From Intestinibaculum porci (GTDB lineage Bacteria > Bacillota_I > Bacilli_A > Erysipelotrichales > Coprobacillaceae): DNA of 64,000 bases. Below, in pieces: positions 1-64,000 of the stretch. The position numbers were made by a program, and so were the translations under genes. Under the pieces are notes generated by a model, which was given only the letters and a program-made list of their open reading frames with translations, did no database searches and was not told the DNA's origin. The stretch covers positions 2,480,001 to 2,544,000 of the forward strand of contig NZ_AP019309.1 of NCBI RefSeq assembly GCF_003925875.1. Direction: 5' to 3'. Numbering within the stretch: the stretch's first letter is position 1; every line of letters begins with the position of its first letter.

Positions 1-1
1 T

Positions 2-184
2 TATGTTTATGAAGCCAAATATCAGAAAAAAATTGAAACTCTTAGAAGAAGAGCAAAATTAAGATTTCCTAGCGCAGATGTGCGAGATATCTATTATGAG
101 GGTCGTGCGATCACTAAAGAATTAATCGCGAACTTAAGCACATGCAACTATATGTTTTCTCATATTGATATTAGTATTGAAGGA
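2..184 (+). pseudogene. istB-like ATPase, 5' fragment (cut by IS)
   Basis: The reading frame is open from the left edge of the window (frame 2), so the gene begins outside it. It encodes the region before the P-loop of an IstB-type AAA+ ATPase, the transposition helper of IS21-family elements. The frame runs up to codons for S-I-E-G and is cut there by the IS element that follows. Removing the IS and one copy of the 8-bp duplication TTGAAGGA (177-184 and 2663-2670) joins it in frame to the fragment at 2663-3093, giving S-I-E-G-C-C-G-S-G-K-T, a Walker A motif. The insertion therefore falls just before the ATP-binding loop and must inactivate the protein. The IstB assignment rests mainly on the downstream half. 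Confidence 0.7.
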
Positions 185-306
185 CGTGTTGTTAACAAAT
201 AAGTGACTTTCACATATAAGCTCCGTATTTATCCTTTTCAAGCGATGTATTGAACATCAGGATATATGTATATTTGCTAAAATATATAGTACCTGGAGGT
301 ATTAAT

Positions 307-1071
307 ATGGAAATTCAAAACATTGCTGCTAACTTATCTAATATTAAACTAGATCAATTTCAAATTGAACAGATTCTTGATATGGTTGAGGAGTATATTG
401 AAGCTAATGAAACTGCGTCTACACCTATCATAGAGCATTGCCCAAAATGTCCTGAAAAACATCCTAAAATGATCAAAGCAGGACACACAAAAAGTGGCAA
501 GCAAATGTATAGATGTAAAAGCTGTAATAAACGCTTTGTAGCGGATACCGGTCAATTAACTTTCTATTCACATCAGAGCCTTTCAAAGTGGAAAGTTGTT
601 CTTAAAGATACACTCAACGGTTTAGCTTTACGCGAAACTGCATTCAAAATCGGTGTGCATTATGTAACTGTATTTAGAATGCGTCATAAGCTACTTCATT
701 TCATTGAAATGATCCTAGCTAATGATTCTGTAGGTGATGTAGCTGAAATAGATGAGAAGTACATCCTGGCGAGTCATAAAGGGACCAAGCTGGAAGGCGT
801 TGATCCTCGAAAACATGGATCAATAGCACCGAAACCAGGCATAACTGATATTCTAGTATGTATTATGACCGTAGTTTCCCGAGGCGGAAATACATTTATT
901 CACACCTATAATACCGGTCGACCTACTGACGTGAATGGCTATGAATTTTGTCAGCATATTGACAAAGAAAGCTACTGCTTTACAGATGGTATCAATATTT
1001 ATGACTGGAGTCTGAAAAAACGAAATTGCGGCGTAAAGCATCTAAAACTCGACGTGTTGTTAACAATTTAG
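307..1071 (+). pseudogene. IS1595-family transposase of copy A, split by copy B
   Basis: The start is ATG 307, preceded by the ribosome binding site CTGGAGG. An upstream in-frame ATG at 250 lacks such a site. The product has an N-terminal zinc ribbon (two CxxC pairs, C-P-K-C and C-K-S-C), a helix-turn-helix and the first two catalytic aspartates (A-E-I-D-E-K-Y and T-D-G-I-N-I-Y). The frame enters copy B at 1053 and stops after a few foreign residues (ending V-L-L-T-I). The missing C-terminal part, with the third catalytic region V-N-G-L-H-S, resumes at 2288 and ends at 2566. The protein is inactive because the catalytic triad is separated. The intact family member is 338 residues. Confidence 0.9.
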
Positions 1072-2287
1072 TGACTTGGTATGATTTTTAGTTGATAGCG
1101 CACAATTTAATATCTCTCTACGAGTCATAAATTCCATTAACTTTATTTTTACAGATCAAATATACTATTGCTAAACTTAAATATACTTTCTTTACTGAGT
1201 TGGCGAATGTAGAAATATTGCTGATGCTGTCTCAGCATCCCTAAAAGCTTTGTAACTTTCTCGCTGATATTGAGTTTTCTGAAATTATATTGGATCATAA
1301 ATAACGAGTTATATCTATTTATATACTTTGTAGATATATTTCTATAATAGATGATTTCTGATTCAATAAATGAATGAAGTCCATTTACAGTATTCAAATG
1401 ATCAGTTTTTGTATACTCATCGAGTTTTAGATGCTTTACGCCGCAATTTCGTTTTTTCAGACTCCAGTCATAAATATTGATACCATCTATAAAGCAGTAG
1501 CTTTCTTTATCAATATGCTGACAAAATTCATAGCCATTCACGTCAGTAGGTCGACCGGTATTATAGGTGTGAATAAATGTATTTCCGCCTCGGGAAACTA
1601 CGGTCATAATACATACTAGAATATCAGTTATGCCTGGTTTCGGTGCTATTGATCCATGTTTTCGAGGATCAACGCCTTCCAGCTTGGTCCCTTTATGACT
1701 CGCCAGGATGTACTTCTCATCTATTTCAGCTACATCACCTACAGAATCATTAGCTAGGATCATTTCAATGAAATGAAGTAGCTTATGACGCATTCTAAAT
1801 ACAGTTACATAATGCACACCGATTTTGAATGCAGTTTCGCGTAAAGCTAAACCGTTGAGTGTATCTTTAAGAACAATTTTCCACTTTGAAAGGCTCTGAT
1901 GTGAATAGAAAGTTAATTGACCGGTATCCGCTACAAAGCGTTTATTACAGCTTTTACATCTATACATTTGCTTGCCACTTTTTGTGTGTCCTGCTTTGAT
2001 CATTTTAGGATGTTTTTCAGGACATTTTGGGCAATGCTCTATGATAGGTGTAGACGCAGTTTCATTAGCTTCAATATACTCCTCAACCATATCAAGAATC
2101 TGTTCAATTTGAAATTGATCTAGTTTAATATTAGATAAGTTAGCAGCAATGTTTTGAATTTCCATATTAATACCTCCAGGTACTATATATTTTAGCAAAT
2201 ATACATATATCCTGATGTTCAATACATCGCTTGAAAGGGATAAATACGGAGCTTATATGTGAAAGTCACTTATTTGTTAACAACACG
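1053..2287 (-). mobile_element. IS1595-family insertion sequence, copy B, nested in copy A
   Basis: This complete 1,235-bp element is inserted in opposite orientation inside copy A. It has the same 23-bp terminal inverted repeats, and the host element is duplicated as AAACTCGA at 1045-1052 and 2288-2295. By eye it matches copy C at 24921-26155 throughout, so the two probably derive from a recent transposition. Self-insertion followed by opposite orientation makes a large inverted repeat with the flanking arms of copy A. Confidence 0.95.
1149..2165 (-). CDS. IS1595-family transposase (copy B, intact)
   Basis: The product is a 338-residue transposase. The start at 2165 is chosen because CTGGAGG lies about 7 bases upstream; a longer in-frame start at 2222 has no such site. 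Residues about 40-75 form a zinc ribbon with two cysteine pairs, followed by a helix-turn-helix that recognises the element ends. The catalytic core has aspartates in A-E-I-D-E-K-Y and I-D-G-I-N-I-Y, and the region V-N-G-L-H-S. The last carries asparagine in place of the usual glutamate, as in the DDN-type IS1595 subgroup. Nothing suggests inactivation, so this copy could move itself and other copies. Confidence 0.92.
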   Translation of the reverse strand: MEIQNIAANLSNIKLDQFQIEQILDMVEEYIEANETASTPIIEHCPKCPEKHPKMIKAGHTKSGKQMYRCKSCNKRFVADTGQLTFYSHQSLSKWKIVLKDTLNGLALRETAFKIGVHYVTVFRMRHKLLHFIEMILANDSVGDVAEIDEKYILASHKGTKLEGVDPRKHGSIAPKPGITDILVCIMTVVSRGGNTFIHTYNTGRPTDVNGYEFCQHIDKESYCFIDGINIYDWSLKKRNCGVKHLKLDEYTKTDHLNTVNGLHSFIESEIIYYRNISTKYINRYNSLFMIQYNFRKLNISEKVTKLLGMLRQHQQYFYIRQLSKESIFKFSNSIFDL

Positions 2288-2662
2288 AAACTCGATGAGT
2301 ATACAAAAACTGATCATTTGAATACTGTAAATGGACTTCATTCATTTATTGAATCAGAAATCATCTATTATAGAAATATATCTACAAAGTATATAAATAG
2401 ATATAACTCGTTATTTATGATCCAATATAATTTCAGAAAACTCAATATCAGCGAGAAAGTTACAAAGCTTTTAGGGATGCTGAGACAGCATCAGCAATAT
2501 TTCTACATTCGCCAACTCAGTAAAGAAAGTATATTTAAGTTTAGCAATAGTATATTTGATCTGTAAAAATAAAGTTAATGGAATTTATGACTCGTAGAGA
2601 GATATTAAATTGTGCGCTATCAACTAAAAATCATACCAAGTCACTAAATTGTTAACAACACG

Positions 2663-3093
2663 TTGAAGGATGCTGTGGTTCTGGCAAAACATGGCTGGGC
2701 TGTGCACTTGCCAACGCCGCCATTAAGCAGGGAAAAAGAGTCTTATACATCCGTTTCCCTGAACTGCTTGAAAAGTACCATGAGGATAAGAAGACAGGCA
2801 AAACCATGATGGCTATTGCGAAGAAATATGTTAAATATGATCTGATGGTGATTGATGAATATATGATGTATGATCTGGATAAGGACGATTTATTCTTTCT
2901 TCTTGAATTAACAGAAAAGCGTTATGACAAGACATCAACAATTTACTGCAGTCAGTATAATAGTGATGAATGGTATGGTATTCTTGGAAATAGCGTTTTT
3001 TCAGAAGCAGTTCTTGATAGAATTGTCCATAACCTTATCAAGATCAATCTTGGCAATGCTAACTTTAGAGAGACTTTCACGAAACATTCCTAA
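2663..3093 (+). pseudogene. istB-like ATPase, 3' fragment
   Basis: This is the remainder of the IS21-family IstB-like helper ATPase begun at position 2. It begins E-G-C-C-G-S-G-K-T (Walker A). A Walker B stretch follows, with hydrophobic residues ending V-I-D-E-Y, and then the sensor-like segment Y-C-S-Q-Y that is usual after it in IstB. It ends with the helical lid, F-R-E-T-F-T-K-H-S. In IS21 elements IstB assembles on target DNA and recruits the IstA transposase. No istA is visible, but the gene runs off the left edge of the window. The fragment has no start of its own before Met codons near 2806, so it is not expected to make an active protein. Confidence 0.8.
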
Positions 3094-3109
3094 ATACTAT
3101 TAGTCATAG

Positions 3110-3140
3110 GCGAGCTTCATTCCTGAAGCTCGCTACTTTT
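3110..3140 (+). terminator. Rho-independent terminator after istB-like gene
   Basis: A perfect 10-bp stem, GCGAGCTTCA with TGAAGCTCGC, and a TTCC loop are followed by TACTTTTA. It sits 17 bases after the istB stop codon. Confidence 0.7.
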
Positions 3141-3229
3141 AGCTTCGCTAGGTGGTGCTCTGTATGCAACTGCAGTGGTGCTCACGAAAATACACCAGGA
3201 GCTTTTACGCGAGAATAATCACTGAGCTC

Positions 3230-3464
3230 TTAATCAATCAATTTCCTTTTCTTTTTCTTTAAGCTGACCCTGTAAAGATGCAGTATCCTGATAGCAGCTT
3301 CCTGAATTTTCCTTTCAGTTCCCTTATCCTTATTAGCAAGAGCTCATTGAGCATTTTTATAGATGCTATAGTACTGGTGATAGAGCTGTTTATACTTTTC
3401 GCCATTTTCTTTTTTCTTCATAGAAAAGCTTGAGCAAGTTATCAGTATTCATTGACATATTCAT
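3230..3464 (-). pseudogene. Small decayed gene, unknown product
   Basis: A start ATG at 3464 with upstream GAAAGGA opens M-N-M-S-M-N-T-D-N-L-L-K-L-F-Y-E-E-K. The frame then shifts within a run of A residues. The second frame reads a lysine-rich, helical sequence (Y-K-Q-L-Y-H-Q-Y-Y, then R-K-I-Q-E-A-A-I-R-I-L) with one further in-frame stop, ending K-K-R-K-L-I-D. The protein-like composition across a frameshift and a stop suggests a recent pseudogene of about 75 residues. I do not recognise the family. Its position next to IS21 debris suggests it may belong to a lost mobile element. Confidence 0.4.
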
Positions 3465-3570
3465 AAATCCTTTCATTGCTCTCTTTATACCATGAAACAC
3501 TTGAAAGAAATGTAATATTTCCTTCATATTTCCTGTGCATAACCTCTTCAAGGGAATGATAGGATCGTGA

Positions 3571-3790
3571 ATAACTAGCTAACTAAAAAAGAACATTACT
3601 TTAACTGTGTAGAGTCAAAATAATGTTCAAAAGCTAGAGAAGCCGTGAATAGTAACTATCCTCCGCAGGATTATGGGGGTAAGCTAAATCAATCTCATAA
3701 ATTTGGTTAGTTATGTCTCACCCCATCAAATTTCGGAGAGCTGTCAAATAACCCCCCCGAGCATCACTGTTAGCAACAGGTACTGGGGGA
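3571..3790 (+). ncRNA. Candidate structured RNA or IS-end relic
   Basis: No open frame covers this stretch, but it is dense in nested inverted repeats. CTAGCT (3575) pairs with AGCTAG (3632). Inside it, a 16-bp stem with two mismatches joins GAACATTA (3591) to TAATGTTC (3621). ATCCT-CCGC-AGGAT is at 3658-3671. The 3' end is a hairpin with CCCCC (about 3753) opposite GGGGG (3785), enclosing CTGTT-AGC-AACAG. The layout of internal stems, a GAAGCC segment and a GC-rich terminal hairpin resembles the right end of an IS200/IS605-type element, where the guide RNA of TnpB (omega RNA) is encoded. No tnpB remnant is visible, so this is inference from architecture only. Confidence 0.35.
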
Positions 3791-3940
3791 TTTCCGTTAA
3801 AAGTAATATTTATACGATTTAGAGAATAACCGTTTAAAAATAAAAAATCGTACTTATGCAGATTACATATTATTATAATTTAGAAATATGGATATTTAAT
3901 CTAACTCTTACTTTGATTATCTCGAATCTTGTCTATCCTT

Positions 3941-4885
3941 CTATGAATTTTTAGTAAACAGTTCTTTGAAATCAGCTGCTGCTAATATACCGCAGATAAT
4001 AACAATAAGTGTGCAAATGATTGTTAAAGGCTTAAGCAATGAGTAGTCATGCATAAAAATTACCGAAAAGACCACTGCCCAGGCCGCATAGGAGACATCT
4101 AAAGCCATAGCTTTAGAGGCACCAATCTTAGAAATCGCACGATAGTAACAAAGATAAGATGTTGTCGCAAAGAAAGCAGCGATTGCGATGACTGGTAATA
4201 ACATGCCGCCTTTAACAGTGAATAATGTCGTAGTAAAATGCCAGCCGTGCATAATAGGTAAAATAACAATACCATAGAATAATGCTGAGGTTGTCTGTCT
4301 GATTTGCAGGGCGTATTCATCTTTGACAGCGTCATCCTGCATACATTTAGCGAGCACAACAGCTTCAATCCCCCAGCCAAAGGAACACATCAGGGTTCCT
4401 AGGATGCCTAACCAGAAGTTTGTGATATTAAGGTCAGGGGAATAACTTAGACCATAGACACCTAATAAGGTGATAATTAACAAAATCCAGCGATACCACT
4501 GCATTTCTTCTTTTAAGAAGAAATAAGCTAGGATAGCGCCAATAGCTGGGAAGACTGCACTGGCGACAGCACCGATGGAAGCACCCATGTATTTCACGGC
4601 TAAGACATAGCCGGTCATACCGACTGGGCCACCAATAATAGCAGCTAAGGCGACAAAGCGGCTACTTTTTGTTTTAAGAGCATGAAAAACATTTTTGATG
4701 TTGCCACGAAAAATATTAAATAATGTAGCCCAGATTGCTGAGCAGGCATCATGTAAGAATGTGCTGACAAAAGGGGCTAAGAAGATGGCTTCTTTGCTGC
4801 TGACAAAAGGGGTCATGGAAAGTGCGATGCCCAGGACAATTGTTTCAATGGCCCAGGTGACACCGGCAATTACACCATAAATCAT
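3941..4885 (-). CDS. licB: LicB-like choline permease (EamA/DMT family)
   Basis: A 314-residue membrane protein with about ten predicted transmembrane helices in the two-fold repeat of EamA/drug-metabolite transporters. The segments after I-G-G-P-V-G-M-T-G-Y and F-P-A-I-G-A-I-L-A match the LicB branch. LicB imports choline for phosphocholine decoration of surface glycans. Its ATG overlaps the stop of the upstream licC gene by four bases (ATGA), indicating translational coupling. It is the last gene of the lic cluster and of the whole polysaccharide locus. No clear terminator follows before the mobile-element debris. Confidence 0.85.
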   Translation of the reverse strand: MIYGVIAGVTWAIETIVLGIALSMTPFVSSKEAIFLAPFVSTFLHDACSAIWATLFNIFRGNIKNVFHALKTKSSRFVALAAIIGGPVGMTGYVLAVKYMGASIGAVASAVFPAIGAILAYFFLKEEMQWYRWILLIITLLGVYGLSYSPDLNITNFWLGILGTLMCSFGWGIEAVVLAKCMQDDAVKDEYALQIRQTTSALFYGIVILPIMHGWHFTTTLFTVKGGMLLPVIAIAAFFATTSYLCYYRAISKIGASKAMALDVSYAAWAVVFSVIFMHDYSLLKPLTIICTLIVIICGILAAADFKELFTKNS

Positions 4886-5760
4886 AATACTTCACCTTCC
4901 TCTATCTTTTTTTCGTCATAAAGGTAATGATAAGTTTGATTGTGTACATGAAAGATAAAACCAATCGCCTCGTTGGTATCTGACTTGAGTGTTTTAAAAT
5001 CATGAATTTCTGCCTGTGTAACATGCAATGCTTCTGCAATTGACTGAATAATAGGCGAACGGGTATTGTTCACATAGCTTGTATCAAAAGTGCGTAATTC
5101 GTCAAGACTGTCAAATTCAAAGATAAAATCATCAGGATATTTTTTAATCTTCATTTTGAGAACATCGAGATGTTCCATATAGATATCTTCCCAAAGTTTA
5201 TCAGCTGTTTCTGGCTGATCATATTCTTTATCTAAGATATCCAAAAAGTTTTTACTGAATTCGTCACTCCAGAATGTATGACCCAACATGTACCAGGCAT
5301 TTTCACCGCCAATGCTGACTTGACTGATATAACCGTTTTGATCTTCTTCTAGACACCATTCTTTAGTAGGGCCATTGGCATAAATGGCTGCATAATAACT
5401 ATCTTCATTTTCTAAAGTGAATGGATTTTTGGTAAAATAGTTATCAGCTGAGCAAATATAAGAATTAGCTAAAACATCTCTGGCAGTATGAATACTGGCA
5501 TTGTTATTACGAGTGTTGTAGTCCTTGTTATAAAGGAGCTTAACACCGCATTCCCTTTCTAAATAATTAAAATCTTCATGCTTATAGCCGGTTACAACAT
5601 AAATATCATTGATGCCAACTTCCTTTAGCTGACGAATCTGACGTTCAATGAGAACTTCTCCCTTGACCGTAATCAAAGCTTTAGGTAATTCATAAGATAA
5701 TGGGGCAAAACGGCTTGATGTACCGGCTGCCATAATAACGGCGTGAGCTGCTTTATACAT
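4882..5760 (-). CDS. licC: Choline-phosphate cytidylyltransferase (LicC-like)
   Basis: The start is ATG 5760, with AAGGAGG nine bases upstream; an in-frame start at 5802 has no site and lies inside the upstream gene. Of 292 residues, the first ~230 are a nucleotidyltransferase fold. The signature A-V-I-M-A-A-G-T-S-S-R-F binds CTP, P-K-A-L holds the catalytic lysine, and S-A-D-N-Y-F binds metal. The enzyme would make CDP-choline from phosphocholine and CTP. It overlaps the 3' end of the fused licA gene by eight bases and licB by four. The last ~60 residues resemble the linker seen in the fused upstream protein (I-H-D-F-K-T-L-K) without its kinase. Substrate is inferred from neighbours. Confidence 0.8.
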   Translation of the reverse strand: MYKAAHAVIMAAGTSSRFAPLSYELPKALITVKGEVLIERQIRQLKEVGINDIYVVTGYKHEDFNYLERECGVKLLYNKDYNTRNNNASIHTARDVLANSYICSADNYFTKNPFTLENEDSYYAAIYANGPTKEWCLEEDQNGYISQVSIGGENAWYMLGHTFWSDEFSKNFLDILDKEYDQPETADKLWEDIYMEHLDVLKMKIKKYPDDFIFEFDSLDELRTFDTSYVNNTRSPIIQSIAEALHVTQAEIHDFKTLKSDTNEAIGFIFHVHNQTYHYLYDEKKIEEGEVL

Positions 5761-7513
5761 TCTTGATTTCCTCCTTGAAGATCTTGTAGTAATCTTTGGC
5801 ATAGCGATACTGTGCTAAGGAATATTCACCAAATTCAACACCTTTATTGCGTTTAAATTCGCACCAGTTGCTCCATAATAGTCCACAGCAGGCAATGTAG
5901 CAGTAGATCTTCAAACGTGTTTCCTGTGGGCACTTATCTTCAAAATAAATATCAATCAGCCGATCGACATGTGCACGATCATACATGGCATAAATACAGA
6001 ACATGGCAATATCAACATGAGGATCCTGCATGCCGGCATATTCCCAGTCAATCAGATCGATTTTTTCCTGACCTTTTTCGTCAGTTGAAATCATAAAGTT
6101 ATCACAAACAGCATCGATATGAGTAAGACAATATTCAGAAGGATGGGCATCGATATATTCCTTTAATTCATAAACTTTCTTTTTGGTGTCTTCATAGTCA
6201 TTGAAGATTGAAGGATTACCTTCCCACAGAGTTTCATAGAATTCCATGTGTTTGAAAATATCAAAGGTATGATTAACCTGGAGTTTCATGTTATGGAAGT
6301 CTCTGAGTTTTTTCATGCATTTTTTTAAATCATCAATGTTATCTGGATCACAGTTACGAGAATTATTAATAAACTTAGTGATCTTATAGCCACTGGTTGG
6401 ATTGATATAAATGTTGTCATCACAAAGACCTTTACCTTTGATGGCCATATAGACATCATATTCTTCCTGGCGGTTAACTAACTGATCGGTACCTTCACCG
6501 GGAATTCTCATAATATATTTTTGATTGTTACATTCAAATAAGAAAGAACGATTGGTCATACCTTTCTTAAGAACTGAAATGTTTTTGATATCTGAAGGTT
6601 TTACGTTAAAGGTATAGACAATTGTCGAAATTGCATCATTTTGCAGTTCATCCGCCTGGTTATCAATGTTTCTTAACTGTTCATAGGTATCAATTTCATA
6701 ACATGTTTCAGGTTTGACAATTTTACCAATGACATGATTATTATTTGTGAATAGGGCTTTTTCCCAGTAGACAGAGTCATATTGTTCATCCTGGCTCATT
6801 AATTGTAAGTTATGTTTTAAAATTTCTTCAGATACACCAGTCACATAAGAAATACCGACCATTTTTAATGGTGAGGAGTTTGTTTTTACAATGTGTAATT
6901 GCTTGTTAACAGTATAATGCCCATTTTTATCTTCTGGCTGATCTGCCATCATATACCAGCTGCAGATTTCTGAAGATGAGTAGGGATTAAAAGTTGTATA
7001 CACATCGCAAGGAATGATATAAGAGTTATGAATATACTTATAAGCTTTATTCAGAGAAGCAAGATTATTTTTTGTGGCATAATCTTCATTATAAATAAGG
7101 GTGACGTTGTATTGATCAATAAGATATTCATACATTTCTTTAAGGAAGCCAACGACAATATAAATCTTATGAATACCAGCTGCCTGGAGATCCTCAATTG
7201 TTTTTTCAATTAATGGCTTGCCATGAATCGTCAGTAATCCCTTAGGCTTAAGTGTATTGATGGGAACCATCCGCATACCATAACCAGCTGCAAGAATAAT
7301 GGCATTGTCAGGTTTAGCCTGTATAAATAAATCCAGCGCTTTTTCTGTTAACTTTCCGTCAGTATCAAGATAGGATTCAGCAGTGAGCTGATTGATATAG
7401 CTGTTGACACTGCCTAAAGACATGCTTAGAGCATTTGCTAATTCACGCTGTGAAAAGTCTTTTTCTTTATGTGTATTCAAATATGTAAGTATTTGATAGT
7501 ATTTTCCGTTCAT
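5753..7513 (-). CDS. HTH + nucleotidyltransferase + choline kinase (LicA-type) fusion
   Basis: This 586-residue protein carries three domains in one chain. Residues 1-65 are a winged helix-turn-helix (S-Q-R-E-L-A-N-A-L-S-M-S). Residues about 70-290 are a LicC-type nucleotidyltransferase (A-I-I-L-A-A-G-Y-G-M-R-M, P-K-G-L-L). Residues about 300-586 are a choline/ethanolamine kinase of the APH fold, with Brenner motif L-T-H-I-D-A-V-C-D-N-F and metal-binding I-D-W-E-Y-A-G. It could phosphorylate choline and activate it with CTP. The HTH may tether or regulate. ATG 7513 follows AGGAGG and a strong promoter. A second, separate nucleotidyltransferase gene follows, so one of the two may act on another substrate. 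Confidence 0.85.
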   Translation of the reverse strand: MNGKYYQILTYLNTHKEKDFSQRELANALSMSLGSVNSYINQLTAESYLDTDGKLTEKALDLFIQAKPDNAIILAAGYGMRMVPINTLKPKGLLTIHGKPLIEKTIEDLQAAGIHKIYIVVGFLKEMYEYLIDQYNVTLIYNEDYATKNNLASLNKAYKYIHNSYIIPCDVYTTFNPYSSSEICSWYMMADQPEDKNGHYTVNKQLHIVKTNSSPLKMVGISYVTGVSEEILKHNLQLMSQDEQYDSVYWEKALFTNNNHVIGKIVKPETCYEIDTYEQLRNIDNQADELQNDAISTIVYTFNVKPSDIKNISVLKKGMTNRSFLFECNNQKYIMRIPGEGTDQLVNRQEEYDVYMAIKGKGLCDDNIYINPTSGYKITKFINNSRNCDPDNIDDLKKCMKKLRDFHNMKLQVNHTFDIFKHMEFYETLWEGNPSIFNDYEDTKKKVYELKEYIDAHPSEYCLTHIDAVCDNFMISTDEKGQEKIDLIDWEYAGMQDPHVDIAMFCIYAMYDRAHVDRLIDIYFEDKCPQETRLKIYCYIACCGLLWSNWCEFKRNKGVEFGEYSLAQYRYAKDYYKIFKEEIKNV

Positions 7514-7564
7514 AAAATCCTCCTGTTCAAATATATGTAAAATTAAATCTAAATGAACAAAAAT

Positions 7565-7592
7565 ATTATAAAACGAATAAAAGATATGTCAA
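7565..7592 (-). promoter_or_regulatory. Sigma-A promoter of the lic operon
   Basis: On the minus strand TTGACA (7587-7592) and TATAAT (7565-7570) are both consensus and separated by 16 bases. The start codon is about 50 bases downstream. The lic genes therefore have their own promoter separate from the large polysaccharide operon. Confidence 0.8.
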
Positions 7593-7738
7593 TATTTAAA
7601 ATTTTTTGTGAGTCAATGTGTGTGAGTCAAACATGATATTGTCTTGATGTACCAAGAAAGAAAGTGTCCTGAATGATAGATTCAAATAAGTATGTTAAAA
7701 TATCCTCCTAACATTACTATTAGACGAGAAGGTATCAC

Positions 7739-8164
7739 GTGAGAAAAGTTGGGTTAAATTATATGGAAGAATACAAATACAAAGCTATTAAAAAGCTAGT
7801 AGACACAAACGGAAACAAAAAGAGAGCGATATTAAAGCTTCATTGCACACTCAGAAATGTGAACAGATTAATCGTTAGATACAAACAAGAAGGAAAGGCT
7901 GCTTTCCAGCACAAGAGCAAAGATCGTAAGCCTGCTATCGCTTTTTCTGCCGAAATGAAAAAACAGATTATTGCTTTATATAAAGACAAATACAGCGATA
8001 CTAACTTTAGACATTATACCGAGATTGTTTTTGAGGAACTTGGTGTGAAGATTAGTGATACGACTGTGAATAAGTGGCTTAGAGAGAAAATATTCTTTCG
8101 CCAAAAGCTCGTAAAAAAACAAAGAAGCAGCAATATAGGCTTCAATGATAAGTCCCTGCTGTAA
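7739..8164 (+). pseudogene. ISNCY/IS1202-like transposase, N-terminal fragment
   Basis: A GTG start at 7739 preceded by GAGAAGG opens a 141-residue frame with the N-terminal helix-turn-helix region of ISNCY-type transposases. The segments Y-K-Q-E-G-K-A-A-F, K-D-R-K-P-A and D-K-Y-S-D-T-N-F-R-H-Y-T-E are family-typical. The rest of the protein (normally over 400 residues, with the DDE catalytic core) is absent; the frame ends at 8164 just before a hairpin. It is a truncated remnant lying between the lic promoter and the glycerophosphotransferase gene, opposite in strand to the polysaccharide genes. Confidence 0.65.
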
Positions 8165-8201
8165 TGCGTCACTTTATGGTGCTATATTATTTTAAATAAT
8201 A

Positions 8202-8266
8202 ACGCACATTATATTAAGTTGATCAGGTCCGATTCCCTGAACAATTTTTATAATGTGCGTTTTTGC
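8202..8266 (+). terminator. Large hairpin terminator after transposase remnant
   Basis: ACGCACATTA (8202-8211) pairs with TAATGTGCGT (8251-8260), with an inner ATCAGG/CCTGA stem, followed by TTTTTGC. It may also be the remnant end of the transposable element. Confidence 0.55.
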
Positions 8267-8363
8267 TTCATTTTATTTTAGTCATATGAGATTATGATAT
8301 TGATGATGTACTATAATTATGACAACCTTAGATACCGGGATTTTTCCACTATAACAAATGCAT

Positions 8364-9623
8364 TTACAAATCAAAAAAATCCACAAGCTTTTTAGCTGAT
8401 ATCATTCTTGTATCTTCGTAAAATTGTGGCATCAATCGTTTCCGCTCTTCTTTATAATCATCAAAGTTAGTTATTATGCGCTCAAGTGCATCATAAAACT
8501 CCTTTAACGATTTTACATGTGATCCTGCCCAATAGTCTATTGCATTATTAGGAATAAAACCACCTCTTGATTTTTTGTATTCCTCATAATCATCGACAGT
8601 AAATATCATAGGCTTATCCAATAACATATAATCTGCTGAAATAGACGAATAGTCTGTTATAAGTGCATCTGTGAGTTTAATAAATTGGTAAAGCTGTACA
8701 TTAAGCTGATGTAACTGCTCATCTTTCAAAAAAAGTATATTATCATAATTTTCACAAAAAACTGGAAGATCCAATTGTAAAGGATGTATCTTCAATATAA
8801 GTACTGTTTGCATCCTCACTAAATATTGTGACAGGTGCATCAGTTGTTCTCTAGTATACACAATTGGCAAGTGTGTCTCTGTTTTCATATAGTCCTCTGA
8901 AATTTCTTTATGATTAGATTCTCTAAATGTCGGCATCCAAAGTAACACTTTTTTATATGAGCTTAATTTGTATCTGTGTTCAATTTTTTCTTCTATATTC
9001 TTATCAAAACACATTAAGTAATCCAGCCTTGGCATTCCACAATGGATAAATTTTGCACTTCCAAAGTCTTCAAAACATGGATACAACTTTTCTGAAAGAT
9101 TACTCGTCACTGTTACATAATCAGGCTTTGTTTTATCTACTTGTGCTTTCTTTCCTGCTTTATATCCTGCAAACCCATGCGTCAAATAAACTATCGTTTG
9201 ATTGCTTCTCTTGTCTAAATTATGCATCACATTGCTATGATCATAAAAGAAGAACCTACATGTAGCCAAACATTTGCTCCACTTTAAATCAACTTTTCGC
9301 GGGAATTTTTTTACAAATTCTGTATTTGGAAAGCCTCCATTTCTTTCAGCATATCTTTTCGCACTTTCAATATCATTAACCAACCAATAGACTTTATATT
9401 TTTTTAAGTTGCCATTGCAACGCATATAGTCAAAAAGTGCATATGCATTATCTGTCAAATCACCTTCACTCTCAAATACTAAAATATCTTTCACAGGAGT
9501 AAACTGATATAGTCTATACAGCAATCTATTCATACTAATAGCCAAATGTACTTGTAGCGCTTTTACCAAACCAATTACACCTTTTTCGCTGGTCACTTTA
9601 ATAATTTTATTTATAGAATGCAT
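8364..9623 (-). CDS. CDP-glycerol glycerophosphotransferase (TagB/TagF-like)
   Basis: A 419-residue peripheral enzyme of the glyphos_transf family, which transfers glycerol-phosphate from CDP-glycerol to a glycan or teichoic acid acceptor. Diagnostic segments are T-H-G-F-A-G-Y-K near residue 150, the conserved I-H-P-L loop, and the C-terminal L-I-T-D-Y-S-S-I-S-A-D-Y with L-L-D-K-P, where the nucleotide binds. The start ATG 9623 has GAGGTG ten bases upstream, inside the 3' end of the flippase gene. Within this locus it most likely adds glycerol-phosphate side groups to the repeat unit. A teichoic-acid role is possible, but no tag/tar genes are nearby. Confidence 0.85.
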   Translation of the reverse strand: MHSINKIIKVTSEKGVIGLVKALQVHLAISMNRLLYRLYQFTPVKDILVFESEGDLTDNAYALFDYMRCNGNLKKYKVYWLVNDIESAKRYAERNGGFPNTEFVKKFPRKVDLKWSKCLATCRFFFYDHSNVMHNLDKRSNQTIVYLTHGFAGYKAGKKAQVDKTKPDYVTVTSNLSEKLYPCFEDFGSAKFIHCGMPRLDYLMCFDKNIEEKIEHRYKLSSYKKVLLWMPTFRESNHKEISEDYMKTETHLPIVYTREQLMHLSQYLVRMQTVLILKIHPLQLDLPVFCENYDNILFLKDEQLHQLNVQLYQFIKLTDALITDYSSISADYMLLDKPMIFTVDDYEEYKKSRGGFIPNNAIDYWAGSHVKSLKEFYDALERIITNFDDYKEERKRLMPQFYEDTRMISAKKLVDFFDL

Positions 9624-9637
9624 CTAATCATTGCACC

Positions 9638-11074
9638 TCACTTTCTATGTACCAATTTTGATAATACCAACTTCATATCAGCGACATAGCAAACTACAAC
9701 CACCAAAAACAATCCTATTATAACTCCGTACATAAAAATCTGATTTTCAATTGTACACAAAGCAATAGCCTGAATTATCAACAGAATATAGCTACATACA
9801 TCTCTTACAACATTAATCTTTAGTTTAATATATTTTCTGCTTTGAAAAAAACGAATAAAAAAGACTTCCCCATAACTAATTGTTGTTGCTATCGCGGCTC
9901 CCATTGGACCAATCACTGGGGTGAATATTATATTTAATACAATATTACTAATTGCACCAACAACTGTGCTGATAGCGAAAACTTTGCTATTTTTCACTGC
10001 CGAGAAAAACCCTCCTATATATCCACTCATGGCACCAAATAAAATAGCAATTGTCAGCCAAGGCACATATTTCCAAGCATCATAAAAATTCTGTGCATAT
10101 AAAATTTTTGCCAAAATCTTATCAAAAACAATAATCATTGAACATACGATTGTCATCAAACAATTATATGTTCGATATGTTTTTGCAAAAAAACCACTTT
10201 CATCATTTGGATCAAAATCCTTAACTGCCGATAAAGTCCACGCCTGATTAAATATCGTTTGGAAAATATTAAGAATGGAAGGTATCTTAGAAGCCACAGA
10301 ATAAACACCATTAGCAGCTAAACCACAGAAAAATATAACGACATATCGATCTGAAGCATTATTAACCCACCATGCTAATGCATTGGCAATGAGAGGCTTA
10401 GAATAATCAGTCATTTTCTTTTCTAAAACTTTTGGTGTTACATTTCCATTTGACTCTATTGCAGTATTATCTTTTCTTAATGTATCAATATGAACATTAG
10501 CTCTAATCGCAAGATAAATACTCTGAACCAAAGGCCCAATAATATTCGCTAAGAAATATCCAACAAGCCCCCATTTAAAATAAACAAGGAAAATAATATT
10601 CAAACCAATTGTAATAACTGAGGCAATGACACTTGAGACCGATAGATCGGCAACGCGATCAATTCCTCTTATATAGCAAGTTATCACTCCTGAAAGTGAT
10701 TGCGTTAAAAACATCAGGAAAAAGAAAATTGCATACTGTTTTCCAAGACTCGAAAAGACAAAAATATTGTTAACAAGCAGACCTGCAGCAACAAGAACAT
10801 TCGATACCAGCAAGTATTTCATGCCTATTCTAATAACAGTTTTATTGTCATAATCTTTATCCAATGCAAATATTAATACAGCATCCTGAATATTTAATGT
10901 TAGAATAGGAAGTAAGACTCCTACTGTTGTCATAAATAAATCATATGTCCCATATTGTTCAGTTGTTAATATGCTTGTATATAATGGGACTAAGAAGAAG
11001 CTAAGTAATTTTGTTGCAAAACTGCTTAACGTTAATAGTCCTATGTTTTTTATTAAGTATTTATATTTTCCCAT
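9638..11074 (-). CDS. Wzx-type polysaccharide flippase
   Basis: A 478-residue polytopic membrane protein of the MOP exporter superfamily (Polysacc_synt branch) with about 12-14 predicted helices. It opens typically with L-I-K-N-I-G-L-L-T-L-S-S-F and has V-P-L-Y-T as the first loop. It would flip undecaprenyl-linked repeat units to the outer face for polymerisation. It lies downstream of the polymerase and glycosyltransferase genes and 14 bases from the glycerophosphotransferase gene, so these two are probably cotranscribed. GGAG lies 14 bases before the ATG, a long spacing that suggests modest translation. Confidence 0.88.
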   Translation of the reverse strand: MGKYKYLIKNIGLLTLSSFATKLLSFFLVPLYTSILTTEQYGTYDLFMTTVGVLLPILTLNIQDAVLIFALDKDYDNKTVIRIGMKYLLVSNVLVAAGLLVNNIFVFSSLGKQYAIFFFLMFLTQSLSGVITCYIRGIDRVADLSVSSVIASVITIGLNIIFLVYFKWGLVGYFLANIIGPLVQSIYLAIRANVHIDTLRKDNTAIESNGNVTPKVLEKKMTDYSKPLIANALAWWVNNASDRYVVIFFCGLAANGVYSVASKIPSILNIFQTIFNQAWTLSAVKDFDPNDESGFFAKTYRTYNCLMTIVCSMIIVFDKILAKILYAQNFYDAWKYVPWLTIAILFGAMSGYIGGFFSAVKNSKVFAISTVVGAISNIVLNIIFTPVIGPMGAAIATTISYGEVFFIRFFQSRKYIKLKINVVRDVCSYILLIIQAIALCTIENQIFMYGVIIGLFLVVVVCYVADMKLVLSKLVHRK

Positions 11075-11251
11075 TTATCTTGACTTGACTCCTTTTTTAT
11101 CTTTTTATAAATTTGTATATTACATTAAACTATTGAAGAGTTAGCCTCAATGTCAGTATCATACTTTTTAATCTTTATAACATAGCCCTCCTTGAGCAGC
11201 ATCCAAAGCTTCCTCGAAATTCCTAGAGATACAAGCAATATGATGTTATTT

Positions 11252-11746
11252 TCATCTATAAGTCATTAATACGTGCTTCTCTAAAGCAAGATATCTCTTT
11301 CTTAATATGCCATACAAACTATCGCTCACCTTTTTTACAAGCTTCCCAAACAAAATTTTATACATGATAGCAGCTAAATGAGCAAATACGAATATTGCGA
11401 AAGCAAGGCAAATCGTCCAAAAGATGACATAATCATATCCAAAGTGATCATGTATATAAATCCATAGAAATGGTCTATAACATCCCCTTAAAATTATGTT
11501 TTCATGAATAATGTAAACCAGTAATGATGAGCTAGATATATAGTTTATAACCTTATTTTTGAATGATATTTTTCTTGCTATATTAAATAATGCTATTGCC
11601 ATGAGAATAGTGAAAGGATTACAGTTTGTTGCCCAACGTGTCATTTTATCCTGTAAAAATGAAATATGCAAACCAGTAATTTCCGTAAGTAAGATTAATC
11701 CAAAAAGGCCAAATAATGCAATACTAAAAGAAATAATATTTTTCTT
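11252..11746 (-). pseudogene. Acyltransferase family 3, C-terminal part (split by ISL3 element)
   Basis: This continues the membrane acyltransferase at 13312-13981. It has four or so hydrophobic helices, S-S-L-L-V-Y-I-I-H-E-N near the middle (the conserved late helix of OafA/WecH-type acyltransferases), and a basic tail. A start at 11794 inside the IS end would give a 180-residue hybrid, but its first 16 or so residues are encoded by the IS terminus. Joining across the IS with one TTTTTCTT duplication removed restores the uninterrupted frame M-K-K-N-I-I-S-F-S-I-A. The intact enzyme would O-acylate (probably acetylate) the polysaccharide. Confidence 0.8.
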
Positions 11747-13311
11747 GGGTCTGTACTTTTTCCTATGGAGTAGGTTGTACACAATTAATTCCAAAATATT
11801 GAAATAAAAAGAGGTCTACCGTATGATAGTGACTGTATCTTGGCGGATATAAGTAACTAACAAGGAGACCTCAAATGGATTATACACAATTAGCTATTAA
11901 CACTCAATCTAAAAATACAATCATTGATGATGGATATCTGAAGATTCCTAACACATTAACTGGGTTTATTAATACTGACACTGAAATTGAAGATGATCCT
12001 AAGAAAGCCGATCACAAGATCATTGTCTATAAGGGCATTCAGACTGTTTCGGATGAGGATAGAATCTGTGAGTGCTGTGGTGCTCACATGTACAAGAACA
12101 TGATCTGCGCTCCTACAAGAATCAAGCACTTCAGCTACGGCCCAACAAGCACGGTTGTGGAAGTCAGCCTTAATCAGATGCAGTGTACAAATCCTGAATG
12201 TAATGCTACAAAGATGCAGGGTGTTCCATTCAAGTCAAAGCACCATCGCATTACTAAGGCTCTTGAAGAATTCATTGAAAAGCTCCTCGGCAGAGCCTCA
12301 TTCACTCTTAAGAGCATCTCAGAGCTTACAGGAGTTGGTAAGAATATTGTTAAGGCCATTGACCTTAGAAGACTAAAGAGACTCTATACCGTTGATGGAA
12401 AAACTCTTAGAAAGCCGCAAAAGTTCTGCAAATACCTTGGAATTGATGAATTCAAGCTTCATAACGGCTACAAGTATGCCACTCACATCATTGATATGGA
12501 AACAGGAAATGTTCTCTGGATCGCCAGAGGAAAGTCTAAGCAGGTTGTCTATGACTTCATTGACTATGTCGGTGAGGAATGGATGGATCATGTTGAGGCC
12601 ATCGGCTGTGACATGAACAGCGACTTTGAGGAAGCGTTTGAGGAAAGATGTACTCATATACAGCCTGTTTTTGACTACTTTCATATTGTAAAGAACATGA
12701 ATGAAAAGCTGATCAATGAAATCAGAAAGGATGAGCAGGCACGTCTTATCGCTGAAGGAAATATGGAAGCTGCTAAGCATCTTAAGAAGTCTAAGCACGT
12801 TTTATGCTCAAAGAAGGCAACGCGTGACAGGAAGGATGAGGCTGCTCAGAAAGGCATTGTGAAGCAGAAAAAGTCAGATCTGTTTAACCTTCCAGAAATC
12901 AAGGCTATCGGTGGGTGGAACGATAAGTTTGATCTTCTTATTAAAGAAAATGAGCTGCTGTTCAAAGCTGATCTTATCAAAGAAAAGATAACAGCAGCCT
13001 ATCAGGAAGATCATGAATGGAAAATGGCTAAACAGATTATTGAGATCATTGATCTATGCAATGAGACAAAGAATGAACATTTCATTTGGTTTGCTAATCT
13101 TCTTTCCAATCATTTTGAAGGTATCATAGCTCATGCAACAATCAAAATCACAAGTTCTAAAATTGAAGGAATTAACAACCGCATTAAGACAATACGTCGA
13201 ATGGGTTATGGCTATCCTGATGATGAATATTTCTTCTTGAAAATCATTGATATGAGTCGAAGAAATCCGCTATAGGGAAATTAGCTATTCCATAGGAAAA
13301 GTGATTGAGCC
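11747..13311 (+). mobile_element. ISL3-family insertion sequence, complete
   Basis: This 1,565-bp element has imperfect terminal inverted repeats. The left end starts GGGTCTGTAC and the right end, read inward, starts GGCTCAATCA; both continue through the shared TTTTCCTATGGA. The flanks carry the 8-bp duplication TTTTTCTT at 11739-11746 and 13312-13319. The GG-TC tip and 8-bp duplication are typical of ISL3. Its single gene looks intact. Codon use is less AT-rich than that of the surrounding glycan genes, consistent with recent arrival. Confidence 0.93.
11875..13275 (+). CDS. ISL3-family transposase
   Basis: A 466-residue protein with ATG 11875 seven bases after AAGGAG. Near residues 60-110 is a zinc-binding region (C-E-C-C-G and later C-T-N-P-E-C-N), followed by a helix-turn-helix around residues 130-165. 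The DDE-type transposase core begins with the aspartate in L-G-I-D-E-F. It continues with I-G-C-D-M-N and the conserved F-D-Y-F-H-I-V-K-N, and ends with the ISL3-typical S-S-K-I-E-G-I-N-N-R-I-K, which holds the catalytic glutamate. The last residues R-R-N-P-L are family-typical. The gene is complete, so the element should be mobile. Confidence 0.95.
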   Translation: MDYTQLAINTQSKNTIIDDGYLKIPNTLTGFINTDTEIEDDPKKADHKIIVYKGIQTVSDEDRICECCGAHMYKNMICAPTRIKHFSYGPTSTVVEVSLNQMQCTNPECNATKMQGVPFKSKHHRITKALEEFIEKLLGRASFTLKSISELTGVGKNIVKAIDLRRLKRLYTVDGKTLRKPQKFCKYLGIDEFKLHNGYKYATHIIDMETGNVLWIARGKSKQVVYDFIDYVGEEWMDHVEAIGCDMNSDFEEAFEERCTHIQPVFDYFHIVKNMNEKLINEIRKDEQARLIAEGNMEAAKHLKKSKHVLCSKKATRDRKDEAAQKGIVKQKKSDLFNLPEIKAIGGWNDKFDLLIKENELLFKADLIKEKITAAYQEDHEWKMAKQIIEIIDLCNETKNEHFIWFANLLSNHFEGIIAHATIKITSSKIEGINNRIKTIRRMGYGYPDDEYFFLKIIDMSRRNPL

Positions 13312-13981
13312 TTTTTCTTCATACTATTCGCAAAATCAGTTAAGTACTTCTTCATGTAAGCCACACAAAAATAGATTGTTATCCATAAAATGATCATCGA
13401 AGGGAAGAACCAATCCCACTCGATAAAATCCATAAGAATATACATAAAAGAAAGTGCTGCTGTACATCTAAATAATTGCTTCTGATTCATTTTATTTATT
13501 ACATTGTTTAATATCGGATGTAACGGATAAAAAATAAGATAACAAGTCATGTACCAGTTGTTCATAAATAAAGTTGGAAATAAGCTCTTTATCATAAGAC
13601 TAGCAGGTATATTTGCTCTTAAAATCACAAAAGTTATAAATAAAATAGATATAGATATAAACCATATTTCAACGAGCATAAGTAACCATTTTTGTTTATT
13701 ATATCTATTGCTATTTAACATAAACCATGTAGAACATATGAAAAAGATTGAGTTACCTAAAGAACCAAAATGATAAAATACTAACAATATAATATTTTGG
13801 ACATTAGTTGTAGCATTTGAAATATTTATGACGTAACTATTATTAGTAATAATAGAACTATTTGATACCAGCGTTTGAACAACGTGAAATAGAACAATCA
13901 TAAAAATTGCTATTATTTTTAGTGACTCAATTCCTGATTCTCTTATTCGTTTGCTTGCTTAGATTCTAGCCCAATATACAT
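13312..13981 (-). pseudogene. Acyltransferase family 3, N-terminal part
   Basis: The frame encodes R-E-S-G-I-E-S-L-K-I-I-A-I-F and then M-I-V-L-F-H-V-V, the classic first helix and catalytic histidine region of acyltransferase family 3 proteins, followed by about five hydrophobic helices. In its own frame no start codon precedes the R-E-S-G-I-E segment: a TAA lies just upstream. An ATG at 13981 opens M-Y-I-G-L-E-S-K-Q-A-N-E in another frame, so a one-base frameshift near 13946 has probably occurred. The ISL3 element then cuts the gene after M-K-K. The gene thus carries two independent lesions. Confidence 0.75.
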
Positions 13982-14271
13982 ATCAATAAATACCCCTATC
14001 CAAAAATTTTGATAATCTAAAGTTCGGTGGAAGCTGAACAGGTTCCACAATTATGCGTTTTTTGCTTTTGAACATTTCCAGTTCGTATCACCTTCGTGTT
14101 GAAGTACAATATCTCATGGCCTTAAAAAAGTTGAATAGCCTACGTTTCGTTAATGCACAAAGAATTGCAGATACATATGGTATTGTTACCAAAAGAAAAA
14201 TCACTTTGCCTAGAATTATATTCTAGTATTCATATACTACTTTTAACTATCAATTCCTTCTTCGTTAATTT
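13982..14271 (-). other. Intergenic region with a short coding remnant
   Basis: No complete gene is seen. On the minus strand ATG at about 14072 opens M-F-K-S-K-K-R-I-I-V-E-P-V and continues for about 31 codons to a TGA just upstream of the acyltransferase, without a recognisable family. It may be the tail of a lost polysaccharide gene. Confidence 0.3.
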
Positions 14272-15363
14272 TTATTTTTTCCTTACCGTAGTGTCATCCT
14301 TATCCGCCAAGTTTATTAACACAGATTCAAATTTATCAAAGGACTTGTCCCACGATAATCCTTCTGCAGTTTTACGTCCATTTTTTTCTAATGTTTCTCG
14401 TAAATCCGCATTGGATGCTATGCTAACGATATTGGTAGCAAGATTATCCACATCATAAGGTTCACATAACAGTGCATTAATGCCATTATTACCAATTTCC
14501 GTCATACAACCAGTTTTAGTACCAGCAACAGCACATCCACATGACATTGCCTCTACTGGAGTTAATCCCCAGCCTTCTTCACGTGATGGATAAATAAATA
14601 CATCTGATGTTTGATATAACTCAACTAATTTTTCTTTCGCAGGACTTTGATAATAGTGCTTTACATCACTAATATTAGGATCATCAGGCATTCCAAACAT
14701 CACAAGTGATAAATTAGGAATAACTTCTTTAGCTTTTCTAAAAGCTGCTAATCCATCATCTATTCCTTTCTTTGAAAGCTTATGATATAACATCAGGCAT
14801 TGGATTTCACCATCTTTATGTCTCATATTCTTCTTACTTCTATCTGGAATAAATCGTTCTATATCCATACCATTATGAATCAGATCACCTGGTTTACACC
14901 CTAGTTCATTAACAAGTATAGAATCAATCCACTTTGCGATTATAATGTGGTGTAGTGGCAATTTATAGGACGCTTTACCAAGTTTCTCATTATCCCAAAT
15001 TTCAAAGTCTTGAATAAAATAAACTTTTTTTCCTTTGTCTTCACTCAATTCATTTACTTGAAATGCAGTTGGCCATGCTGTTGCAATTGTTATATCAGCG
15101 TTTCTAATAGATTTATTTGAAATTTTTAATTGCCTTACTATTTTGACTTTAGGGAATTGCTTTGTTTCTTCCACAAAATTCTTCTTATGAATTATTGCAT
15201 TTACAATATGTCTTAAGTTTAAGTAATTGTTTGCATATTCATCTAATATAGGCGTATAGCAAACAACATCATGTCCCCTTTTGTTGAATTCCTCTGCGTA
15301 TCTTAGCATTACAAGAAAGCCACCTGATAAACCCCATCTTGGAAAAATAACATTTATTTTCAT
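14272..15363 (-). CDS. Glycosyltransferase family 4
   Basis: The chosen start is ATG 15363; an in-frame GTG lies nine bases upstream, and neither has a strong ribosome site. The ~363-residue GT-B enzyme opens with I-N-V-I-F-P-R-W-G-L-S-G-G (acceptor-side glycine loop). The C-terminal donor domain has P-S-R-E-E-G-W-G-L-T-P-V-E-A-M-S, the E-x7-E motif of GT4 retaining enzymes. It resembles the rhamnosyl/mannosyltransferases found in capsule loci. It would act on the cytoplasmic face, adding one sugar to the lipid-linked repeat unit. The sugar is not determinable from sequence. Confidence 0.85.
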   Translation of the reverse strand: MKINVIFPRWGLSGGFLVMLRYAEEFNKRGHDVVCYTPILDEYANNYLNLRHIVNAIIHKKNFVEETKQFPKVKIVRQLKISNKSIRNADITIATAWPTAFQVNELSEDKGKKVYFIQDFEIWDNEKLGKASYKLPLHHIIIAKWIDSILVNELGCKPGDLIHNGMDIERFIPDRSKKNMRHKDGEIQCLMLYHKLSKKGIDDGLAAFRKAKEVIPNLSLVMFGMPDDPNISDVKHYYQSPAKEKLVELYQTSDVFIYPSREEGWGLTPVEAMSCGCAVAGTKTGCMTEIGNNGINALLCEPYDVDNLATNIVSIASNADLRETLEKNGRKTAEGLSWDKSFDKFESVLINLADKDDTTVRKK

Positions 15364-15475
15364 ACGATTCACACTTTCATATCATTTATTACTTCAATTC
15401 AACGTCGTAGCACACTTAAAGTATTTTTATTAGATATAAGCAAGTTGTGCTTTTATATCTGATTTCTTTAAATTT

Positions 15476-16597
15476 CTAAAACAATTTATTCTGAAAGAAA
15501 AAAGGTATAAATACTGATTTGAAATTTGTATTATTCAAAACCAAGTTATACAGATTAATAATTGACATTGATATTGTCACTACTGCTATTTCCAAATTTT
15601 TCTTGTTAATTCGTGTTAATGCATTTGTAAAACTATGCTTTCCTTTTTTCTCGATAAAGTAACCTGAGATAAACATATAATTAAACAATGACAGTCCTAC
15701 CTGTATTCTATAAAATTCAATCGAATATGGAAGTAATGCTATTATTGCTAAAATTATTATATTAAAATCTAATGCAGTAGTAGAATCTATAATCCCTCTA
15801 TTTTGAATATGGAATGCATATTTAAATAATATAATAATAAGTAGCAATAATCCGAATCTAACAATCATGTTAAATGAATAAATCAAAATTGCATTTTGAC
15901 CCATATTTGCTGTATTTGCTAAGGCTGCACTAATCTTATCTCCTACGCCAATAAAAGTACCGATTTTAATTAATGTTGAAGGTGTTAAAATAACTCTAAA
16001 TACAAATATTACAATTAAAACGGCAATTATAATTTTTCTTCGTTCAATTTTTTTTGCTAAAAGTAGTAATAGATATAATATATTTATTGAATGAAAGCAA
16101 GTTGCTAACACAACACAAATTATGTATCTTATGCTAGGTGGAAGATTCCCTCTCATCTTATTTTTACAATACAATTCATTTAGATATCGTAAAGCAAATA
16201 TCACGATTGATAATCCAAGTGTAAAACGCATTTGGACTGCATCCATACAAAGCGGGAATATCATGTACATTGCTAAGACGAAATTTTTATTAACGGTTAA
16301 CTCATTAATCGTACTCATTATTAATAGAACTTCAACTGCAGAAATTATCATCTTATAATTTTCAAATGATGCACCTAAATTATTAAACACAACCATTAAT
16401 AATGAATATCCTGGTTCTGTTGATCCTGTAAAAACCTTATAATTATTGTATCTAGCCAAATAAATTCCTTCATCTGCTAATCCTGATGAGAATGCAATTA
16501 ATATCCAAATCCATACACCAGTAAGAATAAACAATAATTTTGATTTTCTATATTTTAAACAGAGAATCATAATTATCAAACTAATTATTAATGCCAT
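15476..16597 (-). CDS. EpsG-family polysaccharide polymerase (Wzy-like)
   Basis: A 373-residue membrane protein with about ten hydrophobic helices, a conserved early segment L-A-D-E-G-I-Y-L-A-R-Y-N-N-Y, and G-S-T-E-P-G-Y-S-L-L before the third helix, as in EpsG-family polymerases. The C-terminal residues are basic and aromatic. It would polymerise repeat units delivered by the flippase. The start ATG 16597 follows GGAGGG and overlaps the upstream glycosyltransferase stop by ten bases, indicating coupled translation. It is the only polymerase candidate in the locus. Confidence 0.8.
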   Translation of the reverse strand: MALIISLIIMILCLKYRKSKLLFILTGVWIWILIAFSSGLADEGIYLARYNNYKVFTGSTEPGYSLLMVVFNNLGASFENYKMIISAVEVLLIMSTINELTVNKNFVLAMYMIFPLCMDAVQMRFTLGLSIVIFALRYLNELYCKNKMRGNLPPSIRYIICVVLATCFHSINILYLLLLLAKKIERRKIIIAVLIVIFVFRVILTPSTLIKIGTFIGVGDKISAALANTANMGQNAILIYSFNMIVRFGLLLLIIILFKYAFHIQNRGIIDSTTALDFNIIILAIIALLPYSIEFYRIQVGLSLFNYMFISGYFIEKKGKHSFTNALTRINKKNLEIAVVTISMSIINLYNLVLNNTNFKSVFIPFFFQNKLF

Positions 16598-17418
16598 TTC
16601 ATTCCCTCCAACAAGCCTTTCAGCCTGTTGCTAACTTTCGCAAACTTTTTATTTTCATATAAAATAATCAAAATTATAAATTTGATTTCTCGTAGAATTG
16701 TGCGAGTAAAAGAAACATATTCAGGATACTTTTTTGCAAGATATATATTATTTCGTGCAGAATAATAATTTCTTAGTGGAGATTCACCATATACGATATA
16801 TTCTTTTCCTAATAATTTTACATTTCTTCCATGTCCAACTTCGTGTAATACACCATCAAAATTTATTTTGTAAATCTTGTATCCATGTGATCTGAAATTA
16901 TAACAAATATCCCAATCTACACCATCAATAAACATACTTGTATCATATCCATCAGTATCTTTATACGCTTTAACGTTTGTAAAGGATGCACTTGTTATAC
17001 ATTTTTCAATTTCTTTATAATTTTCATGCTGATTAAAATCATTTTTTTCCGAAAAATTTCTATCAATTATATTGCAACTTAATATCCCAACATCTGGTAA
17101 ATTAGTAAACTTCTTATATTCTTCGATCAAGCCATCATAACAAACAGAATCCTGATCCAAGGTTAAGACCCAAGAATAATTTTTTTTGATTGCATAATCC
17201 ATTGCTTGTTTTAAAGCAGTGGCAACACCTAGATTTTCTTTATTTATTATGTAATCTACATTTAATATAGAAGACAATAAATCTTGAATATCTTGAAAGT
17301 TTTCTGAGTTATTATCTATAATTAGAACCCTGTCCACTTGCTTAGCAATTGCATCGACATTCAATCTTAATCTATCTAAATTTGAATTGTACGTAGTAAT
17401 ACTAGCTAATGTTTTCAT
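16588..17418 (-). CDS. Rhamnosyltransferase-like family 2 glycosyltransferase
   Basis: The start is ATG 17418 (AGAAAGG upstream); an alternative TTG lies three codons earlier. The ~276-residue GT-A enzyme begins K-T-L-A-S-I-T-T-Y-N and has V-L-I-I-D-N-N-S with W-V-L-T-L-D-Q-D-S, the nucleotide/metal-binding DxD of the WbbL/RfbF-type rhamnosyltransferase group. A later V-D-W-D-I-C-Y segment fits the acceptor-binding region. The gene overlaps its upstream neighbour by 17 bases and the polymerase by ten, so the three form a tight unit. The rhamnose assignment is by family resemblance. Confidence 0.82.
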   Translation of the reverse strand: MKTLASITTYNSNLDRLRLNVDAIAKQVDRVLIIDNNSENFQDIQDLLSSILNVDYIINKENLGVATALKQAMDYAIKKNYSWVLTLDQDSVCYDGLIEEYKKFTNLPDVGILSCNIIDRNFSEKNDFNQHENYKEIEKCITSASFTNVKAYKDTDGYDTSMFIDGVDWDICYNFRSHGYKIYKINFDGVLHEVGHGRNVKLLGKEYIVYGESPLRNYYSARNNIYLAKKYPEYVSFTRTILREIKFIILIILYENKKFAKVSNRLKGLLEGMKWH

Positions 17419-18343
17419 TCTTATCAAACCTTTCTAACCATTGTTTAAATGAATATTCATTTTTATAAATATCGTAGTTTGTTTCATCATAGTTAGAAGA
17501 CACAAATTCGCTCAATCTATTTTCTTTATCCTCACCAATAATAAATATATTTTGCGGGTTGTAAAAGTCATATTTTTTTATGCTTTTCATATTTGTGATC
17601 AACTTTTTTTTCAAACATAAAGCCTCTAATGGCCTTAACGTCAATCCAGTCTGGCCATCTGCAACCAAATCAACAATTACCTTTGAAGAAGCACATTTTT
17701 CTTTTACTTCTTCATATGATAATGGCTTTTTATATGGAATATCATATTTATTTGAATGAAGACCACTATTGTTATACTCAACAAGATTAAAATCATATGA
17801 AATCTTATTTTCATCAAACTGCTTTTTTAGAACAGCTAAAAGTTTGGCACGATCTTTATCTACCCCAACATAAAATACATCGCAGTTGCTGCGAGATTTT
17901 ACTTTCGAAGATGTGGTTTTAAGGTTTTCCTCAATAAAGAATTGTGTATTTAATTTCATATTAAATTTTTTTGCATCAACTGGGTCAAAAGTCCACATTT
18001 CACAATTCAAGCCCTTAAATTTCTCAGGTTTTATTGTCCTAATTACTGGATTCCAATACCACAATATTATCCTCTTGTTCGGGTATCTTTTGTTTATATA
18101 TTTAACTATTTCTACTGCATTTCCAGTATCAAATACTATTACCTCTTTCGAGCCAGCAATTTTTTTGATCCAATCTGTGAAAATTATATTTTTGATAGGA
18201 AGATCTAATTTCAAAATTATCTTTCTTATATATCTAAAGATTTTATTTTCTGATTTAAATATATTACAAATATCCGCATATTGATAATCAAGTGGGAAAT
18301 AATTGTTCTCGGTCTGTACTATTAAAATAAGTTGCTTATTCAT
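17402..18343 (-). CDS. Putative GT-B glycosyltransferase, capsule type
   Basis: About 313 residues. ATG 18343 is preferred over the ATG at 18373 because AGTAGG lies before it. The C-terminal half has I-V-D-L-V-A-D-G-Q-T-G-L-T-L-R-P-L-E-A-L, the E-rich donor-binding segment of GT-B enzymes, and Y-K-K-P-L-S-Y-E-E-V before it. The N-terminal half is variable and includes L-W-Y-W-N-P-V-I-R. Such proteins occur in capsule and lipopolysaccharide loci and are usually annotated only as polysaccharide biosynthesis proteins. It overlaps the next gene. Acceptor and sugar are unknown. Confidence 0.65.
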   Translation of the reverse strand: MNKQLILIVQTENNYFPLDYQYADICNIFKSENKIFRYIRKIILKLDLPIKNIIFTDWIKKIAGSKEVIVFDTGNAVEIVKYINKRYPNKRIILWYWNPVIRTIKPEKFKGLNCEMWTFDPVDAKKFNMKLNTQFFIEENLKTTSSKVKSRSNCDVFYVGVDKDRAKLLAVLKKQFDENKISYDFNLVEYNNSGLHSNKYDIPYKKPLSYEEVKEKCASSKVIVDLVADGQTGLTLRPLEALCLKKKLITNMKSIKKYDFYNPQNIFIIGEDKENRLSEFVSSNYDETNYDIYKNEYSFKQWLERFDKNENIS

Positions 18344-18373
18344 TAATAATCCTACTTTCCATATTATTTTCAT

Positions 18374-19073
18374 TTATTTCGTTATAGTCCTAATTTCCCT
18401 AATAAATAAATGAAAAAATATAATTTACGCTTAATAAAAATGATTAATTTTGAGTTTTCTTTGCTTAGAAATATCTAAAAGAGTCTAAGTTTAGGGTAAT
18501 AACAACCATATCATTACTTATATACTTTCAATTTTTTGATTCTTTTTTGTATTTCAATGAACGATTGAACTAAAATAACTATTTATACTGTTATGCAATC
18601 GCATGATCCAAATGTTAATCTAAAGAATCAACTTGTCTTATAATATATATTCCTTCGTTTGTTTTTATAGAACTGTTTGCTGCAATACTATAGTCACTAT
18701 TAAAAAGTATCTTCTAAAAAGTAAGATGTTTTCCAATAAATAAATTTGAAAAATATTTTTTATTGTAGCCAAAATATGAAATATATTTTTATGATAACCT
18801 TTTTGATTTCCCCCTTTTCAGGGCATCTTCAATCGACTTATTTAAACGTATTTGTTTAAGAATAGACGCATTTTTAGCTTTAACTTTATTTGTTTTTGTG
18901 AAGAATCACTTCATGATAAGGTCAATAAATGAATCATTTAAATCTTTGAAAATTTATCTTTCTCTTCATTTACCTTTGATGATAAAGGCATTCTCATGAT
19001 ACCTGCTACAGTAGCTATAACTTCGATTCCTTTTCCTTTTTCACTGTGAAGTAATGGAAATATTCATCAATTA
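18374..19073 (-). other. 700-bp gap in the operon with decayed coding traces
   Basis: No intact gene is found. On the minus strand two protein-like stretches are visible. One near 18940-19045 reads S-E-K-G-K-G-I-E-V-I-A-T-V-A-G-I and ends at a stop. Another near 18690-18905 reads K-A-K-N-A-S-I-L-K-Q-I-R-L-N and S-I-E-D-A-L-K-R-G, without a start codon. They are in different frames and look like remnants of one or two lost genes. The gap divides the glycosyltransferase genes into an upstream and a downstream block. I do not recognise the family. Confidence 0.4.
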
Positions 19074-20051
19074 CTAGCTAGTACCCTTTTGTGTCCTAAC
19101 ATATATCATATGCAGGAATTTATATCCACCATATGATAAGAATGCAGCTATTCTAGCCTTTTTTCTTCCAAACCTATTTGTCATAACACTATATCTGTAT
19201 TTTTTTATTTCTTGCCATAAGTTTTCTTTTGTTTGTTTAAACTCTGGACTCGAAATTTGAAAAAGGATATTACAGACTGTACTAAAATATCTACATTCTG
19301 CTGCTCTTTTTAATGATGGATAATTATGAATAATATAATTTTTGAAATCATCCATATGGTTTATTGCATCCATTTTTCTCATAGAGAAGGTTGTTTGTGC
19401 AATACTTGTTGATCTTTGAAAATAAAAATAGTCTATATTGGGAATGACTGCCACTTTGTTTGTTTTTTCTACAAGTAGGTATGTGGTTGGAATGTCCTCA
19501 TAAAGTTTTCCAACAGGATATTTAACTCCTTCAAATAAATCTGTCTTATAGAGTTTGCCCCATGCTGAAACCTCAACACCATCCTGATAAAGAAGTTTTT
19601 TATAGAATTCCTCTCTACTTAACACTGCTATATCTTTCATATCTACTTTTTTAGCTTCAGGTATATTATCACCTTCATAATAATCAGCAAACCAGCTTGT
19701 AGCTATCTCACATCCACTTTTTTGTATTGCAATCCATAAATTTTCTATAAAAAACTGTGAAATAAAATCATCACTGTCAATACAAGTGATATATTCTCCT
19801 TGCGCTATTTCTATCCCAGCATTTCTTGCATCCGAAAGTCCACCATTTTTCTTGTGAATAACCTTGATCCGATTATCTTCCTTCTTATAATCGTCACAAA
19901 TTTTTCCACAATTATCAGGTGATCCGTCATCCACTAGAATAATTTCCAAATTTGAGTAAGTCTGTCTTCTTATACTTTCAACACATCTTTTTAAATACTG
20001 TTCTACATTGTATATTGGTACAATAACACTAATCAGTGGATTATCGTTCAT
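19074..20051 (-). CDS. Family 2 glycosyltransferase (EpsJ/CpsI-like)
   Basis: A 325-residue GT-A enzyme. It opens P-L-I-S-V-I-V-P-I-Y-N-V-E-Q-Y-L, then I-I-L-V-D-D-G-S-P-D and C-I-D-S-D-D-F, the DxD that binds the nucleotide sugar with metal. The K-K-N-G-G-L-S-D-A-R-N-A-G segment is typical of bacterial EPS transferases. GGAGG lies before ATG 20051, which overlaps the previous gene stop by four bases (ATGA). The C-terminal ~100 residues are basic and amphipathic, fitting peripheral membrane association. It is the last gene before the decayed gap. Confidence 0.9.
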   Translation of the reverse strand: MNDNPLISVIVPIYNVEQYLKRCVESIRRQTYSNLEIILVDDGSPDNCGKICDDYKKEDNRIKVIHKKNGGLSDARNAGIEIAQGEYITCIDSDDFISQFFIENLWIAIQKSGCEIATSWFADYYEGDNIPEAKKVDMKDIAVLSREEFYKKLLYQDGVEVSAWGKLYKTDLFEGVKYPVGKLYEDIPTTYLLVEKTNKVAVIPNIDYFYFQRSTSIAQTTFSMRKMDAINHMDDFKNYIIHNYPSLKRAAECRYFSTVCNILFQISSPEFKQTKENLWQEIKKYRYSVMTNRFGRKKARIAAFLSYGGYKFLHMIYVRTQKGTS

Positions 20052-21076
20052 TTTGACCTCCTTGATGCTCTATTACGATTCACGTCATTTAGTACATACT
20101 TTTTTAATAGTTTCTCGTGTTCCTCGGAAACTCTCCGAGCATTAAACCTCCTATGTACATCTTCCAGTCCCTGTGTCACCAATCTATCTTTTCCCCCATC
20201 TTCCTGATAGATTCGTTGCACTTCCTTACTTGCCACAATAGGCTTACCTGCCATCATATATTCAGGTAAAGCTAAACCGAAACCTTCCCAGCGGCTTAGT
20301 AAGCATGCTACATCAAATAGTTCTACATAACTCATTGGATTATCAACCCATCCTGTAATATGAAGACTATCATAGACCCCATTGTCTTTTGCATACTTTC
20401 TGATTTCGTCTTCCTGATCTCCGTTTCCAACGATAATAAAGTGTGCATTGATAACTTTATCTTTCACCTGTTTTGCCATCTTTACAAACACATCAGGTGC
20501 TTTCTGCGGACTTATTCTCCCAACCATACCAACAACAAATGCATCTTTTGGTATGCCTAGGTCTTTCCTCTTAATAGCACCATGTATTCCATTTTCATAA
20601 GCTTCAATATCTACACCATTAAAAATAACTTGCAGCTTATCTTCTCCACAAATTTTCTTATCTAGTGCTGACTGTTTCTCGGCATTTGAAATGCAGATAA
20701 TCTTATCGCAAAACGGTGCAGCTAACTTTTCAATAGCTGTGTACATTGCCTTCTTTTTCGCAGAAGACCGCATGTTTAATGCCCAGCCATGTGGGGTATA
20801 TACGCAAAAATTCTTAAGACCAATATCAGGATTATACTTCTTTATCAAGTTTCTAACCTCTTTAATTGCTTTTAAGTCATTACTGCCAATTGCTCTTGTC
20901 ATCTCAACATGTTCAAAAAAATCCACTAGTCCGATGTAGTCCTCCTCGTGGAAATCCTGTGAGCAAACTAGTATATTCTCAAATTTGTCTTTATCCAAAT
21001 ACTTAAGAAGCATTCGGATGTAATGATCTACGCCACCAACAACCTGTGCTACATGTAAAACTCTTATCTTTTTCAT
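20048..21076 (-). CDS. Family 4 glycosyltransferase with two in-frame gaps
   Basis: This 342-residue GT-B enzyme has the usual start R-V-L-H-V-A-Q-V-V-G-G, C-V-Y-T-P-H-G-W, donor-domain G-M-V-G-R-I-S-P-Q-K-A-P and the E-x7-E region L-S-R-W-E-G-F-G-L-A-L-P-E. Two segments usual in the family look deleted. After N-P-D-I (residue 84) the expected H-S-S-K-A-G loop is missing, whereas the next gene (21178) has it. After K-P-I-V-A-S (residue 283) the N-G-L-L-V-E-type stretch is missing. Both changes keep the frame. The protein may be impaired. It overlaps the next gene by four bases. Confidence 0.75.
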   Translation of the reverse strand: MKKIRVLHVAQVVGGVDHYIRMLLKYLDKDKFENILVCSQDFHEEDYIGLVDFFEHVEMTRAIGSNDLKAIKEVRNLIKKYNPDIGLKNFCVYTPHGWALNMRSSAKKKAMYTAIEKLAAPFCDKIICISNAEKQSALDKKICGEDKLQVIFNGVDIEAYENGIHGAIKRKDLGIPKDAFVVGMVGRISPQKAPDVFVKMAKQVKDKVINAHFIIVGNGDQEDEIRKYAKDNGVYDSLHITGWVDNPMSYVELFDVACLLSRWEGFGLALPEYMMAGKPIVASKEVQRIYQEDGGKDRLVTQGLEDVHRRFNARRVSEEHEKLLKKYVLNDVNRNRASRRSK

Positions 21077-21177
21077 TATGCTACCGCCTTTGCAGTAACA
21101 TAATGAGCTGACCCAATACCAACGGAGTATGCAATGGTGTACGGCCTGACTACTACACTACAATGTGTTAAGTCATG

Positions 21178-22257
21178 CTATAACCTCCGCTTATTCAGCG
21201 CACTTTCGTACTTTTCACTATACAACTGTGCCATTACTTTTGTGTTATATATCTTCAAAATATCCTGATATGCTCTTTCTGTCAGTTTTCCAGTATTGCA
21301 TTGGCAATCTTCGATTGCTTTTACAAACTCTTCAACTTTCGTACATACAAAGCCGTTCTCACCGTTATGAATGACATCTCGGTTACCGATCACGTTACTT
21401 ACCACACATACTTTCTTCATATACATAGATTCAAGTAACGATATTGGTAGACCTTCCCACCTACTTGGCAGAAGGAAAACGTCTGCATTAACCGCATATC
21501 TAATCGCCGTGCTTCGATCGGCCCAGCCTGTGATCTCGATATTTTTACTTGTTAGTTCTCCCCGGAGTTCACCATCACCAATCCATACAAATTTTACATT
21601 TGGAAGTGATTTTGCTATTTCATTAAATAATGTAGGATTCTTCTGGTAACAAATTCTTCCTAACGTATAAACAGTAAATGGATGTTCAACCTTTTTTGTC
21701 TTATCAATAATGTCCTGTAGCTCAGCCATGTTAATACCATTGTTCACATAGGTAGCACGTTTAGTAAGTTTCAAAGATTCCTGATGCTCACCCACACTGC
21801 AACTGATAGTTGTACAATTTCTTTTTGCGCATACAGACTCAATCAGTTTAAACATTTTGCGTTTCATCGGTTTATAACTTTCCATTAAGAAGCTGTACCC
21901 GTGTGGAGTATAAAACACAGGAATTTTCCCATTAAATGCTAACCTACCAATCACACCAGCCTTACTGCTATGGAGATGAATGATATCAGGCTTAACCTCT
22001 GCTGCTATTTTTTTAACTTCAAAAAATGCAGCAACATCTTTTGCCGGATCAATTGCCCGGTCAAAATTTTTAACTTCAATTAAATGAATTCGCTTATCAA
22101 AGTAGTCCTTATAATTTTCTGGTGTTTGCTTTCGCACTGCGTAAGCAATGTACATGTCATAAGAGTTGACAAGTTCATTAGCAAGGTCAACTATGTAAGT
22201 AAAAACGCCTCCACCCATAGCTTCGACTATATATAATATTTTCTTTTTCTCAGCCAT
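21178..22257 (-). CDS. Family 4 glycosyltransferase
   Basis: A 359-residue GT-B enzyme with complete landmarks. These are the N-terminal I-V-E-A-M-G-G-G-V, the catalytic-cleft I-I-H-L-H-S-S-K-A-G-V-I-G-R-L, F-Y-T-P-H-G-Y, donor-domain L-G-R-I-C-Y-Q-K-N-P, and L-P-S-R-W-E-G-L-P-I-S-L-L-E (E-x7-E). It belongs with the retaining capsule GT4 enzymes that act early on lipid-linked intermediates. It shares its architecture with the gene that follows it, and the two may have arisen by duplication. A start at 22257 is supported by the usual N-terminus and GGAGG about ten bases upstream. Confidence 0.9.
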   Translation of the reverse strand: MAEKKKILYIVEAMGGGVFTYIVDLANELVNSYDMYIAYAVRKQTPENYKDYFDKRIHLIEVKNFDRAIDPAKDVAAFFEVKKIAAEVKPDIIHLHSSKAGVIGRLAFNGKIPVFYTPHGYSFLMESYKPMKRKMFKLIESVCAKRNCTTISCSVGEHQESLKLTKRATYVNNGINMAELQDIIDKTKKVEHPFTVYTLGRICYQKNPTLFNEIAKSLPNVKFVWIGDGELRGELTSKNIEITGWADRSTAIRYAVNADVFLLPSRWEGLPISLLESMYMKKVCVVSNVIGNRDVIHNGENGFVCTKVEEFVKAIEDCQCNTGKLTERAYQDILKIYNTKVMAQLYSEKYESALNKRRL

Positions 22258-22366
22258 TGCTTACATCCTCCGCATATCCCTAATTTTATATCAACACATC
22301 CTACTGAATGGTATTTCTATTTCATTTTCCCGTTTGTTCACCAAACAGCTAAGATATTTTTGTTTC

Positions 22367-23278
22367 CTATAAACTACTAAATAAATCAGCTTTGTAGACA
22401 CCTTTGTCTACTAATTCCTTGAAGCTGTCAATGACAAAGTCTTTGTCTTCTGCATAAGTGACACCAAACCACTTATCACTTGTTTCTAAGACTTTTACAG
22501 ATACTTTGCCCTGTTCCAGTAATTCTCCAATATAGACAGGAATCAGGTATTCCCCTTTCATTGGATCTTTATTGTTCTCAAAGAATTCCACAAATCCATC
22601 TTCTAATGTCTGCATGAATGCTGGGGATAAAGCCCACATATTCATTGAGACATTGGCGTTAGGATCTAATGCCACACCATTGACTTCAGCACCAGTCGCT
22701 GTTTTCGCAATGTCATGAGTTTCATGAACATCAGTTAAGTACCCCTGATCATTCACTTCACAAAGGCCACGGGTGACAGTTCCGTTATCACTTAAGGTGT
22801 TTTTAAGAATAAAACCAGCCATGGCAAATTCATGATCACCATGTCCTTCTACTAAGAAATCATGTAATAACTTAAAAGCTTCTTTACCATAATAATCATC
22901 GGCGTTGATGACGCAGAATGGTTCATGCACTAAATCTTTTGCGGCTAAGACAGCCTGACTAGTACCCCAAGGTTTTGTTCTGCCTTCAGGGCACTTGATT
23001 CCAGCTGGTAAGTTATGTAAATCCTGGAAACAATACCCAACCTCTACGTTATGGGCATGGCAGATCTTTTCAATACGATTACCAATAATATCTTTGAAAT
23101 CCTGTTCAATGTCTTTACGAATGATGAAGATGACTTTATTAAAGCCGGCTTCAATGGCATCATGGATGGAATAATCCATAATAATTTCTTTATTAGGACC
23201 GACTGGTGTTAACTGTTTAATGCCTCCGCCAAAGCGAGAGCCAATCCCAGCAGCCATAATAACTAATGACGTTTTCAT
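22367..23278 (-). CDS. Sugar-phosphate nucleotidyltransferase
   Basis: 303 residues. The opening L-V-I-M-A-A-G-I-G-S-R-F-G-G-G-I-K-Q-L binds the nucleotide, G-T-S-Q-A-V-L-A-A follows, and C-V-I-N-A-D-D-Y-Y-G holds the metal-binding aspartates. The closing ~70 residues (T-S-D-K-W-F-G-V-T-Y) are typical of a family related to GlmU/RmlA N-terminal domains and often found beside capsule genes. It would make an NDP-sugar precursor. The exact sugar cannot be read from the sequence. It lies 13 bases after the initiating transferase gene, with GGGGGT as ribosome site, so it is probably cotranscribed. Confidence 0.82.
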   Translation of the reverse strand: MKTSLVIMAAGIGSRFGGGIKQLTPVGPNKEIIMDYSIHDAIEAGFNKVIFIIRKDIEQDFKDIIGNRIEKICHAHNVEVGYCFQDLHNLPAGIKCPEGRTKPWGTSQAVLAAKDLVHEPFCVINADDYYGKEAFKLLHDFLVEGHGDHEFAMAGFILKNTLSDNGTVTRGLCEVNDQGYLTDVHETHDIAKTATGAEVNGVALDPNANVSMNMWALSPAFMQTLEDGFVEFFENNKDPMKGEYLIPVYIGELLEQGKVSVKVLETSDKWFGVTYAEDKDFVIDSFKELVDKGVYKADLFSSL

Positions 23279-23291
23279 GTCTGTTTACCCC

Positions 23292-24743
23292 CTATTCAGC
23301 ACCATCGTGCTTTATAACCCCAATAATGGTTTTTAATAAAAGACGGACATCCATTGCGTTTGTCCAATTATCTATATATTCCGTATCTAATCTCACAACT
23401 TCTTCAAAGTCTGTAATATCACTTCTGCCATTAGCCTGCCACATACCTGTAATACCAGGTCTAATAGCCATTCTCTTACGATGATGAGGCGTGTATTTTT
23501 CCCATTCATCTAATGTAGGAGGTCTTGTTCCCACTAAAGACATATCTCCCTTTAATACATTAAAAAACTGAGGAAATTCATCTAATGATGTTTTTCTAAT
23601 GAAGTTTCCGATTCCCTTTGGTTTCCCGTTTTTATCTTTCTTTTCTGATCCAATAATTCTTGGATCATCATCCATCTTAAACATCATGCCATCACCCATT
23701 TTATTTTGAGACATGAGTTCTGCTTTCCTTTGATCAGCATCTTTATACATGGATCTAAATTTATACATCTTAAATATCTTACCGTTCTTCCCTACACGTT
23801 TAGATGTATAAAAGATTGGCCCTGGATCTTTTATAAAGATCATTGGTCCAACAAATAGTGTTATTATAAGTGTAAAGAGACAGCCAACTATACCACCTAA
23901 TACATCCATTACCCTTTTGATAAAAAGACGTGCTGGGGGAATACTGCGATATGAATTAGAAGCTACGATATAATTACCAAGCTTTTGAATATACTCCCCA
24001 TCATTGGCAGGCGCTGGGGCTACAATTACATGAGTGGTAATGCCCATAACCTCAAAAACATCTCTTAAGTGTTCAATACTCTTATCATCTTGTATAGCTA
24101 AAGTTGCACTATCCACCCAGTTATGGGTAGCATATTCAATCATATCATCACTGCTGCCTAAAATAGGCACATTGCCGCTTTTCTTAATATGACCATCATA
24201 ATCCATTAAGAATGCTCCCATAATGGAATAACCCTTATACGTTTTAGTCACTAAGTTATCTAAGACAGTATGAATATGTTTCGAATCAGATAACACAATC
24301 ATTGCTTTATTAGAGCCATAATGTGATAACTTCTTCCGTAAGTGTGCTTTCCATAATGTTCTTATGATCATACTTAAGACAATATAGATAGGATATAAGA
24401 TAAGGATCACAATACGTGAAGAAGCATTACCTTGCTGAAGGATATATAAAATTACAATGTTAATGACAAACATGCCCACTGCCTGTTTCACAATCCTCAT
24501 AAACTCTTCCGGACCATCATTCTTTAAGATGTTCTTATATGGATCATCAAAGACGATTGTCATAAAGAAACATAGCAAAAGAATCACGACTTCGGCATAG
24601 AAGATATAATGATTCATTGCAATGATCTGAGCAAGCGAACTTCTATATCTTATGAAATTGGCTAAAAGAAATGAAATTTCTAACATTATCAGATCAAATA
24701 CTATAAAGTCCCAGTGTTTGACCCAATTTTTTCTGGTATACAA
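23292..24743 (-). CDS. Undecaprenyl-phosphate sugar-phosphate transferase (initiating)
   Basis: A 483-residue PHPT-family enzyme. Residues 1-130 hold four or five membrane helices, and residues ~140-260 form a nucleotide-binding-like domain (M-I-V-L-S-D-S-K). After a further helix the catalytic domain carries K-M-Y-K-F-R-S-M, L-D-E-F-P-Q-F-F-N-V-L-K-G-D-M-S-L-V-G, and R-P-G-I-T-G-M-W-Q. It moves a sugar-1-phosphate from an NDP-sugar to undecaprenyl phosphate, the first committed step of repeat-unit assembly. As the first gene of the locus it fixes where the operon begins. The sugar (galactose or glucose) is not decidable here. Confidence 0.92.
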   Translation of the reverse strand: MYTRKNWVKHWDFIVFDLIMLEISFLLANFIRYRSSLAQIIAMNHYIFYAEVVILLLCFFMTIVFDDPYKNILKNDGPEEFMRIVKQAVGMFVINIVILYILQQGNASSRIVILILYPIYIVLSMIIRTLWKAHLRKKLSHYGSNKAMIVLSDSKHIHTVLDNLVTKTYKGYSIMGAFLMDYDGHIKKSGNVPILGSSDDMIEYATHNWVDSATLAIQDDKSIEHLRDVFEVMGITTHVIVAPAPANDGEYIQKLGNYIVASNSYRSIPPARLFIKRVMDVLGGIVGCLFTLIITLFVGPMIFIKDPGPIFYTSKRVGKNGKIFKMYKFRSMYKDADQRKAELMSQNKMGDGMMFKMDDDPRIIGSEKKDKNGKPKGIGNFIRKTSLDEFPQFFNVLKGDMSLVGTRPPTLDEWEKYTPHHRKRMAIRPGITGMWQANGRSDITDFEEVVRLDTEYIDNWTNAMDVRLLLKTIIGVIKHDGAE

Positions 24744-24920
24744 GCAAACTCCCCCATTCCCAAGTTTTTAATCGCTATTTCCCTGTCAAGCGATTGATTA
24801 CGCGTGTAAGCATATCATTGAAGGGTCTCATTTGCAATACCAAATACAAATTTAATTGATTTATGTTATGTTTTTTAAAATAAAAATATTGTTATAGTTT
24901 AATTTTATTAGTATCAAATT

Positions 24921-26155
24921 CGTGTTGTTAACAAATAAGTGACTTTCACATATAAGCTCCGTATTTATCCCTTTCAAGCGATGTATTGAACATCAGGATA
25001 TATGTATATTTGCTAAAATATATAGTACCTGGAGGTATTAATATGGAAATTCAAAACATTGCTGCTAACTTATCTAATATTAAACTAGATCAATTTCAAA
25101 TTGAACAGATTCTTGATATGGTTGAGGAGTATATTGAAGCTAATGAAACTGCGTCTACACCTATCATAGAGCATTGCCCAAAATGTCCTGAAAAACATCC
25201 TAAAATGATCAAAGCAGGACACACAAAAAGTGGCAAGCAAATGTATAGATGTAAAAGCTGTAATAAACGCTTTGTAGCGGATACCGGTCAATTAACTTTC
25301 TATTCACATCAGAGCCTTTCAAAGTGGAAAATTGTTCTTAAAGATACACTCAACGGTTTAGCTTTACGCGAAACTGCATTCAAAATCGGTGTGCATTATG
25401 TAACTGTATTTAGAATGCGTCATAAGCTACTTCATTTCATTGAAATGATCCTAGCTAATGATTCTGTAGGTGATGTAGCTGAAATAGATGAGAAGTACAT
25501 CCTGGCGAGTCATAAAGGGACCAAGCTGGAAGGCGTTGATCCTCGAAAACATGGATCAATAGCACCGAAACCAGGCATAACTGATATTCTAGTATGTATT
25601 ATGACCGTAGTTTCCCGAGGCGGAAATACATTTATTCACACCTATAATACCGGTCGACCTACTGACGTGAATGGCTATGAATTTTGTCAGCATATTGATA
25701 AAGAAAGCTACTGCTTTATAGATGGTATCAATATTTATGACTGGAGTCTGAAAAAACGAAATTGCGGCGTAAAGCATCTAAAACTCGATGAGTATACAAA
25801 AACTGATCATTTGAATACTGTAAATGGACTTCATTCATTTATTGAATCAGAAATCATCTATTATAGAAATATATCTACAAAGTATATAAATAGATATAAC
25901 TCGTTATTTATGATCCAATATAATTTCAGAAAACTCAATATCAGCGAGAAAGTTACAAAGCTTTTAGGGATGCTGAGACAGCATCAGCAATATTTCTACA
26001 TTCGCCAACTCAGTAAAGAAAGTATATTTAAGTTTAGCAATAGTATATTTGATCTGTAAAAATAAAGTTAATGGAATTTATGACTCGTAGAGAGATATTA
26101 AATTGTGCGCTATCAACTAAAAATCATACCAAGTCACTAAATTGTTAACAACACG
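24921..26155 (+). mobile_element. IS1595-family insertion sequence, copy C (intact)
   Basis: This 1,235-bp element has 23-bp terminal inverted repeats and an 8-bp target duplication, ATCAAATT, at 24913-24920 and 26156-26163. It is the reference copy for the two nested copies near the left end. It is inserted 178 bp upstream of the first gene of the polysaccharide operon, in the opposite direction. It lies close to weak promoter-like sequences there (TTGATA/TATAAC on the minus strand, overlapping the duplication), so it may have altered operon expression. Confidence 0.95.
25043..26059 (+). CDS. IS1595-family transposase (copy C, intact)
   Basis: The predicted protein is identical to that of copy B: 338 residues starting at ATG 25043 behind CTGGAGG. 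Landmarks in order are two zinc-binding cysteine pairs (residues ~45-75), a helix-turn-helix, catalytic aspartates in A-E-I-D-E-K-Y and I-D-G-I-N-I-Y, then V-N-G-L-H-S. The tail Y-I-N-R-Y-N-S-L-F-M-I is the usual DDE_Tnp_ISXO2 ending (Y-L-x-x-Y-x-W). Identity between distant copies implies recent activity of this transposase in the genome. Confidence 0.93.
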   Translation: MEIQNIAANLSNIKLDQFQIEQILDMVEEYIEANETASTPIIEHCPKCPEKHPKMIKAGHTKSGKQMYRCKSCNKRFVADTGQLTFYSHQSLSKWKIVLKDTLNGLALRETAFKIGVHYVTVFRMRHKLLHFIEMILANDSVGDVAEIDEKYILASHKGTKLEGVDPRKHGSIAPKPGITDILVCIMTVVSRGGNTFIHTYNTGRPTDVNGYEFCQHIDKESYCFIDGINIYDWSLKKRNCGVKHLKLDEYTKTDHLNTVNGLHSFIESEIIYYRNISTKYINRYNSLFMIQYNFRKLNISEKVTKLLGMLRQHQQYFYIRQLSKESIFKFSNSIFDL

Positions 26156-26234
26156 ATCAAATTTCACATGCTTTATAGTATTATTTCATGCGATAATGTA
26201 TACTTTTGTCATTGTATCCGTTTTCATCGCACCC

Positions 26235-26270
<36 letters not shown>

Positions 26271-26435
26271 TCTTGAAGTTATAAGCAATAAACTCCTTTA
26301 TAAACAAATATAATAAACCATCTATTATTTATTTATAGTTCTATAACTAATTTATTATATTCATATGCTATTGAAAATCTTTTGCATTCTATCATAGTTT
26401 TTAGTACTATAATGATAATTACAGGAGAGATGCAT

Positions 26436-27620
26436 ATGAAGAAAACATATATCAAAGGAGTTGTAGTCTTTGCCTTAATTGTTGGTATTAATGCCATTAT
26501 GAACAAAGTCCTCACCCCAAAAATAGAAACATCCAAATATCACTATACCTTAAGTGCTAGCCAGCTAGATCTTAAAAAAGGAGCTATTTATACAGTTGCG
26601 GCTACCGGTGATGATGCCACAAAAATCAAATGGTTATCCTCTGATCCTCAGGTTGCTACGATCAGCAAGACCGGCCAGGTCATTGCGAAAAAAACCGGTC
26701 AAACGATTATTTCTGCTAATGTAAAATCAGAATTCAAAGACTTAATTGTCAACGTCACAAATACCGCTAAAGCAGATGTTCTCATCTATAGTGATTCACA
26801 GGTGACACCGGCAGCCAGCGAAGTTATTAATAAGATCAGTATTGCGAAATTTAAGTTAACCTTATCTTCTAATACTTATACCTATGATGGCAAAGCGAAA
26901 AAGCCAAAGGTACAGGTTGAAACCAATGATCATAAGATCTTAGTCAAAAATAAAGACTATACTGTAAAATACGCAAAGAACAAGAAACCAGGTACGGCTA
27001 AAGTTATTGTGACAGGGAAAAATGATTATACCGGGACATTACTTGGTTCATTCAAGATTGAAAAGAGCAGTGATGAAAACACCTCATCCACTAATACCAA
27101 TAATGTTGCTGCAAAATCAGATACGCTTGCTAATGATATTGCAACGCCTTCCGTTCCAACGGAAAACTACACAACAAGCTATCAGAATACAACATTAACC
27201 CCAACTACGAACTATACATATAGACCACAGTCTATTACGCCAAAAAAAGCAACGAAGACTACTAAGCCGACAATACCAAAGAAGAAAACAGAAACACCAA
27301 AGAAGAATACGAATAATTCTACCAGCAATAAGACCACGAGCTCAAATGCATCAAACAACAGCAATTCTTCGGCTTCATCAAGTTCTTCTCATGATTCTCA
27401 TACTGATCGTGATACAAGTGGTTCTTCTAGTCATGGCACTATTAGTGACAATACATCAGAAAATAATAGTTCCACAACTACAAGCAATACAAATAACACA
27501 AATAATACGACAAGTAGTTCATCACAAACATCCTCTAGTAGCTCAACAGGTAATTCACCAACTGAATCCTCAAGCTCATCTTCTTCACCATCAGAAAGCG
27601 ATACAACTGTAATCGCTTAG
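26436..27620 (+). CDS. Membrane-anchored surface protein, Ig-like domains and Ser/Thr/Asn-rich tail
   Basis: The start is ATG 26436, seven bases after AGGAGAG; an ATG at 26430 sits on the site itself. Of 394 residues, 5-22 form one membrane helix (V-V-V-F-A-L-I-V-G-I). Residues ~35-105 are a Big_2-type bacterial Ig-like fold (W-L-S-S-D-P-Q-V-A-T-I). Residues ~132-210 are a second beta domain, with Y-T-Y-D-G-K-A-K-K-P and K-D-Y-T-V-K-Y. From ~215 on it is a low-complexity tail of Ser, Thr and Asn with no LPxTG motif. The tail probably spans the wall. The position beside the polysaccharide locus and the microsatellite upstream suggest a variable surface antigen. Confidence 0.75.
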   Translation: MKKTYIKGVVVFALIVGINAIMNKVLTPKIETSKYHYTLSASQLDLKKGAIYTVAATGDDATKIKWLSSDPQVATISKTGQVIAKKTGQTIISANVKSEFKDLIVNVTNTAKADVLIYSDSQVTPAASEVINKISIAKFKLTLSSNTYTYDGKAKKPKVQVETNDHKILVKNKDYTVKYAKNKKPGTAKVIVTGKNDYTGTLLGSFKIEKSSDENTSSTNTNNVAAKSDTLANDIATPSVPTENYTTSYQNTTLTPTTNYTYRPQSITPKKATKTTKPTIPKKKTETPKKNTNNSTSNKTTSSNASNNSNSSASSSSSHDSHTDRDTSGSSSHGTISDNTSENNSSTTTSNTNNTNNTTSSSSQTSSSSSTGNSPTESSSSSSSPSESDTTVIA

Positions 27621-27652
27621 CGGCAGAGATAAAATCTCTACCGCTTTTTTCT
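27620..27652 (+). terminator. Rho-independent terminator
   Basis: The stem GCGGCAGAGAT/ATCTCTACCGC with an AAA loop and one mismatch is followed by TTTTTTC. It directly follows the surface-protein stop codon. Confidence 0.85.
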
Positions 27653-27691
27653 TATTAATGATAAAATAGTACCAAGAAGGAGTTGAATTTT

Positions 27692-28891
27692 ATGAAAATA
27701 ACCAAATATGTTAGTATTCCCTTAACATTGCTCTTAACGTTATCGTTAACAACGTTTAATGTGCATGCAGAAAAAGATGAAAATAATTATTTTAGTATCA
27801 GTATCACTTATCCTAATGAAAGTGCAAAGCAGTATGATTCTAATAACTTCAGTGCCTCTGATCCTTTAGACCTTAGCAGCCTCAAAGCTTCAAAAAAGAA
27901 CGTGAAAATCAAACTGCTTAAAGTTGTGAGTGATGGTGAAGAACAGGATCTAAGCGACTATACGCTCTCTTATGATTATTTGAATAGCTCTCATCATGTT
28001 GATTCTTTGATTGCTAATAGCACCACATTATCCCTGCCAGCCAGCTTTGTGAAAGCTGCCGCTTATACTTCTGGCAATGTAAAAGCTCGTATTGCCGTGA
28101 GAAAAAATGATGAATCACCATTACATGAAATAGATACTAATGAAATCCTGCCCGTCAAAGAAAATAATTATAATAAAGCAGTTGGTGATACATTATCTTT
28201 TGTTTATCTGAAAAACGGTCTCTATGGATCTAAAAAGAAAGGTATTCAATTAACCAAAAAAACAACCTATGTCAATGGTAAATCCATTGCTAAAAGATCT
28301 TTTGCCTGGTGGACATCAGAATATAAGTACATCAATAAACAGTGGCGTGCCACCAGTTTCATTTTATCATTGAATTATCCATTCAAATATAATGAAACCA
28401 AAACCTATAGTGCTTATCGCTTCGCGGTCAACAGAAATAAAAAAGGCTATATCACCGGTATGAAACTCACCAATGTCCTCAACTATAACGGTTCAACCAT
28501 TTATGGTGAAGCATGGGATGAAACATCCCTGAGTCACCGCGATGCTACAACTGCTTCCTTAACGAAAAACTGGCGTATTGGTGATACTTTCAAATATACG
28601 TATCTCTTAACAACACCAAAGATCACAAAAATTAAAGCCTCAACTGAATCATTAACATTTAACTGGAAAAAGATGAATGACTGTGATGGCTTTGAAGTCC
28701 GTTATGCCAACAACAAAAACTTCGATGATGCTTCAACTTATAAGATTAATAACTATACCGCTACTTCCGCAACCCTTAATGCTTTAGACAGTAATACAAA
28801 ATACTATGTCAAGATCCGCAGCTTTGGAAAAGTAGATCATAAAACTTATTATTCTTCTTATTCAAAAACCAAATCAGTCACAGTGAAATAA
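27692..28891 (+). CDS. Secreted protein with C-terminal fibronectin type III domain
   Basis: The start is ATG 27692, nine bases after AAGGAG; a TTG three codons earlier is less likely. It has 399 residues with a clear signal peptide (K-I-T-K-Y then a leucine-rich core, cleaved near N-V-H-A-E). The middle ~270 residues are a beta-rich region I do not recognise. Residues ~310-399 are an FN3 domain (T-P-K-I-T-K-I, Y-Y-V-K-I-R-S-F-G). The ending S-V-T-V-K is shared with other small secreted proteins here. No cell-wall anchor is present. It is probably released or bound to surface glycan. Confidence 0.7.
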   Translation: MKITKYVSIPLTLLLTLSLTTFNVHAEKDENNYFSISITYPNESAKQYDSNNFSASDPLDLSSLKASKKNVKIKLLKVVSDGEEQDLSDYTLSYDYLNSSHHVDSLIANSTTLSLPASFVKAAAYTSGNVKARIAVRKNDESPLHEIDTNEILPVKENNYNKAVGDTLSFVYLKNGLYGSKKKGIQLTKKTTYVNGKSIAKRSFAWWTSEYKYINKQWRATSFILSLNYPFKYNETKTYSAYRFAVNRNKKGYITGMKLTNVLNYNGSTIYGEAWDETSLSHRDATTASLTKNWRIGDTFKYTYLLTTPKITKIKASTESLTFNWKKMNDCDGFEVRYANNKNFDDASTYKINNYTATSATLNALDSNTKYYVKIRSFGKVDHKTYYSSYSKTKSVTVK

Positions 28892-28916
28892 GGATTGGCG
28901 CCGCCAATCCTTTTCC
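28890..28916 (+). terminator. Rho-independent terminator
   Basis: AAGGATTGGCG pairs with GCCAATCCTT around a short loop, followed by TTCC. It starts at the stop codon of the FN3 protein gene. Confidence 0.8.
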
Positions 28917-28928
28917 TATGGAGAATAT

Positions 28929-28964
28929 AAAAAGATCAGGTAACATTATGCCTGATCCTTTTTA
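28929..28964 (-). terminator. Terminator of the Wzz-like gene
   Basis: On the minus strand AAGGATCAGG pairs with ACCTGATC, followed by TTTTTA. The stem begins inside the last codons of the gene. Confidence 0.75.
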
Positions 28965-29452
28965 CTGATATACATTTGAATAGCTAAGACTATAAAGCCA
29001 ATAATAAGCCCACATACGCCGCCTAGTGCGCCATTGAAAAGCAAACTAGGAGAAGAAGGTTTACTCGCTACGGTTGAACCTGATTTCATTAACAAAGTAC
29101 TATGATGCTGGAGAAGACGCATTGATAATGCATCTACAATCTTCTTAGAAGTGATGGCATCTTCACATCTTGCCCGAATAGTCAAATCATGACCATTCAC
29201 AGTCATTTGCAAAGCCGCAAGAACTTCTTTCTTTTCAAGATTATAAGTGCTGCTAACCGCATTAATATAACCCTCACTTTTGACAATCTTCATGTATTTC
29301 TGGGGATTTTGATCTACCGTAATCGTAACCTTGGCATCATATTTATTAGGAATGGCAAATACCGTATAAACAATAAACACACTAGCTATTAAGACGATAC
29401 AAGTAATGAGCGTTAGGATATTCTTCTTTATATAAGCTATATAAGCAGTCAT
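28946..29452 (-). CDS. Wzz/CpsC-type chain-length determinant (orphan)
   Basis: The start is ATG 29452 (AGAGGTG six bases upstream). It has 168 residues with membrane helices at residues ~10-30 and ~135-155. Between them is a short extracellular region with Y-D-A-K-V-T-I-T-V-D, the usual Wzz beta strand, and P-S-S-P before helix two, the proline-rich motif of polysaccharide co-polymerases. These proteins set chain length, usually with a BY-kinase (CpsD) and phosphatase (CpsB). Neither is encoded in this window, and this gene is 4 kb from the polysaccharide operon, so its partner is unclear. It is shorter than the usual ~230 residues. Confidence 0.75.
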   Translation of the reverse strand: MTAYIAYIKKNILTLITCIVLIASVFIVYTVFAIPNKYDAKVTITVDQNPQKYMKIVKSEGYINAVSSTYNLEKKEVLAALQMTVNGHDLTIRARCEDAITSKKIVDALSMRLLQHHSTLLMKSGSTVASKPSSPSLLFNGALGGVCGLIIGFIVLAIQMYISKKDQA

Positions 29453-29531
29453 AAGCACACCTCTTTCTTCATCATTGTACAAAGAGAAACTCTTTTAATC
29501 AAGTATGATTGTTGCTGAGTATAGGCAAAAG

Positions 29532-29553
29532 AAAAACGACTCTTACGAGTCGT
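29532..29553 (-). terminator. Terminator of the tRNA array
   Basis: On the minus strand ACGACTC and GAGTCGT form a 7-bp stem with a four-base loop, followed by TTTTT. It lies 12 bases after the last tRNA. Confidence 0.85.
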
Positions 29554-29564
29554 ACATTTATAAA

Positions 29565-29640
29565 TGGTGGAGCTTATCGGGATCGAACCGGTGACCTCCT
29601 GCGTGCAAAGCAGGCGCTCTCCCAACTGAGCTAAAGCCCC
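29565..29640 (-). tRNA. tRNA-Ala(TGC), copy 1
   Basis: 76 bases with 3' CCA encoded. GGGGCTT pairs with AAGCTCC, the D arm is TAGCTCAGTTGGGAGAGC, the anticodon TGC lies within CTTTGCACG, and the T arm has GGTTCGATCC. It is identical to the other two tRNA-Ala genes of the array. Confidence 0.98.
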
Positions 29641-29642
29641 AC

Positions 29643-29719
<77 letters not shown>

Positions 29720-29734
29720 ATTTATAAATAAAAA

Positions 29735-29810
29735 TGGTGGAGCTTATCGGGATCGAACCGGTGACCTCCTGCGTGCAAAGCAGGCGCTCTCCCAACTGAG
29801 CTAAAGCCCC
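29735..29810 (-). tRNA. tRNA-Ala(TGC), copy 2
   Basis: 76 bases, identical in sequence to copy 1. The anticodon is TGC and CCA is encoded. Fifteen bases separate it from the preceding tRNA-Ile. Confidence 0.98.
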
Positions 29811-29826
29811 AGAGAAAAATAATTAA

Positions 29827-29903
<77 letters not shown>

Positions 29904-29921
29904 ATTAATTATTCAATAAAA

Positions 29922-29997
29922 TGGTGGAGCTTATCGGGATCGAACCGGTGACCTCCTGCGTGCAAAGCAGGCGCTCTCCCAACTGAGCTAAAGCCCC
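29922..29997 (-). tRNA. tRNA-Ala(TGC), copy 3
   Basis: 76 bases, identical to the other tRNA-Ala copies, with anticodon TGC and encoded CCA. Confidence 0.98.
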
Positions 29998-30015
29998 AAA
30001 GAAAATATAAATACA

Positions 30016-30092
<77 letters not shown>

Positions 30093-30112
30093 ATGTATAC
30101 AGTCAATCAAAA

Positions 30113-30189
<77 letters not shown>

Positions 30190-30209
30190 ATCTCGCTGAC
30201 TGCTCCACT

Positions 30210-30238
30210 ATAATACCACTACGCTTTATACTCGTCAA
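30210..30238 (-). promoter_or_regulatory. Promoter of the tRNA array
   Basis: On the minus strand TTGACG (30233-30238) and TATTAT (30210-30215) are 17 bases apart, about 20 bases before the first tRNA. No other promoter is seen between the tRNAs, so one transcript probably covers all seven. Confidence 0.8.
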
Positions 30239-30380
30239 CAACAAATTTGATTTTTTTCAGTCACTAAGGGATGTCGCAGAGAGCAATCCTCTTATAAAGC
30301 TCTATAAGCCTTTACAGACGTTTTTAGAATCAATTGATCTATTTATCCTGTTTGCCATTTTTACTTTTCTAAAATGCCGT

Positions 30381-30412
30381 AAGGCCACAGGAATAACTCC
30401 TGTGGCCTTTTG
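30381..30412. terminator. Strong hairpin downstream of phosphoglycerol transferase gene
   Basis: A perfect 12-bp stem, AAGGCCACAGGA with TCCTGTGGCCTT, encloses ATAAC and lies just beyond the stop of the gene at 30414. The A-rich and T-rich flanks could support termination in either direction. Confidence 0.75.
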
Positions 30413-30413
30413 A

Positions 30414-32402
30414 TTAATAAATAGATGTAGTTTTTGTTTTACCAGTTGCCTGTGAGCTTTCTTCTTTGCTCCAAACAACTTTACCTGTCCCTTTACCTAC
30501 GGTGTACTTCACATTAGAGATACTTGAGACATTGACATTGACATATAACTGTTTCAGTTTGTAGTGATCAATATACCATTGACTGTGTTCATCAGAGATA
30601 TCCACACTGACTTTTGTCCCTGGTTTTGGATCTTTGACAATAACAGTATTCCCATAAGCGCCGTCTTCACGGTAGCTGACATTCACTTCAAAGCTCTTCA
30701 CTTTAAACTTCTTAGGAATCTTAATACTATTAATCGTTACCGTTGCTGTTTTCTGACCAAGTGTATATGGAGCAATTGATGCTTTGACAATTGGTAAGTT
30801 CCCTTTGGCCTGCTGAATATCGACACGGTTAGAACGTGATGTTTCCATTTGTTTTTCCATCCAGACAGATCGTTTCTTTAATTCATTATCGACATAATTG
30901 AAACCATATTTTTCTAATAATGTCTTTTCATTAGAGAATAAGTTCGTTCCTAAACCTAAACGGTTGCCCTGAATCTTAACACCCATGGCAGCTAAGGTTG
31001 TTGGGAAGTTATCCTGCGTAGAGAAATTTCTTCTCGTAATTGAATCTCTCTTAACCGCACTATTGATATAACATGTATAGACTAAACGCTGATCCCAAGG
31101 AGTACCTTTCTGAATCGTTGCATTCATTGTTGGATGGTCACCAGAAATGACAATCGTTGTATCTTTATACCAAGACTGGCTCTGACACCACTTAATAAAG
31201 GCTGAAACCTGTCTTGATGAACAAGCCATAACGTTTTCATACTTCGTTGGGAACTGTGAACGACAGTTACGATCCCAGTAACCAGTTGGGAAATGGGTAT
31301 CCACTGTTAACATTGTTAAGTTGAATGGTTTTGACTGCTTTGATAAGTTATTTAATTTTTCTTTTGCAAAACCAAATAACTTTTCATCTTCATAACCCCA
31401 GAAGACTTTATAGTCATTGGGGATCATACCTTTTGCTTTAGCATAGAGGTAATCTTCAATATCATAACCGCCATGCTGAGAGAAGTAACGGTCACGACCA
31501 CCAAAGGATGCATCAGAACCAATTAATAGCGTCTGATCATAGCCCTGTTTCTGTAAAATATCACCTAAAGTTGTTAATCTTGGGTAGAAAACAGTTGAGT
31601 TACTGTTTTCATTGTTGGCCACCTGAGTCTTTAATGGTAAACCAGCCGTTGCGCCAAACATTCCACCAATCGTCCAGGTATTCCCAGTTAAGGCTTTCGC
31701 CCCATTGACATACGAATCACTATTTGAGAAGGAAATGTTCTGTTTCGCTAAAGTTGTCAATTCCGGAATGATATTCTGCGCATGATGACCGCCGACAGAA
31801 GAATCCATATAGGTTTGTTCCATAGATTCCAAGAACAGATAGATCACATTTCTCTTCTTCTGAGGGAACGTCAATTTTGTTTTAGCGGGATTGACATAGT
31901 TCTTTTCAATAAATGTTGATGGGTGCATCTGATTATACATATAAGCCCCAACATCTAACTTATTCCAGAAATAGTATCCGCCTTTAATACCGCCTAAGAA
32001 GACTGCAAAAGCTAATACTAAGCATAAGAATGGAAATGTAATATATTTCTTCTTAAAACGTCTTACTAACGCACAAACAATAATTAAACCTAAAGAAATC
32101 AGCACTGCTGGCAATAAGGCTTTCTGGAGATATTCTCCCACCATATTCTGCCCAGTTCCTTTTAAAGGTGCTTTTAAGGTATAAATCATTTCTTCGATAG
32201 AAAGGTTACCCCATTTATTCAAGCCCCATTTGACGCTTTCATAAACAAGCATTAAAACAAATATAATTAAAGAGTATAATCCAAAAAGAATACGAGAGGC
32301 AATCTTTCCTCTTCTCTTCTTCTTTCTTGTGTCACTATCCATTGTGTCTGCATCGAATTGTTCTTCATAATTCCCGATTGATTCTTTTTCTCTGTTATCC
32401 AC
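30414..32402 (-). CDS. LtaS/MdoB-type phosphoglycerol transferase, paralog 1
   Basis: 662 residues. The start is GTG 32402, eight bases after AAGGAGG. Residues ~30-150 hold about three membrane helices. The extracellular sulfatase-fold domain then carries Y-L-F-L-E-S-M-E (metal glutamate), A-L-T-G-N-T-W-T-I-G-G (likely nucleophilic threonine), V-D-T-H-F-P, and V-I-S-G-D-H-P (metal Asp/His). The T-W-T-I-G-G sequence resembles OpgB/MdoB more than LtaS. It would transfer glycerol-phosphate from phosphatidylglycerol to lipoteichoic acid or glycans outside the cell. The last ~130 residues are a beta-rich extension not usual in LtaS, shared with paralog 2 at 34505. Confidence 0.88.
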   Translation of the reverse strand: MDNREKESIGNYEEQFDADTMDSDTRKKKRRGKIASRILFGLYSLIIFVLMLVYESVKWGLNKWGNLSIEEMIYTLKAPLKGTGQNMVGEYLQKALLPAVLISLGLIIVCALVRRFKKKYITFPFLCLVLAFAVFLGGIKGGYYFWNKLDVGAYMYNQMHPSTFIEKNYVNPAKTKLTFPQKKRNVIYLFLESMEQTYMDSSVGGHHAQNIIPELTTLAKQNISFSNSDSYVNGAKALTGNTWTIGGMFGATAGLPLKTQVANNENSNSTVFYPRLTTLGDILQKQGYDQTLLIGSDASFGGRDRYFSQHGGYDIEDYLYAKAKGMIPNDYKVFWGYEDEKLFGFAKEKLNNLSKQSKPFNLTMLTVDTHFPTGYWDRNCRSQFPTKYENVMACSSRQVSAFIKWCQSQSWYKDTTIVISGDHPTMNATIQKGTPWDQRLVYTCYINSAVKRDSITRRNFSTQDNFPTTLAAMGVKIQGNRLGLGTNLFSNEKTLLEKYGFNYVDNELKKRSVWMEKQMETSRSNRVDIQQAKGNLPIVKASIAPYTLGQKTATVTINSIKIPKKFKVKSFEVNVSYREDGAYGNTVIVKDPKPGTKVSVDISDEHSQWYIDHYKLKQLYVNVNVSSISNVKYTVGKGTGKVVWSKEESSQATGKTKTTSIY

Positions 32403-32782
32403 GCTTTTGGCCTCCTTACTAAATCTTTACGAATCTCTTACATTCATCAATACAATCTACCACAACTTGATGACGAAAAAAAGAGAAAAACACACAAAAA
32501 TTCGAAATAAGAAAAAATTTTATTTTTTTCTCATAACAATATCATCCATTTCTGCACGAGAATTTCATATTGTGAAATTTGTCCTATATATCATTCTTTT
32601 TTCTCTTGACCCAAATAAGTAAGTTATACCTTACTCATTAAAATCATTTGATTCTTAAAGTTTTAAGTACATCTTCATAAGATCACCTCATGCAACTCGG
32701 CAATGAAGCAACACAGTCACTGCTTTTACCTTAAAAAGCAAACGCATTAAATAAAACAAATATGTTTCATTTAAATCATAAT
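32403..32782. other. Intergenic region, no gene found
   Basis: This AT-rich stretch lies between the phosphoglycerol transferase and the ATPase genes. No open frame with a ribosome site longer than a few codons is seen. A weak promoter for the minus-strand transferase is expected near 32440-32480, but I cannot define it. Confidence 0.5.
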
Positions 32783-32803
32783 AAAAAGGCTGACAATTCA
32801 GCC
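32783..32803 (-). terminator. Terminator of the DUF4143 ATPase gene
   Basis: On the minus strand GGCTGA-ATTG-TCAGCC is followed by TTTTTATT, about 24 bases after the stop codon. Confidence 0.85.
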
Positions 32804-32826
32804 CTAACTTCTTTTATTGGACAATG

Positions 32827-34104
32827 TTATGGTTTAAGACAGCCAATTGGAACAATAAACACACCATCCTTTCGTTTATAAGCATAATCTCCTACACCAA
32901 TAATAATCATCAAAAATGAAGGAGCATTCATTTTTTGAGTATCAATCTTATCGCTCAATGTTTTAAGATTCTTAGCACCTTCTTCAATAAGACGTTCTCC
33001 ACCTAATTTCACCTCTGCTAGTCCATAGCTTCCATTTCTCAAGTGGATAACTGTATCACACTCCAATCCTGATTTATCACGATAATGTAGCACATCTCCA
33101 TCTAAAAGCTGAGCATATACACGCAAGTCCCTCACTACCAGCGTCTCAAAAAGTAATCCCATTGTATGCAAATCATTCAATAAATCGTTAGGTCCAATGC
33201 CTTGAGCTGCACTCGCAATAGAGGGATCGACAAAGTACCTCGTGTCAGATGATCGAATGGCTGTTTTTGATCTTAAATTAGGATTCCATGCAGGCATGTC
33301 CTCAATCACAAAAATCTTCTTTAATGCACTTATATAAGCAGCGATGGTATCTTCACTAATGGTAAAAGACTCATTATTCATAATATCATCCTTGAGCATT
33401 TTCATCGAAATTTGTGTTCCTTGGTGTCTTGCAAAAGATCGCATTAATCGCACAACTCTTGCTTCATCCTTTACAATACCATCAGCCCTACTAATATCTG
33501 ACTTCACAACAGCATCAAAATAATCTTTTGCCTGCTCTAAAGCAGCTTTTTGCATCATATCAATTGATCTAGGCCATCCTCCACGACAAATAAGAAAAGC
33601 TAATTGATTGATATCAATAGGATTAATACCACTAATCGACTTAGGATCATCAAAGAGTTCACCCAGACTTACTTCACCTGTTGATTCTAAAGATTCATAC
33701 AGGGACATTGTTCGCATAGTTAACCAAGTAAAACGACCTGTTCCTGAATGATATATTTTTTCCGATTCAACAGGAACAGACGAACCCGTAAAGATAAACT
33801 GTCCTTCTGCATTACGTTGATCAATTTCATATCTAGCTGCATCCCAAAGCTCTGGGGCAATTTGCCACTCATCAACCAATCGCGGTGGAGTGCCTTGTAA
33901 TAATAACGATGGGTTAATTTCTGCCATATCCATATTCTGTTTTCGTCTAGACGGTTCATCCATCCTCAAAACACTACCGGCAGCCTGCATTGCCGTTGTT
34001 GTTTTTCCACACCATTTAGGTCCTTCAATGACCACACCACCTTTCGCATTTAATTTATCAAGTAAAATCTGATCTACAACTCTTTTTTTATAATCAACTG
34101 CCAT
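32827..34104 (-). CDS. AAA_14/DUF4143 ATPase
   Basis: About 425 residues from ATG 34104 (a GTG three codons earlier is possible). Walker A is G-P-K-W-C-G-K-T-T, Walker B is L-V-D-E-W-Q, and a sensor follows in F-I-F-T-G-S-S. The C-terminal DUF4143 nuclease-like domain (residues ~200-420) has Y-F-V-D-P-S, G-L-L-F-E-T-L-V-V-R-D and Y-R-D-K-S-G-L-E-C-D-T-V-I, with L-A-E-V-K-L-G, the E-x-K signature of PD-(D/E)XK folds. The function of this widespread family is not established. It lies between two paralogous transferase genes with a tandem array at its promoter, as if inserted as a cassette. Confidence 0.85.
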   Translation of the reverse strand: MAVDYKKRVVDQILLDKLNAKGGVVIEGPKWCGKTTTAMQAAGSVLRMDEPSRRKQNMDMAEINPSLLLQGTPPRLVDEWQIAPELWDAARYEIDQRNAEGQFIFTGSSVPVESEKIYHSGTGRFTWLTMRTMSLYESLESTGEVSLGELFDDPKSISGINPIDINQLAFLICRGGWPRSIDMMQKAALEQAKDYFDAVVKSDISRADGIVKDEARVVRLMRSFARHQGTQISMKMLKDDIMNNESFTISEDTIAAYISALKKIFVIEDMPAWNPNLRSKTAIRSSDTRYFVDPSIASAAQGIGPNDLLNDLHTMGLLFETLVVRDLRVYAQLLDGDVLHYRDKSGLECDTVIHLRNGSYGLAEVKLGGERLIEEGAKNLKTLSDKIDTQKMNAPSFLMIIIGVGDYAYKRKDGVFIVPIGCLKP

Positions 34105-34160
34105 CGTTAGCACCTGTCCTTTCCTAAAAACTCATGTGATCTATATACTATATAATACTG

Positions 34161-34169
34161 ATTATATCA
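34161..34169 (-). promoter_or_regulatory. Extended -10 promoter of the DUF4143 gene
   Basis: The minus strand has TGATATAAT (TG-n-TATAAT) about 55 bases before the start codon. No good -35 is visible, but TTGCCG from the first repeat unit lies 19 bases upstream, so the promoter abuts and may overlap the tandem array. Confidence 0.6.
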
Positions 34170-34184
34170 CCTTTTTTCAATAGT

Positions 34185-34478
34185 GATCGGCAATTTGGCA
34201 GCTTTTCAATCCGTTATTTGGCACTCTTTTGATCGGCAATTTGGCAACTTTTCAATCCGGCGTTTGGCACTCTTTTGATCGGCAATTTGGCAACTTTTCA
34301 ATCCGGCGTTTGGCACTCTTTTGATCGGCAATTTGGCAACTTTTCAATCCGGCGTTTGGCACTCTTTTGATCGGCAATTTGGCAACTTTTCAATCCGGCG
34401 TTTGGCACTCTTTTGATCGGCAATTTGGCAACTTTTCAATCCGGCATTTGGCACTTTTTTGTTCGGCAATTCAGCCAA
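34185..34478 (+). repeat. 46-bp tandem repeat array (dimer of 23-bp units)
   Basis: Six head-to-tail copies of a 46-bp unit begin GATCGGCAATTTGGC, with a partial seventh. Units 2-5 are identical; units 1 and 6 differ by a few bases. Each unit is two related 23-bp halves, CGGCAATTTGGC... and CCGGCGTTTGGC..., both ending in a TTTT tract and AT. There are no unique spacers, so it is not a CRISPR array. It fills the space between the ATPase promoter and the upstream transferase gene. Confidence 0.97.
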
Positions 34479-34504
34479 ACAAAAAGAAGTCCGAAGACTT
34501 CTTC

Positions 34505-36355
34505 TTACCAGATATAACGTGATGTTGCGGCCCCCACTTTATAAGTGAGACCTCCTTCATCACGAACATAGGCATTGGCATAAAATGTTTTAATATTTTT
34601 TCGTTTCGCATTCTTACGAATCGTCTTATCATCAACACGTATTTTAATTGGTTTACCAATCTGACCAGCATTGATAATAAGGGTATTGCCATAAGCCCCA
34701 TCAGCGCGGTAGCCAGCATTAACTTCTAATTGTGCTAACTTAAAGTTTCTCGGAACCTTGATACTATGAATCGTCACTTCACAATAACGATCACGCATTT
34801 TTACATCTTTTAAAGAAAGCTCTACCTGTGGTAATACACCATCATAATGTTGCACATCAATCCGGTGAGAGCGCTGTGTTTCCATGAGTTTTTCGATAAA
34901 CGGTGAACGCATTGTCTGATTTTTTCTCATCTGCTCAAAGCCATACTTTTCCGTATACGTTAGTTTATTAGAATACAAGTTCGTACCTAAGCCTAAACGG
35001 TCTCCTTCGATCTTTACCCCCATCGCCGCTAAAGACGTTGGGAAGTTATCTTCCGTTGAGAAACTGCGGCGTTTATGATTAGAACGTTTAGCAGCCGCAT
35101 TGATATAACACGTATACACAAGACGTTTAGACCAAGGTGTTCCCTTTTGAATCTTCGAGCTCATCGATGGATGATCTCCAGATAGTATAATCGTTGTATT
35201 CTTATACCATTTCTGTTTCTGACACCAGCGGATAAACTTCGTTACCTGTCTTGAAGAGCAGGAAATGACATCTTCATAACGTGTTTTATGTTCATGTTTA
35301 CACAGACGACAACGATAACCGCCAGTAATATGTGTATCCGCTGTTAACATCGTAAAGTTGAATGGCTGAGAAGACTTTCCTAACTTATTTAAACGTTTCT
35401 TCGCAAAGCCAAAAAGCTTTTCATCTTCATAGCCCCACCATTTCTTATATTGTTTAGAGATCATATGATGCTTCTTCGCATACAAGTAATCTTCTACTTC
35501 ATAATGACCATGACTTCTAAAATAACGATCACGACCACCAAAGTAAGCATCAGATCCTAACAAGAAAACTTGTTTATAGCCTTGCTTATGTAATAAATCC
35601 CCAAAGTTGGTAATCGTTGGATAGAATACATCTGAATTATTATATTCATTATTATTGTATTGCGGCGATAAATAAAGCCCTGAAGTCGCCGCCACAATAC
35701 CGCCAATCGTCCAAGTTGTTCCGGTTAAAGAATGAGCCCCATTGACATAACCCTTAGAATCAGAAAAACTATTATTCTCCTGTGCTAACTTCGTTAACTC
35801 AGGAATCAGATTGACATTATGATCCCCACCATGTTTCCGATCCATATAAGAGCGTTCCATCGATTCTAAATAGACATAAATAATATTTCTCTTCTTTTTG
35901 GGGAATGTTATTTTCGTATGAGCTGGATCCACATAGTGATCTCTCACAAAAGAAGAGGGATGTAACTGCCTGTTTAAATAATAATTCAGATTAATGGTTT
36001 TTGCGTAGCTGTTTGCCTCATGAACACTGCTTAATACCGTTAATAAAGCAATCACCACCGCTAAAGCCTTCACCTGGTAGTGATAATGATGTTTCCTTGC
36101 ATCCTTCTCAATAAAATATAAAGCGGCCACCACCAAAAAGGCCATGCCTAAAGCACTTATGATTACCTGCTTTAGATATTTTTTTATAAACATATGATGA
36201 TAAGGACCATTAAAAGCATACAAAACCGTACGCATATGCCAGTTAGGAAAATAGCGACGCATATACCATACTGTGAAATACATCATCATACATATAAAGA
36301 TCACAAGCGCCAATAGGAGCATTTTACTCAGGCGCTTTTTATTCAATTCCTTCAC
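34505..36355 (-). CDS. LtaS/MdoB-type phosphoglycerol transferase, paralog 2
   Basis: About 616 residues. The preferred start is GTG 36355, with GGAGG eight bases upstream. ATG 36370 is in frame but lies where transcription is predicted to begin, so it would be leaderless. N-terminal membrane helices are followed by the extracellular domain with Y-V-Y-L-E-S-M-E, S-L-T-G-T-T-W-T-I-G-G, A-D-T-H-I-T-G, and L-S-G-D-H-P-S-M-S, all the metal and nucleophile positions of paralog 1. It also shares the C-terminal beta-rich extension (G-Y-R-A-D-G-A-Y-G-N-T). The two are clearly duplicates, and may differ in acceptor or growth condition. Confidence 0.87.
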   Translation of the reverse strand: MKELNKKRLSKMLLLALVIFICMMMYFTVWYMRRYFPNWHMRTVLYAFNGPYHHMFIKKYLKQVIISALGMAFLVVAALYFIEKDARKHHYHYQVKALAVVIALLTVLSSVHEANSYAKTINLNYYLNRQLHPSSFVRDHYVDPAHTKITFPKKKRNIIYVYLESMERSYMDRKHGGDHNVNLIPELTKLAQENNSFSDSKGYVNGAHSLTGTTWTIGGIVAATSGLYLSPQYNNNEYNNSDVFYPTITNFGDLLHKQGYKQVFLLGSDAYFGGRDRYFRSHGHYEVEDYLYAKKHHMISKQYKKWWGYEDEKLFGFAKKRLNKLGKSSQPFNFTMLTADTHITGGYRCRLCKHEHKTRYEDVISCSSRQVTKFIRWCQKQKWYKNTTIILSGDHPSMSSKIQKGTPWSKRLVYTCYINAAAKRSNHKRRSFSTEDNFPTSLAAMGVKIEGDRLGLGTNLYSNKLTYTEKYGFEQMRKNQTMRSPFIEKLMETQRSHRIDVQHYDGVLPQVELSLKDVKMRDRYCEVTIHSIKVPRNFKLAQLEVNAGYRADGAYGNTLIINAGQIGKPIKIRVDDKTIRKNAKRKNIKTFYANAYVRDEGGLTYKVGAATSRYIW

Positions 36356-36378
36356 GTAACTTTCCTCCATGCCTTCCC

Positions 36379-36407
36379 ATTATAACGAAAGAAACACTAT
36401 TACACAA
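36379..36407 (-). promoter_or_regulatory. Promoter of paralog 2
   Basis: On the minus strand TTGTGT (36402-36407) and TATAAT (36379-36384) are separated by 17 bases. Transcription would begin at about the ATG at 36370, which supports translation from the GTG at 36355. Confidence 0.7.
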
Positions 36408-36412
36408 ATAAA

Positions 36413-36442
36413 AGTCACATCCCCCAAAAGGAAAATGTGACT
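36413..36442 (-). terminator. Terminator of the FMN-binding protein gene
   Basis: On the minus strand AGTCACAT pairs with ATGTGACT, followed by TTTTATTT. The stem begins at the stop codon of the gene at 36441. Confidence 0.75.
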
Positions 36443-37991
36443 AATGGAAGCCATGATGATGCTCACCTCCATCTGACATGGAACTATTTGGATTGGTATA
36501 AGTGATACTTAACGCTTTCGCTACTGCCTCTTTAATACTATTAGAAGAGAACGTCGCCCCACTAACACCATCCACATCTAAAGACTGTGCTTTAATAATG
36601 TTATTAATGACTGTTGACTTAGCCGCTTCAAAGTACTGCTGATCATCTTCATAACTGGTAACCGTAATCGACTGTACTTTCTTATTCTTGACCACTACCT
36701 TCACACTAGTAGTACCGCGTAAGCCCGTACCGCTGCCGGTATAGGTCCCATCTTTCAGATTTTTGAAGTCAAGAAAGTCAGAGGAATCATTTGTACTAGA
36801 GTCCTTTGATGAAGTACTTGCATCTGAAGAATCATTTGATGATGCATCGGTGTTTGAAGAACTATTCGACTTATTTGATAAGGCATTTTCAATAGCTTCA
36901 ATTAAACCTTTGCTGGAATAGGTCGCCCCAGAGACTGTGCTAACATCTGTTGACTGAGAAGAAATAACAGCAGGAATAATTGAAGATTTAGCCTGAGAGA
37001 AATACTGTTCATCATCCTGATAACTGGTAACAGTAATTGAAGCAATCTTATGATTCTTGACAACCACCTTCACGGTTGTGGTCCCTCTAAAGCCCTGACC
37101 ACTGCCCGTATAAGTGCCATTGGTATAGCTCTTCGTGGAAACTTGCGTTGTCGTAATGGTACTCGTATTTGTGGGAAGCACTGTTCCTACATAATATAAG
37201 CCAGCAATTGCAGTGACCGAAGCCGCTGTCATCACCCGCTTATCAGGCTGAGCCTGAATGTTATGTCTGGGACAGCTTTCAATACAGCGCATACATTCAA
37301 TGCATTCCCCAGAAGTGACATAATCATCCGATAAATCAATCTGCATCGCACATTGATTTGAACATAAATGACATTTTCCACACTGTTCATGTGGTTTGAC
37401 AAACTTAAAGAAACGCGCTCCCGCAAGTAATGAATAAATAGCCCCTAAAGGACATAAGAAACGACAAAAGACTCTTTCACTTAGTAATGAGCCAATCATA
37501 ATCGCAATTAACGTAAAACCGCCCCAAGTCTGGAAAGAAGAACCATCTTTCCAGCCTGAAAGGCTGGTATACTTGGCAAATACAGTCCATGGATTATTAG
37601 CGTAATCGATTTGTAAGATCCATATGACAACCAAGCCTAATAATACGATCCATTTGACATATTTGAGACCTTCATCAACTCTCTGTGGTAACTTCTTTCT
37701 GATTTTGAGTATTCTTTTAGAGATCTCCCATAAGAGATCCTGCATTGCCCCAAAGCTACAGAAAAACCCGCAAAAGAAACGGCCAAATAGTAATGTTGGA
37801 ATCATCGTAATACAAAGTAAAACAATAATAGTCACAAATGATGATAAAGAGAATGTCCCGGTCACAATCATTGTCATTAAACTTTTCAGGGCATTTAAAG
37901 TACTGGCAAATAATCCAGGAATTAGCAGAAAAGCAATCAGCTGAATAACATGTCTAATGATTGTCATTGGATGGATTTTATTCTTATTCAT
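36441..37991 (-). CDS. Membrane ferredoxin with two FMN-binding domains (NapH/NosR-like)
   Basis: 516 residues. The N-terminal ~230 form about five helices with F-C-G-F-F-C-S-F and F-C-R-F-L-C-P-L-G-A, the conserved C-x3-C-P motif region of NapH/NosR/YccM membrane proteins. Then come two 4Fe-4S clusters, C-G-K-C-H-L-C and C-I-E-C-M-R-C-I-E-S-C-P. After another helix there are two extracellular FMN_bind domains, with S-G-A-T-Y-S-S and S-G-A-T-F-S-S, the threonine attachment sites for covalent FMN, separated by a Ser/Asp/Asn-rich linker. It would carry electrons from cytoplasmic donors to the cell exterior. The next gene encodes ApbE, which attaches the FMN. A His-rich tail ends it. Confidence 0.88.
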   Translation of the reverse strand: MNKNKIHPMTIIRHVIQLIAFLLIPGLFASTLNALKSLMTMIVTGTFSLSSFVTIIVLLCITMIPTLLFGRFFCGFFCSFGAMQDLLWEISKRILKIRKKLPQRVDEGLKYVKWIVLLGLVVIWILQIDYANNPWTVFAKYTSLSGWKDGSSFQTWGGFTLIAIMIGSLLSERVFCRFLCPLGAIYSLLAGARFFKFVKPHEQCGKCHLCSNQCAMQIDLSDDYVTSGECIECMRCIESCPRHNIQAQPDKRVMTAASVTAIAGLYYVGTVLPTNTSTITTTQVSTKSYTNGTYTGSGQGFRGTTTVKVVVKNHKIASITVTSYQDDEQYFSQAKSSIIPAVISSQSTDVSTVSGATYSSKGLIEAIENALSNKSNSSSNTDASSNDSSDASTSSKDSSTNDSSDFLDFKNLKDGTYTGSGTGLRGTTSVKVVVKNKKVQSITVTSYEDDQQYFEAAKSTVINNIIKAQSLDVDGVSGATFSSNSIKEAVAKALSITYTNPNSSMSDGGEHHHGFH

Positions 37992-38892
37992 ATATATCTG
38001 CCTTATGAAAAACCTTTCTTAAATGATCGGACATATAATAACGTCCATCATTGAGAATAACGAGCTTACTTGCATATGACGATGATGTGTTCATAAACAC
38101 CACTGTCGTATATACATCCGCTTCTAAAGCACTATCCGCCACTAACGTGACCGAAGCGATATTATTATCCACCGGTCTTCCCTTTCTAAGATCAAGTAAA
38201 TGGGAATACCGTTTCTTATTCTTCACAAAGAAATGTTCATAGTTACCAGAGGTAACCACTGCCTGATCCTGAATATCTAATACACCAATGATTTCACCCT
38301 GTTTCTTAAAAGGATTCTGAATACCAATACGATAACTCTTACCAATTGTCACCACACTGCCGCCATAATTAATGATTGCCTCTTTAATACCTTCAGAGAC
38401 AAGAATCTCTTTCGTCAAATCAACACAATATCCTTTGGCAATCGATCCTAAGTCAATCATTTGTCCTTTACGTTTTAAACCCACACTGGTCCCTTCAATA
38501 TAAATATCTTTCACATTGACTAACCTTTTCGCTTTAAAAATCTTAAGCCGTGAAGGAATATGTCCATCATTATGATTGATATCCCATAACTTCGTGAGTA
38601 CCCCAGCGGTAATATCAAATAAACCATTCGTCTTTAACGAATACTCTTTACCTTTTTGAATAATCTTTAAGGTATCATAAGAGACTTTTACCTTCTTTTC
38701 ACCAGCATAGTAATTAATCAAACCCACTTCACTATGTTCGTCATAGAAATTGCAGTTTTCAGAAATCTTGGTGACTCTTTCGACAATCATATCTAATACA
38801 TCACCAATCATCTCTTCATCCTGATCAGGATAACGTACCTGAATCTTATTCACTGTTCCTAAAGCCATAAAAGTGACTTCTTTCTGTCTCAT
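37984..38892 (-). CDS. apbE: ApbE family FAD:protein FMN transferase
   Basis: The start is ATG 38892, eight bases after AGGAGG. The ~302-residue protein has M-A-L-G-T-V-N-K-I at its N-terminus and D-L-G-S-I-A-K-G-Y at residues ~155-163. It also has V-V-T-S-G-N-Y-E and H-L-L-D-L-R-K-G-R-P, the FAD- and metal-binding motifs of ApbE. It transfers FMN from FAD to threonine in S-G-A-T motifs. Its end overlaps the next gene, which carries two such sites, by eight bases, so the enzyme and its substrate are made together. No signal peptide is evident, so whether it acts inside or outside the membrane is uncertain. Confidence 0.92.
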   Translation of the reverse strand: MRQKEVTFMALGTVNKIQVRYPDQDEEMIGDVLDMIVERVTKISENCNFYDEHSEVGLINYYAGEKKVKVSYDTLKIIQKGKEYSLKTNGLFDITAGVLTKLWDINHNDGHIPSRLKIFKAKRLVNVKDIYIEGTSVGLKRKGQMIDLGSIAKGYCVDLTKEILVSEGIKEAIINYGGSVVTIGKSYRIGIQNPFKKQGEIIGVLDIQDQAVVTSGNYEHFFVKNKKRYSHLLDLRKGRPVDNNIASVTLVADSALEADVYTTVVFMNTSSSYASKLVILNDGRYYMSDHLRKVFHKADIYE

Positions 38893-38980
38893 ACTCCTCA
38901 CCTCCTGCTTTCACTATACACCGCTAACACAGGTAAAATATGTGAGTAAAAAGGGAAATATCACAAGTGCGTATTTAAAT

Positions 38981-39015
38981 AAAAAAACAGAGCAACAACC
39001 ATTTGGTATTGCTCT
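38981..39015 (-). terminator. Terminator of the RloB-like gene
   Basis: On the minus strand AGAGCAA pairs with TTGCTCT around a 13-base loop, followed by GTTTTTTT. Confidence 0.8.
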
Positions 39016-39030
39016 TAGAGACTTCAAATT

Positions 39031-39537
39031 CTATTTTAAGCAGCTATCAATAACATTTAAAATATTGCTATGTCCACTCGATTGTTGGTCTTTTCGTAAT
39101 TTATTTTCATCTACTTTTTCTATTTCACCTTTTTGTTTAAATCTTTTTGAAATAGATACTTTATCCTTGTTACGAACACTTTTGCCTATATAAACTTCTT
39201 CAATATCATGACAAAACCAAATCAATTTATAACCATTTCTTAGACAAAAATCTTCTATTGACTTATTTAGTTTAAGCTGTTCTTGATTACATTCAAATTG
39301 ATCTGTATCAATACAATAAACAATATAGCTTGTTCCATTGGGATTATTCTTTATATATTTACGAATATCTGCTTTCGTTTTTTTATTATTAAAAGCCGTT
39401 TTAGTTCCCATAGGAACATATTCAAAATTAATACCAGAATAATCATTATAGAATTTACGAATTGTATCCTTTATATAGACAATATCTGTTCGCGCTTTTC
39501 CATTCGTTTCAACACAAAAAATGATTTGTTTACTCAT
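39031..39537 (-). CDS. RloB/Toprim-like small protein, ATPase partner
   Basis: The start is ATG 39537, eight bases into the end of the upstream ATPase gene (ATGAGTAA); longer frames back to 39651 are in the ATPase coding region. The 168-residue protein has an early glutamate in I-I-F-C-V-E-T-N-G-K, V-Y-C-I-D-T-D-Q-F (DxD), and W-F-C-H-D-I-E-E-V-Y. These lie in the order and spacing of RloB- and Toprim-type nucleases, where A-Y-S-N-P-C-F-E-x-W is usual. RloB-like proteins and ABC-type ATPases form defence pairs (OLD, PARIS, AbiL). The family match is distant, so the nuclease role is inference. Confidence 0.6.
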   Translation of the reverse strand: MSKQIIFCVETNGKARTDIVYIKDTIRKFYNDYSGINFEYVPMGTKTAFNNKKTKADIRKYIKNNPNGTSYIVYCIDTDQFECNQEQLKLNKSIEDFCLRNGYKLIWFCHDIEEVYIGKSVRNKDKVSISKRFKQKGEIEKVDENKLRKDQQSSGHSNILNVIDSCLK

Positions 39538-40870
39538 CACTTTCCCCCTCATCCGAATCAAATACTCCAAGAAAATCTTCCGCATCAATATTAAGTGGTA
39601 ATCCATCAACCATTCCAAAACGATAAAAATTTTCTGGACTTGCATTACCATGCGGAATCCAAGTCTTTATCCCATTAGTTGTTAAAAAATCAATTGAAAG
39701 TTTATTTTCTTTTAATACTTCCATTGGTTCAAGTGAATGTAAAGTCATGCAAAGTTGACCCTTACCATATCGAATAAAATAATCGATTAATTTTTTCAAA
39801 TAAATACTATTAATATTTGTATCGATTTCATCAACAAAAACAATTTTTTCATGATCAGCATCATTCAAACATTCATATAACTTTGTTAACCGTTTTATGC
39901 CCGTGCTTTCAAATTCTAGACTTATACGATAATCTGGATAAACGAAAACAAGTTCGCAATCATAATAGTTTTTATCTTCTCTTTTTTCAATTTCTATATC
40001 AATTAAATCTTTTTTAAAAATAGAGATAAAACGAGTCATGTATTTGATCTTATGTTGAAATTTATCAAAAGATTCTTTAGCAACATAATAATGATTTTTA
40101 GTAACATAATAGTCTATAAAATCATTTAAAATACCTTTTTCCTTATTCAATAAATTAACCTCATTATTCTTTATTTTTTTTATAAGAGAATAATATGAAT
40201 GCTGGTCTTCTTCATTTAAAAATATGCTAGTAGTAAGAAAAAATATCATTAAATTAATAATATGATACTGAAAGCTGTTTATTTTTTCTAAATCTCCATT
40301 TCCTCCAATAAGCAAAAGCCCTGCTTCTAAGGCAAGTGGCTGAATTTTCAAAAGATTTGTTGTTTTATCTTTGATCAATTTAGTATAGTAATCTTCAGAT
40401 TTTATTTTACTAATTTCCCCATCATGAACCGTATAAATTTCATGATAATTATTTGTCGGGGTATTCCCATTCTTATGCCAAAGAGATTCATAACTAATAA
40501 TATAGCTATCTAATGTATTTTTAGATAAAACAATCTCATATTTATACACTTCAATCTTATTAGATTTCATGCGAAATAGGATTTCTAATTCTACACACAT
40601 TTTTTTCATTTTTTTATTAATTAATTCATCAAGCAAAATTTGTGTGTTCTCTTGCATTAAATAATGTGTATTTAGAAACATATCTTGAACAATTTTAATT
40701 GCTGTAATTAATGCAGTTTTCCCTGATCCATTTTCTCCATATATTGCTTTAATTCGGTAATCTTCTGGATCAAAATTTTTACTTATTCGTTTATTATAAA
40801 ATGATAATTCAACTTCTTTTTCAATAGACTTTATACCATTTACTTTTAAATTTAATAAATATACCTTCAT
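39530..40870 (-). CDS. AAA/ABC-type ATPase of a candidate defence pair
   Basis: 446 residues. I-Y-G-E-N-G-S-G-K-T is the Walker A motif, at residues ~42-52. I-V-F-V-D-E-I-D-T is Walker B, near residue 345, and L-C-M-T-L-H-S is the H-loop. The ~290 residues between are lysine-rich and helical, as in AAA_15/OLD-like ATPases of the SMC/ABC class. The opening Y-L-L-N-L-K-V-N-G-I-K-S fits these proteins, which start with an F-K-S-type segment. It overlaps its partner gene by eight bases. GGAGGG lies before the ATG, and TATAAT is at 40908-40913. It would sense a phage or nucleic acid trigger. The role is inferred. Confidence 0.75.
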   Translation of the reverse strand: MKVYLLNLKVNGIKSIEKEVELSFYNKRISKNFDPEDYRIKAIYGENGSGKTALITAIKIVQDMFLNTHYLMQENTQILLDELINKKMKKMCVELEILFRMKSNKIEVYKYEIVLSKNTLDSYIISYESLWHKNGNTPTNNYHEIYTVHDGEISKIKSEDYYTKLIKDKTTNLLKIQPLALEAGLLLIGGNGDLEKINSFQYHIINLMIFFLTTSIFLNEEDQHSYYSLIKKIKNNEVNLLNKEKGILNDFIDYYVTKNHYYVAKESFDKFQHKIKYMTRFISIFKKDLIDIEIEKREDKNYYDCELVFVYPDYRISLEFESTGIKRLTKLYECLNDADHEKIVFVDEIDTNINSIYLKKLIDYFIRYGKGQLCMTLHSLEPMEVLKENKLSIDFLTTNGIKTWIPHGNASPENFYRFGMVDGLPLNIDAEDFLGVFDSDEGESDE

Positions 40871-40944
40871 TTTTACACCCTCCTACTCCTACAGCGTATT
40901 ATAACTCATATTTATTACAATATGTAAAATAATGATAATAATTT

Positions 40945-40970
40945 AAAAAAACCTCATATGTCATGAGGTT
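40945..40970 (-). terminator. Terminator of secreted protein gene
   Basis: On the minus strand AACCTCAT-GACAT-ATGAGGTT is followed by TTTTTT. It overlaps the stop codon of the gene at 40969. Confidence 0.85.
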
Positions 40971-42003
40971 AATTAAGGCTGAACTGATAGATGCCACAGC
41001 CTTTTTTATAATTGGTGATCTTAATATAATAAGTACCTGCATCAGCTTTGCCATAAGTCTTACCATGACTAATAACATAAGACTGGGTTGCTGATTGCGT
41101 ATTTTCCATAAAGGTTTGAGTTCCTAGTTTTTGTTTACCCTTATAAACAGTAATATTCATACCACCAGCAGAACCGCCATAGAAGCTTGTACCGGTAAAT
41201 GACATTGACAAAGCTTTCGTTTTCGTCAGTTTATACTTATACCATGAAGTAGAACCATTTAAAGCTACTATGCCTTTATAGGTTTTCTTTCTTTTGATCA
41301 TCTTGGCCTTCTTTTTCTTTAAGCCGCCCGTAATCTTACGGCTTGTAGCGGTAGCGGTAATATTATAAACAGGATCATAAGACTTTACCGCGAAGTAATA
41401 TGTCCCTTTCTTTAAAGCAATCGCCCCTAAAGAGCGTGAATCGGTATATCCATAAGCCCAGTAATGCATTGCCTTCTTTGTCTCATCACAAACAATCACA
41501 TTCGATGATAAATCATTAATCCCATCAATAGATAATGATACATAACCATCTTTCTTCATCTTATACTGATAATAAGCAATCGTTTTATTATCCGCATTGG
41601 ATGTTCCAAGCAAAGGCTGACCATTCGTTAATATACCGCCAACATCTGCTTTATAGACATTTACATCTACTTGCACATTACTTGATTCCGTTGAAAGACT
41701 CAAATAATAAGTTCCCTTCTCATCAACCGTAAAAGCAACCTGTTTCTTTGTATGAGCCCGGCCATTGATATAACTATCACCAATCCCCGTAATACCATAA
41801 CCCTTCTTCGCTTCTTTTTTACTTGTATAGAACTGCGCTGTGGTATTAGCATTAGCGGTTAAATCCATCATATAGATGCCTTCTTCTAAACTATACTTAT
41901 ACGCTTTTGTGCCATTCAAAGTTAAGGTCTCAGCCTTAATAGCTGGTGATAACCCAAGTACCATGACTAATGTTAACAATACACTGATTATACTCTTCTT
42001 CAT
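40969..42003 (-). CDS. Secreted protein with PPC-like beta domains
   Basis: The start is ATG 42003 (GGAG eight bases upstream; an ATG six bases earlier is too close to the site). The 344 residues begin with a signal peptide ending A-I-K-A-E. Three repeated beta domains follow. Each includes Y-x-Y and G-x-Y-Y-x-x-x-x, such as G-T-Y-Y-L-S-L-S, G-T-Y-Y-F-A-V-K-S-Y, and G-T-Y-Y-I-K-I-T-N-Y, spaced by about 90 residues. They resemble bacterial pre-peptidase C-terminal domains. A lysine-rich linker lies near residues 235-250. No anchor is seen. It is probably an extracellular binding protein, function unknown. Confidence 0.65.
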   Translation of the reverse strand: MKKSIISVLLTLVMVLGLSPAIKAETLTLNGTKAYKYSLEEGIYMMDLTANANTTAQFYTSKKEAKKGYGITGIGDSYINGRAHTKKQVAFTVDEKGTYYLSLSTESSNVQVDVNVYKADVGGILTNGQPLLGTSNADNKTIAYYQYKMKKDGYVSLSIDGINDLSSNVIVCDETKKAMHYWAYGYTDSRSLGAIALKKGTYYFAVKSYDPVYNITATATSRKITGGLKKKKAKMIKRKKTYKGIVALNGSTSWYKYKLTKTKALSMSFTGTSFYGGSAGGMNITVYKGKQKLGTQTFMENTQSATQSYVISHGKTYGKADAGTYYIKITNYKKGCGIYQFSLN

Positions 42004-42052
42004 ATCCATCGCTCCTTTTCTTCATGATACCATATTTTCTTCAAACACAATG

Positions 42053-42082
42053 AAAAAAATGACTCAATCAAGAGTCATTATT
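42053..42082 (-). terminator. Terminator of PTS IIB gene
   Basis: On the minus strand AATGACTC and GAGTCATT pair around a short loop, followed by TTTTTTTC. It begins at the stop codon of the IIB gene. Confidence 0.85.
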
Positions 42083-42389
42083 CATGAATAGTACGATAAG
42101 CTTTTAAAGCTGCCTTAAGAACGCTAGCCCCATCCATACGTCCATAAGATCTGAAATCAATATTGATCACCGGAATATCTTTTCCGACAATCTTCTGTGT
42201 TGATTTCTGGGCATACTGAATCTGTGGACCAAGTAAAATCACATCAACTTCTGGATGTTCTACAACTTCAGAAATAGGATTCGCCCAGATCTCTACATCT
42301 TCATTCATATCACTCGCTGCCTGCTGCATCTTTGTCACAAGCAAGCTTGATGACATCCCTGCTCCGCAGCATAACATAATTTTTATCAT
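42078..42389 (-). CDS. PTS lactose/cellobiose-type IIB protein (orphan)
   Basis: 103 residues from ATG 42389, with GGAAGG upstream. M-L-C-C-G-A-G-M-S-S-S-L-L is the phosphocysteine loop of the lactose/chitobiose IIB family, and I-L-L-G-P-Q-I-Q-Y follows as usual. IIB takes phosphate from IIA and passes it to sugar bound by IIC. No IIA or IIC is encoded nearby. It lies 62 bases downstream of an aroE-like gene on the same strand. It may serve a transporter elsewhere or have a regulatory role. Confidence 0.88.
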   Translation of the reverse strand: MIKIMLCCGAGMSSSLLVTKMQQAASDMNEDVEIWANPISEVVEHPEVDVILLGPQIQYAQKSTQKIVGKDIPVINIDFRSYGRMDGASVLKAALKAYRTIHE

Positions 42390-42451
42390 GTTTACACCTT
42401 CCTTATTCCTTAGTGCATGATACAAAGTTTTAACGAAAAATGCAAGTAATA

Positions 42452-43324
42452 TTAAAGACCAATCTTCTCACGCACATAATCTAAAGGCATATCTTCCCCT
42501 GTCCATAACTTGAAAGAAGCCGCGCCCTGATAAAGCATCATATAAATACCAGAAACACAAATACAGCCTTTCTTCTTCGCTCGTTTTAATAATAACGTAT
42601 CCTTAGGATTATAAACACAATCCATGACTACTAAGCCTTCATGTAAGTCCTCTTCTTCCACTAAGCAGGTATCTTCATGCGGTTTCATACCTACACTTGT
42701 CGCATTGGTTAAAATATCCGCTGCCTCAATACAAGCCTTTAAATCAGCCTGATCATCGATATCATGTAAAGTCACATGACAATCAGTTTCCTGATCAATT
42801 AACTGCACCTTTTCCATAGCACGGTCCCAGAATGCATCATTCTTATTAAAAACCGCAATTTCACTTGCGCCATCTAAAGCCGCCTGCGCTAAGATCGCAA
42901 TCGCCGCGCCGCCAGCCCCTAATAAAACAACTTTCTTGCCTTTAATAGAACCGCTGTTTTCTTCAATGGCATGAACCCAGCCCGTTCCATCGGTTGAAGT
43001 CCCTGTTAACACACCGTTATCATTCACAACCGTATTCACCGCGCCACATAACTTCGTAACCGGTGAAACCTGATCCAAGTACTGAATAATAGCTGTTTTA
43101 TTAGGCATAGAGACATTCCAGCCTCTTACCTGCATAGCCTTTAAGCCATTAACGGCATCTTCTAAGCCATCCTGACCGACTTCAAAAACCAAATACACCT
43201 TATCCATCCCCAGCTTTTCAAAAGCTGCGTTATGAATAGTTGGTGATAAACTATGACGAATCGGTGTCGCCAGTAAAGTAATTAATTCTGTATGCCCTGT
43301 AATAGGGATTTTTCTATCTGCCAT
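42452..43324 (-). CDS. aroE: Shikimate dehydrogenase (AroE-like)
   Basis: 290 residues from ATG 43324, with AAGGAG eight bases upstream; a GTG nine bases earlier is in frame. L-A-T-P-I-R-H-S-L-S-P-T-I-H-N binds shikimate, and N-V-S-M-P-N-K holds the catalytic lysine (the usual motif is N-V-T-x-P-x-K). S-T-D-G-T-G-W carries the catalytic aspartate, and L-L-G-A-G-G-A-A is the NADP loop. Last come Y-Q-G-A-A-S-F-K-L-W. It reduces 3-dehydroshikimate with NADPH. It stands away from other aro genes, so a quinate or shikimate catabolic role is an alternative. Confidence 0.88.
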   Translation of the reverse strand: MADRKIPITGHTELITLLATPIRHSLSPTIHNAAFEKLGMDKVYLVFEVGQDGLEDAVNGLKAMQVRGWNVSMPNKTAIIQYLDQVSPVTKLCGAVNTVVNDNGVLTGTSTDGTGWVHAIEENSGSIKGKKVVLLGAGGAAIAILAQAALDGASEIAVFNKNDAFWDRAMEKVQLIDQETDCHVTLHDIDDQADLKACIEAADILTNATSVGMKPHEDTCLVEEEDLHEGLVVMDCVYNPKDTLLLKRAKKKGCICVSGIYMMLYQGAASFKLWTGEDMPLDYVREKIGL

Positions 43325-43333
43325 GATCTCCAC

Positions 43334-43654
43334 TCCTTTTGTGTATCCTTATTATACATACTTTTTCTTCAATTCAAAGAATATATCACTTCTTTTTGTT
43401 TATTTCCCATATTTTAATCTCACAAAAATAAGTAGTCTTATATACAGCCACAGTCGATTTATTCTGGTATCTGCCACCCTCTAATCCTTATGTTCAAAAT
43501 TACATATCAGATTGATGAGCCGCTTACCACAAATGTCCCTACTTTAGAACCCTCATGCTGATAAGAAAATCATTTCTTATTAAGAAAAAGGGGGCATATC
43601 CCTAATTAAAACGTTTACAATATAAGTCATACATGAAAGGAAGGAAGGTTTCTC
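43334..43654. promoter_or_regulatory. Divergent intergenic region with putative cre site
   Basis: The region separates the aroE-like gene (minus) and the MATE gene (plus). At 43607-43619 TAAAACGTTTACA, read on the minus strand as TGTAAACGTTTTA, matches the CcpA-operator pattern TGNAANCGNTNNCA closely. No gene is found. A -10-like TACAAT overlaps the site on the plus strand, so CcpA would repress the MATE gene if functional. Confidence 0.4.
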
Positions 43655-45013
43655 ATGGAAAAGAAATTCCAGTTAAAAAACACAACTATTGATATGATCC
43701 ATGGCCCGATCTTTAAAAGTATCGTCTTATTTGCCATTCCGATCCTCATCTCTAGTGTTTTCCAACAATTATATAATACTATGGACACTTTTATTGTCGG
43801 TCGTTTTCTCGGTGATACAGCCTTAGCCGCCATCGGCAGTGTCAATTCTGTTTTTGATCTCATTAACGGCTTTGCCTTAGGCATCGGCAATGGCTTAGCC
43901 ATTGTCACCGCCAGAGCCTTTGGCTCCGGTGATCAGGAAGAACTCAAGAAAAGTGTGGCAGGTTCCTTAGTTATTGGCCTTGCCTCTTCAATTCTTATTA
44001 CTATTCTCGCCTTCATTGGTATTAAACCATTGATGCATGCCATCAATGTCCCAAGTCACGTCTTCAATCAGGCTTATAGTTATATCATTTGGATCATACT
44101 CTTCTTAACAATTATGTTTGCGTATAACCTAGCAGCTGGCTTATTAAGAGCAATCGGCAATAGTGTCATGCCTTTATTGTTCTTAATCTTCTCATCACTC
44201 TTAAATGTTGGTTTAGACATTCTCTTTATTACCCAGTTCCATCTTGGCGTTGCCGGGGCTGCCATTGCGACTGTTATTGCCCAAGGGATTTCTGTTCTTC
44301 TTTGTATTATTTATATTATTAAGAAAACAGAAATCCTCATCCCTCAGAGAAAACACTTTGCCTATGATCCTGCTCTTTATAAAGAATTACTGGGCCAAGG
44401 CTACGCCATGGCCATGCAGTCAGCTATTGTAAACTCTGGTTCCGTTATTTTACAATCAGGCATCAACAACTTAGGAGCTGATATTATCGCTGGACATACC
44501 GCTGCTCGTAAGCTTTATATGTTCTGTAATATGCCATTTACTGCCATGGGGCAAGGGATTGCGACCTTTATTTCCCAAAATACCGGTGCCCAAAAGCCAA
44601 AACGTATCCGTAAAGCCATGCGTGATAGTTATCTCTATGATCTCATCGTAGCGATCTTTATGACTGTTTTCTTAGGCTTCTGTGCCCCAGCGATGGTCTC
44701 TTTTATCTCAAGCTCACATAATCCTACCATTGTAAATAACGGCTCTTTATATCTACGTATTGTGGCACCAAACTATGCTGTTTTAGGTGTCCTCATGCAA
44801 ACAAGATCCGCTTTGCAGGGGATTGGTCAAAAGATCTTACCACTGATTTCTAGTGTCATTGAATTCTTTGGTAAGATTCTCTTCGTGATTGCCTTTATTC
44901 CAAAATTCAAATACATGGCCGTCATCTTCTGTGAACCAACTATTTGGATTGTCATGACCATTTATTTACTGTTCGCCTTCTGGCGTACAGACTTCGTGAA
45001 AAGCGGTCGCTAA
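43655..45013 (+). CDS. MATE family multidrug exporter, copy 1
   Basis: 452 residues with about 12 transmembrane helices in two halves. The first half has the MATE-typical P-I-L-I-S-S-V-F-Q-Q-L-Y-N-T-M-D-T and G-N-G-L-A-I-V-T-A-R-A-F-G, and the second N-S-G-S-V-I-L-Q-S-G-I and I-S-Q-N-T-G-A. It belongs to the DinF/NorM branch exporting cationic drugs with Na+ or H+. AAGGAAGG lies 11 bases before ATG. The gene ends four bases beyond the convergent stop of the next gene. A second MATE gene of the same branch is at 57738. Confidence 0.92.
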   Translation: MEKKFQLKNTTIDMIHGPIFKSIVLFAIPILISSVFQQLYNTMDTFIVGRFLGDTALAAIGSVNSVFDLINGFALGIGNGLAIVTARAFGSGDQEELKKSVAGSLVIGLASSILITILAFIGIKPLMHAINVPSHVFNQAYSYIIWIILFLTIMFAYNLAAGLLRAIGNSVMPLLFLIFSSLLNVGLDILFITQFHLGVAGAAIATVIAQGISVLLCIIYIIKKTEILIPQRKHFAYDPALYKELLGQGYAMAMQSAIVNSGSVILQSGINNLGADIIAGHTAARKLYMFCNMPFTAMGQGIATFISQNTGAQKPKRIRKAMRDSYLYDLIVAIFMTVFLGFCAPAMVSFISSSHNPTIVNNGSLYLRIVAPNYAVLGVLMQTRSALQGIGQKILPLISSVIEFFGKILFVIAFIPKFKYMAVIFCEPTIWIVMTIYLLFAFWRTDFVKSGR

Positions 45014-45029
45014 GATCGCTTTTCTTTTT
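44998..45029. terminator. Shared terminator of convergent genes
   Basis: GAAAAGCG pairs with CGCTTTTC around an 11-base loop. TTTTTC follows on the plus strand and A-rich sequence precedes, so it may serve both the MATE gene and the gene at 45010. Confidence 0.65.
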
Positions 45030-45510
45030 CTTCATCAATGACCATATGCTGGAGAGTAATAAGCAGCGTAATAATCATATCCAAATGCGTGGAATCATAC
45101 ACTTCAATCCTATATTTATCATGCATGGATACCATCTTTTGTTTGATCGCTGCTAGCTTTCGGTTATGCCGATCTAATACCGTAAAGTTTAATTCAAAGA
45201 TGTTCCCGCGACATTGCCAGCCTAAATCCTTAATATCAATCACATCTCTATACACATGCAGTAACTCTTTACGCATCGTAAAAGATAAGCCATTTCTCAT
45301 CGTTATCTTATAAGCGCGATGAAATGATACAAGTTTTCTTCTGATCGTCGCTACCTTTTGACGATTGGCATTATAGATCGTTGTTTTATTCGTAAAAGTC
45401 AGTATTGCGCTTTTCGCATAATACCAGACATGTTTATCCTCATCACATAAACGAATACGATGATGTAAACTCAATAGTGATGTCTTACTATAAAGTGTGA
45501 AAGATGACAT
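45010..45510 (-). CDS. LURP-one-related / Tubby C-like protein
   Basis: 166 residues. Repeated beta strands carry S-A-I-L-T-F-T-N-K-T-T-I-Y-N-A-N-R-Q-K and V-A-T-I-R-R-K-L-V-S, then L-N-F-T-V-L-D-R-H-N-R-K-L-A. This is the pattern of the LOR family (Tubby C-terminal fold). The charged end D-E-E-K-E-K-R-S is short. The family is common in Firmicutes, and its biochemical role is not known. No signal peptide is seen, so it is cytosolic or membrane-peripheral. Its stop overlaps that of the MATE gene by four bases. The start at 45510 follows AGGAGG-like sequence. Confidence 0.75.
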   Translation of the reverse strand: MSSFTLYSKTSLLSLHHRIRLCDEDKHVWYYAKSAILTFTNKTTIYNANRQKVATIRRKLVSFHRAYKITMRNGLSFTMRKELLHVYRDVIDIKDLGWQCRGNIFELNFTVLDRHNRKLAAIKQKMVSMHDKYRIEVYDSTHLDMIITLLITLQHMVIDEEKEKRS

Positions 45511-45528
45511 AATACCTCCTGCAAATGA

Positions 45529-45556
45529 TAAAGCGTCACATTATGGTGACGCTTTA
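45529..45556 (-). terminator. Terminator of small secreted protein gene
   Basis: On the minus strand AAAGCGTCAC-CATAAT-GTGACGCTTT is a near-perfect 10-bp stem, followed by ATCATT. It lies 4 bases past the stop of the gene at 45560. Confidence 0.75.
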
Positions 45557-45559
45557 TCA

Positions 45560-45997
45560 TTAATAAATAACTTTCATTTTTGTAACACGATGATTAGAAA
45601 CGGTGATACCCATACCTTTACCGCTAAAACGTTTAAGATAAGAATAAGCTTTCTTCTTAGAAATACGCGAATTGTGGTAAAAATACTTTGTAGCTGACGT
45701 TAACTTAAAAATATAGTTGGCTTCTTTGTAGTACAGATCCTGAGCGTTGAATTTTGCTTCTGAAATTGCCACCATAGCACGGCCATTAATTGTTAAAGTA
45801 TTGCCACGTAAGCTGCGTCCTTTGATATACACATCCGGAATTTCGCCTGATCCATTCGCATATTCATAATAATTATGGGCTTCAAAATAGAAATAGCCTC
45901 TTGTCACATGAATAGTCTTGGCTGATACCGTTGTGAGTGATAATGATACTACCAGCAATAATGAAAAGATCATACATAAGATATTATGTTTCTTCAT
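45560..45997 (-). CDS. Small secreted protein, unknown
   Basis: The start is ATG 45997, six bases after GAGGTG; longer starts at 46003 and 46045 are less well placed. 145 residues with a signal peptide (hydrophobic core ending T-T-V-S-A-K). The mature part of ~115 residues is rich in Tyr and Lys, with G-Y-F-Y-F-E-A-H-N-Y-Y-E-Y and L-T-I-N-G-R-A. It ends V-T-K-M-K-V-I-Y. No cysteine pairs or known motifs were recognised. It belongs to the cluster of small secreted proteins in this region. Confidence 0.65.
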   Translation of the reverse strand: MKKHNILCMIFSLLLVVSLSLTTVSAKTIHVTRGYFYFEAHNYYEYANGSGEIPDVYIKGRSLRGNTLTINGRAMVAISEAKFNAQDLYYKEANYIFKLTSATKYFYHNSRISKKKAYSYLKRFSGKGMGITVSNHRVTKMKVIY

Positions 45998-46109
45998 AAA
46001 CATCACCTCTACTCTTAAGTATAACCCCTTCATTATAGCTTTCAATAAATTTCATACTTTCTCAAAAAAGTATGGTGGAATCAATAACTATTGGTTATTA
46101 TCATAAATT

Positions 46110-47051
46110 TTAATCATCTAATGTTTTATCATACTTACCAACAAGTGTGCCAAATTGTTCACAGGCATTTTTCTGCCAATGGAAGCCATCAGGCGTGGCA
46201 TATTTTCCTTTTAAGAAGCCTTTCTTGTCTTTTAAGAAAGCTGTGTAATCTAAATATTCACAATGATTCTTCTTCGCAAACTTCTCCATTTCCTTATTTA
46301 ATGCAGGTGTTAAACGCATATGTGGCGCTCTCTTCATTTCTGCTTTCGTCACTGGCGGGGTCGCACACCAAACCACATCCACGTTAGGATTCTGCTTACG
46401 CAGCTGATTTGTCAGATTCTTACGATCCGCTAAGATATCCTTAAATGGTCGATAGCAGACTTCATTTAATCCTAACAAGAAATAGACACGATAAGGATGA
46501 TAAGACTTCACGCGTTCAATCCCCGTCATTCCTTTTCCTTTACGCTGTGTTCTAAAGGTGCGTGAGTTAATCGATGTAATGCCAACCATCTTCACATTGG
46601 CTGTTGAATGCATTTTCGTAATCATCGTCGGCTGTAAATGTAAACAGCCAACAATCGAATCACCAGCAAAGGCAATGGTTCTTTTATAAGCTTTTGTCTT
46701 CATCGATTTCACAGCCGATGGCTGGGAATCTTCCTTAGAAGCTTTCTGCGTCTTACCAGCCGTCACATAAACCTTATAATTCGTATTCTTTTTAAGTTTT
46801 GTAATTAAGCCATACGTCTTTTCTGTTGTCCGCCCTAACTTATAATCACCTTTACCCGTTTGATAGTAGACATGATAATATTTTGCACTTTTAACGGCTT
46901 TCCAGCTCACTTTAATTGTCTGACCTGAAAAACGGATCAGTTTCACATCCTGCACAGCTGGCATTTCCGCCGCCTGAACATGATGCATATTTCCTAACGA
47001 TAAAGCCATTGTACTTACTAAGATCCACTTACCTAATTTTAAATTCATCAT
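46110..47051 (-). CDS. Secreted SGNH/GDSL hydrolase with FN3 domain
   Basis: About 313 residues. ATG 47051 has GAGGG five bases upstream; an ATG one codon later is equally possible. A signal peptide ends near V-Q-A-A-E. Residues ~45-125 form an FN3-like domain (I-K-V-S-W-K-A-V-K-S-A-K-Y-Y-H-V). The SGNH domain follows with F-A-G-D-S-I-V-G (catalytic serine), F-L-L-G-L-N-E-V (glycine/asparagine oxyanion), and T-P-D-G-F-H-W (Asp/His). It would cleave acyl or acetyl esters outside the cell, possibly the O-acyl groups of the surface polysaccharide. Confidence 0.8.
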   Translation of the reverse strand: MMNLKLGKWILVSTMALSLGNMHHVQAAEMPAVQDVKLIRFSGQTIKVSWKAVKSAKYYHVYYQTGKGDYKLGRTTEKTYGLITKLKKNTNYKVYVTAGKTQKASKEDSQPSAVKSMKTKAYKRTIAFAGDSIVGCLHLQPTMITKMHSTANVKMVGITSINSRTFRTQRKGKGMTGIERVKSYHPYRVYFLLGLNEVCYRPFKDILADRKNLTNQLRKQNPNVDVVWCATPPVTKAEMKRAPHMRLTPALNKEMEKFAKKNHCEYLDYTAFLKDKKGFLKGKYATPDGFHWQKNACEQFGTLVGKYDKTLDD

Positions 47052-47077
47052 ATATTCCCTCTTTCCCGATAGTCTCA

Positions 47078-47250
47078 TTATACTCCTATATCTTCACTCA
47101 TGAAACACTTCATTAAAGCAAACCACTCTTCATATTGAGGTGAAGCATCACCTAAATAACCACTTTCAATAAGTGTACTTATAGGAGCTTTCTCTTTCGT
47201 TTCATTAGTTAAGCAGGAAATATCAATAGCTTTTTTTCTCCATTATTATT
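47078..47250 (-). pseudogene. Gene remnant, C-terminal end
   Basis: The minus strand has an open stretch without start: S-T-L-I-E-S-G-Y-L-G-D-A-S and Y-E-E-W-F-A-L-M-K-C-F, ending at TAA 47078. Upstream in the same frame are two stops. The coding character is clear but the family is unknown. It lies between the SGNH hydrolase and the toxin-antitoxin-chaperone cassette, and may be a relic of an earlier cargo gene. Confidence 0.35.
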
Positions 47251-47333
47251 TATCAACAAACTTAAATGGTCTTATTTATTTCAAACTTCATAAACATTTG
47301 ACTAGCTTTAATTTTATCGAGAAATAAGAGGTA

Positions 47334-47361
47334 AAAGGGCACCGTGTTCGCGGTGACCTTT
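47334..47361 (-). terminator. Terminator of the TAC cassette
   Basis: On the minus strand AAAGGTCACCG-CGAAC-ACGGTGCCCTTT forms a long stem with one mismatch, followed by TTACC. It lies about 40 bases past the stop of the chaperone gene. Confidence 0.75.
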
Positions 47362-47401
47362 AATTTCAAAATAGAATATTTATTTAGGAATAATACTTTT
47401 C

Positions 47402-47818
47402 CTATTTGTCCTGATTATCAATGCTTTGTATCACCTCTGCAACATTAATCACAGGTAATACAATGTTTACTCCCGACGAATCATATCCACTTATAGTTTG
47501 TATTATATTTCTAATATACGGAAATAAAATTGTTGCTCCTGTATTTTTCAAATAATATTCAAGCTCATCACTGTCTAACTCATCTGCTTCATCAAATTTT
47601 GATTCGAGCAACACTTTCATTCCTACTTGAATATTCAAGTTACTATCATCTTTATCACTAACACATAAAACATTAAGGCCAAATTCATACAAACATTTAT
47701 CTAATTGATTAAAAGAATAACCAAGCCTAAAATTACTTTTTTGATCCTCTTTTTCTCTATTTAAATATTTATATTCAATATTTTCAACAAACATTTTCTT
47801 AAGCGTTATATCCAACAT
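47402..47818 (-). CDS. SecB-like chaperone of a toxin-antitoxin-chaperone system
   Basis: The start is ATG 47818, nine bases after GGAG; an ATG at 47833 lacks a site. 138 residues, as expected for SecB. The C-terminal part has A-T-I-L-F-P-Y-I-R-N-I-I-Q-T-I and N-I-V-L-P-V-I-N-V, the L-F-P-Y-x-R and P-P-x-N signatures of SecB. The N-terminal part has S-N-F-R-L-G-Y beta strands. Gram-positive bacteria lack the SecB export pathway, so a SecB homolog behind a toxin and an unstable-looking antitoxin indicates the chaperone of a TAC module. The gene overlaps the antitoxin end by 20 bases. Confidence 0.8.
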   Translation of the reverse strand: MLDITLKKMFVENIEYKYLNREKEDQKSNFRLGYSFNQLDKCLYEFGLNVLCVSDKDDSNLNIQVGMKVLLESKFDEADELDSDELEYYLKNTGATILFPYIRNIIQTISGYDSSGVNIVLPVINVAEVIQSIDNQDK

Positions 47819-48215
47819 TTGAGCTATCTCCATTATTATTTCTATCGTAGACAAAAGTTTGATGATCTTCATTTATGTTTTTGCTATCTTTTGGTTGGTT
47901 AAAAATAAAAATCATTTCACTGTATTTCTTTTCCTTATTATTTCTTTTGGAGTTAAAAACCATTTTATTTGATAATTGTTTTGATACCTTATCAATACAC
48001 TCGTATGCTTTACTCCATTTAATTTCGCTTTCTTTTTGATTAATAGGATCTTTTTCACCTGTTAAATATTCATTTAAAGAGACACCCTTTTTTTTCAATA
48101 AATCTTCAGCCATTTGACTTAAATTATCACCTGATTCAAAACCTAAAATTGACAAGAGCTTTTGGCTTTCCTCATCTAAACTATCAAATGTTACATCTTT
48201 TTTTAATTCAAACAT
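47799..48215 (-). CDS. Putative antitoxin of the TAC system
   Basis: The start is ATG 48215, nine bases after AAGGAG and one base after the toxin stop. 138 residues with no recognised family. Residues ~1-60 are acidic and helical (F-D-S-L-D-E-E-S-Q-K-L-L-S-I-L-G). The last ~30 residues are Asn/Asp rich with I-F-I-F-N-Q-P-K-D-S and then D-R-N-N-N-G-D. In known TAC modules the antitoxin C-terminus is a chaperone-addiction tail that makes it dependent on SecB. The low-complexity end here fits that, by inference. It lies between toxin and chaperone, in the T-A-C order. Confidence 0.65.
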   Translation of the reverse strand: MFELKKDVTFDSLDEESQKLLSILGFESGDNLSQMAEDLLKKKGVSLNEYLTGEKDPINQKESEIKWSKAYECIDKVSKQLSNKMVFNSKRNNKEKKYSEMIFIFNQPKDSKNINEDHQTFVYDRNNNGDSSNVGYNA

Positions 48216-48216
48216 T

Positions 48217-48792
48217 TTATTCATCTCCTTTCTCATAAACCACTTCAATTTCATTATATTGGATTATCGAATCATTTGTCACACATATTTGAGGAGTTAA
48301 TTTAATTGGAAATGAAATTTGATTTTTTGAACTCACCTGAAAGTCATTATAATACAAGTCATAATTATTAGCTTTATTTTGCATCAACTCACAGGCAAAT
48401 CCGATTGCCCTATTCTTCAGCATAATATCCAATTCTTCAAAATTATTACATTTCTCAATTATTTTTTCCATTAACGTAATTGCTGCTTTTCTATTAATTT
48501 CCTTTCTTAAATCAAAAACTCTATCTCTTTCAACCTTTAGCGGTACTAAAAGTACAGCATATTTATTCCCAAATTTTTGCTTGCCCCAAAGTTTTGCAAT
48601 ATCAATATCATCATCCCAAAAATATATGCCATTACCTAGCCAATGATATTTCACATTTTTATCCAAAATATAATCATTATTTATAATATCATTTGTGCTT
48701 TTTTCAAAATGATTAGTCTCAATTATTTTAGTTGCAATATTTTTTGATGTAGCATGATGACCGTAGTATATTTTATATTTGATTTTAGTCAC
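48217..48792 (-). CDS. ADP-ribosyltransferase-like toxin of the TAC system
   Basis: 191 residues. The start is GTG 48792 with GGGATG upstream, a moderate site. Landmarks are K-I-Y-Y-G-H-H-A-T-S at the N-terminus, H-F-E-K-S next, and Y-H-W-L-G-N-G-I-Y-F-W-D-D-D at residues ~50-63. This corresponds to the Y-H-G-T...W-L-G-x-G-I-Y-F-W segment of a group of ADP-ribosyltransferase-fold proteins. The final I-E-V-V-Y-E could supply the acidic residue. In E. coli the CmdT toxin of CmdTAC is an ADP-ribosyltransferase paired with a SecB-like chaperone. Fold assignment is by motif, not by calculation. Confidence 0.65.
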   Translation of the reverse strand: MTKIKYKIYYGHHATSKNIATKIIETNHFEKSTNDIINNDYILDKNVKYHWLGNGIYFWDDDIDIAKLWGKQKFGNKYAVLLVPLKVERDRVFDLRKEINRKAAITLMEKIIEKCNNFEELDIMLKNRAIGFACELMQNKANNYDLYYNDFQVSSKNQISFPIKLTPQICVTNDSIIQYNEIEVVYEKGDE

Positions 48793-48940
48793 GAATAATC
48801 ACATCCCAAAGAAAAACTTATGAAAACATTTGATTATAATTATCCATTTTCTTTTACACTTTTCATCTTTGATTGTTAACTTAGGCCAAAAATTTTGCGA
48901 ATATAAAACAGTGATAATTATCTAAACGTCTTCTATTTTT

Positions 48941-48969
48941 ATGATAATCAGGAAAGGGATAACTGTCAA
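48941..48969 (-). promoter_or_regulatory. Promoter of the TAC cassette
   Basis: On the minus strand TTGACA (48964-48969) and TATCAT (48941-48946) are 17 bases apart. The palindrome GATAATTATC at 48913-48922, just downstream, is a possible operator for autoregulation. The untranslated leader is about 140 bases. Confidence 0.7.
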
Positions 48970-49003
48970 CGTCAACTCAAAAACTGCAGTAAAATATTGA
49001 GCC

Positions 49004-49027
49004 AAAAAGCGCCACAATGTGACGCTT
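49004..49027 (-). terminator. Terminator of the hybrid kinase gene
   Basis: On the minus strand AAGCGTCACA pairs with TGTGGCGCTT (one mismatch), followed by TTTTGG. It begins at the stop codon and insulates the TAC promoter just downstream. Confidence 0.75.
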
Positions 49028-52000
49028 AAATTTGCTGATGATCAGTTCTTTCAATTTCCTTAGAAAGAATCGTATATAAAGCATTGGTATCAATAGGTTT
49101 TGGTAAATGCCCATTCATCCCTGCTTTTAAACATTTCTCTTCGGTCGCCGCAAAAGTATCTGCGGTTAATGCAACGATTGGAATCGAATCCGCATCCGCG
49201 GCTTTGGATTCACGAATTTCCTTCGTCGCTTCAAAGCCGTCTTTTACAGGCATCATAATATCCATTAAGATGGCATTATAGTAATAAGGTGCTTTCTCTT
49301 TATACATCTTAACCGCTTCTTCACCATTGGCTGCGACTTCTGAGTTAATGCCTTTGGCTTTTAATAAGTTGACAATGACTTCCGCATTGATCTGGCTATC
49401 TTCAACCACTAAGACCATCTTGCCTCGTAAGTTAGAGGCATAGACCCCTTCGTTGTTTTCTTCCGCCCGGGCAATCTGTTCGGGAGTGGCTTTTTCTAAG
49501 GTTAACTCAACCGTGAAGGTTGAACCTTCGCCACGCTTTGAATCACAGGTAATACTGCCGCCTAGTAAATCAACCAGGGAACGAACAATGAATAAACCTA
49601 AACCCGTACCTTCACGTAAGCCTTTGATTTCATTTTCCTGTTCGAATGGTAAGAACATGCGTTTCTGGAAGCTTGGATCAATCCCACAGCCATCATCGAT
49701 CACCTTATACGTATGATAGATCTTCTCATCATGATATTTTGCATACGCTTCAAAGCGGATATGGCCGCCAGCTGGGGTAAACTTAATGGCATTGGTTAAT
49801 AAGTTAATCAAAATCCGCGTTAAGTGTTCAGAATCCACCATCGCTACTTTGCCTTCACAGCCAAAGAACTTCGATTCATAGTTCAGATTGGCATTCTTAG
49901 CCTTCTGCATAATAATTGCATTGACATCATCAAAGACTTGATTTTCTGGTAAAGCACTGGCAATTGAGACCACCTTACCCGCATTGATCTTGCTGGTTTC
50001 TAAGACTTCATCAATTAAGTTTAATAAATACTTACTTGAGGTTGAAATCTTAATAAGGTTTTCCTTAATCTTAGGCGGAATATCCTTCTCTAATAAGGAT
50101 AACTGCGTCAAACCAGTAATCGCGGTCATTGGTGTACGCATATCATGGGACATATGAGAAAGGAACGCTTCCTTTTCCTGCGATGTCCGCATCGCCACTC
50201 GTAAAGCTTTGGCCATTTCATCAATTTGCTGCTGATCATTAACCTGTTTGGTTGTATCGACAAAGGTAATAACTAAGCCCTGTAATTCATCATCTTTTTC
50301 ATTGCTTTGATGATTCTTTGTTTTACGATAAGGGGCAATACGCACTAAGTACGTTTTCCCAGCGACACTCGCGCAGTGTAATTCCACTGGATTGTGGGTT
50401 TTCTGCACCTGTCTAGATAAAGCCATCAAATCAATCGTCGCAAAGTTATAAGCGATATAACGTAAAGTACGACCAACATCCTGCTCCGCGACATTGAATT
50501 CACTGCTGATATATTCCGTAAACTTACGGATATTTAAGTCATTATCAACCATCATAATCCCGACTAACGTCGTTGATAGGAAGTTCGCTAAGTCATCATT
50601 CAAACTGCCTAATTCCGATACTTTGGCCTGATATTCAGAGTTGACAGTATATAACTCTTCATTGACAGACTGCAGCTCTTCATTAGAAGACTGTAATTCT
50701 TCGTTAGCTGTTAATAATTCCTCATTGGCGGCCTGTAATTCCGCATTGACACTTTCTAATTCCGTGACCGTATTCTTTAAGTTATCCTGGGTTAAATGTA
50801 ATTCTTTCTCTAAGTCAGAAATACGTTCTGCACTAGCTGTATCGATATTAAAGTCTTTGACATCATCGGGCAATGGTCTGTTTTCACGAATAAAGGAAAC
50901 AGCAACCATCCCGGTTTTATCACCTAACTTATCAGCCACTGGGGTTGCAACCACGGTAATATATTCAGGTTTATTTGAAATCTTTACCGGCACTTTATCA
51001 TAAGAAACACGACTATCCGTTTCCCGGGCTTCTTTTAAAGTCTTGCTGACAGCGATCTTTAAGTCCGTTCTTACTAACGAGAAGATATCTAAAGTTACCT
51101 GACCAGCTGGAATCGTGATGAAATCCTGGCATGAGCCATAAGAATGCTGGAGGGTATTCTTTTCATCGACTAAGACTGTCGCAGGCATTAAGTTTTCTAA
51201 GATCTTCGTATCTAATTCACTTGATGTATAAGCACTATCAAAATCATCTTTCGTATGTACCGTTGGTGACGGATCCAGATAGTTTTCTACGCTCGATAAG
51301 GAATAGGTAATCCGTTCATGACTAGGGGCTTTGCCCTGGGCATTATGAATAAAGATCTTTTCATTCGGGCAGAAAGCCTGGAAGACATTATCAAAGCTTG
51401 AGACCGATTCACTTCTGCCTAAGAATAAGTAGCCCTTATCCTTTAAGGCCATATGGAAGATACTAAAGAGATTCTTCTGTAAGATCGTCTGGAAATAGAT
51501 CAGCATATTACGACAAGAGATGAGATCCAATTTACCAAATGGCGGATCTTGGAAGACATTATGCTGGGCAAAGATAATCATCCGGCGAATCTCATGGTTA
51601 ACCACGTATTTCGAGCCCTTACGCGTAAAGAAACGGGATAAACGAGCCACCGAAATATCTTCAATGATATTGTCTCCATAAACACCGCGAGATGCAAAGT
51701 TAATAGAATCCTGATCTAAATCGGTCGCAAAGATCTTAATATCACGCTTTTCCCCTAACTCTTCAAACACTTCCGCAAATAAAATGGCAATCGAGTAAGC
51801 TTCTTCACCAGTGGAACAGCCAGCGACCCAGACACGAATCAGTTCACTTGGTTTTGTATTTAAAACAATCTGTTTAATAACCCGATCTTTCAAGACATCA
51901 AAGTAATCCGGATCTCTGAAGAACCGCGTCACCCCAATTAAGACTTCTTTGGCTAATAAACGCGCTTCTTCTTCGTTATTGCTTAAGTAATTGACATAGT

Positions 52001-52763
52001 CCTGCAAAGAGCGATTATGGGTCACCACAATACGCCGCTCAATCCTTCTTAAAACCGTTGTCTGCTTATAATATGTATAATTGACATTGGTAATATTCTT
52101 TAAAATCGCAAACACCTGACTCATCAGATCACTATCGGTGAGTTCAACACGGGTTTCCGTATTACTCATCGATTTGGCGATATGACTCATTTCTTTCGCA
52201 ATGGCATCAGGATTGAGGACTAAATCCACAAAGCCTGTGGAAATGGCATTACGCGGCATGCCATCAAATTTCGCACTATCAGGCGTCTGGACAATGATCA
52301 TCCCATTGTTTTCTTTAATGGAACGAATGCCATTCGTCCCATCGCTGCCGGTACCAGATAAAATGACCGCTACCGCTCTGTTTTCATACGCGTTCGCTAG
52401 GGAACGGAAGAAAATATCAATAGGGTGATTGATATGTGAATGGTTATATTCACTTAAGTATAAAGTATCTGAAATAATTTCAATATTATATTTTGGCGGC
52501 AGTAAATAAATATGATTGCGTTCGACGCGCATGCCGTCTTCCGCTTCGGTTACCGGCATCGCCGTATACTTGCCTAAAATATCGACAAGTAAACTTTTAT
52601 GATCTGGCGATAAATGCTGGATAATGACAAAGGCCATGCCAGTGTCACTTGGTAAGAATGTTAAAAACTGCTGTAAGGCTTCCAGCCCGCCGGCGGAAGC
52701 CCCCACCCCAACGACACAGTTTGGACGTATATCAAAGCTTTTATTTTCCACATTATAGGTCAT
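49026..52763 (-). CDS. CheB-CheR-PAS-histidine kinase-receiver hybrid
   Basis: 1,245 residues from ATG 52763 (GAGGAGGGG upstream). Residues ~10-190 are a CheB methylesterase (G-A-S-A-G-G-L-E-A-L, L-S-G-T-G-S-D-G-T-N-G). Residues ~210-480 are a CheR methyltransferase (W-V-A-G-C-S-T-G-E-E-A-Y-S, I-S-C-R-N-M-L-I-Y). A PAS-like region follows, then a coiled coil of E-E-L-x-x-x-N heptads near residue 680, a second PAS, HisKA (S-H-M-S-H-D-M-R-T-P) and HATPase (N-A-I-K-F-T-P, G-T-G-L-G-L-F). Last is a receiver with V-V-E-D and D-I-M-M-P. No chemotaxis genes or Hpt are nearby. It probably signals through its own receiver. Confidence 0.9.
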   Translation of the reverse strand: MTYNVENKSFDIRPNCVVGVGASAGGLEALQQFLTFLPSDTGMAFVIIQHLSPDHKSLLVDILGKYTAMPVTEAEDGMRVERNHIYLLPPKYNIEIISDTLYLSEYNHSHINHPIDIFFRSLANAYENRAVAVILSGTGSDGTNGIRSIKENNGMIIVQTPDSAKFDGMPRNAISTGFVDLVLNPDAIAKEMSHIAKSMSNTETRVELTDSDLMSQVFAILKNITNVNYTYYKQTTVLRRIERRIVVTHNRSLQDYVNYLSNNEEEARLLAKEVLIGVTRFFRDPDYFDVLKDRVIKQIVLNTKPSELIRVWVAGCSTGEEAYSIAILFAEVFEELGEKRDIKIFATDLDQDSINFASRGVYGDNIIEDISVARLSRFFTRKGSKYVVNHEIRRMIIFAQHNVFQDPPFGKLDLISCRNMLIYFQTILQKNLFSIFHMALKDKGYLFLGRSESVSSFDNVFQAFCPNEKIFIHNAQGKAPSHERITYSLSSVENYLDPSPTVHTKDDFDSAYTSSELDTKILENLMPATVLVDEKNTLQHSYGSCQDFITIPAGQVTLDIFSLVRTDLKIAVSKTLKEARETDSRVSYDKVPVKISNKPEYITVVATPVADKLGDKTGMVAVSFIRENRPLPDDVKDFNIDTASAERISDLEKELHLTQDNLKNTVTELESVNAELQAANEELLTANEELQSSNEELQSVNEELYTVNSEYQAKVSELGSLNDDLANFLSTTLVGIMMVDNDLNIRKFTEYISSEFNVAEQDVGRTLRYIAYNFATIDLMALSRQVQKTHNPVELHCASVAGKTYLVRIAPYRKTKNHQSNEKDDELQGLVITFVDTTKQVNDQQQIDEMAKALRVAMRTSQEKEAFLSHMSHDMRTPMTAITGLTQLSLLEKDIPPKIKENLIKISTSSKYLLNLIDEVLETSKINAGKVVSIASALPENQVFDDVNAIIMQKAKNANLNYESKFFGCEGKVAMVDSEHLTRILINLLTNAIKFTPAGGHIRFEAYAKYHDEKIYHTYKVIDDGCGIDPSFQKRMFLPFEQENEIKGLREGTGLGLFIVRSLVDLLGGSITCDSKRGEGSTFTVELTLEKATPEQIARAEENNEGVYASNLRGKMVLVVEDSQINAEVIVNLLKAKGINSEVAANGEEAVKMYKEKAPYYYNAILMDIMMPVKDGFEATKEIRESKAADADSIPIVALTADTFAATEEKCLKAGMNGHLPKPIDTNALYTILSKEIERTDHQQI

Positions 52764-52825
52764 AACGTCCCCTCCTCTTCTCATAGTATATTCTAGTTTA
52801 ATTTATTTTTGAAATCAATAAAACA

Positions 52826-55342
52826 TTATTCTTTCGGAAAATCTTCCATCATTGTGTTATGCATCTTGGGATTACGACGATTGAAATCTTCCTGTTCCTG
52901 CCTATTTGTAGCTTCGACATCTTTTAACAACTCTCGCGAAGAAAGACGTAAAGCACCATGGCCCACAACAATCTTCTGTTCCAAGTTATCCGATGTCGCC
53001 ACCATAACCCGGTATTCACTCGAAAGATGTTTCGTCGCTTTTTCAATATACGCATCCGCCGTTTGGGCTACCTTCGTATATACGATATAAATATTATGAT
53101 ATTTCTCTAAAGAGCCTAACTGACCTTCCACCTTATAAGCATCAAAAACTAAAATCAAAGTATAGCCTTTATAGCCTTGATAGCTCGCCATAATATCTAT
53201 TAACGAATCTCTAGCAGCCCCTAAATTGCTTTGCGCAATCTTTTTCAGTTTGTCCCAGGCAAAGATGACATTATAACCATCCACTAATAAACACACTGGT
53301 TTACTTTGACTCACATTGGCTTCGACATACCCTTTTGAGGAAGCGCCATAGAAATCCTTAGCCAATTTTCTTTCCTGCTTGCCATAGGTATTTTCATAAA
53401 CCCGTTTCACTTCTTCATCAGAAATATTATATGCCCGATGATGTAATGGCGCTAATTCCTTTTGCCTCGTATAAAGCGGTAAATGCATATGCTCATATAC
53501 TTCATCATAAAGCACATGATAACCAGCGCCATGTTTACAGAAGATACTGCCCGCTGGATGTAATAAGTCATCTTCCGGATGATAACCGATCGCGTCAATA
53601 ACTTCTTTTTCATTAAGAACCTGATCATAGAAGGGATCACTAAAACTGATCTGTCCAGATCCCTTTGTCATATTCAATAATTTTAACTGATAATCATAAA
53701 GGAAACTCACCGGTGCACTTCCTGATAAAACAGCCTGCGTACCATCATCATTGGTAATGGCAGGCACGCCATAATCTTCAAAATCATAGAAAACTTTACT
53801 GATCAGGCTGCTTGGCATCGTGATTTCATAATGTTCATAAGGCTCTAAGAGCTTACTTTCACTCATCATTAAGCCTTGTCTTACCGCCCTGTAAGTCGCT
53901 TCTCTAAAGTCGCCGCCTTCCGTATGCTTCTCATGTGATCGACCACCTAATAAGGTGATCTTCATATCCGTAATCGGCGAACCCGTTAATACGCCTACAT
54001 GCTCTACTTCCTGTAAGTGGGTCATAATAAGACGCTGATAATGTGGTGATAAAGAAGACTCACAGGCATTTTCAAACTGTAAACCGCTGCCCTTTTCTCC
54101 TGGTTCTAATAAAAGATGGACTTCCGCATAATGACGTAATGGCTCAAAATGACCAACACCTTCGACCGCTTTGGTAATCGTTTCTTTATAAGCAACCTGC
54201 CGTGAATCAATCGTCACTTCTTCCCCGAAACGATCTTTGATCAGCTCTTTCAAAATTTCAATCTGCACTTCCCCCATTAAGGAAACAGTAATATGATCGC
54301 CATCTTCGATTTTGATATGCAGCAGCGGTTCTTCTTCACTGAGTTCTCTTAAATTCTTCAACATCTGCGTTTTCTGACTGTTTTCAGACAAATGCAACGC
54401 ATAATGCATAAACGGTTCTAACTCATAGTGAGGTACCTGATAATTTCCAAAACACATGCCTGCCTGCGTTTCTTTTAAGCCTGTCAAGGCACATACATCA
54501 CCAGGCCCCATATCCTCACTCAGCTGATATTTTTCTCCATTATACTGACGCATCTGATTGATCTTTTCACCAAGCAGTTCATCTTTGACATGTAAGTGCC
54601 CACCACTTAAGCGAACAAAGCTTAAACGTTCGCCTTTATCATCATGGGCAATCTTATAAACAATTCCACTTAATACATCATCTTCACGCATCAGCGTATA
54701 ACGATCAAGTAAATCCATGAGTTCTTTGGTGCCTTCATTTTTGAGGGCACTGCCAAAGATCACTGGGAAAACATGACGATGACCAATCGCCTGGGCGATC
54801 GTCGCCTCCTGCATATGCCCATCATTCATATATTCATCAAGCAAGCGATCATCACACATCGCTAAGGCTTCTTCATCATCTAAAGAAACGATATTTCCTG
54901 ATAACTGCTTTAAATGATCACAAAGTTCTTCCTGGGTGTAATGCGATAAATCCATCTTATTCACAAAGATCACCGTAGGAATATGATAATCCCTCAATAA
55001 TTTCCAGATCGTTTTCGTATGTGACTGCACCCCATCATTCGCACTGATAATTAAGACTGCCACATCTAAAACACTTAAAGCTCTTTCCATTTCTCCAGAG
55101 AAATCAATATGACCTGGTGTATCAATAAGAGTATAATGCGTATCTTTGGTATCAAAAGAAGAGACTTTCGAATAGATCGTAATGCCGCGCTGTCTTTCTA
55201 ATTCATCATAATCCAGGAAAGACGAACGATCATCAACGCGTCCCTGTTTTCGAATCTTCCCTGATTCATAGAGCATGATTTCACTTAAGGTTGTCTTTCC
55301 CGCATCTACATGCGCCACAAATCCCATCACTATTTTTTTCAT
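52826..55342 (-). CDS. TetM-like EF-G family GTPase fused to YacP/Rae1-type NYN nuclease
   Basis: 838 residues from ATG 55342. Residues ~1-640 are an EF-G/ribosomal-protection GTPase: A-H-V-D-A-G-K-T-T (P loop), G-I-T-I-Y-S (switch), D-T-P-G-H-I-D-F, N-K-M-D, then EF-G domains II-V. The C-terminal ~155 residues are a PIN-like NYN domain matching YacP. They show C-L-L-V-D-G-Y-N-V-I-F-A-W, L-V-F-D-A-Y-K-V, A-Q-T-A-D-A-Y-I-E, A-T-S-D-N-L-E-Q and G-A-L-R-L-S-S-R-E-L. In Bacillus, Rae1 cleaves mRNA on the ribosome. The fusion suggests a GTPase that delivers the nuclease to stalled ribosomes. Tetracycline resistance is an alternative, but the extra domain argues for another role. Confidence 0.9.
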   Translation of the reverse strand: MKKIVMGFVAHVDAGKTTLSEIMLYESGKIRKQGRVDDRSSFLDYDELERQRGITIYSKVSSFDTKDTHYTLIDTPGHIDFSGEMERALSVLDVAVLIISANDGVQSHTKTIWKLLRDYHIPTVIFVNKMDLSHYTQEELCDHLKQLSGNIVSLDDEEALAMCDDRLLDEYMNDGHMQEATIAQAIGHRHVFPVIFGSALKNEGTKELMDLLDRYTLMREDDVLSGIVYKIAHDDKGERLSFVRLSGGHLHVKDELLGEKINQMRQYNGEKYQLSEDMGPGDVCALTGLKETQAGMCFGNYQVPHYELEPFMHYALHLSENSQKTQMLKNLRELSEEEPLLHIKIEDGDHITVSLMGEVQIEILKELIKDRFGEEVTIDSRQVAYKETITKAVEGVGHFEPLRHYAEVHLLLEPGEKGSGLQFENACESSLSPHYQRLIMTHLQEVEHVGVLTGSPITDMKITLLGGRSHEKHTEGGDFREATYRAVRQGLMMSESKLLEPYEHYEITMPSSLISKVFYDFEDYGVPAITNDDGTQAVLSGSAPVSFLYDYQLKLLNMTKGSGQISFSDPFYDQVLNEKEVIDAIGYHPEDDLLHPAGSIFCKHGAGYHVLYDEVYEHMHLPLYTRQKELAPLHHRAYNISDEEVKRVYENTYGKQERKLAKDFYGASSKGYVEANVSQSKPVCLLVDGYNVIFAWDKLKKIAQSNLGAARDSLIDIMASYQGYKGYTLILVFDAYKVEGQLGSLEKYHNIYIVYTKVAQTADAYIEKATKHLSSEYRVMVATSDNLEQKIVVGHGALRLSSRELLKDVEATNRQEQEDFNRRNPKMHNTMMEDFPKE

Positions 55343-55492
55343 CGCACCACTTCCTCGTTATCCCTATTTTACCACATCCATGCGCCAATATATATTCTAA
55401 AAGAAATATCTTTTTAAGACGCAAAACAATTTTAAAACACAAAAGGTCATTATTTTTTCATCCACTTACCGGTTTTCATCGCTTTTCTAAAA

Positions 55493-55505
55493 TAAAGCGT
55501 TTACA
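55493..55505 (+). promoter_or_regulatory. Putative cre site before the dehydrogenase gene
   Basis: TAAAGCGTTTACA, read on the other strand as TGTAAACGCTTTA, matches the CcpA operator consensus TGNAANCGNTNNCA. It overlaps a TACAAT -10 sequence and lies about 22 bases before ATG 55528, so it would act as a repressor site. Confidence 0.5.
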
Positions 55506-55527
55506 ATAGTGGTAGGAGGTAATTATT

Positions 55528-56634
55528 ATGGATCAAAGACCATATGTCGATTGGACACTTATTAATAATTTTATGATTGATGCTTTCAAAGCCGTCGGCG
55601 TTCCCGAAGAAGATGCGAAAATATGCGCCGACGTCTTATTAGAAAGCGATCGCCGCGGTATTGAAAGCCATGGCTGCAATCGTTTCAAACCTATTTATAT
55701 TGACCGCATTAATGCCGGTATTCAAAAACCTGTCACAGACTTCGAAGTCATCAAAGACACCCCAACCACATTAGTGGCAGATGCCCATGATGGCATGGGC
55801 ATGGTCGCTTCTTATAAGGCGATGAATGCAATCATTGAAAAAGCCAAGAAATTTGGAATGGGCATGGCAGTGGTACGCAACTCCACCCATTTTGGCATTG
55901 CTGGTTACTGGGCTACCATGGCTAGTAAACAAGGCTTATTAGGTATTTGCGGTACCAATGCCCGTCCATCTATCGCACCAACATTTGGTGTCGAAAATAT
56001 GTTAGGGACCAACCCCTTAACCTTTGCCTTTCCAACAGATGAACCCTTTGATTTTGTCTTAGACTGTGCGACATCCATCTGGCAAAGAGGAAAAATTGAA
56101 GTCTATGCCAGAGAAAGCAAACCGATTCCTAAAGGCGTCGTTATCTCTCAAACTGGTGAGCCATTAACAGATGCCCAGGAAATTTTAGAAGATCTCACCA
56201 AAGGCCAGGCCGCTTTAGCACCATTAGGCGGCATCGGTGAAGAATTAGCAGGTTATAAAGGCTATGGCTATGCGACAGTTGTAGAAATCTTATCCGCCGC
56301 TTTGCAGGCTGGCAGTTTCTTAAAAATGTTAAGTGGGAAAGATGAAGAAGGTCATAAAACACATATCCCATTAGGCCATTTCTTTATCGTTATTAACCCT
56401 GAATTCTTCTGCGGTGAAGAAGAATTCCGTAAAACTGCTGGTGAGATTTGTCGAAGCTTACGTCAGTCAAAGAAAGCCCCTGGTCAATCACGTATTTACA
56501 CTGCAGGTGAAAAAGAATACTTAGCTTGGTGTGAGCGTAAAGATAAAGGTGTACCGATTGGCGAAAGTGTCCAGAAAGAATTCATTAAAATTCGTGACCG
56601 TTATCATCTCAACTATCATTTCCCATTTGAATAA
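55528..56634 (+). CDS. Ldh2-type malate/L-lactate/ureidoglycolate dehydrogenase
   Basis: 368 residues from ATG 55528 (TAGGAGG upstream). The NAD-dependent Ldh2/ComC family fold shows S-H-G-C-N-R-F, H-D-G-M-G-M-V, V-R-N-S-T-H-F-G-I-A-G-Y (the active-site histidine), N-A-R-P-S-I-A-P-T, and G-T-N-P-L-T-F-A-F-P. Y-K-G-Y-G-Y-A-T closes the cofactor-binding part. Substrate in this family may be malate, lactate, sulfolactate or ureidoglycolate; the sequence does not settle which. A cre-like site upstream suggests catabolite repression. It stands alone with its own terminator. Confidence 0.88.
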   Translation: MDQRPYVDWTLINNFMIDAFKAVGVPEEDAKICADVLLESDRRGIESHGCNRFKPIYIDRINAGIQKPVTDFEVIKDTPTTLVADAHDGMGMVASYKAMNAIIEKAKKFGMGMAVVRNSTHFGIAGYWATMASKQGLLGICGTNARPSIAPTFGVENMLGTNPLTFAFPTDEPFDFVLDCATSIWQRGKIEVYARESKPIPKGVVISQTGEPLTDAQEILEDLTKGQAALAPLGGIGEELAGYKGYGYATVVEILSAALQAGSFLKMLSGKDEEGHKTHIPLGHFFIVINPEFFCGEEEFRKTAGEICRSLRQSKKAPGQSRIYTAGEKEYLAWCERKDKGVPIGESVQKEFIKIRDRYHLNYHFPFE

Positions 56635-56640
56635 TGTTTC

Positions 56641-56670
56641 AGAGATTCTTCATCAAAGAATCTCTTTTTT
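56641..56670 (+). terminator. Rho-independent terminator of the dehydrogenase gene
   Basis: AGAGATTCTT-CATCA-AAGAATCTCT forms a 10-bp stem followed by TTTTTT, seven bases after the stop codon. Confidence 0.93.
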
Positions 56671-56736
56671 GATGACTCCTTTGCTGCTTACGATGAAAAG
56701 ATGTTCAATCACTTCTGAGCAAACATCTTAAAAAAG

Positions 56737-57577
56737 TTATTTGACTGTGACTTTAATGTTCACACGTACCGTTTTGGGCATACGCATAAACAGTGCATTT
56801 GCCTTTCTTTAAGCCTTTAACCTTCATGCCTTTCACCCGTACAATCTTACTAGAAGAAGATTCCAGTTCTATCTTACGATAAACTTTGATCTTTCCTTTC
56901 AGACTGGCTTTCACTTTCACACTCTTGCCTTTTTTAACTTTCAGTATTTTAAACGTCTTGATCTTCGTCACCGTCTTTCCTGTTTTCACATAGATCGCTC
57001 TGCTGGAAGTTCACTTTTAACCATTTGAGTCCATCGCTACAACCATGTACTGATGATAAGAATTCTTCTTCATTTTCTTATGGATGTAAGAGGTCTTCTT
57101 CACTTTCCCTAATAACTTATATTTTTTACGAAGCGTCGTGCCAAAGACAATATATTTCTTAACCTTCTTAACTTTCTTCCACTTAAGCTGACTGCTTTGA
57201 CGTGTTGTTTTACTCTGTCTGGCCGTAACCCGCGTTAAGTGGCATGTAATGATGGTAATCTAAAGATAACCAAAAAGGATCACATAACTTACCAATTTGG
57301 ATCATTTAAAATCACCAAAATTGGTAAATCTAAACGATCCAAAATGGAAAATAAAATGATCCAAATTGGTGTAATTTATATTGACATCATTAGCATGCGT
57401 CAAATCAGCCTTTTGAGAAGATGTGACTGCTTTTTTAATAGCACTTCATCCATTCGTATTGACAGTTTTCCCCTTTGACTTTGATAAAGGTTTGCTTGTA
57501 CTTTGAGTAACTGGTACATCCGTCTGATGTATTTCTTTTTCTGCTTATTAGCCTTAAATCTTACATTTCATTCTCAT
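56737..57577 (-). pseudogene. Decayed secreted Ig-like/FN3 surface protein gene
   Basis: The minus strand carries pieces of one protein. ATG 57577 is near a ribosome site but its frame stops at once. A second frame reads V-P-V-T-Q-S-T-S-K-P-L and A-V-T-S-S-Q-K-A-D-L-T. Then the array at 57254-57369 interrupts. The piece from 57240 reads V-T-A-R-Q-S-K-T-T-R-Q-S-S-Q-L-K-W-K-K-V (FN3-like) to M-D-S-N-G, two stops, then T-G-K-T-V-T-K-I-K-T (Big_2-like). A frameshift near 56765 is needed to reach the family ending I-K-V-T-V-K at 56737. It is a pseudogene with at least four lesions. Confidence 0.65.
57254..57369 (-). repeat. 23-bp-period degenerate repeat array
   Basis: Read on the minus strand, five units of 22, 23, 24, 22 and 23 bases begin CCAATTTGGATC, CCATTTTGGATC, CCAATTTTGGTG, CCAAATTGGTAA and CCTTTTTGGTTA. 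The strongest unit has the core CAATTTGG-n4-TTTT, also present in the half-units at 34185-34478. A 17-bp inverted repeat, ACCAATTTGGATCATTT, lies at 57291-57307 and 57354-57370. It lies within a decayed surface-protein gene, as an insertion. Confidence 0.75.
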
Positions 57578-57737
57578 ATTTATTCCTTCATTTAAATCCT
57601 ATTATTCTATTTTAGGTATCTTTTTCCGTGCTTTTCCACAATATCCCAAGAAATTTTTAAATTAGCTATTTTAAGTTTTACGTTCCTTTTTTGCATCCAT
57701 TCCGTATAATAATATATAGAAATGAGGATTTATAAAA

Positions 57738-59066
57738 ATGTACTACGATCTAACTAAAGGACCTATTACTAAAAACTTAATCTTATTTTCATTACCAATG
57801 ATCGCCGGAGACCTGCTCCAGCAGTTTTATAATATCGCGGACACCCTGATTGTCAGTCGTTTTATCGGCTCCCACGCTTTAGCTGCTGTTGGCTCTGCCT
57901 ACGCCCTTATGACTTTCTTAACATCTATCTTTATCGGTTTAGCCATGGGTGTAAGCAGTTTATTATCTATTGATTTAGGCAAGCAGGAAGAAGAGCGTTT
58001 AAAGAGTACCATTGTTCACTCCTTCTTCCTCATCATGAGTATTACCATCATCCTAACTATACTCGTATATCTAGGAATCAACCCAATCCTACACTTTTTA
58101 CAGATTCCCCAGTCATTATTGTATGGCACACAGACATACTTACTTATTATCTTTAGCGGTATGATTGCCGTTGCTCTTTACAATTTTATTACCTGTATCT
58201 TACGAGCTGTCGGTAATTCCCTTACTCCCCTTTATTTCTTAGGGGTATCAGCCCTCATTAACATCATCTTAGATTTAGTTTTTATTATAGTCTTTCATAT
58301 GGGTATCGGTGGCGCTGCTTTAGCGACAGTTATTGCCCAATATATCAGTGCCATTGGAATTACTCTCTATTTTTGTAAACATTGCCAAGCCTATATGCCA
58401 AGGAAAAGACATTGCCATTATGATTCACAAATCCTTTCCGAAATCACTAAATATTCCTTATTTACCTGTCTCCAACAATCCTGCATGAACTTTGGTATTT
58501 TATTAATCCAACGTTTAGTCGATAGTTTTGGCGCCATTACCATGGCCGGCTTTGCGGCAGCCGTTAAGATTGATACCTTTGCCTATTTACCAGTTCAGGA
58601 TTTTGGAAACGCCTTTTCTACCTTTATCGCCCAAAACTTTGGTGCGCACCACAAAAAGCGCTTACGCTCTGGAATTAAGATTGCCACGTGCGTAAGCGCG
58701 CTATTTTCACTAATATTATCTTTATTAGTCTTTATCTTTGCCAAGCCGCTGATGATGCTATTTGTGAAAGCCCATGAAATTCAAGTCATTTCTTCTGGAG
58801 TACGCTACTTACGTATCGAAGGCGCCTTCTATGTCGGCATTGGCTGTTTATTCCTCTTATATGGCCTCTATCGTTCTATCGACAAACCACAAATGTCATT
58901 AGTATTAACCATCATCTCATTAGGGCTTCGTGTTGTCTTAGCCTATGCTTTTGCCCCCATTTGGGGAGAAGTGGGCATTTGGGTATCGATCCCTATCGGT
59001 TGGTTTATTGCTGACACATTTGGTTATTTTTATTACCTGCGTCACCGCGCTACATTATTACCATAA
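57738..59066 (+). CDS. MATE family multidrug exporter, copy 2
   Basis: 442 residues from ATG 57738 (AGGA ten bases upstream). About 12 helices in two halves, with the DinF/NorM branch motifs F-S-L-P-M-I-A-G-D-L-L-Q-Q-F-Y-N-I-A-D-T and G-V-S-S-L-L-S-I-D-L-G in half one, and S-T-F-I-A-Q-N-F-G-A-H in half two. It resembles copy 1 at 43655 in layout (F-Q-Q-L-Y-N-T-M-D-T there). A TATAAT at about 57703 lies 30 bases upstream. It follows a decayed surface gene and is followed by a hairpin. Confidence 0.92.
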   Translation: MYYDLTKGPITKNLILFSLPMIAGDLLQQFYNIADTLIVSRFIGSHALAAVGSAYALMTFLTSIFIGLAMGVSSLLSIDLGKQEEERLKSTIVHSFFLIMSITIILTILVYLGINPILHFLQIPQSLLYGTQTYLLIIFSGMIAVALYNFITCILRAVGNSLTPLYFLGVSALINIILDLVFIIVFHMGIGGAALATVIAQYISAIGITLYFCKHCQAYMPRKRHCHYDSQILSEITKYSLFTCLQQSCMNFGILLIQRLVDSFGAITMAGFAAAVKIDTFAYLPVQDFGNAFSTFIAQNFGAHHKKRLRSGIKIATCVSALFSLILSLLVFIFAKPLMMLFVKAHEIQVISSGVRYLRIEGAFYVGIGCLFLLYGLYRSIDKPQMSLVLTIISLGLRVVLAYAFAPIWGEVGIWVSIPIGWFIADTFGYFYYLRHRATLLP

Positions 59067-59073
59067 TAAAAAA

Positions 59074-59119
59074 GAGAGTGCACGCTATAAATAGTTGAAG
59101 CCAATAGTCATGCACTCTC
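59074..59119 (+). terminator. Hairpin after MATE copy 2
   Basis: GAGAGTGCA at 59074 pairs with TGCACTCTC at 59111 with a 28-base loop holding an inner GCTAT/ATAGT pairing. It lies eight bases after the stop codon. No long T tract follows, so termination is uncertain. Confidence 0.5.
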
Positions 59120-59270
59120 ACTGCTTATTATCATCAAACTTTTAAATATGTCAACCCTATTTACTATAGGTAAAACAATATATCCTGATAACAATATTTA
59201 TTTAATACGAATTATAACTATTAAAAGTGAAATGTAATAATAGCGTTCTTTTCTATAAAAAACGATTATA

Positions 59271-59302
59271 AAAAATCCCACCTCAAATGAGATGGAATTT
59301 TG
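59271..59302 (-). terminator. Terminator of the subtilisin gene
   Basis: On the minus strand CCATCTCATTTGAGGTGG with flanking AAAAT/ATTTT forms a hairpin followed by TTTTTTA, just past the stop codon. Confidence 0.75.
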
Positions 59303-61510
59303 TTAGTAATCCATAATAGCCTTTTCAATAGAGCTTGAATTATATTCTTTTGTCGTTGAAGCGTGAAGTCTGGCATCCATAATGCCTTTATTCTTTTGGT
59401 ATGTCTTACTATCTACGCCAGAGACATCCCAAATATAAGAGTTACCAGTGATTTGTCCAATATGAACAGTATTCATACCACTTGTTCCAATCTTATAGTA
59501 ACAGTCATATGTCGTCTTATCTTTCGTATAAGAGGCATAGACTAAGTTACCCTTTTCACTATAGCCTTTATTACTTAACTGTGGACCCATATCCATCTGA
59601 TAGAGATGTTTATTCTTATAAGTCACAAAGTAGTTAGATGATGAACCAAAGACCATTAATTCAGGCGTATTGTTGCTATCTACTTTCCATAAAGCATAAC
59701 TTGTCCCAGGATGGACTTTAATAAAGTTCACGTATTCTTCTTTCCACTTTTCTTTATCTAAGACAATATCTTTGATCTTCTGATTCTTTGTATTGATCGT
59801 ATATTTCTTCGTATAGGTCGCATAAAGACTGCAAGTAGCTTTTAATTTTGTTTCTCCAATCCGCGCTTTTAAAGTATACTTGCCATCATCTTTCGTCGTA
59901 TAGGTAGAAATTGTCTTCCCTTCAGCAGATGTACTCACCGTGACATTTTTCATCGGTTTCTTATTCTCATCTAAGATTCGCCCTGATAATGTCGTATAAA
60001 TCGGATGATCCTTTAAGATCTGGTGAATCGCTGACTTGGCATTAATCATCGTTAAATCATTCGTTGCCACATCAGCTGTATTAATAATGCCATCTAATAA
60101 CTGCGTAATAGATAAAGAATGGTTCATCGAAAGCAGTAAGGCCGCTAAACCAGTGACATGAGCCGCTGCCTGTGATGTCCCTGATAAATAGCCATAATCA
60201 CTATTAGATGAAGGTAATACTGAATAGACATGATCACCCGGGGCTAAAACATTTACCCTTGTGCCTCCTACAGAATAATCAGATACCTTATAGTGTTTCT
60301 TATGTAAAGAGACACTGCCAACCACCATAATCTTAGAACTTAAACGAGAATCATCAATATAATTGAAGATATTCCAGTAAGCATCACAGTCACCTTTTAA
60401 CTGATCACCATAGATTTTCGCATTATAACGATTCCATTCCCCGCGATCATCATAAAAGCCTTTCTTCCCATCTTTCTTCACTAGTTTCTTATAGCCATAA
60501 AAAGCATCATCAACCTGAATGTACTTAAAGGCATTCGCATTACCGCTAGAAGCGACTAATAACGAAGGATGTTTAAACTTAGAAATCGAATAAGCTAATA
60601 ACTTACTCATTCTGCGAATCGCATTTTTCGCATTGGTATTGCCTTCTGTCGCCGCAAAGCTTAATTCATCACTGCCAATACTTAAGTTAATAATCTTACA
60701 CCCTTGTTCATTTAAAATATGAAAGTTGGTCATAATTGAATAAATAGACGTATGCTTTTCTTCACAAACACCATACATTGATACTTTCGGTGCTAATCCA
60801 GCAACACCTTCTTTATTGGTACTATTAGCGCCAATAATCCCTGCGATATGACTGCCATGATCCGTATCTTCACTGTTTTCCCCTAATACCGTGAGCTTTC
60901 CTTTTAAATCTTCAGCATCACTATCAAAGCCAGTATCAAGAATACCAACATTAACACTTTTCATTAATGACTGATACTGCCATCCATATGGTGCATTGAT
61001 CGCTTTCATCGACCAGTTCGATCCGCCATAACGATGTTTCCAGCTACCTTGTTGCCAATAAGGCAATGATTCATCATCAATGGTAATCGCATAGTTTTTA
61101 GAAACGTTATAAACATATTCGAAGTTTTTGACTTTATTGAGTCGTTTTGATAGTTGATCAAAACTGATACCATCAGGAAAACGAATGAGAAAAGACTCGT
61201 CAAAAACATTTTTCCCCACTAGCTTACAGTTATAAAGTCTTTGCACGTGATCAATGACTTTTTCCATATGTCCCTTGGTATAAATAATCATCTCATTATT
61301 ATAATAACGTTCACCAGATTCCATCGAAGTCTTAATGTGTGAGTCTTCAGATACCGATGCATAAAGATCTTCCGACGAATACTGTGATGCATCTCTCTTC
61401 GGTGAAAAACGTAATCTATTATAATAAGAAAGTCCCGCAATTGCGCAGGCAATGCAGATCAGGACCACAAACAGTGATGCCCATGATTTTTTTAGTTTTC
61501 TCTTTCCCAT
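59303..61510 (-). CDS. Membrane-anchored subtilisin-like serine protease (S8)
   Basis: The start is ATG 61510, with AGGGG six bases upstream; the longer frame to 61654 has no site. 735 residues: a single helix at residues ~10-30, a ~115-residue pro-region, then the S8 domain. Aspartate lies in V-G-I-L-D-T-G-F-D, histidine in D-H-G-S-H-I-A-G-I-I, and serine in S-G-T-S-Q-A-A-A-H. After it comes a carboxypeptidase-regulatory-like beta domain (L-S-G-R-I-L-D-E-N-K-K-P-M) and a ~110-residue tail. It is probably a surface protease. A hypothetical gene is divergent with it. Confidence 0.9.
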   Translation of the reverse strand: MGKRKLKKSWASLFVVLICIACAIAGLSYYNRLRFSPKRDASQYSSEDLYASVSEDSHIKTSMESGERYYNNEMIIYTKGHMEKVIDHVQRLYNCKLVGKNVFDESFLIRFPDGISFDQLSKRLNKVKNFEYVYNVSKNYAITIDDESLPYWQQGSWKHRYGGSNWSMKAINAPYGWQYQSLMKSVNVGILDTGFDSDAEDLKGKLTVLGENSEDTDHGSHIAGIIGANSTNKEGVAGLAPKVSMYGVCEEKHTSIYSIMTNFHILNEQGCKIINLSIGSDELSFAATEGNTNAKNAIRRMSKLLAYSISKFKHPSLLVASSGNANAFKYIQVDDAFYGYKKLVKKDGKKGFYDDRGEWNRYNAKIYGDQLKGDCDAYWNIFNYIDDSRLSSKIMVVGSVSLHKKHYKVSDYSVGGTRVNVLAPGDHVYSVLPSSNSDYGYLSGTSQAAAHVTGLAALLLSMNHSLSITQLLDGIINTADVATNDLTMINAKSAIHQILKDHPIYTTLSGRILDENKKPMKNVTVSTSAEGKTISTYTTKDDGKYTLKARIGETKLKATCSLYATYTKKYTINTKNQKIKDIVLDKEKWKEEYVNFIKVHPGTSYALWKVDSNNTPELMVFGSSSNYFVTYKNKHLYQMDMGPQLSNKGYSEKGNLVYASYTKDKTTYDCYYKIGTSGMNTVHIGQITGNSYIWDVSGVDSKTYQKNKGIMDARLHASTTKEYNSSSIEKAIMDY

Positions 61511-61588
61511 AAGAAGCCCCTTTCGATCTCTCATTATAATACAAAACAATACATAATAGTGATACAATAAGTCAATAGAGGTGGAAAA

Positions 61589-62137
61589 ATGGAACCAAAG
61601 TTTAAAAATCAAAGTGTAAAACTCATGTATCAGCTCTATCAGGAATTTGATCATGGTGAAATGAACGATGCCTTAGATGGCTATCGCAGTAAACGAACCC
61701 AATCGGAGCTTTCTTGTAACCATATTTTATTTAGTTACGTAGACAGCTTATTAGATCAAAGTGATCTTGATCTCACTTATGCCACGCTTAATGTCTTACC
61801 AGAGACATTAAACAATTTATACCAGGAGATGCAAAAAAAGTATCTGATCAAAAAGAATCGTGAACAGATCGTTAAAATCCTTTCAGCCTATTTAAGTGTC
61901 TTAGCCTTAAACATGCATGATTTAGATTTAACCTGTCATTTATCTGATGAAGAGATGACCTGGGGCTCTCATTATCGTATCAAAGTCAATGATCAGGACC
62001 TATTACCTGCTATTTATGAAGCGACAAGCATCGATGATAATCAGTTAATCATTGATCATGACGCTTTAAATGATGCTTATCAAAGTATCACTCATGTCTC
62101 TTTAAAAGATTACATGAATCCGATTATCTTAAAATAA
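61589..62137 (+). CDS. Conserved hypothetical protein
   Basis: 182 residues from ATG 61589 (AGAGGTGG four bases upstream). It is acidic and largely helical, with N-H-I-L-F-S-Y-V-D-S-L-L-D, L-N-V-L-P-E-T-L-N-N-L-Y, and Y-L-S-V-L-A-L-N-M-H-D-L-D-L. No membrane segment, signal peptide or catalytic motif is seen. It diverges from the subtilisin gene and ends at a strong terminator. Composition and ribosome site support a real gene, but I do not recognise a family. A role as cytosolic regulator is only a guess. Confidence 0.6.
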   Translation: MEPKFKNQSVKLMYQLYQEFDHGEMNDALDGYRSKRTQSELSCNHILFSYVDSLLDQSDLDLTYATLNVLPETLNNLYQEMQKKYLIKKNREQIVKILSAYLSVLALNMHDLDLTCHLSDEEMTWGSHYRIKVNDQDLLPAIYEATSIDDNQLIIDHDALNDAYQSITHVSLKDYMNPIILK

Positions 62138-62138
62138 A

Positions 62139-62166
62139 AGCGGTTATCCCGAGATAACCGTTTTTT
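62139..62166 (+). terminator. Rho-independent terminator of the hypothetical gene
   Basis: CGGTTATC-CCGA-GATAACCG with extra A:T pairs is followed by TTTTTT, at the stop codon of the gene. Confidence 0.93.
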
Positions 62167-62172
62167 ATACTT

Positions 62173-62195
62173 TAAAAGCCGGCATTGACCGGCTT
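62173..62195 (-). terminator. Terminator of the lysozyme/SH3 gene 1
   Basis: On the minus strand AAGCCGG-TCAATG-CCGGCTT is followed by TTAAA, a few bases past the stop codon. Confidence 0.8.
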
Positions 62196-62200
62196 AAGCA

Positions 62201-63013
62201 TTATTTTTTCGTTGAGTATTTTAATGAAACATAACCTGTTTTACCAGAAAGTTTCACTTTACCCCATTTAGCATTTTTAACTGAAGAGACTTTCACTGTT
62301 GAACCTCTTGAAACATAGCCAATAACTTTACCTGACATCGCCGCTTTTGAACGCACATTCATATCTAAGTTAGTGGTATATGTCCCTTTTGTATACTTAG
62401 CGGCTGAAGTATTATCATCAGCTACATTGTTGTCCTGATTATCATCAGTCGTTACAGCGTTATTAGATAAAGAAGCGTCAGTCGCAATGGAAGTATCAGA
62501 GTTCTTATACTTTGTGAAGTAAGTAGAACGAGCTGTAGCACCACGCTGACTTGAACGATACACTTTATTAGCTGGTCTTTCAAAGACATAACAGAACTTA
62601 TAAGCTGCATTGTAAGCACCGCTCGCTGTATTGTCTACAGAATGTAAGTAGCTGTATAAGCTGCTGTAGCCAGTCTTTAACTCATAGTCTAAGAAAGCCA
62701 CCTGACCATTGATCGAATAAGCAGAATAGCCATGATTTCTTGCATAAGAAATCAGGTTTGTCTTACGCCCGCCTAACCACTGACATAAACCGATCGAAGG
62801 ACCAGATTTAGCGGTAGGGTTAAAGCCTGATTCATGATATAAGTTTGATAAAATACCAGATGCGGCAGCGGTATTATAACCATATGTATTTGTCAACAGG
62901 GAATAGATTGATGCTTCATTAGAAGTGGCACCGATCGATACTGAGCTGGCAACCTGTACCCCTAATGCTAAAACTAAAACTAAAGCCCCTAAACACTTAT
63001 ATAATTTCTTCAT
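62201..63013 (-). CDS. Secreted lysozyme-like protein with SH3b domain, copy 1
   Basis: 270 residues from ATG 63013 (GGAGG six bases upstream). A signal peptide ends near S-I-G-A-T. Residues ~35-160 resemble the phage-tail lysozyme fold: I-Y-S-L-L-T, A-S-G-I-L-S-N-L-Y-H-E-S-G-F-N-P and G-L-C-Q-W, with the glutamate in H-E-S-G-F as the likely catalytic residue, and C-Y-V-F-E-R-P. A Thr/Asn/Asp-rich linker leads to a C-terminal SH3b domain (M-N-V-R-S-K-A, V-K-V-S-S-V-K). It would cut or bind peptidoglycan. It is a paralog of the gene at 63162. Confidence 0.82.
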   Translation of the reverse strand: MKKLYKCLGALVLVLALGVQVASSVSIGATSNEASIYSLLTNTYGYNTAAASGILSNLYHESGFNPTAKSGPSIGLCQWLGGRKTNLISYARNHGYSAYSINGQVAFLDYELKTGYSSLYSYLHSVDNTASGAYNAAYKFCYVFERPANKVYRSSQRGATARSTYFTKYKNSDTSIATDASLSNNAVTTDDNQDNNVADDNTSAAKYTKGTYTTNLDMNVRSKAAMSGKVIGYVSRGSTVKVSSVKNAKWGKVKLSGKTGYVSLKYSTKK

Positions 63014-63057
63014 ACATGTCCTCCTCATCTGATACGGAATTTTTTATTACGGCTACA

Positions 63058-63110
63058 ACTTTACCATGACATGGAAAAACTGTCAATATATTCTTAAGAT
63101 TTTCTTAAGA
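63058..63110 (-). promoter_or_regulatory. Promoter with tandem TCTTAAGA box
   Basis: On the minus strand TTGACA (63081-63086) and TAAAGT (63058-63063) are 17 bases apart and lie 45 bases before ATG 63013. Just upstream are two copies of TCTTAAGA, at 63092-63099 and 63103-63110. Their 11-base period is one helical turn, as expected for an OmpR/PhoB-type response regulator dimer. Confidence 0.7.
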
Positions 63111-63148
63111 ATTACGCAAAGTCATAAAGTCCCTTTCTAAAATTCAAA

Positions 63149-63181
63149 AAAGCCACAAAGGTTAAGCAACCTTTGTAGCGT
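63149..63181 (-). terminator. Terminator of the lysozyme/SH3 gene 2
   Basis: On the minus strand CTACAAAGGTT-GCTT-AACCTTTGTGG is followed by CTTTTTT. The stem overlaps the stop codon of the gene at 63162. Confidence 0.9.
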
Positions 63182-63941
63182 ATTTTAATGAGAAGTATTT
63201 TGTTTTACCATTTACTTTGTAAGCAGCCCACTTCTTATTCTTGATTGTTGTGACTTTCACTTTTTTACCTTTAGCGACAGATCCAACAGCACTAGAATTA
63301 ACTGATGGTTTGGCTCTTAAAGTCATTGTTAATCTTAACTTATAAGTACCTGGTTTATATGTTTTTGAACTCTTGTTAGCTTTCACGGCTGAAGTACTTG
63401 CAGAAGACGCTTTTCCCGCAGCCTTTGAGCCTTTATACTGCGCAAAGAATGATCTTGCTTTATTACCGCGCTGACGAGAACGAGATAACTTATTGGCAGG
63501 TCTTTCGAAGTAATAACAGAAAGCATAACCAGATGAATAAGCACCACTCGCATTATTAGGGGCCGCTTTAATTCTTGAGTAAGCAGCTCTTTCAGAAGTC
63601 TTTAATTCATGAACTAAATAAGCAACCTGACCTTTCACTGAAGATCCTGAGTAACCTAAACGGCCGGCATATCTTCTCATAGCAGATTTACGCGCTCCAG
63701 TCCACTGCACTAAGCCATAGCAGACACCGCCAGCATTTGGGTTAAAGCCTGATTCATAATAGATATTAGAAACGATTCCTGAAGCCTGTGCTCCATTGAA
63801 ACCATATTTTGTGGTTAATAAATTATAGATCTCACGACCATTAGATGATGCAGAAGTCGTTAACCCATGAGCGAAAGCTGCCGCTCCGATCGCTAAACAT
63901 AATGTCAGTACTAAGGCAAAGATACGCTTTTTAGATTTCAT
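63162..63941 (-). CDS. Secreted lysozyme-like protein with SH3b domain, copy 2
   Basis: 259 residues from ATG 63941 (GAAAGAGGG upstream). A signal peptide (K-K-R-I-F-A-L-V-L-T-L) ends near H-G-L. Residues ~30-160 match copy 1: I-Y-N-L-L-T-T-K-Y, A-S-G-I-V-S-N-I-Y-Y-E-S-G-F-N-P, and Y-G-L-V-Q-W. F-C-Y-Y-F-E-R-P-A-N-K follows. The SH3b domain at the end is shorter, with L-R-A-K-P-S-V-N-S and K-K-V-K-V-T-T-I-K. The two genes are adjacent duplicates with separate promoters and terminators. The upstream 60 bases reach the window edge. Confidence 0.82.
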   Translation of the reverse strand: MKSKKRIFALVLTLCLAIGAAAFAHGLTTSASSNGREIYNLLTTKYGFNGAQASGIVSNIYYESGFNPNAGGVCYGLVQWTGARKSAMRRYAGRLGYSGSSVKGQVAYLVHELKTSERAAYSRIKAAPNNASGAYSSGYAFCYYFERPANKLSRSRQRGNKARSFFAQYKGSKAAGKASSASTSAVKANKSSKTYKPGTYKLRLTMTLRAKPSVNSSAVGSVAKGKKVKVTTIKNKKWAAYKVNGKTKYFSLKYATKVA

Positions 63942-64000
63942 AAAATCCCTCTTTCTTAATTTTCTTTTTCTTTTATCTTAAAAAAGTCTTTCACATTTCT

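Follow-up and report, generated by a model that had tools for sequence, protein, structure and literature searches.

Results

The window (the whole 64,000-nucleotide stretch of the Intestinibaculum porci genome that was analysed) carries on its minus strand an ATPase gene preceded by a tandem array of direct repeats:

34177..34475, minus strand: 23-bp direct-repeat array of 13 units, of two types that alternate to form a 46-bp dimer; it covers the -35 region and upstream part of the ATPase promoter, and its pitch is kept in homologues.
34166-34161, minus strand: TGaTATAAT, probably an extended -10 box; the last array unit lies 10 bp upstream of it.
32827..34104, minus strand: AAA_14/DUF4143 gene, 425 aa from the ATG at 34104 (Pfam DUF4143, E=5.7e-31; AAA_14, E=5.5e-12; PADLOC PDC-S01, E=5e-60).

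The array is intergenic, lying between the stop codon of a sulfatase/LtaS-like gene (34505) and the ATG of the ATPase gene (34104), both genes being on the minus strand. Read on the gene strand, it consists of 13 abutting, in-register 23-bp units running from 34475 down to 34177 and alternating between GCCAAACGCCGGATTGAAAAGTT and GCCAAATTGCCGATCAAAAGAGT, with the outermost units degenerate. Because of this alternation, TRF run on the window returned a period of 46 (34184-34471, 6.3 copies, 97% match). Thus, the tandem array that a preliminary description had placed upstream of the DUF4143 ATPase gene is real by both TRF and the in-register reading, but the 46 bp taken there as its basic unit is a secondary dimer of a 23-bp one. 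The units in the window are nearly identical, which shows recent homogenisation. They are not a CRISPR, in which repeats are split by unique spacers; here the units abut directly. A 26-bp stretch of the unit has no second site (up to 3 mismatches allowed) in the 3.21-Mb single-contig genome. The further proposal that TTGCCG serves as the -35 element is unsupported because it lies 21 bp from the -10 box, a spacer too long for a normal -35; the best promoter pair in a scan of the locus, TTGAAA-17-TATTAT, was at about chance level.

Elsewhere in the window, an overlapping gene pair at 39031-40870, 5 kb from the array locus, encodes a 446-aa AbiLi/mad3-like ATPase and a 206-aa protein without a Pfam match, and is a probable two-gene defence module. 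A 187-bp tandem repeat of duplicated, tRNA-gene-like sequence lies at 29643-30118, and 24986-26059 encodes a 357-aa protein with a zinc-ribbon-like N terminus that resembles an insertion-sequence transposase and has no Pfam match.

The ATPase gene satisfies both AAA_14 and DUF4143 membership, and all 51 of the 51 family members tested match the PDC-S01 profile. An AlphaFold model (pLDDT 94) divides the protein into AAA+, winged-helix-like and C-terminal alpha/beta domains:

33565..34104, minus strand: AAA+ domain, residues 1-180; Walker A GPKWCGKTT, Walker B LVDEWQ; G28, G33, K34, D78 and E79 invariant.
33205..33468, minus strand: winged-helix-like segment, residues 213-300, an assignment that rests on the succession of predicted secondary-structure elements (helices and strands) and on Orc/NLR-type matches.
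32830..33204, minus strand: PD-(D/E)XK nuclease domain, residues 301-425; E348, D350, E364 and K366 invariant in 51 sequences.

VIA-align matched the AAA+ part to PAB2304 (Z 14.5) and SSO1545 (Z 13.6), then to plant NLRs and CED-4, and its Foldseek matches include Orc/Cdc6 bound to origin DNA. The C-terminal domain has the PD-(D/E)XK core, with elements in the order H-E-E-E-H-E and invariant D350, E364 and K366; it aligned with McrC (Z 9.5, rmsd 3.5 A over 128 residues) and also matched Card1 and Can2. Foldseek gave no match for this domain at E<=0.001, and the fold assignment therefore rests on VIA-align, motif and topology. The E-x-K nuclease motif pointed out in the preliminary description is present as E364-V-K366, with E364 and K366 invariant across the 51 sequences.

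We found the same pitch upstream of homologous genes. Our set comprised 114 homologues with 35-65% identity to the query and tblastn scores of 160-884 bits, whereas the scores of other DUF4143 genes stayed below 85 bits. They came from at least six phyla, including Bacillota and related wall-less lineages, Bacteroidota, Verrucomicrobiota/Kiritimatiellae, Actinomycetota and Gemmatimonadota genomes; sampling is skewed to public MAGs, and archaea lie outside it. In the 330 bp upstream, the strongest self-period was 23 in 94 loci, 46 in 18 and 20 in 2, that is, 23 or 46 in 112 of the 114. Mean identity at lag 23 was 0.78; shuffles gave 0.44, and lags other than 23 and 46 gave 0.42-0.47. No 23-bp periodicity appeared in the 335 bp downstream of the same 114 genes (identity about 0.44), and among 300 unrelated ORFs of the same loci, 23-bp matches came solely from second-copy arrays or from sites near a subfamily gene. 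Most arrays have 3.0 to about 4 units (3.0 being a floor imposed by the detection window); that of the window, with 13, and that of L086, with 12, are long outliers. Conservation within units is uneven and clustered beyond all shuffles in a phase-free test, resembling, as far as can be judged in silico, a bound site plus a free linker. A two-block shape of the unit is visible after phase alignment, of which the phase-free test confirms the clustering only.

The pitch reaches beyond this set. Relatives with 24-29% identity (Prosthecochloris, Lentilactobacillus and Spartinivicinus) have 23 as their top period; Actinomyces gave a weak signal and Agrobacterium a period of 22. A viral scan with the single query sequence found no matches, whereas one with an alignment found 8 loci, the top period being 23 or 46 in all 7 of the 7 checked. 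In the genomes of the homologue set, a clade of PDC-S01/DUF4143 genes encoding 430-477 aa carries arrays of 32-34 bp, and such arrays also occur on plasmids with named hosts, those of Agathobacter rectalis, Segatella copri, Fusobacterium animalis and Acinetobacter baumannii. The upstream regions of other DUF4143 genes, named beforehand as the check on the idea, thus bear it out: arrays are present, at 23 bp in one subfamily and at 32-34 bp in another, and they sit at these genes. The step from 23 to 33 bp is about one helical turn, which suggests protein sites on double-stranded DNA, although this is an inference. Short DUF4143 clades (395-425 aa) lack arrays; in their place, at about -44 to -98, stand near-perfect palindromes. 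A palindrome score of at least 12 was reached by 12 of 34 genes in these clades versus 1 of 116 in the 23-bp family and 6 of 114 other ORFs. The 39-42-bp periods of the short clades probably reflect palindromes, not arrays. Palindromes with 13- to 16-bp arms lie upstream of the DUF4143 genes of L054, L185, L201 and L252 (e.g., ATACATATTTGGAGTTGAACTCCAAATATGTAT).

A TATAAT-like box stands between array and start codon in most non-Bacteroidota homologues, matching at 6/6 positions in 35 of 101 such loci (35%, versus 14% of shuffles). The array lies upstream of the -10 box in Bacillota; in Prevotella-type loci it follows the -7 box and extends as far as the start codon. Both placements suit an operator. 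With tandem direct repeats, a fixed near-helical pitch and a position at the gene's own promoter, the layout is of the iteron type.

The sequences of the units, as opposed to their pitch, are private to each gene. Unit similarity tracks protein identity (Mantel r 0.49, against a maximum of 0.10 in 999 permutations), and sharing a genome does not make the arrays of paralogues more similar than expected from protein identity. In the Bacteroidales MAG G420, at least 9 subfamily paralogues have arrays, each with a distinct unit; a further paralogue, L286, has no clear 23-bp array. One of these distinct units, that of L294, occurs, genome-wide, solely in its own array, and at L018 two subfamily genes only 2.5 kb apart have unlike 23-bp units, alongside a DUF4143 gene with a 33-bp array. 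The array used as a DNA query found no matches among plasmids and phages, because units diverge while the pitch stays; weak matches to it in family genomes were rejected as chance-level. Family expansion is extreme in some MAGs, with 37, 47 and 28 DUF4143 matches in G420, G426 and G430 (hosts of L024, L022 and L020, respectively).

Array and gene also move together. In about 20 of about 27 homologue pairs from different genomes (at least 82% protein identity), DNA similarity is confined to the array plus the gene, beginning at the array (-76 to -150) and ending at the stop codon, with the closest pairs extending further. The transferred unit is therefore the array and gene of about 1.4 kb, and the earlier idea of an inserted cassette gains support from this usual limit of cross-genome similarity. 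No conserved neighbour or partner gene was common to the homologue loci. A sister species (G019) has two LtaS-like copies with no ATPase gene between them, although the orthology is uncertain. At L015:5560-5730, a second 23-bp array is followed by the apparent last codons of a subfamily gene (..YRRKDGVY) and reads as though left behind by a decayed gene copy. In genome G000, the sole other DUF4143 match (C1:418311-418694; L002, L224) is a gene broken by an in-frame stop.

Discussion

Through this analysis we identified promoter arrays of fixed position and pitch, private in sequence and linked in cis to genes whose products share an AAA+/winged-helix/nuclease architecture. The preliminary description had taken the repeats for a series of operators bound by a partner protein, perhaps the ATPase; this is now the best-supported reading, with the binding itself inferred. 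We consider it probable that each protein is an autorepressor that binds cooperatively to the units of its own array, although there are no binding or expression data. Under such a scheme, gene and array would form one stand-alone, horizontally moving module, in which the encoded AAA+/winged-helix/PD-(D/E)XK protein would recognise the 23-bp units as iteron-like sites. Several copies of the protein might then line up over the -35 and upstream region, each on a unit of its own and at a fixed spacing of about two helical turns. Repression of its own promoter, likewise inferred, would hold down the level of a nuclease that could do harm, up to the point at which infection or some other signal altered its ATP- or DNA-bound state; a role in defence is also an inference. 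Since each paralogue has its own unit sequence, the circuits of paralogues in one cell would be insulated from each other. Several points weigh against a self-operator: linked inheritance alone would also yield the correlation between units and protein; 13 units, as in the window, exceed the need of repression; the residues most associated with unit type fall in the nuclease domain and not in the recognition helix; and the two-block shape of the unit lacks confirmation in the phase-free test.

The excess of units can be accommodated if the array is instead a holding or licensing site, whose private binding keeps the nuclease inactive until loss, invasion or competing DNA releases it, as a DNA-based antitoxin or self marker, with transcriptional control secondary. 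We regard this as unlikely. Arrays of 12-13 units, array and gene travelling as one unit, sequences private to each paralogue and invariant nuclease catalytic residues all fit it. So does the location in the nuclease domain of the residues most associated with unit type (344, 355 and 411); the recognition helix is not associated. Phylogeny was not fully controlled, and these associations are therefore only a lead; if real, they would mean that the repeat is read by the nuclease domain and not by the winged helix, which would strengthen the holding-site reading. Against it, arrays are always at the promoter, consistent with regulation, the majority have only about 3-4 units, and the single palindrome of the short clades resembles a classical operator. 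We attach little weight to the more specific notion of a DNA antitoxin or self tag, with the AAA+ nuclease parked inactive on its private array and freed by loss or competition; were it true, many mutually orthogonal toxin-DNA pairs could share one genome.

Other readings remove the encoded protein from the array altogether. It is improbable that a separate host DNA-binding protein (a repressor or nucleoid protein) occupies the repeats, even though some relatives adjoin small HTH genes (Collinsella plasmids) and RptR is a known separate repressor on direct repeats at a defence promoter (PMC12255303). The loci have no neighbour gene in common, the units track the phylogeny of the ATPase itself and differ among paralogues within one cell, and cross-species transfer involves array and gene only. 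Tandem repeats upstream of a nuclease gene are also the layout of ToxIN-type systems, and on that resemblance the array might be a transcribed RNA element (a type III toxin-antitoxin RNA antitoxin or a guide precursor). This we think highly improbable, given the -10 boxes between array and gene and a pitch step, from 23 to 33, of about one helical turn, which suggests double-stranded DNA. In RNA folding, every one of 200 shuffles came out more stable than the window array (z +4.3), and arrays overall have a mean z of -0.24; the one Rfam match fell below the gathering score and is put down to chance, and a scan of the locus found no terminator-like site. With its -10 box after the array, this z and no Rfam family, the locus was rejected as a ToxIN-like type III toxin-antitoxin RNA. 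The near-identity of the window units and their recent homogenisation are also what a neutral minisatellite or slippage product would offer, but we give next to no credence to a functionless array: constancy of pitch and place across phyla contradicts it, and the absence of arrays downstream and at other genes and the uneven, clustered conservation within units also count against it.

Several known systems come close to these loci. Rep-iteron plasmid initiators, DnaA boxes and archaeal Orc1/Cdc6 origin boxes are tandem sites of about two helical turns beside the gene of their binder. The present loci share tandem near-two-turn sites beside a gene, and their AAA+ part matches Orc/Cdc6 folds; they differ in showing no sign of an origin or replicon, in encoding a PD-(D/E)XK nuclease and in being chromosomal multicopy cassettes with private sites. 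The nearest precedent is RptR, where direct repeats at a defence promoter likewise serve as autoregulatory operators (PMC12255303). However, RptR is a separate 9-kDa repressor acting on 9-bp repeats with a palindromic core (PMC12255303), while the present repeats are of 23 or 33 bp, lack a separate regulator and are probably bound by the effector ATPase-nuclease itself. IniR, a mycobacterial promoter-binding ATPase, similarly has an SSO1545-like AAA+ domain in a promoter-acting protein but is 818 aa long with MalT-like and LuxR-type DNA-binding domains and no nuclease, and direct repeats go unmentioned in the accessible part of its report (PMC5760070).

The gene itself is a member of PDC-S01, a single-gene phage defence candidate combining an AAA ATPase with PD-(D/E)XK; what is new is the promoter array and its pitch classes. 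PDC-S01 has been ranked fourth by frequency among the defences of prokaryotes, with experimental validation pending for most such candidates, itself included (PMC12988326), and first among single loci in the rumen (PMC13356809). The available portions of these two reports do not mention a promoter array for PDC-S01. Nor did we find a description of such arrays in the open-access literature on the family, although subscription papers and preprints were mostly outside that search, and absence is not proof.

PDC-S01 ranks with the most abundant predicted defence genes of prokaryotes, but its function is untested (PMC12988326, PMC13356809). The conserved, gene-private array with subfamily-specific pitch is a first concrete handle on what PDC-S01 binds, and with every protein comes a DNA substrate ready for use in gel-shift, structural and nuclease assays. 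The arrays are also a clean genomic marker of intact cassettes and provide a large natural collection of protein-operator pairs that may be orthogonal.
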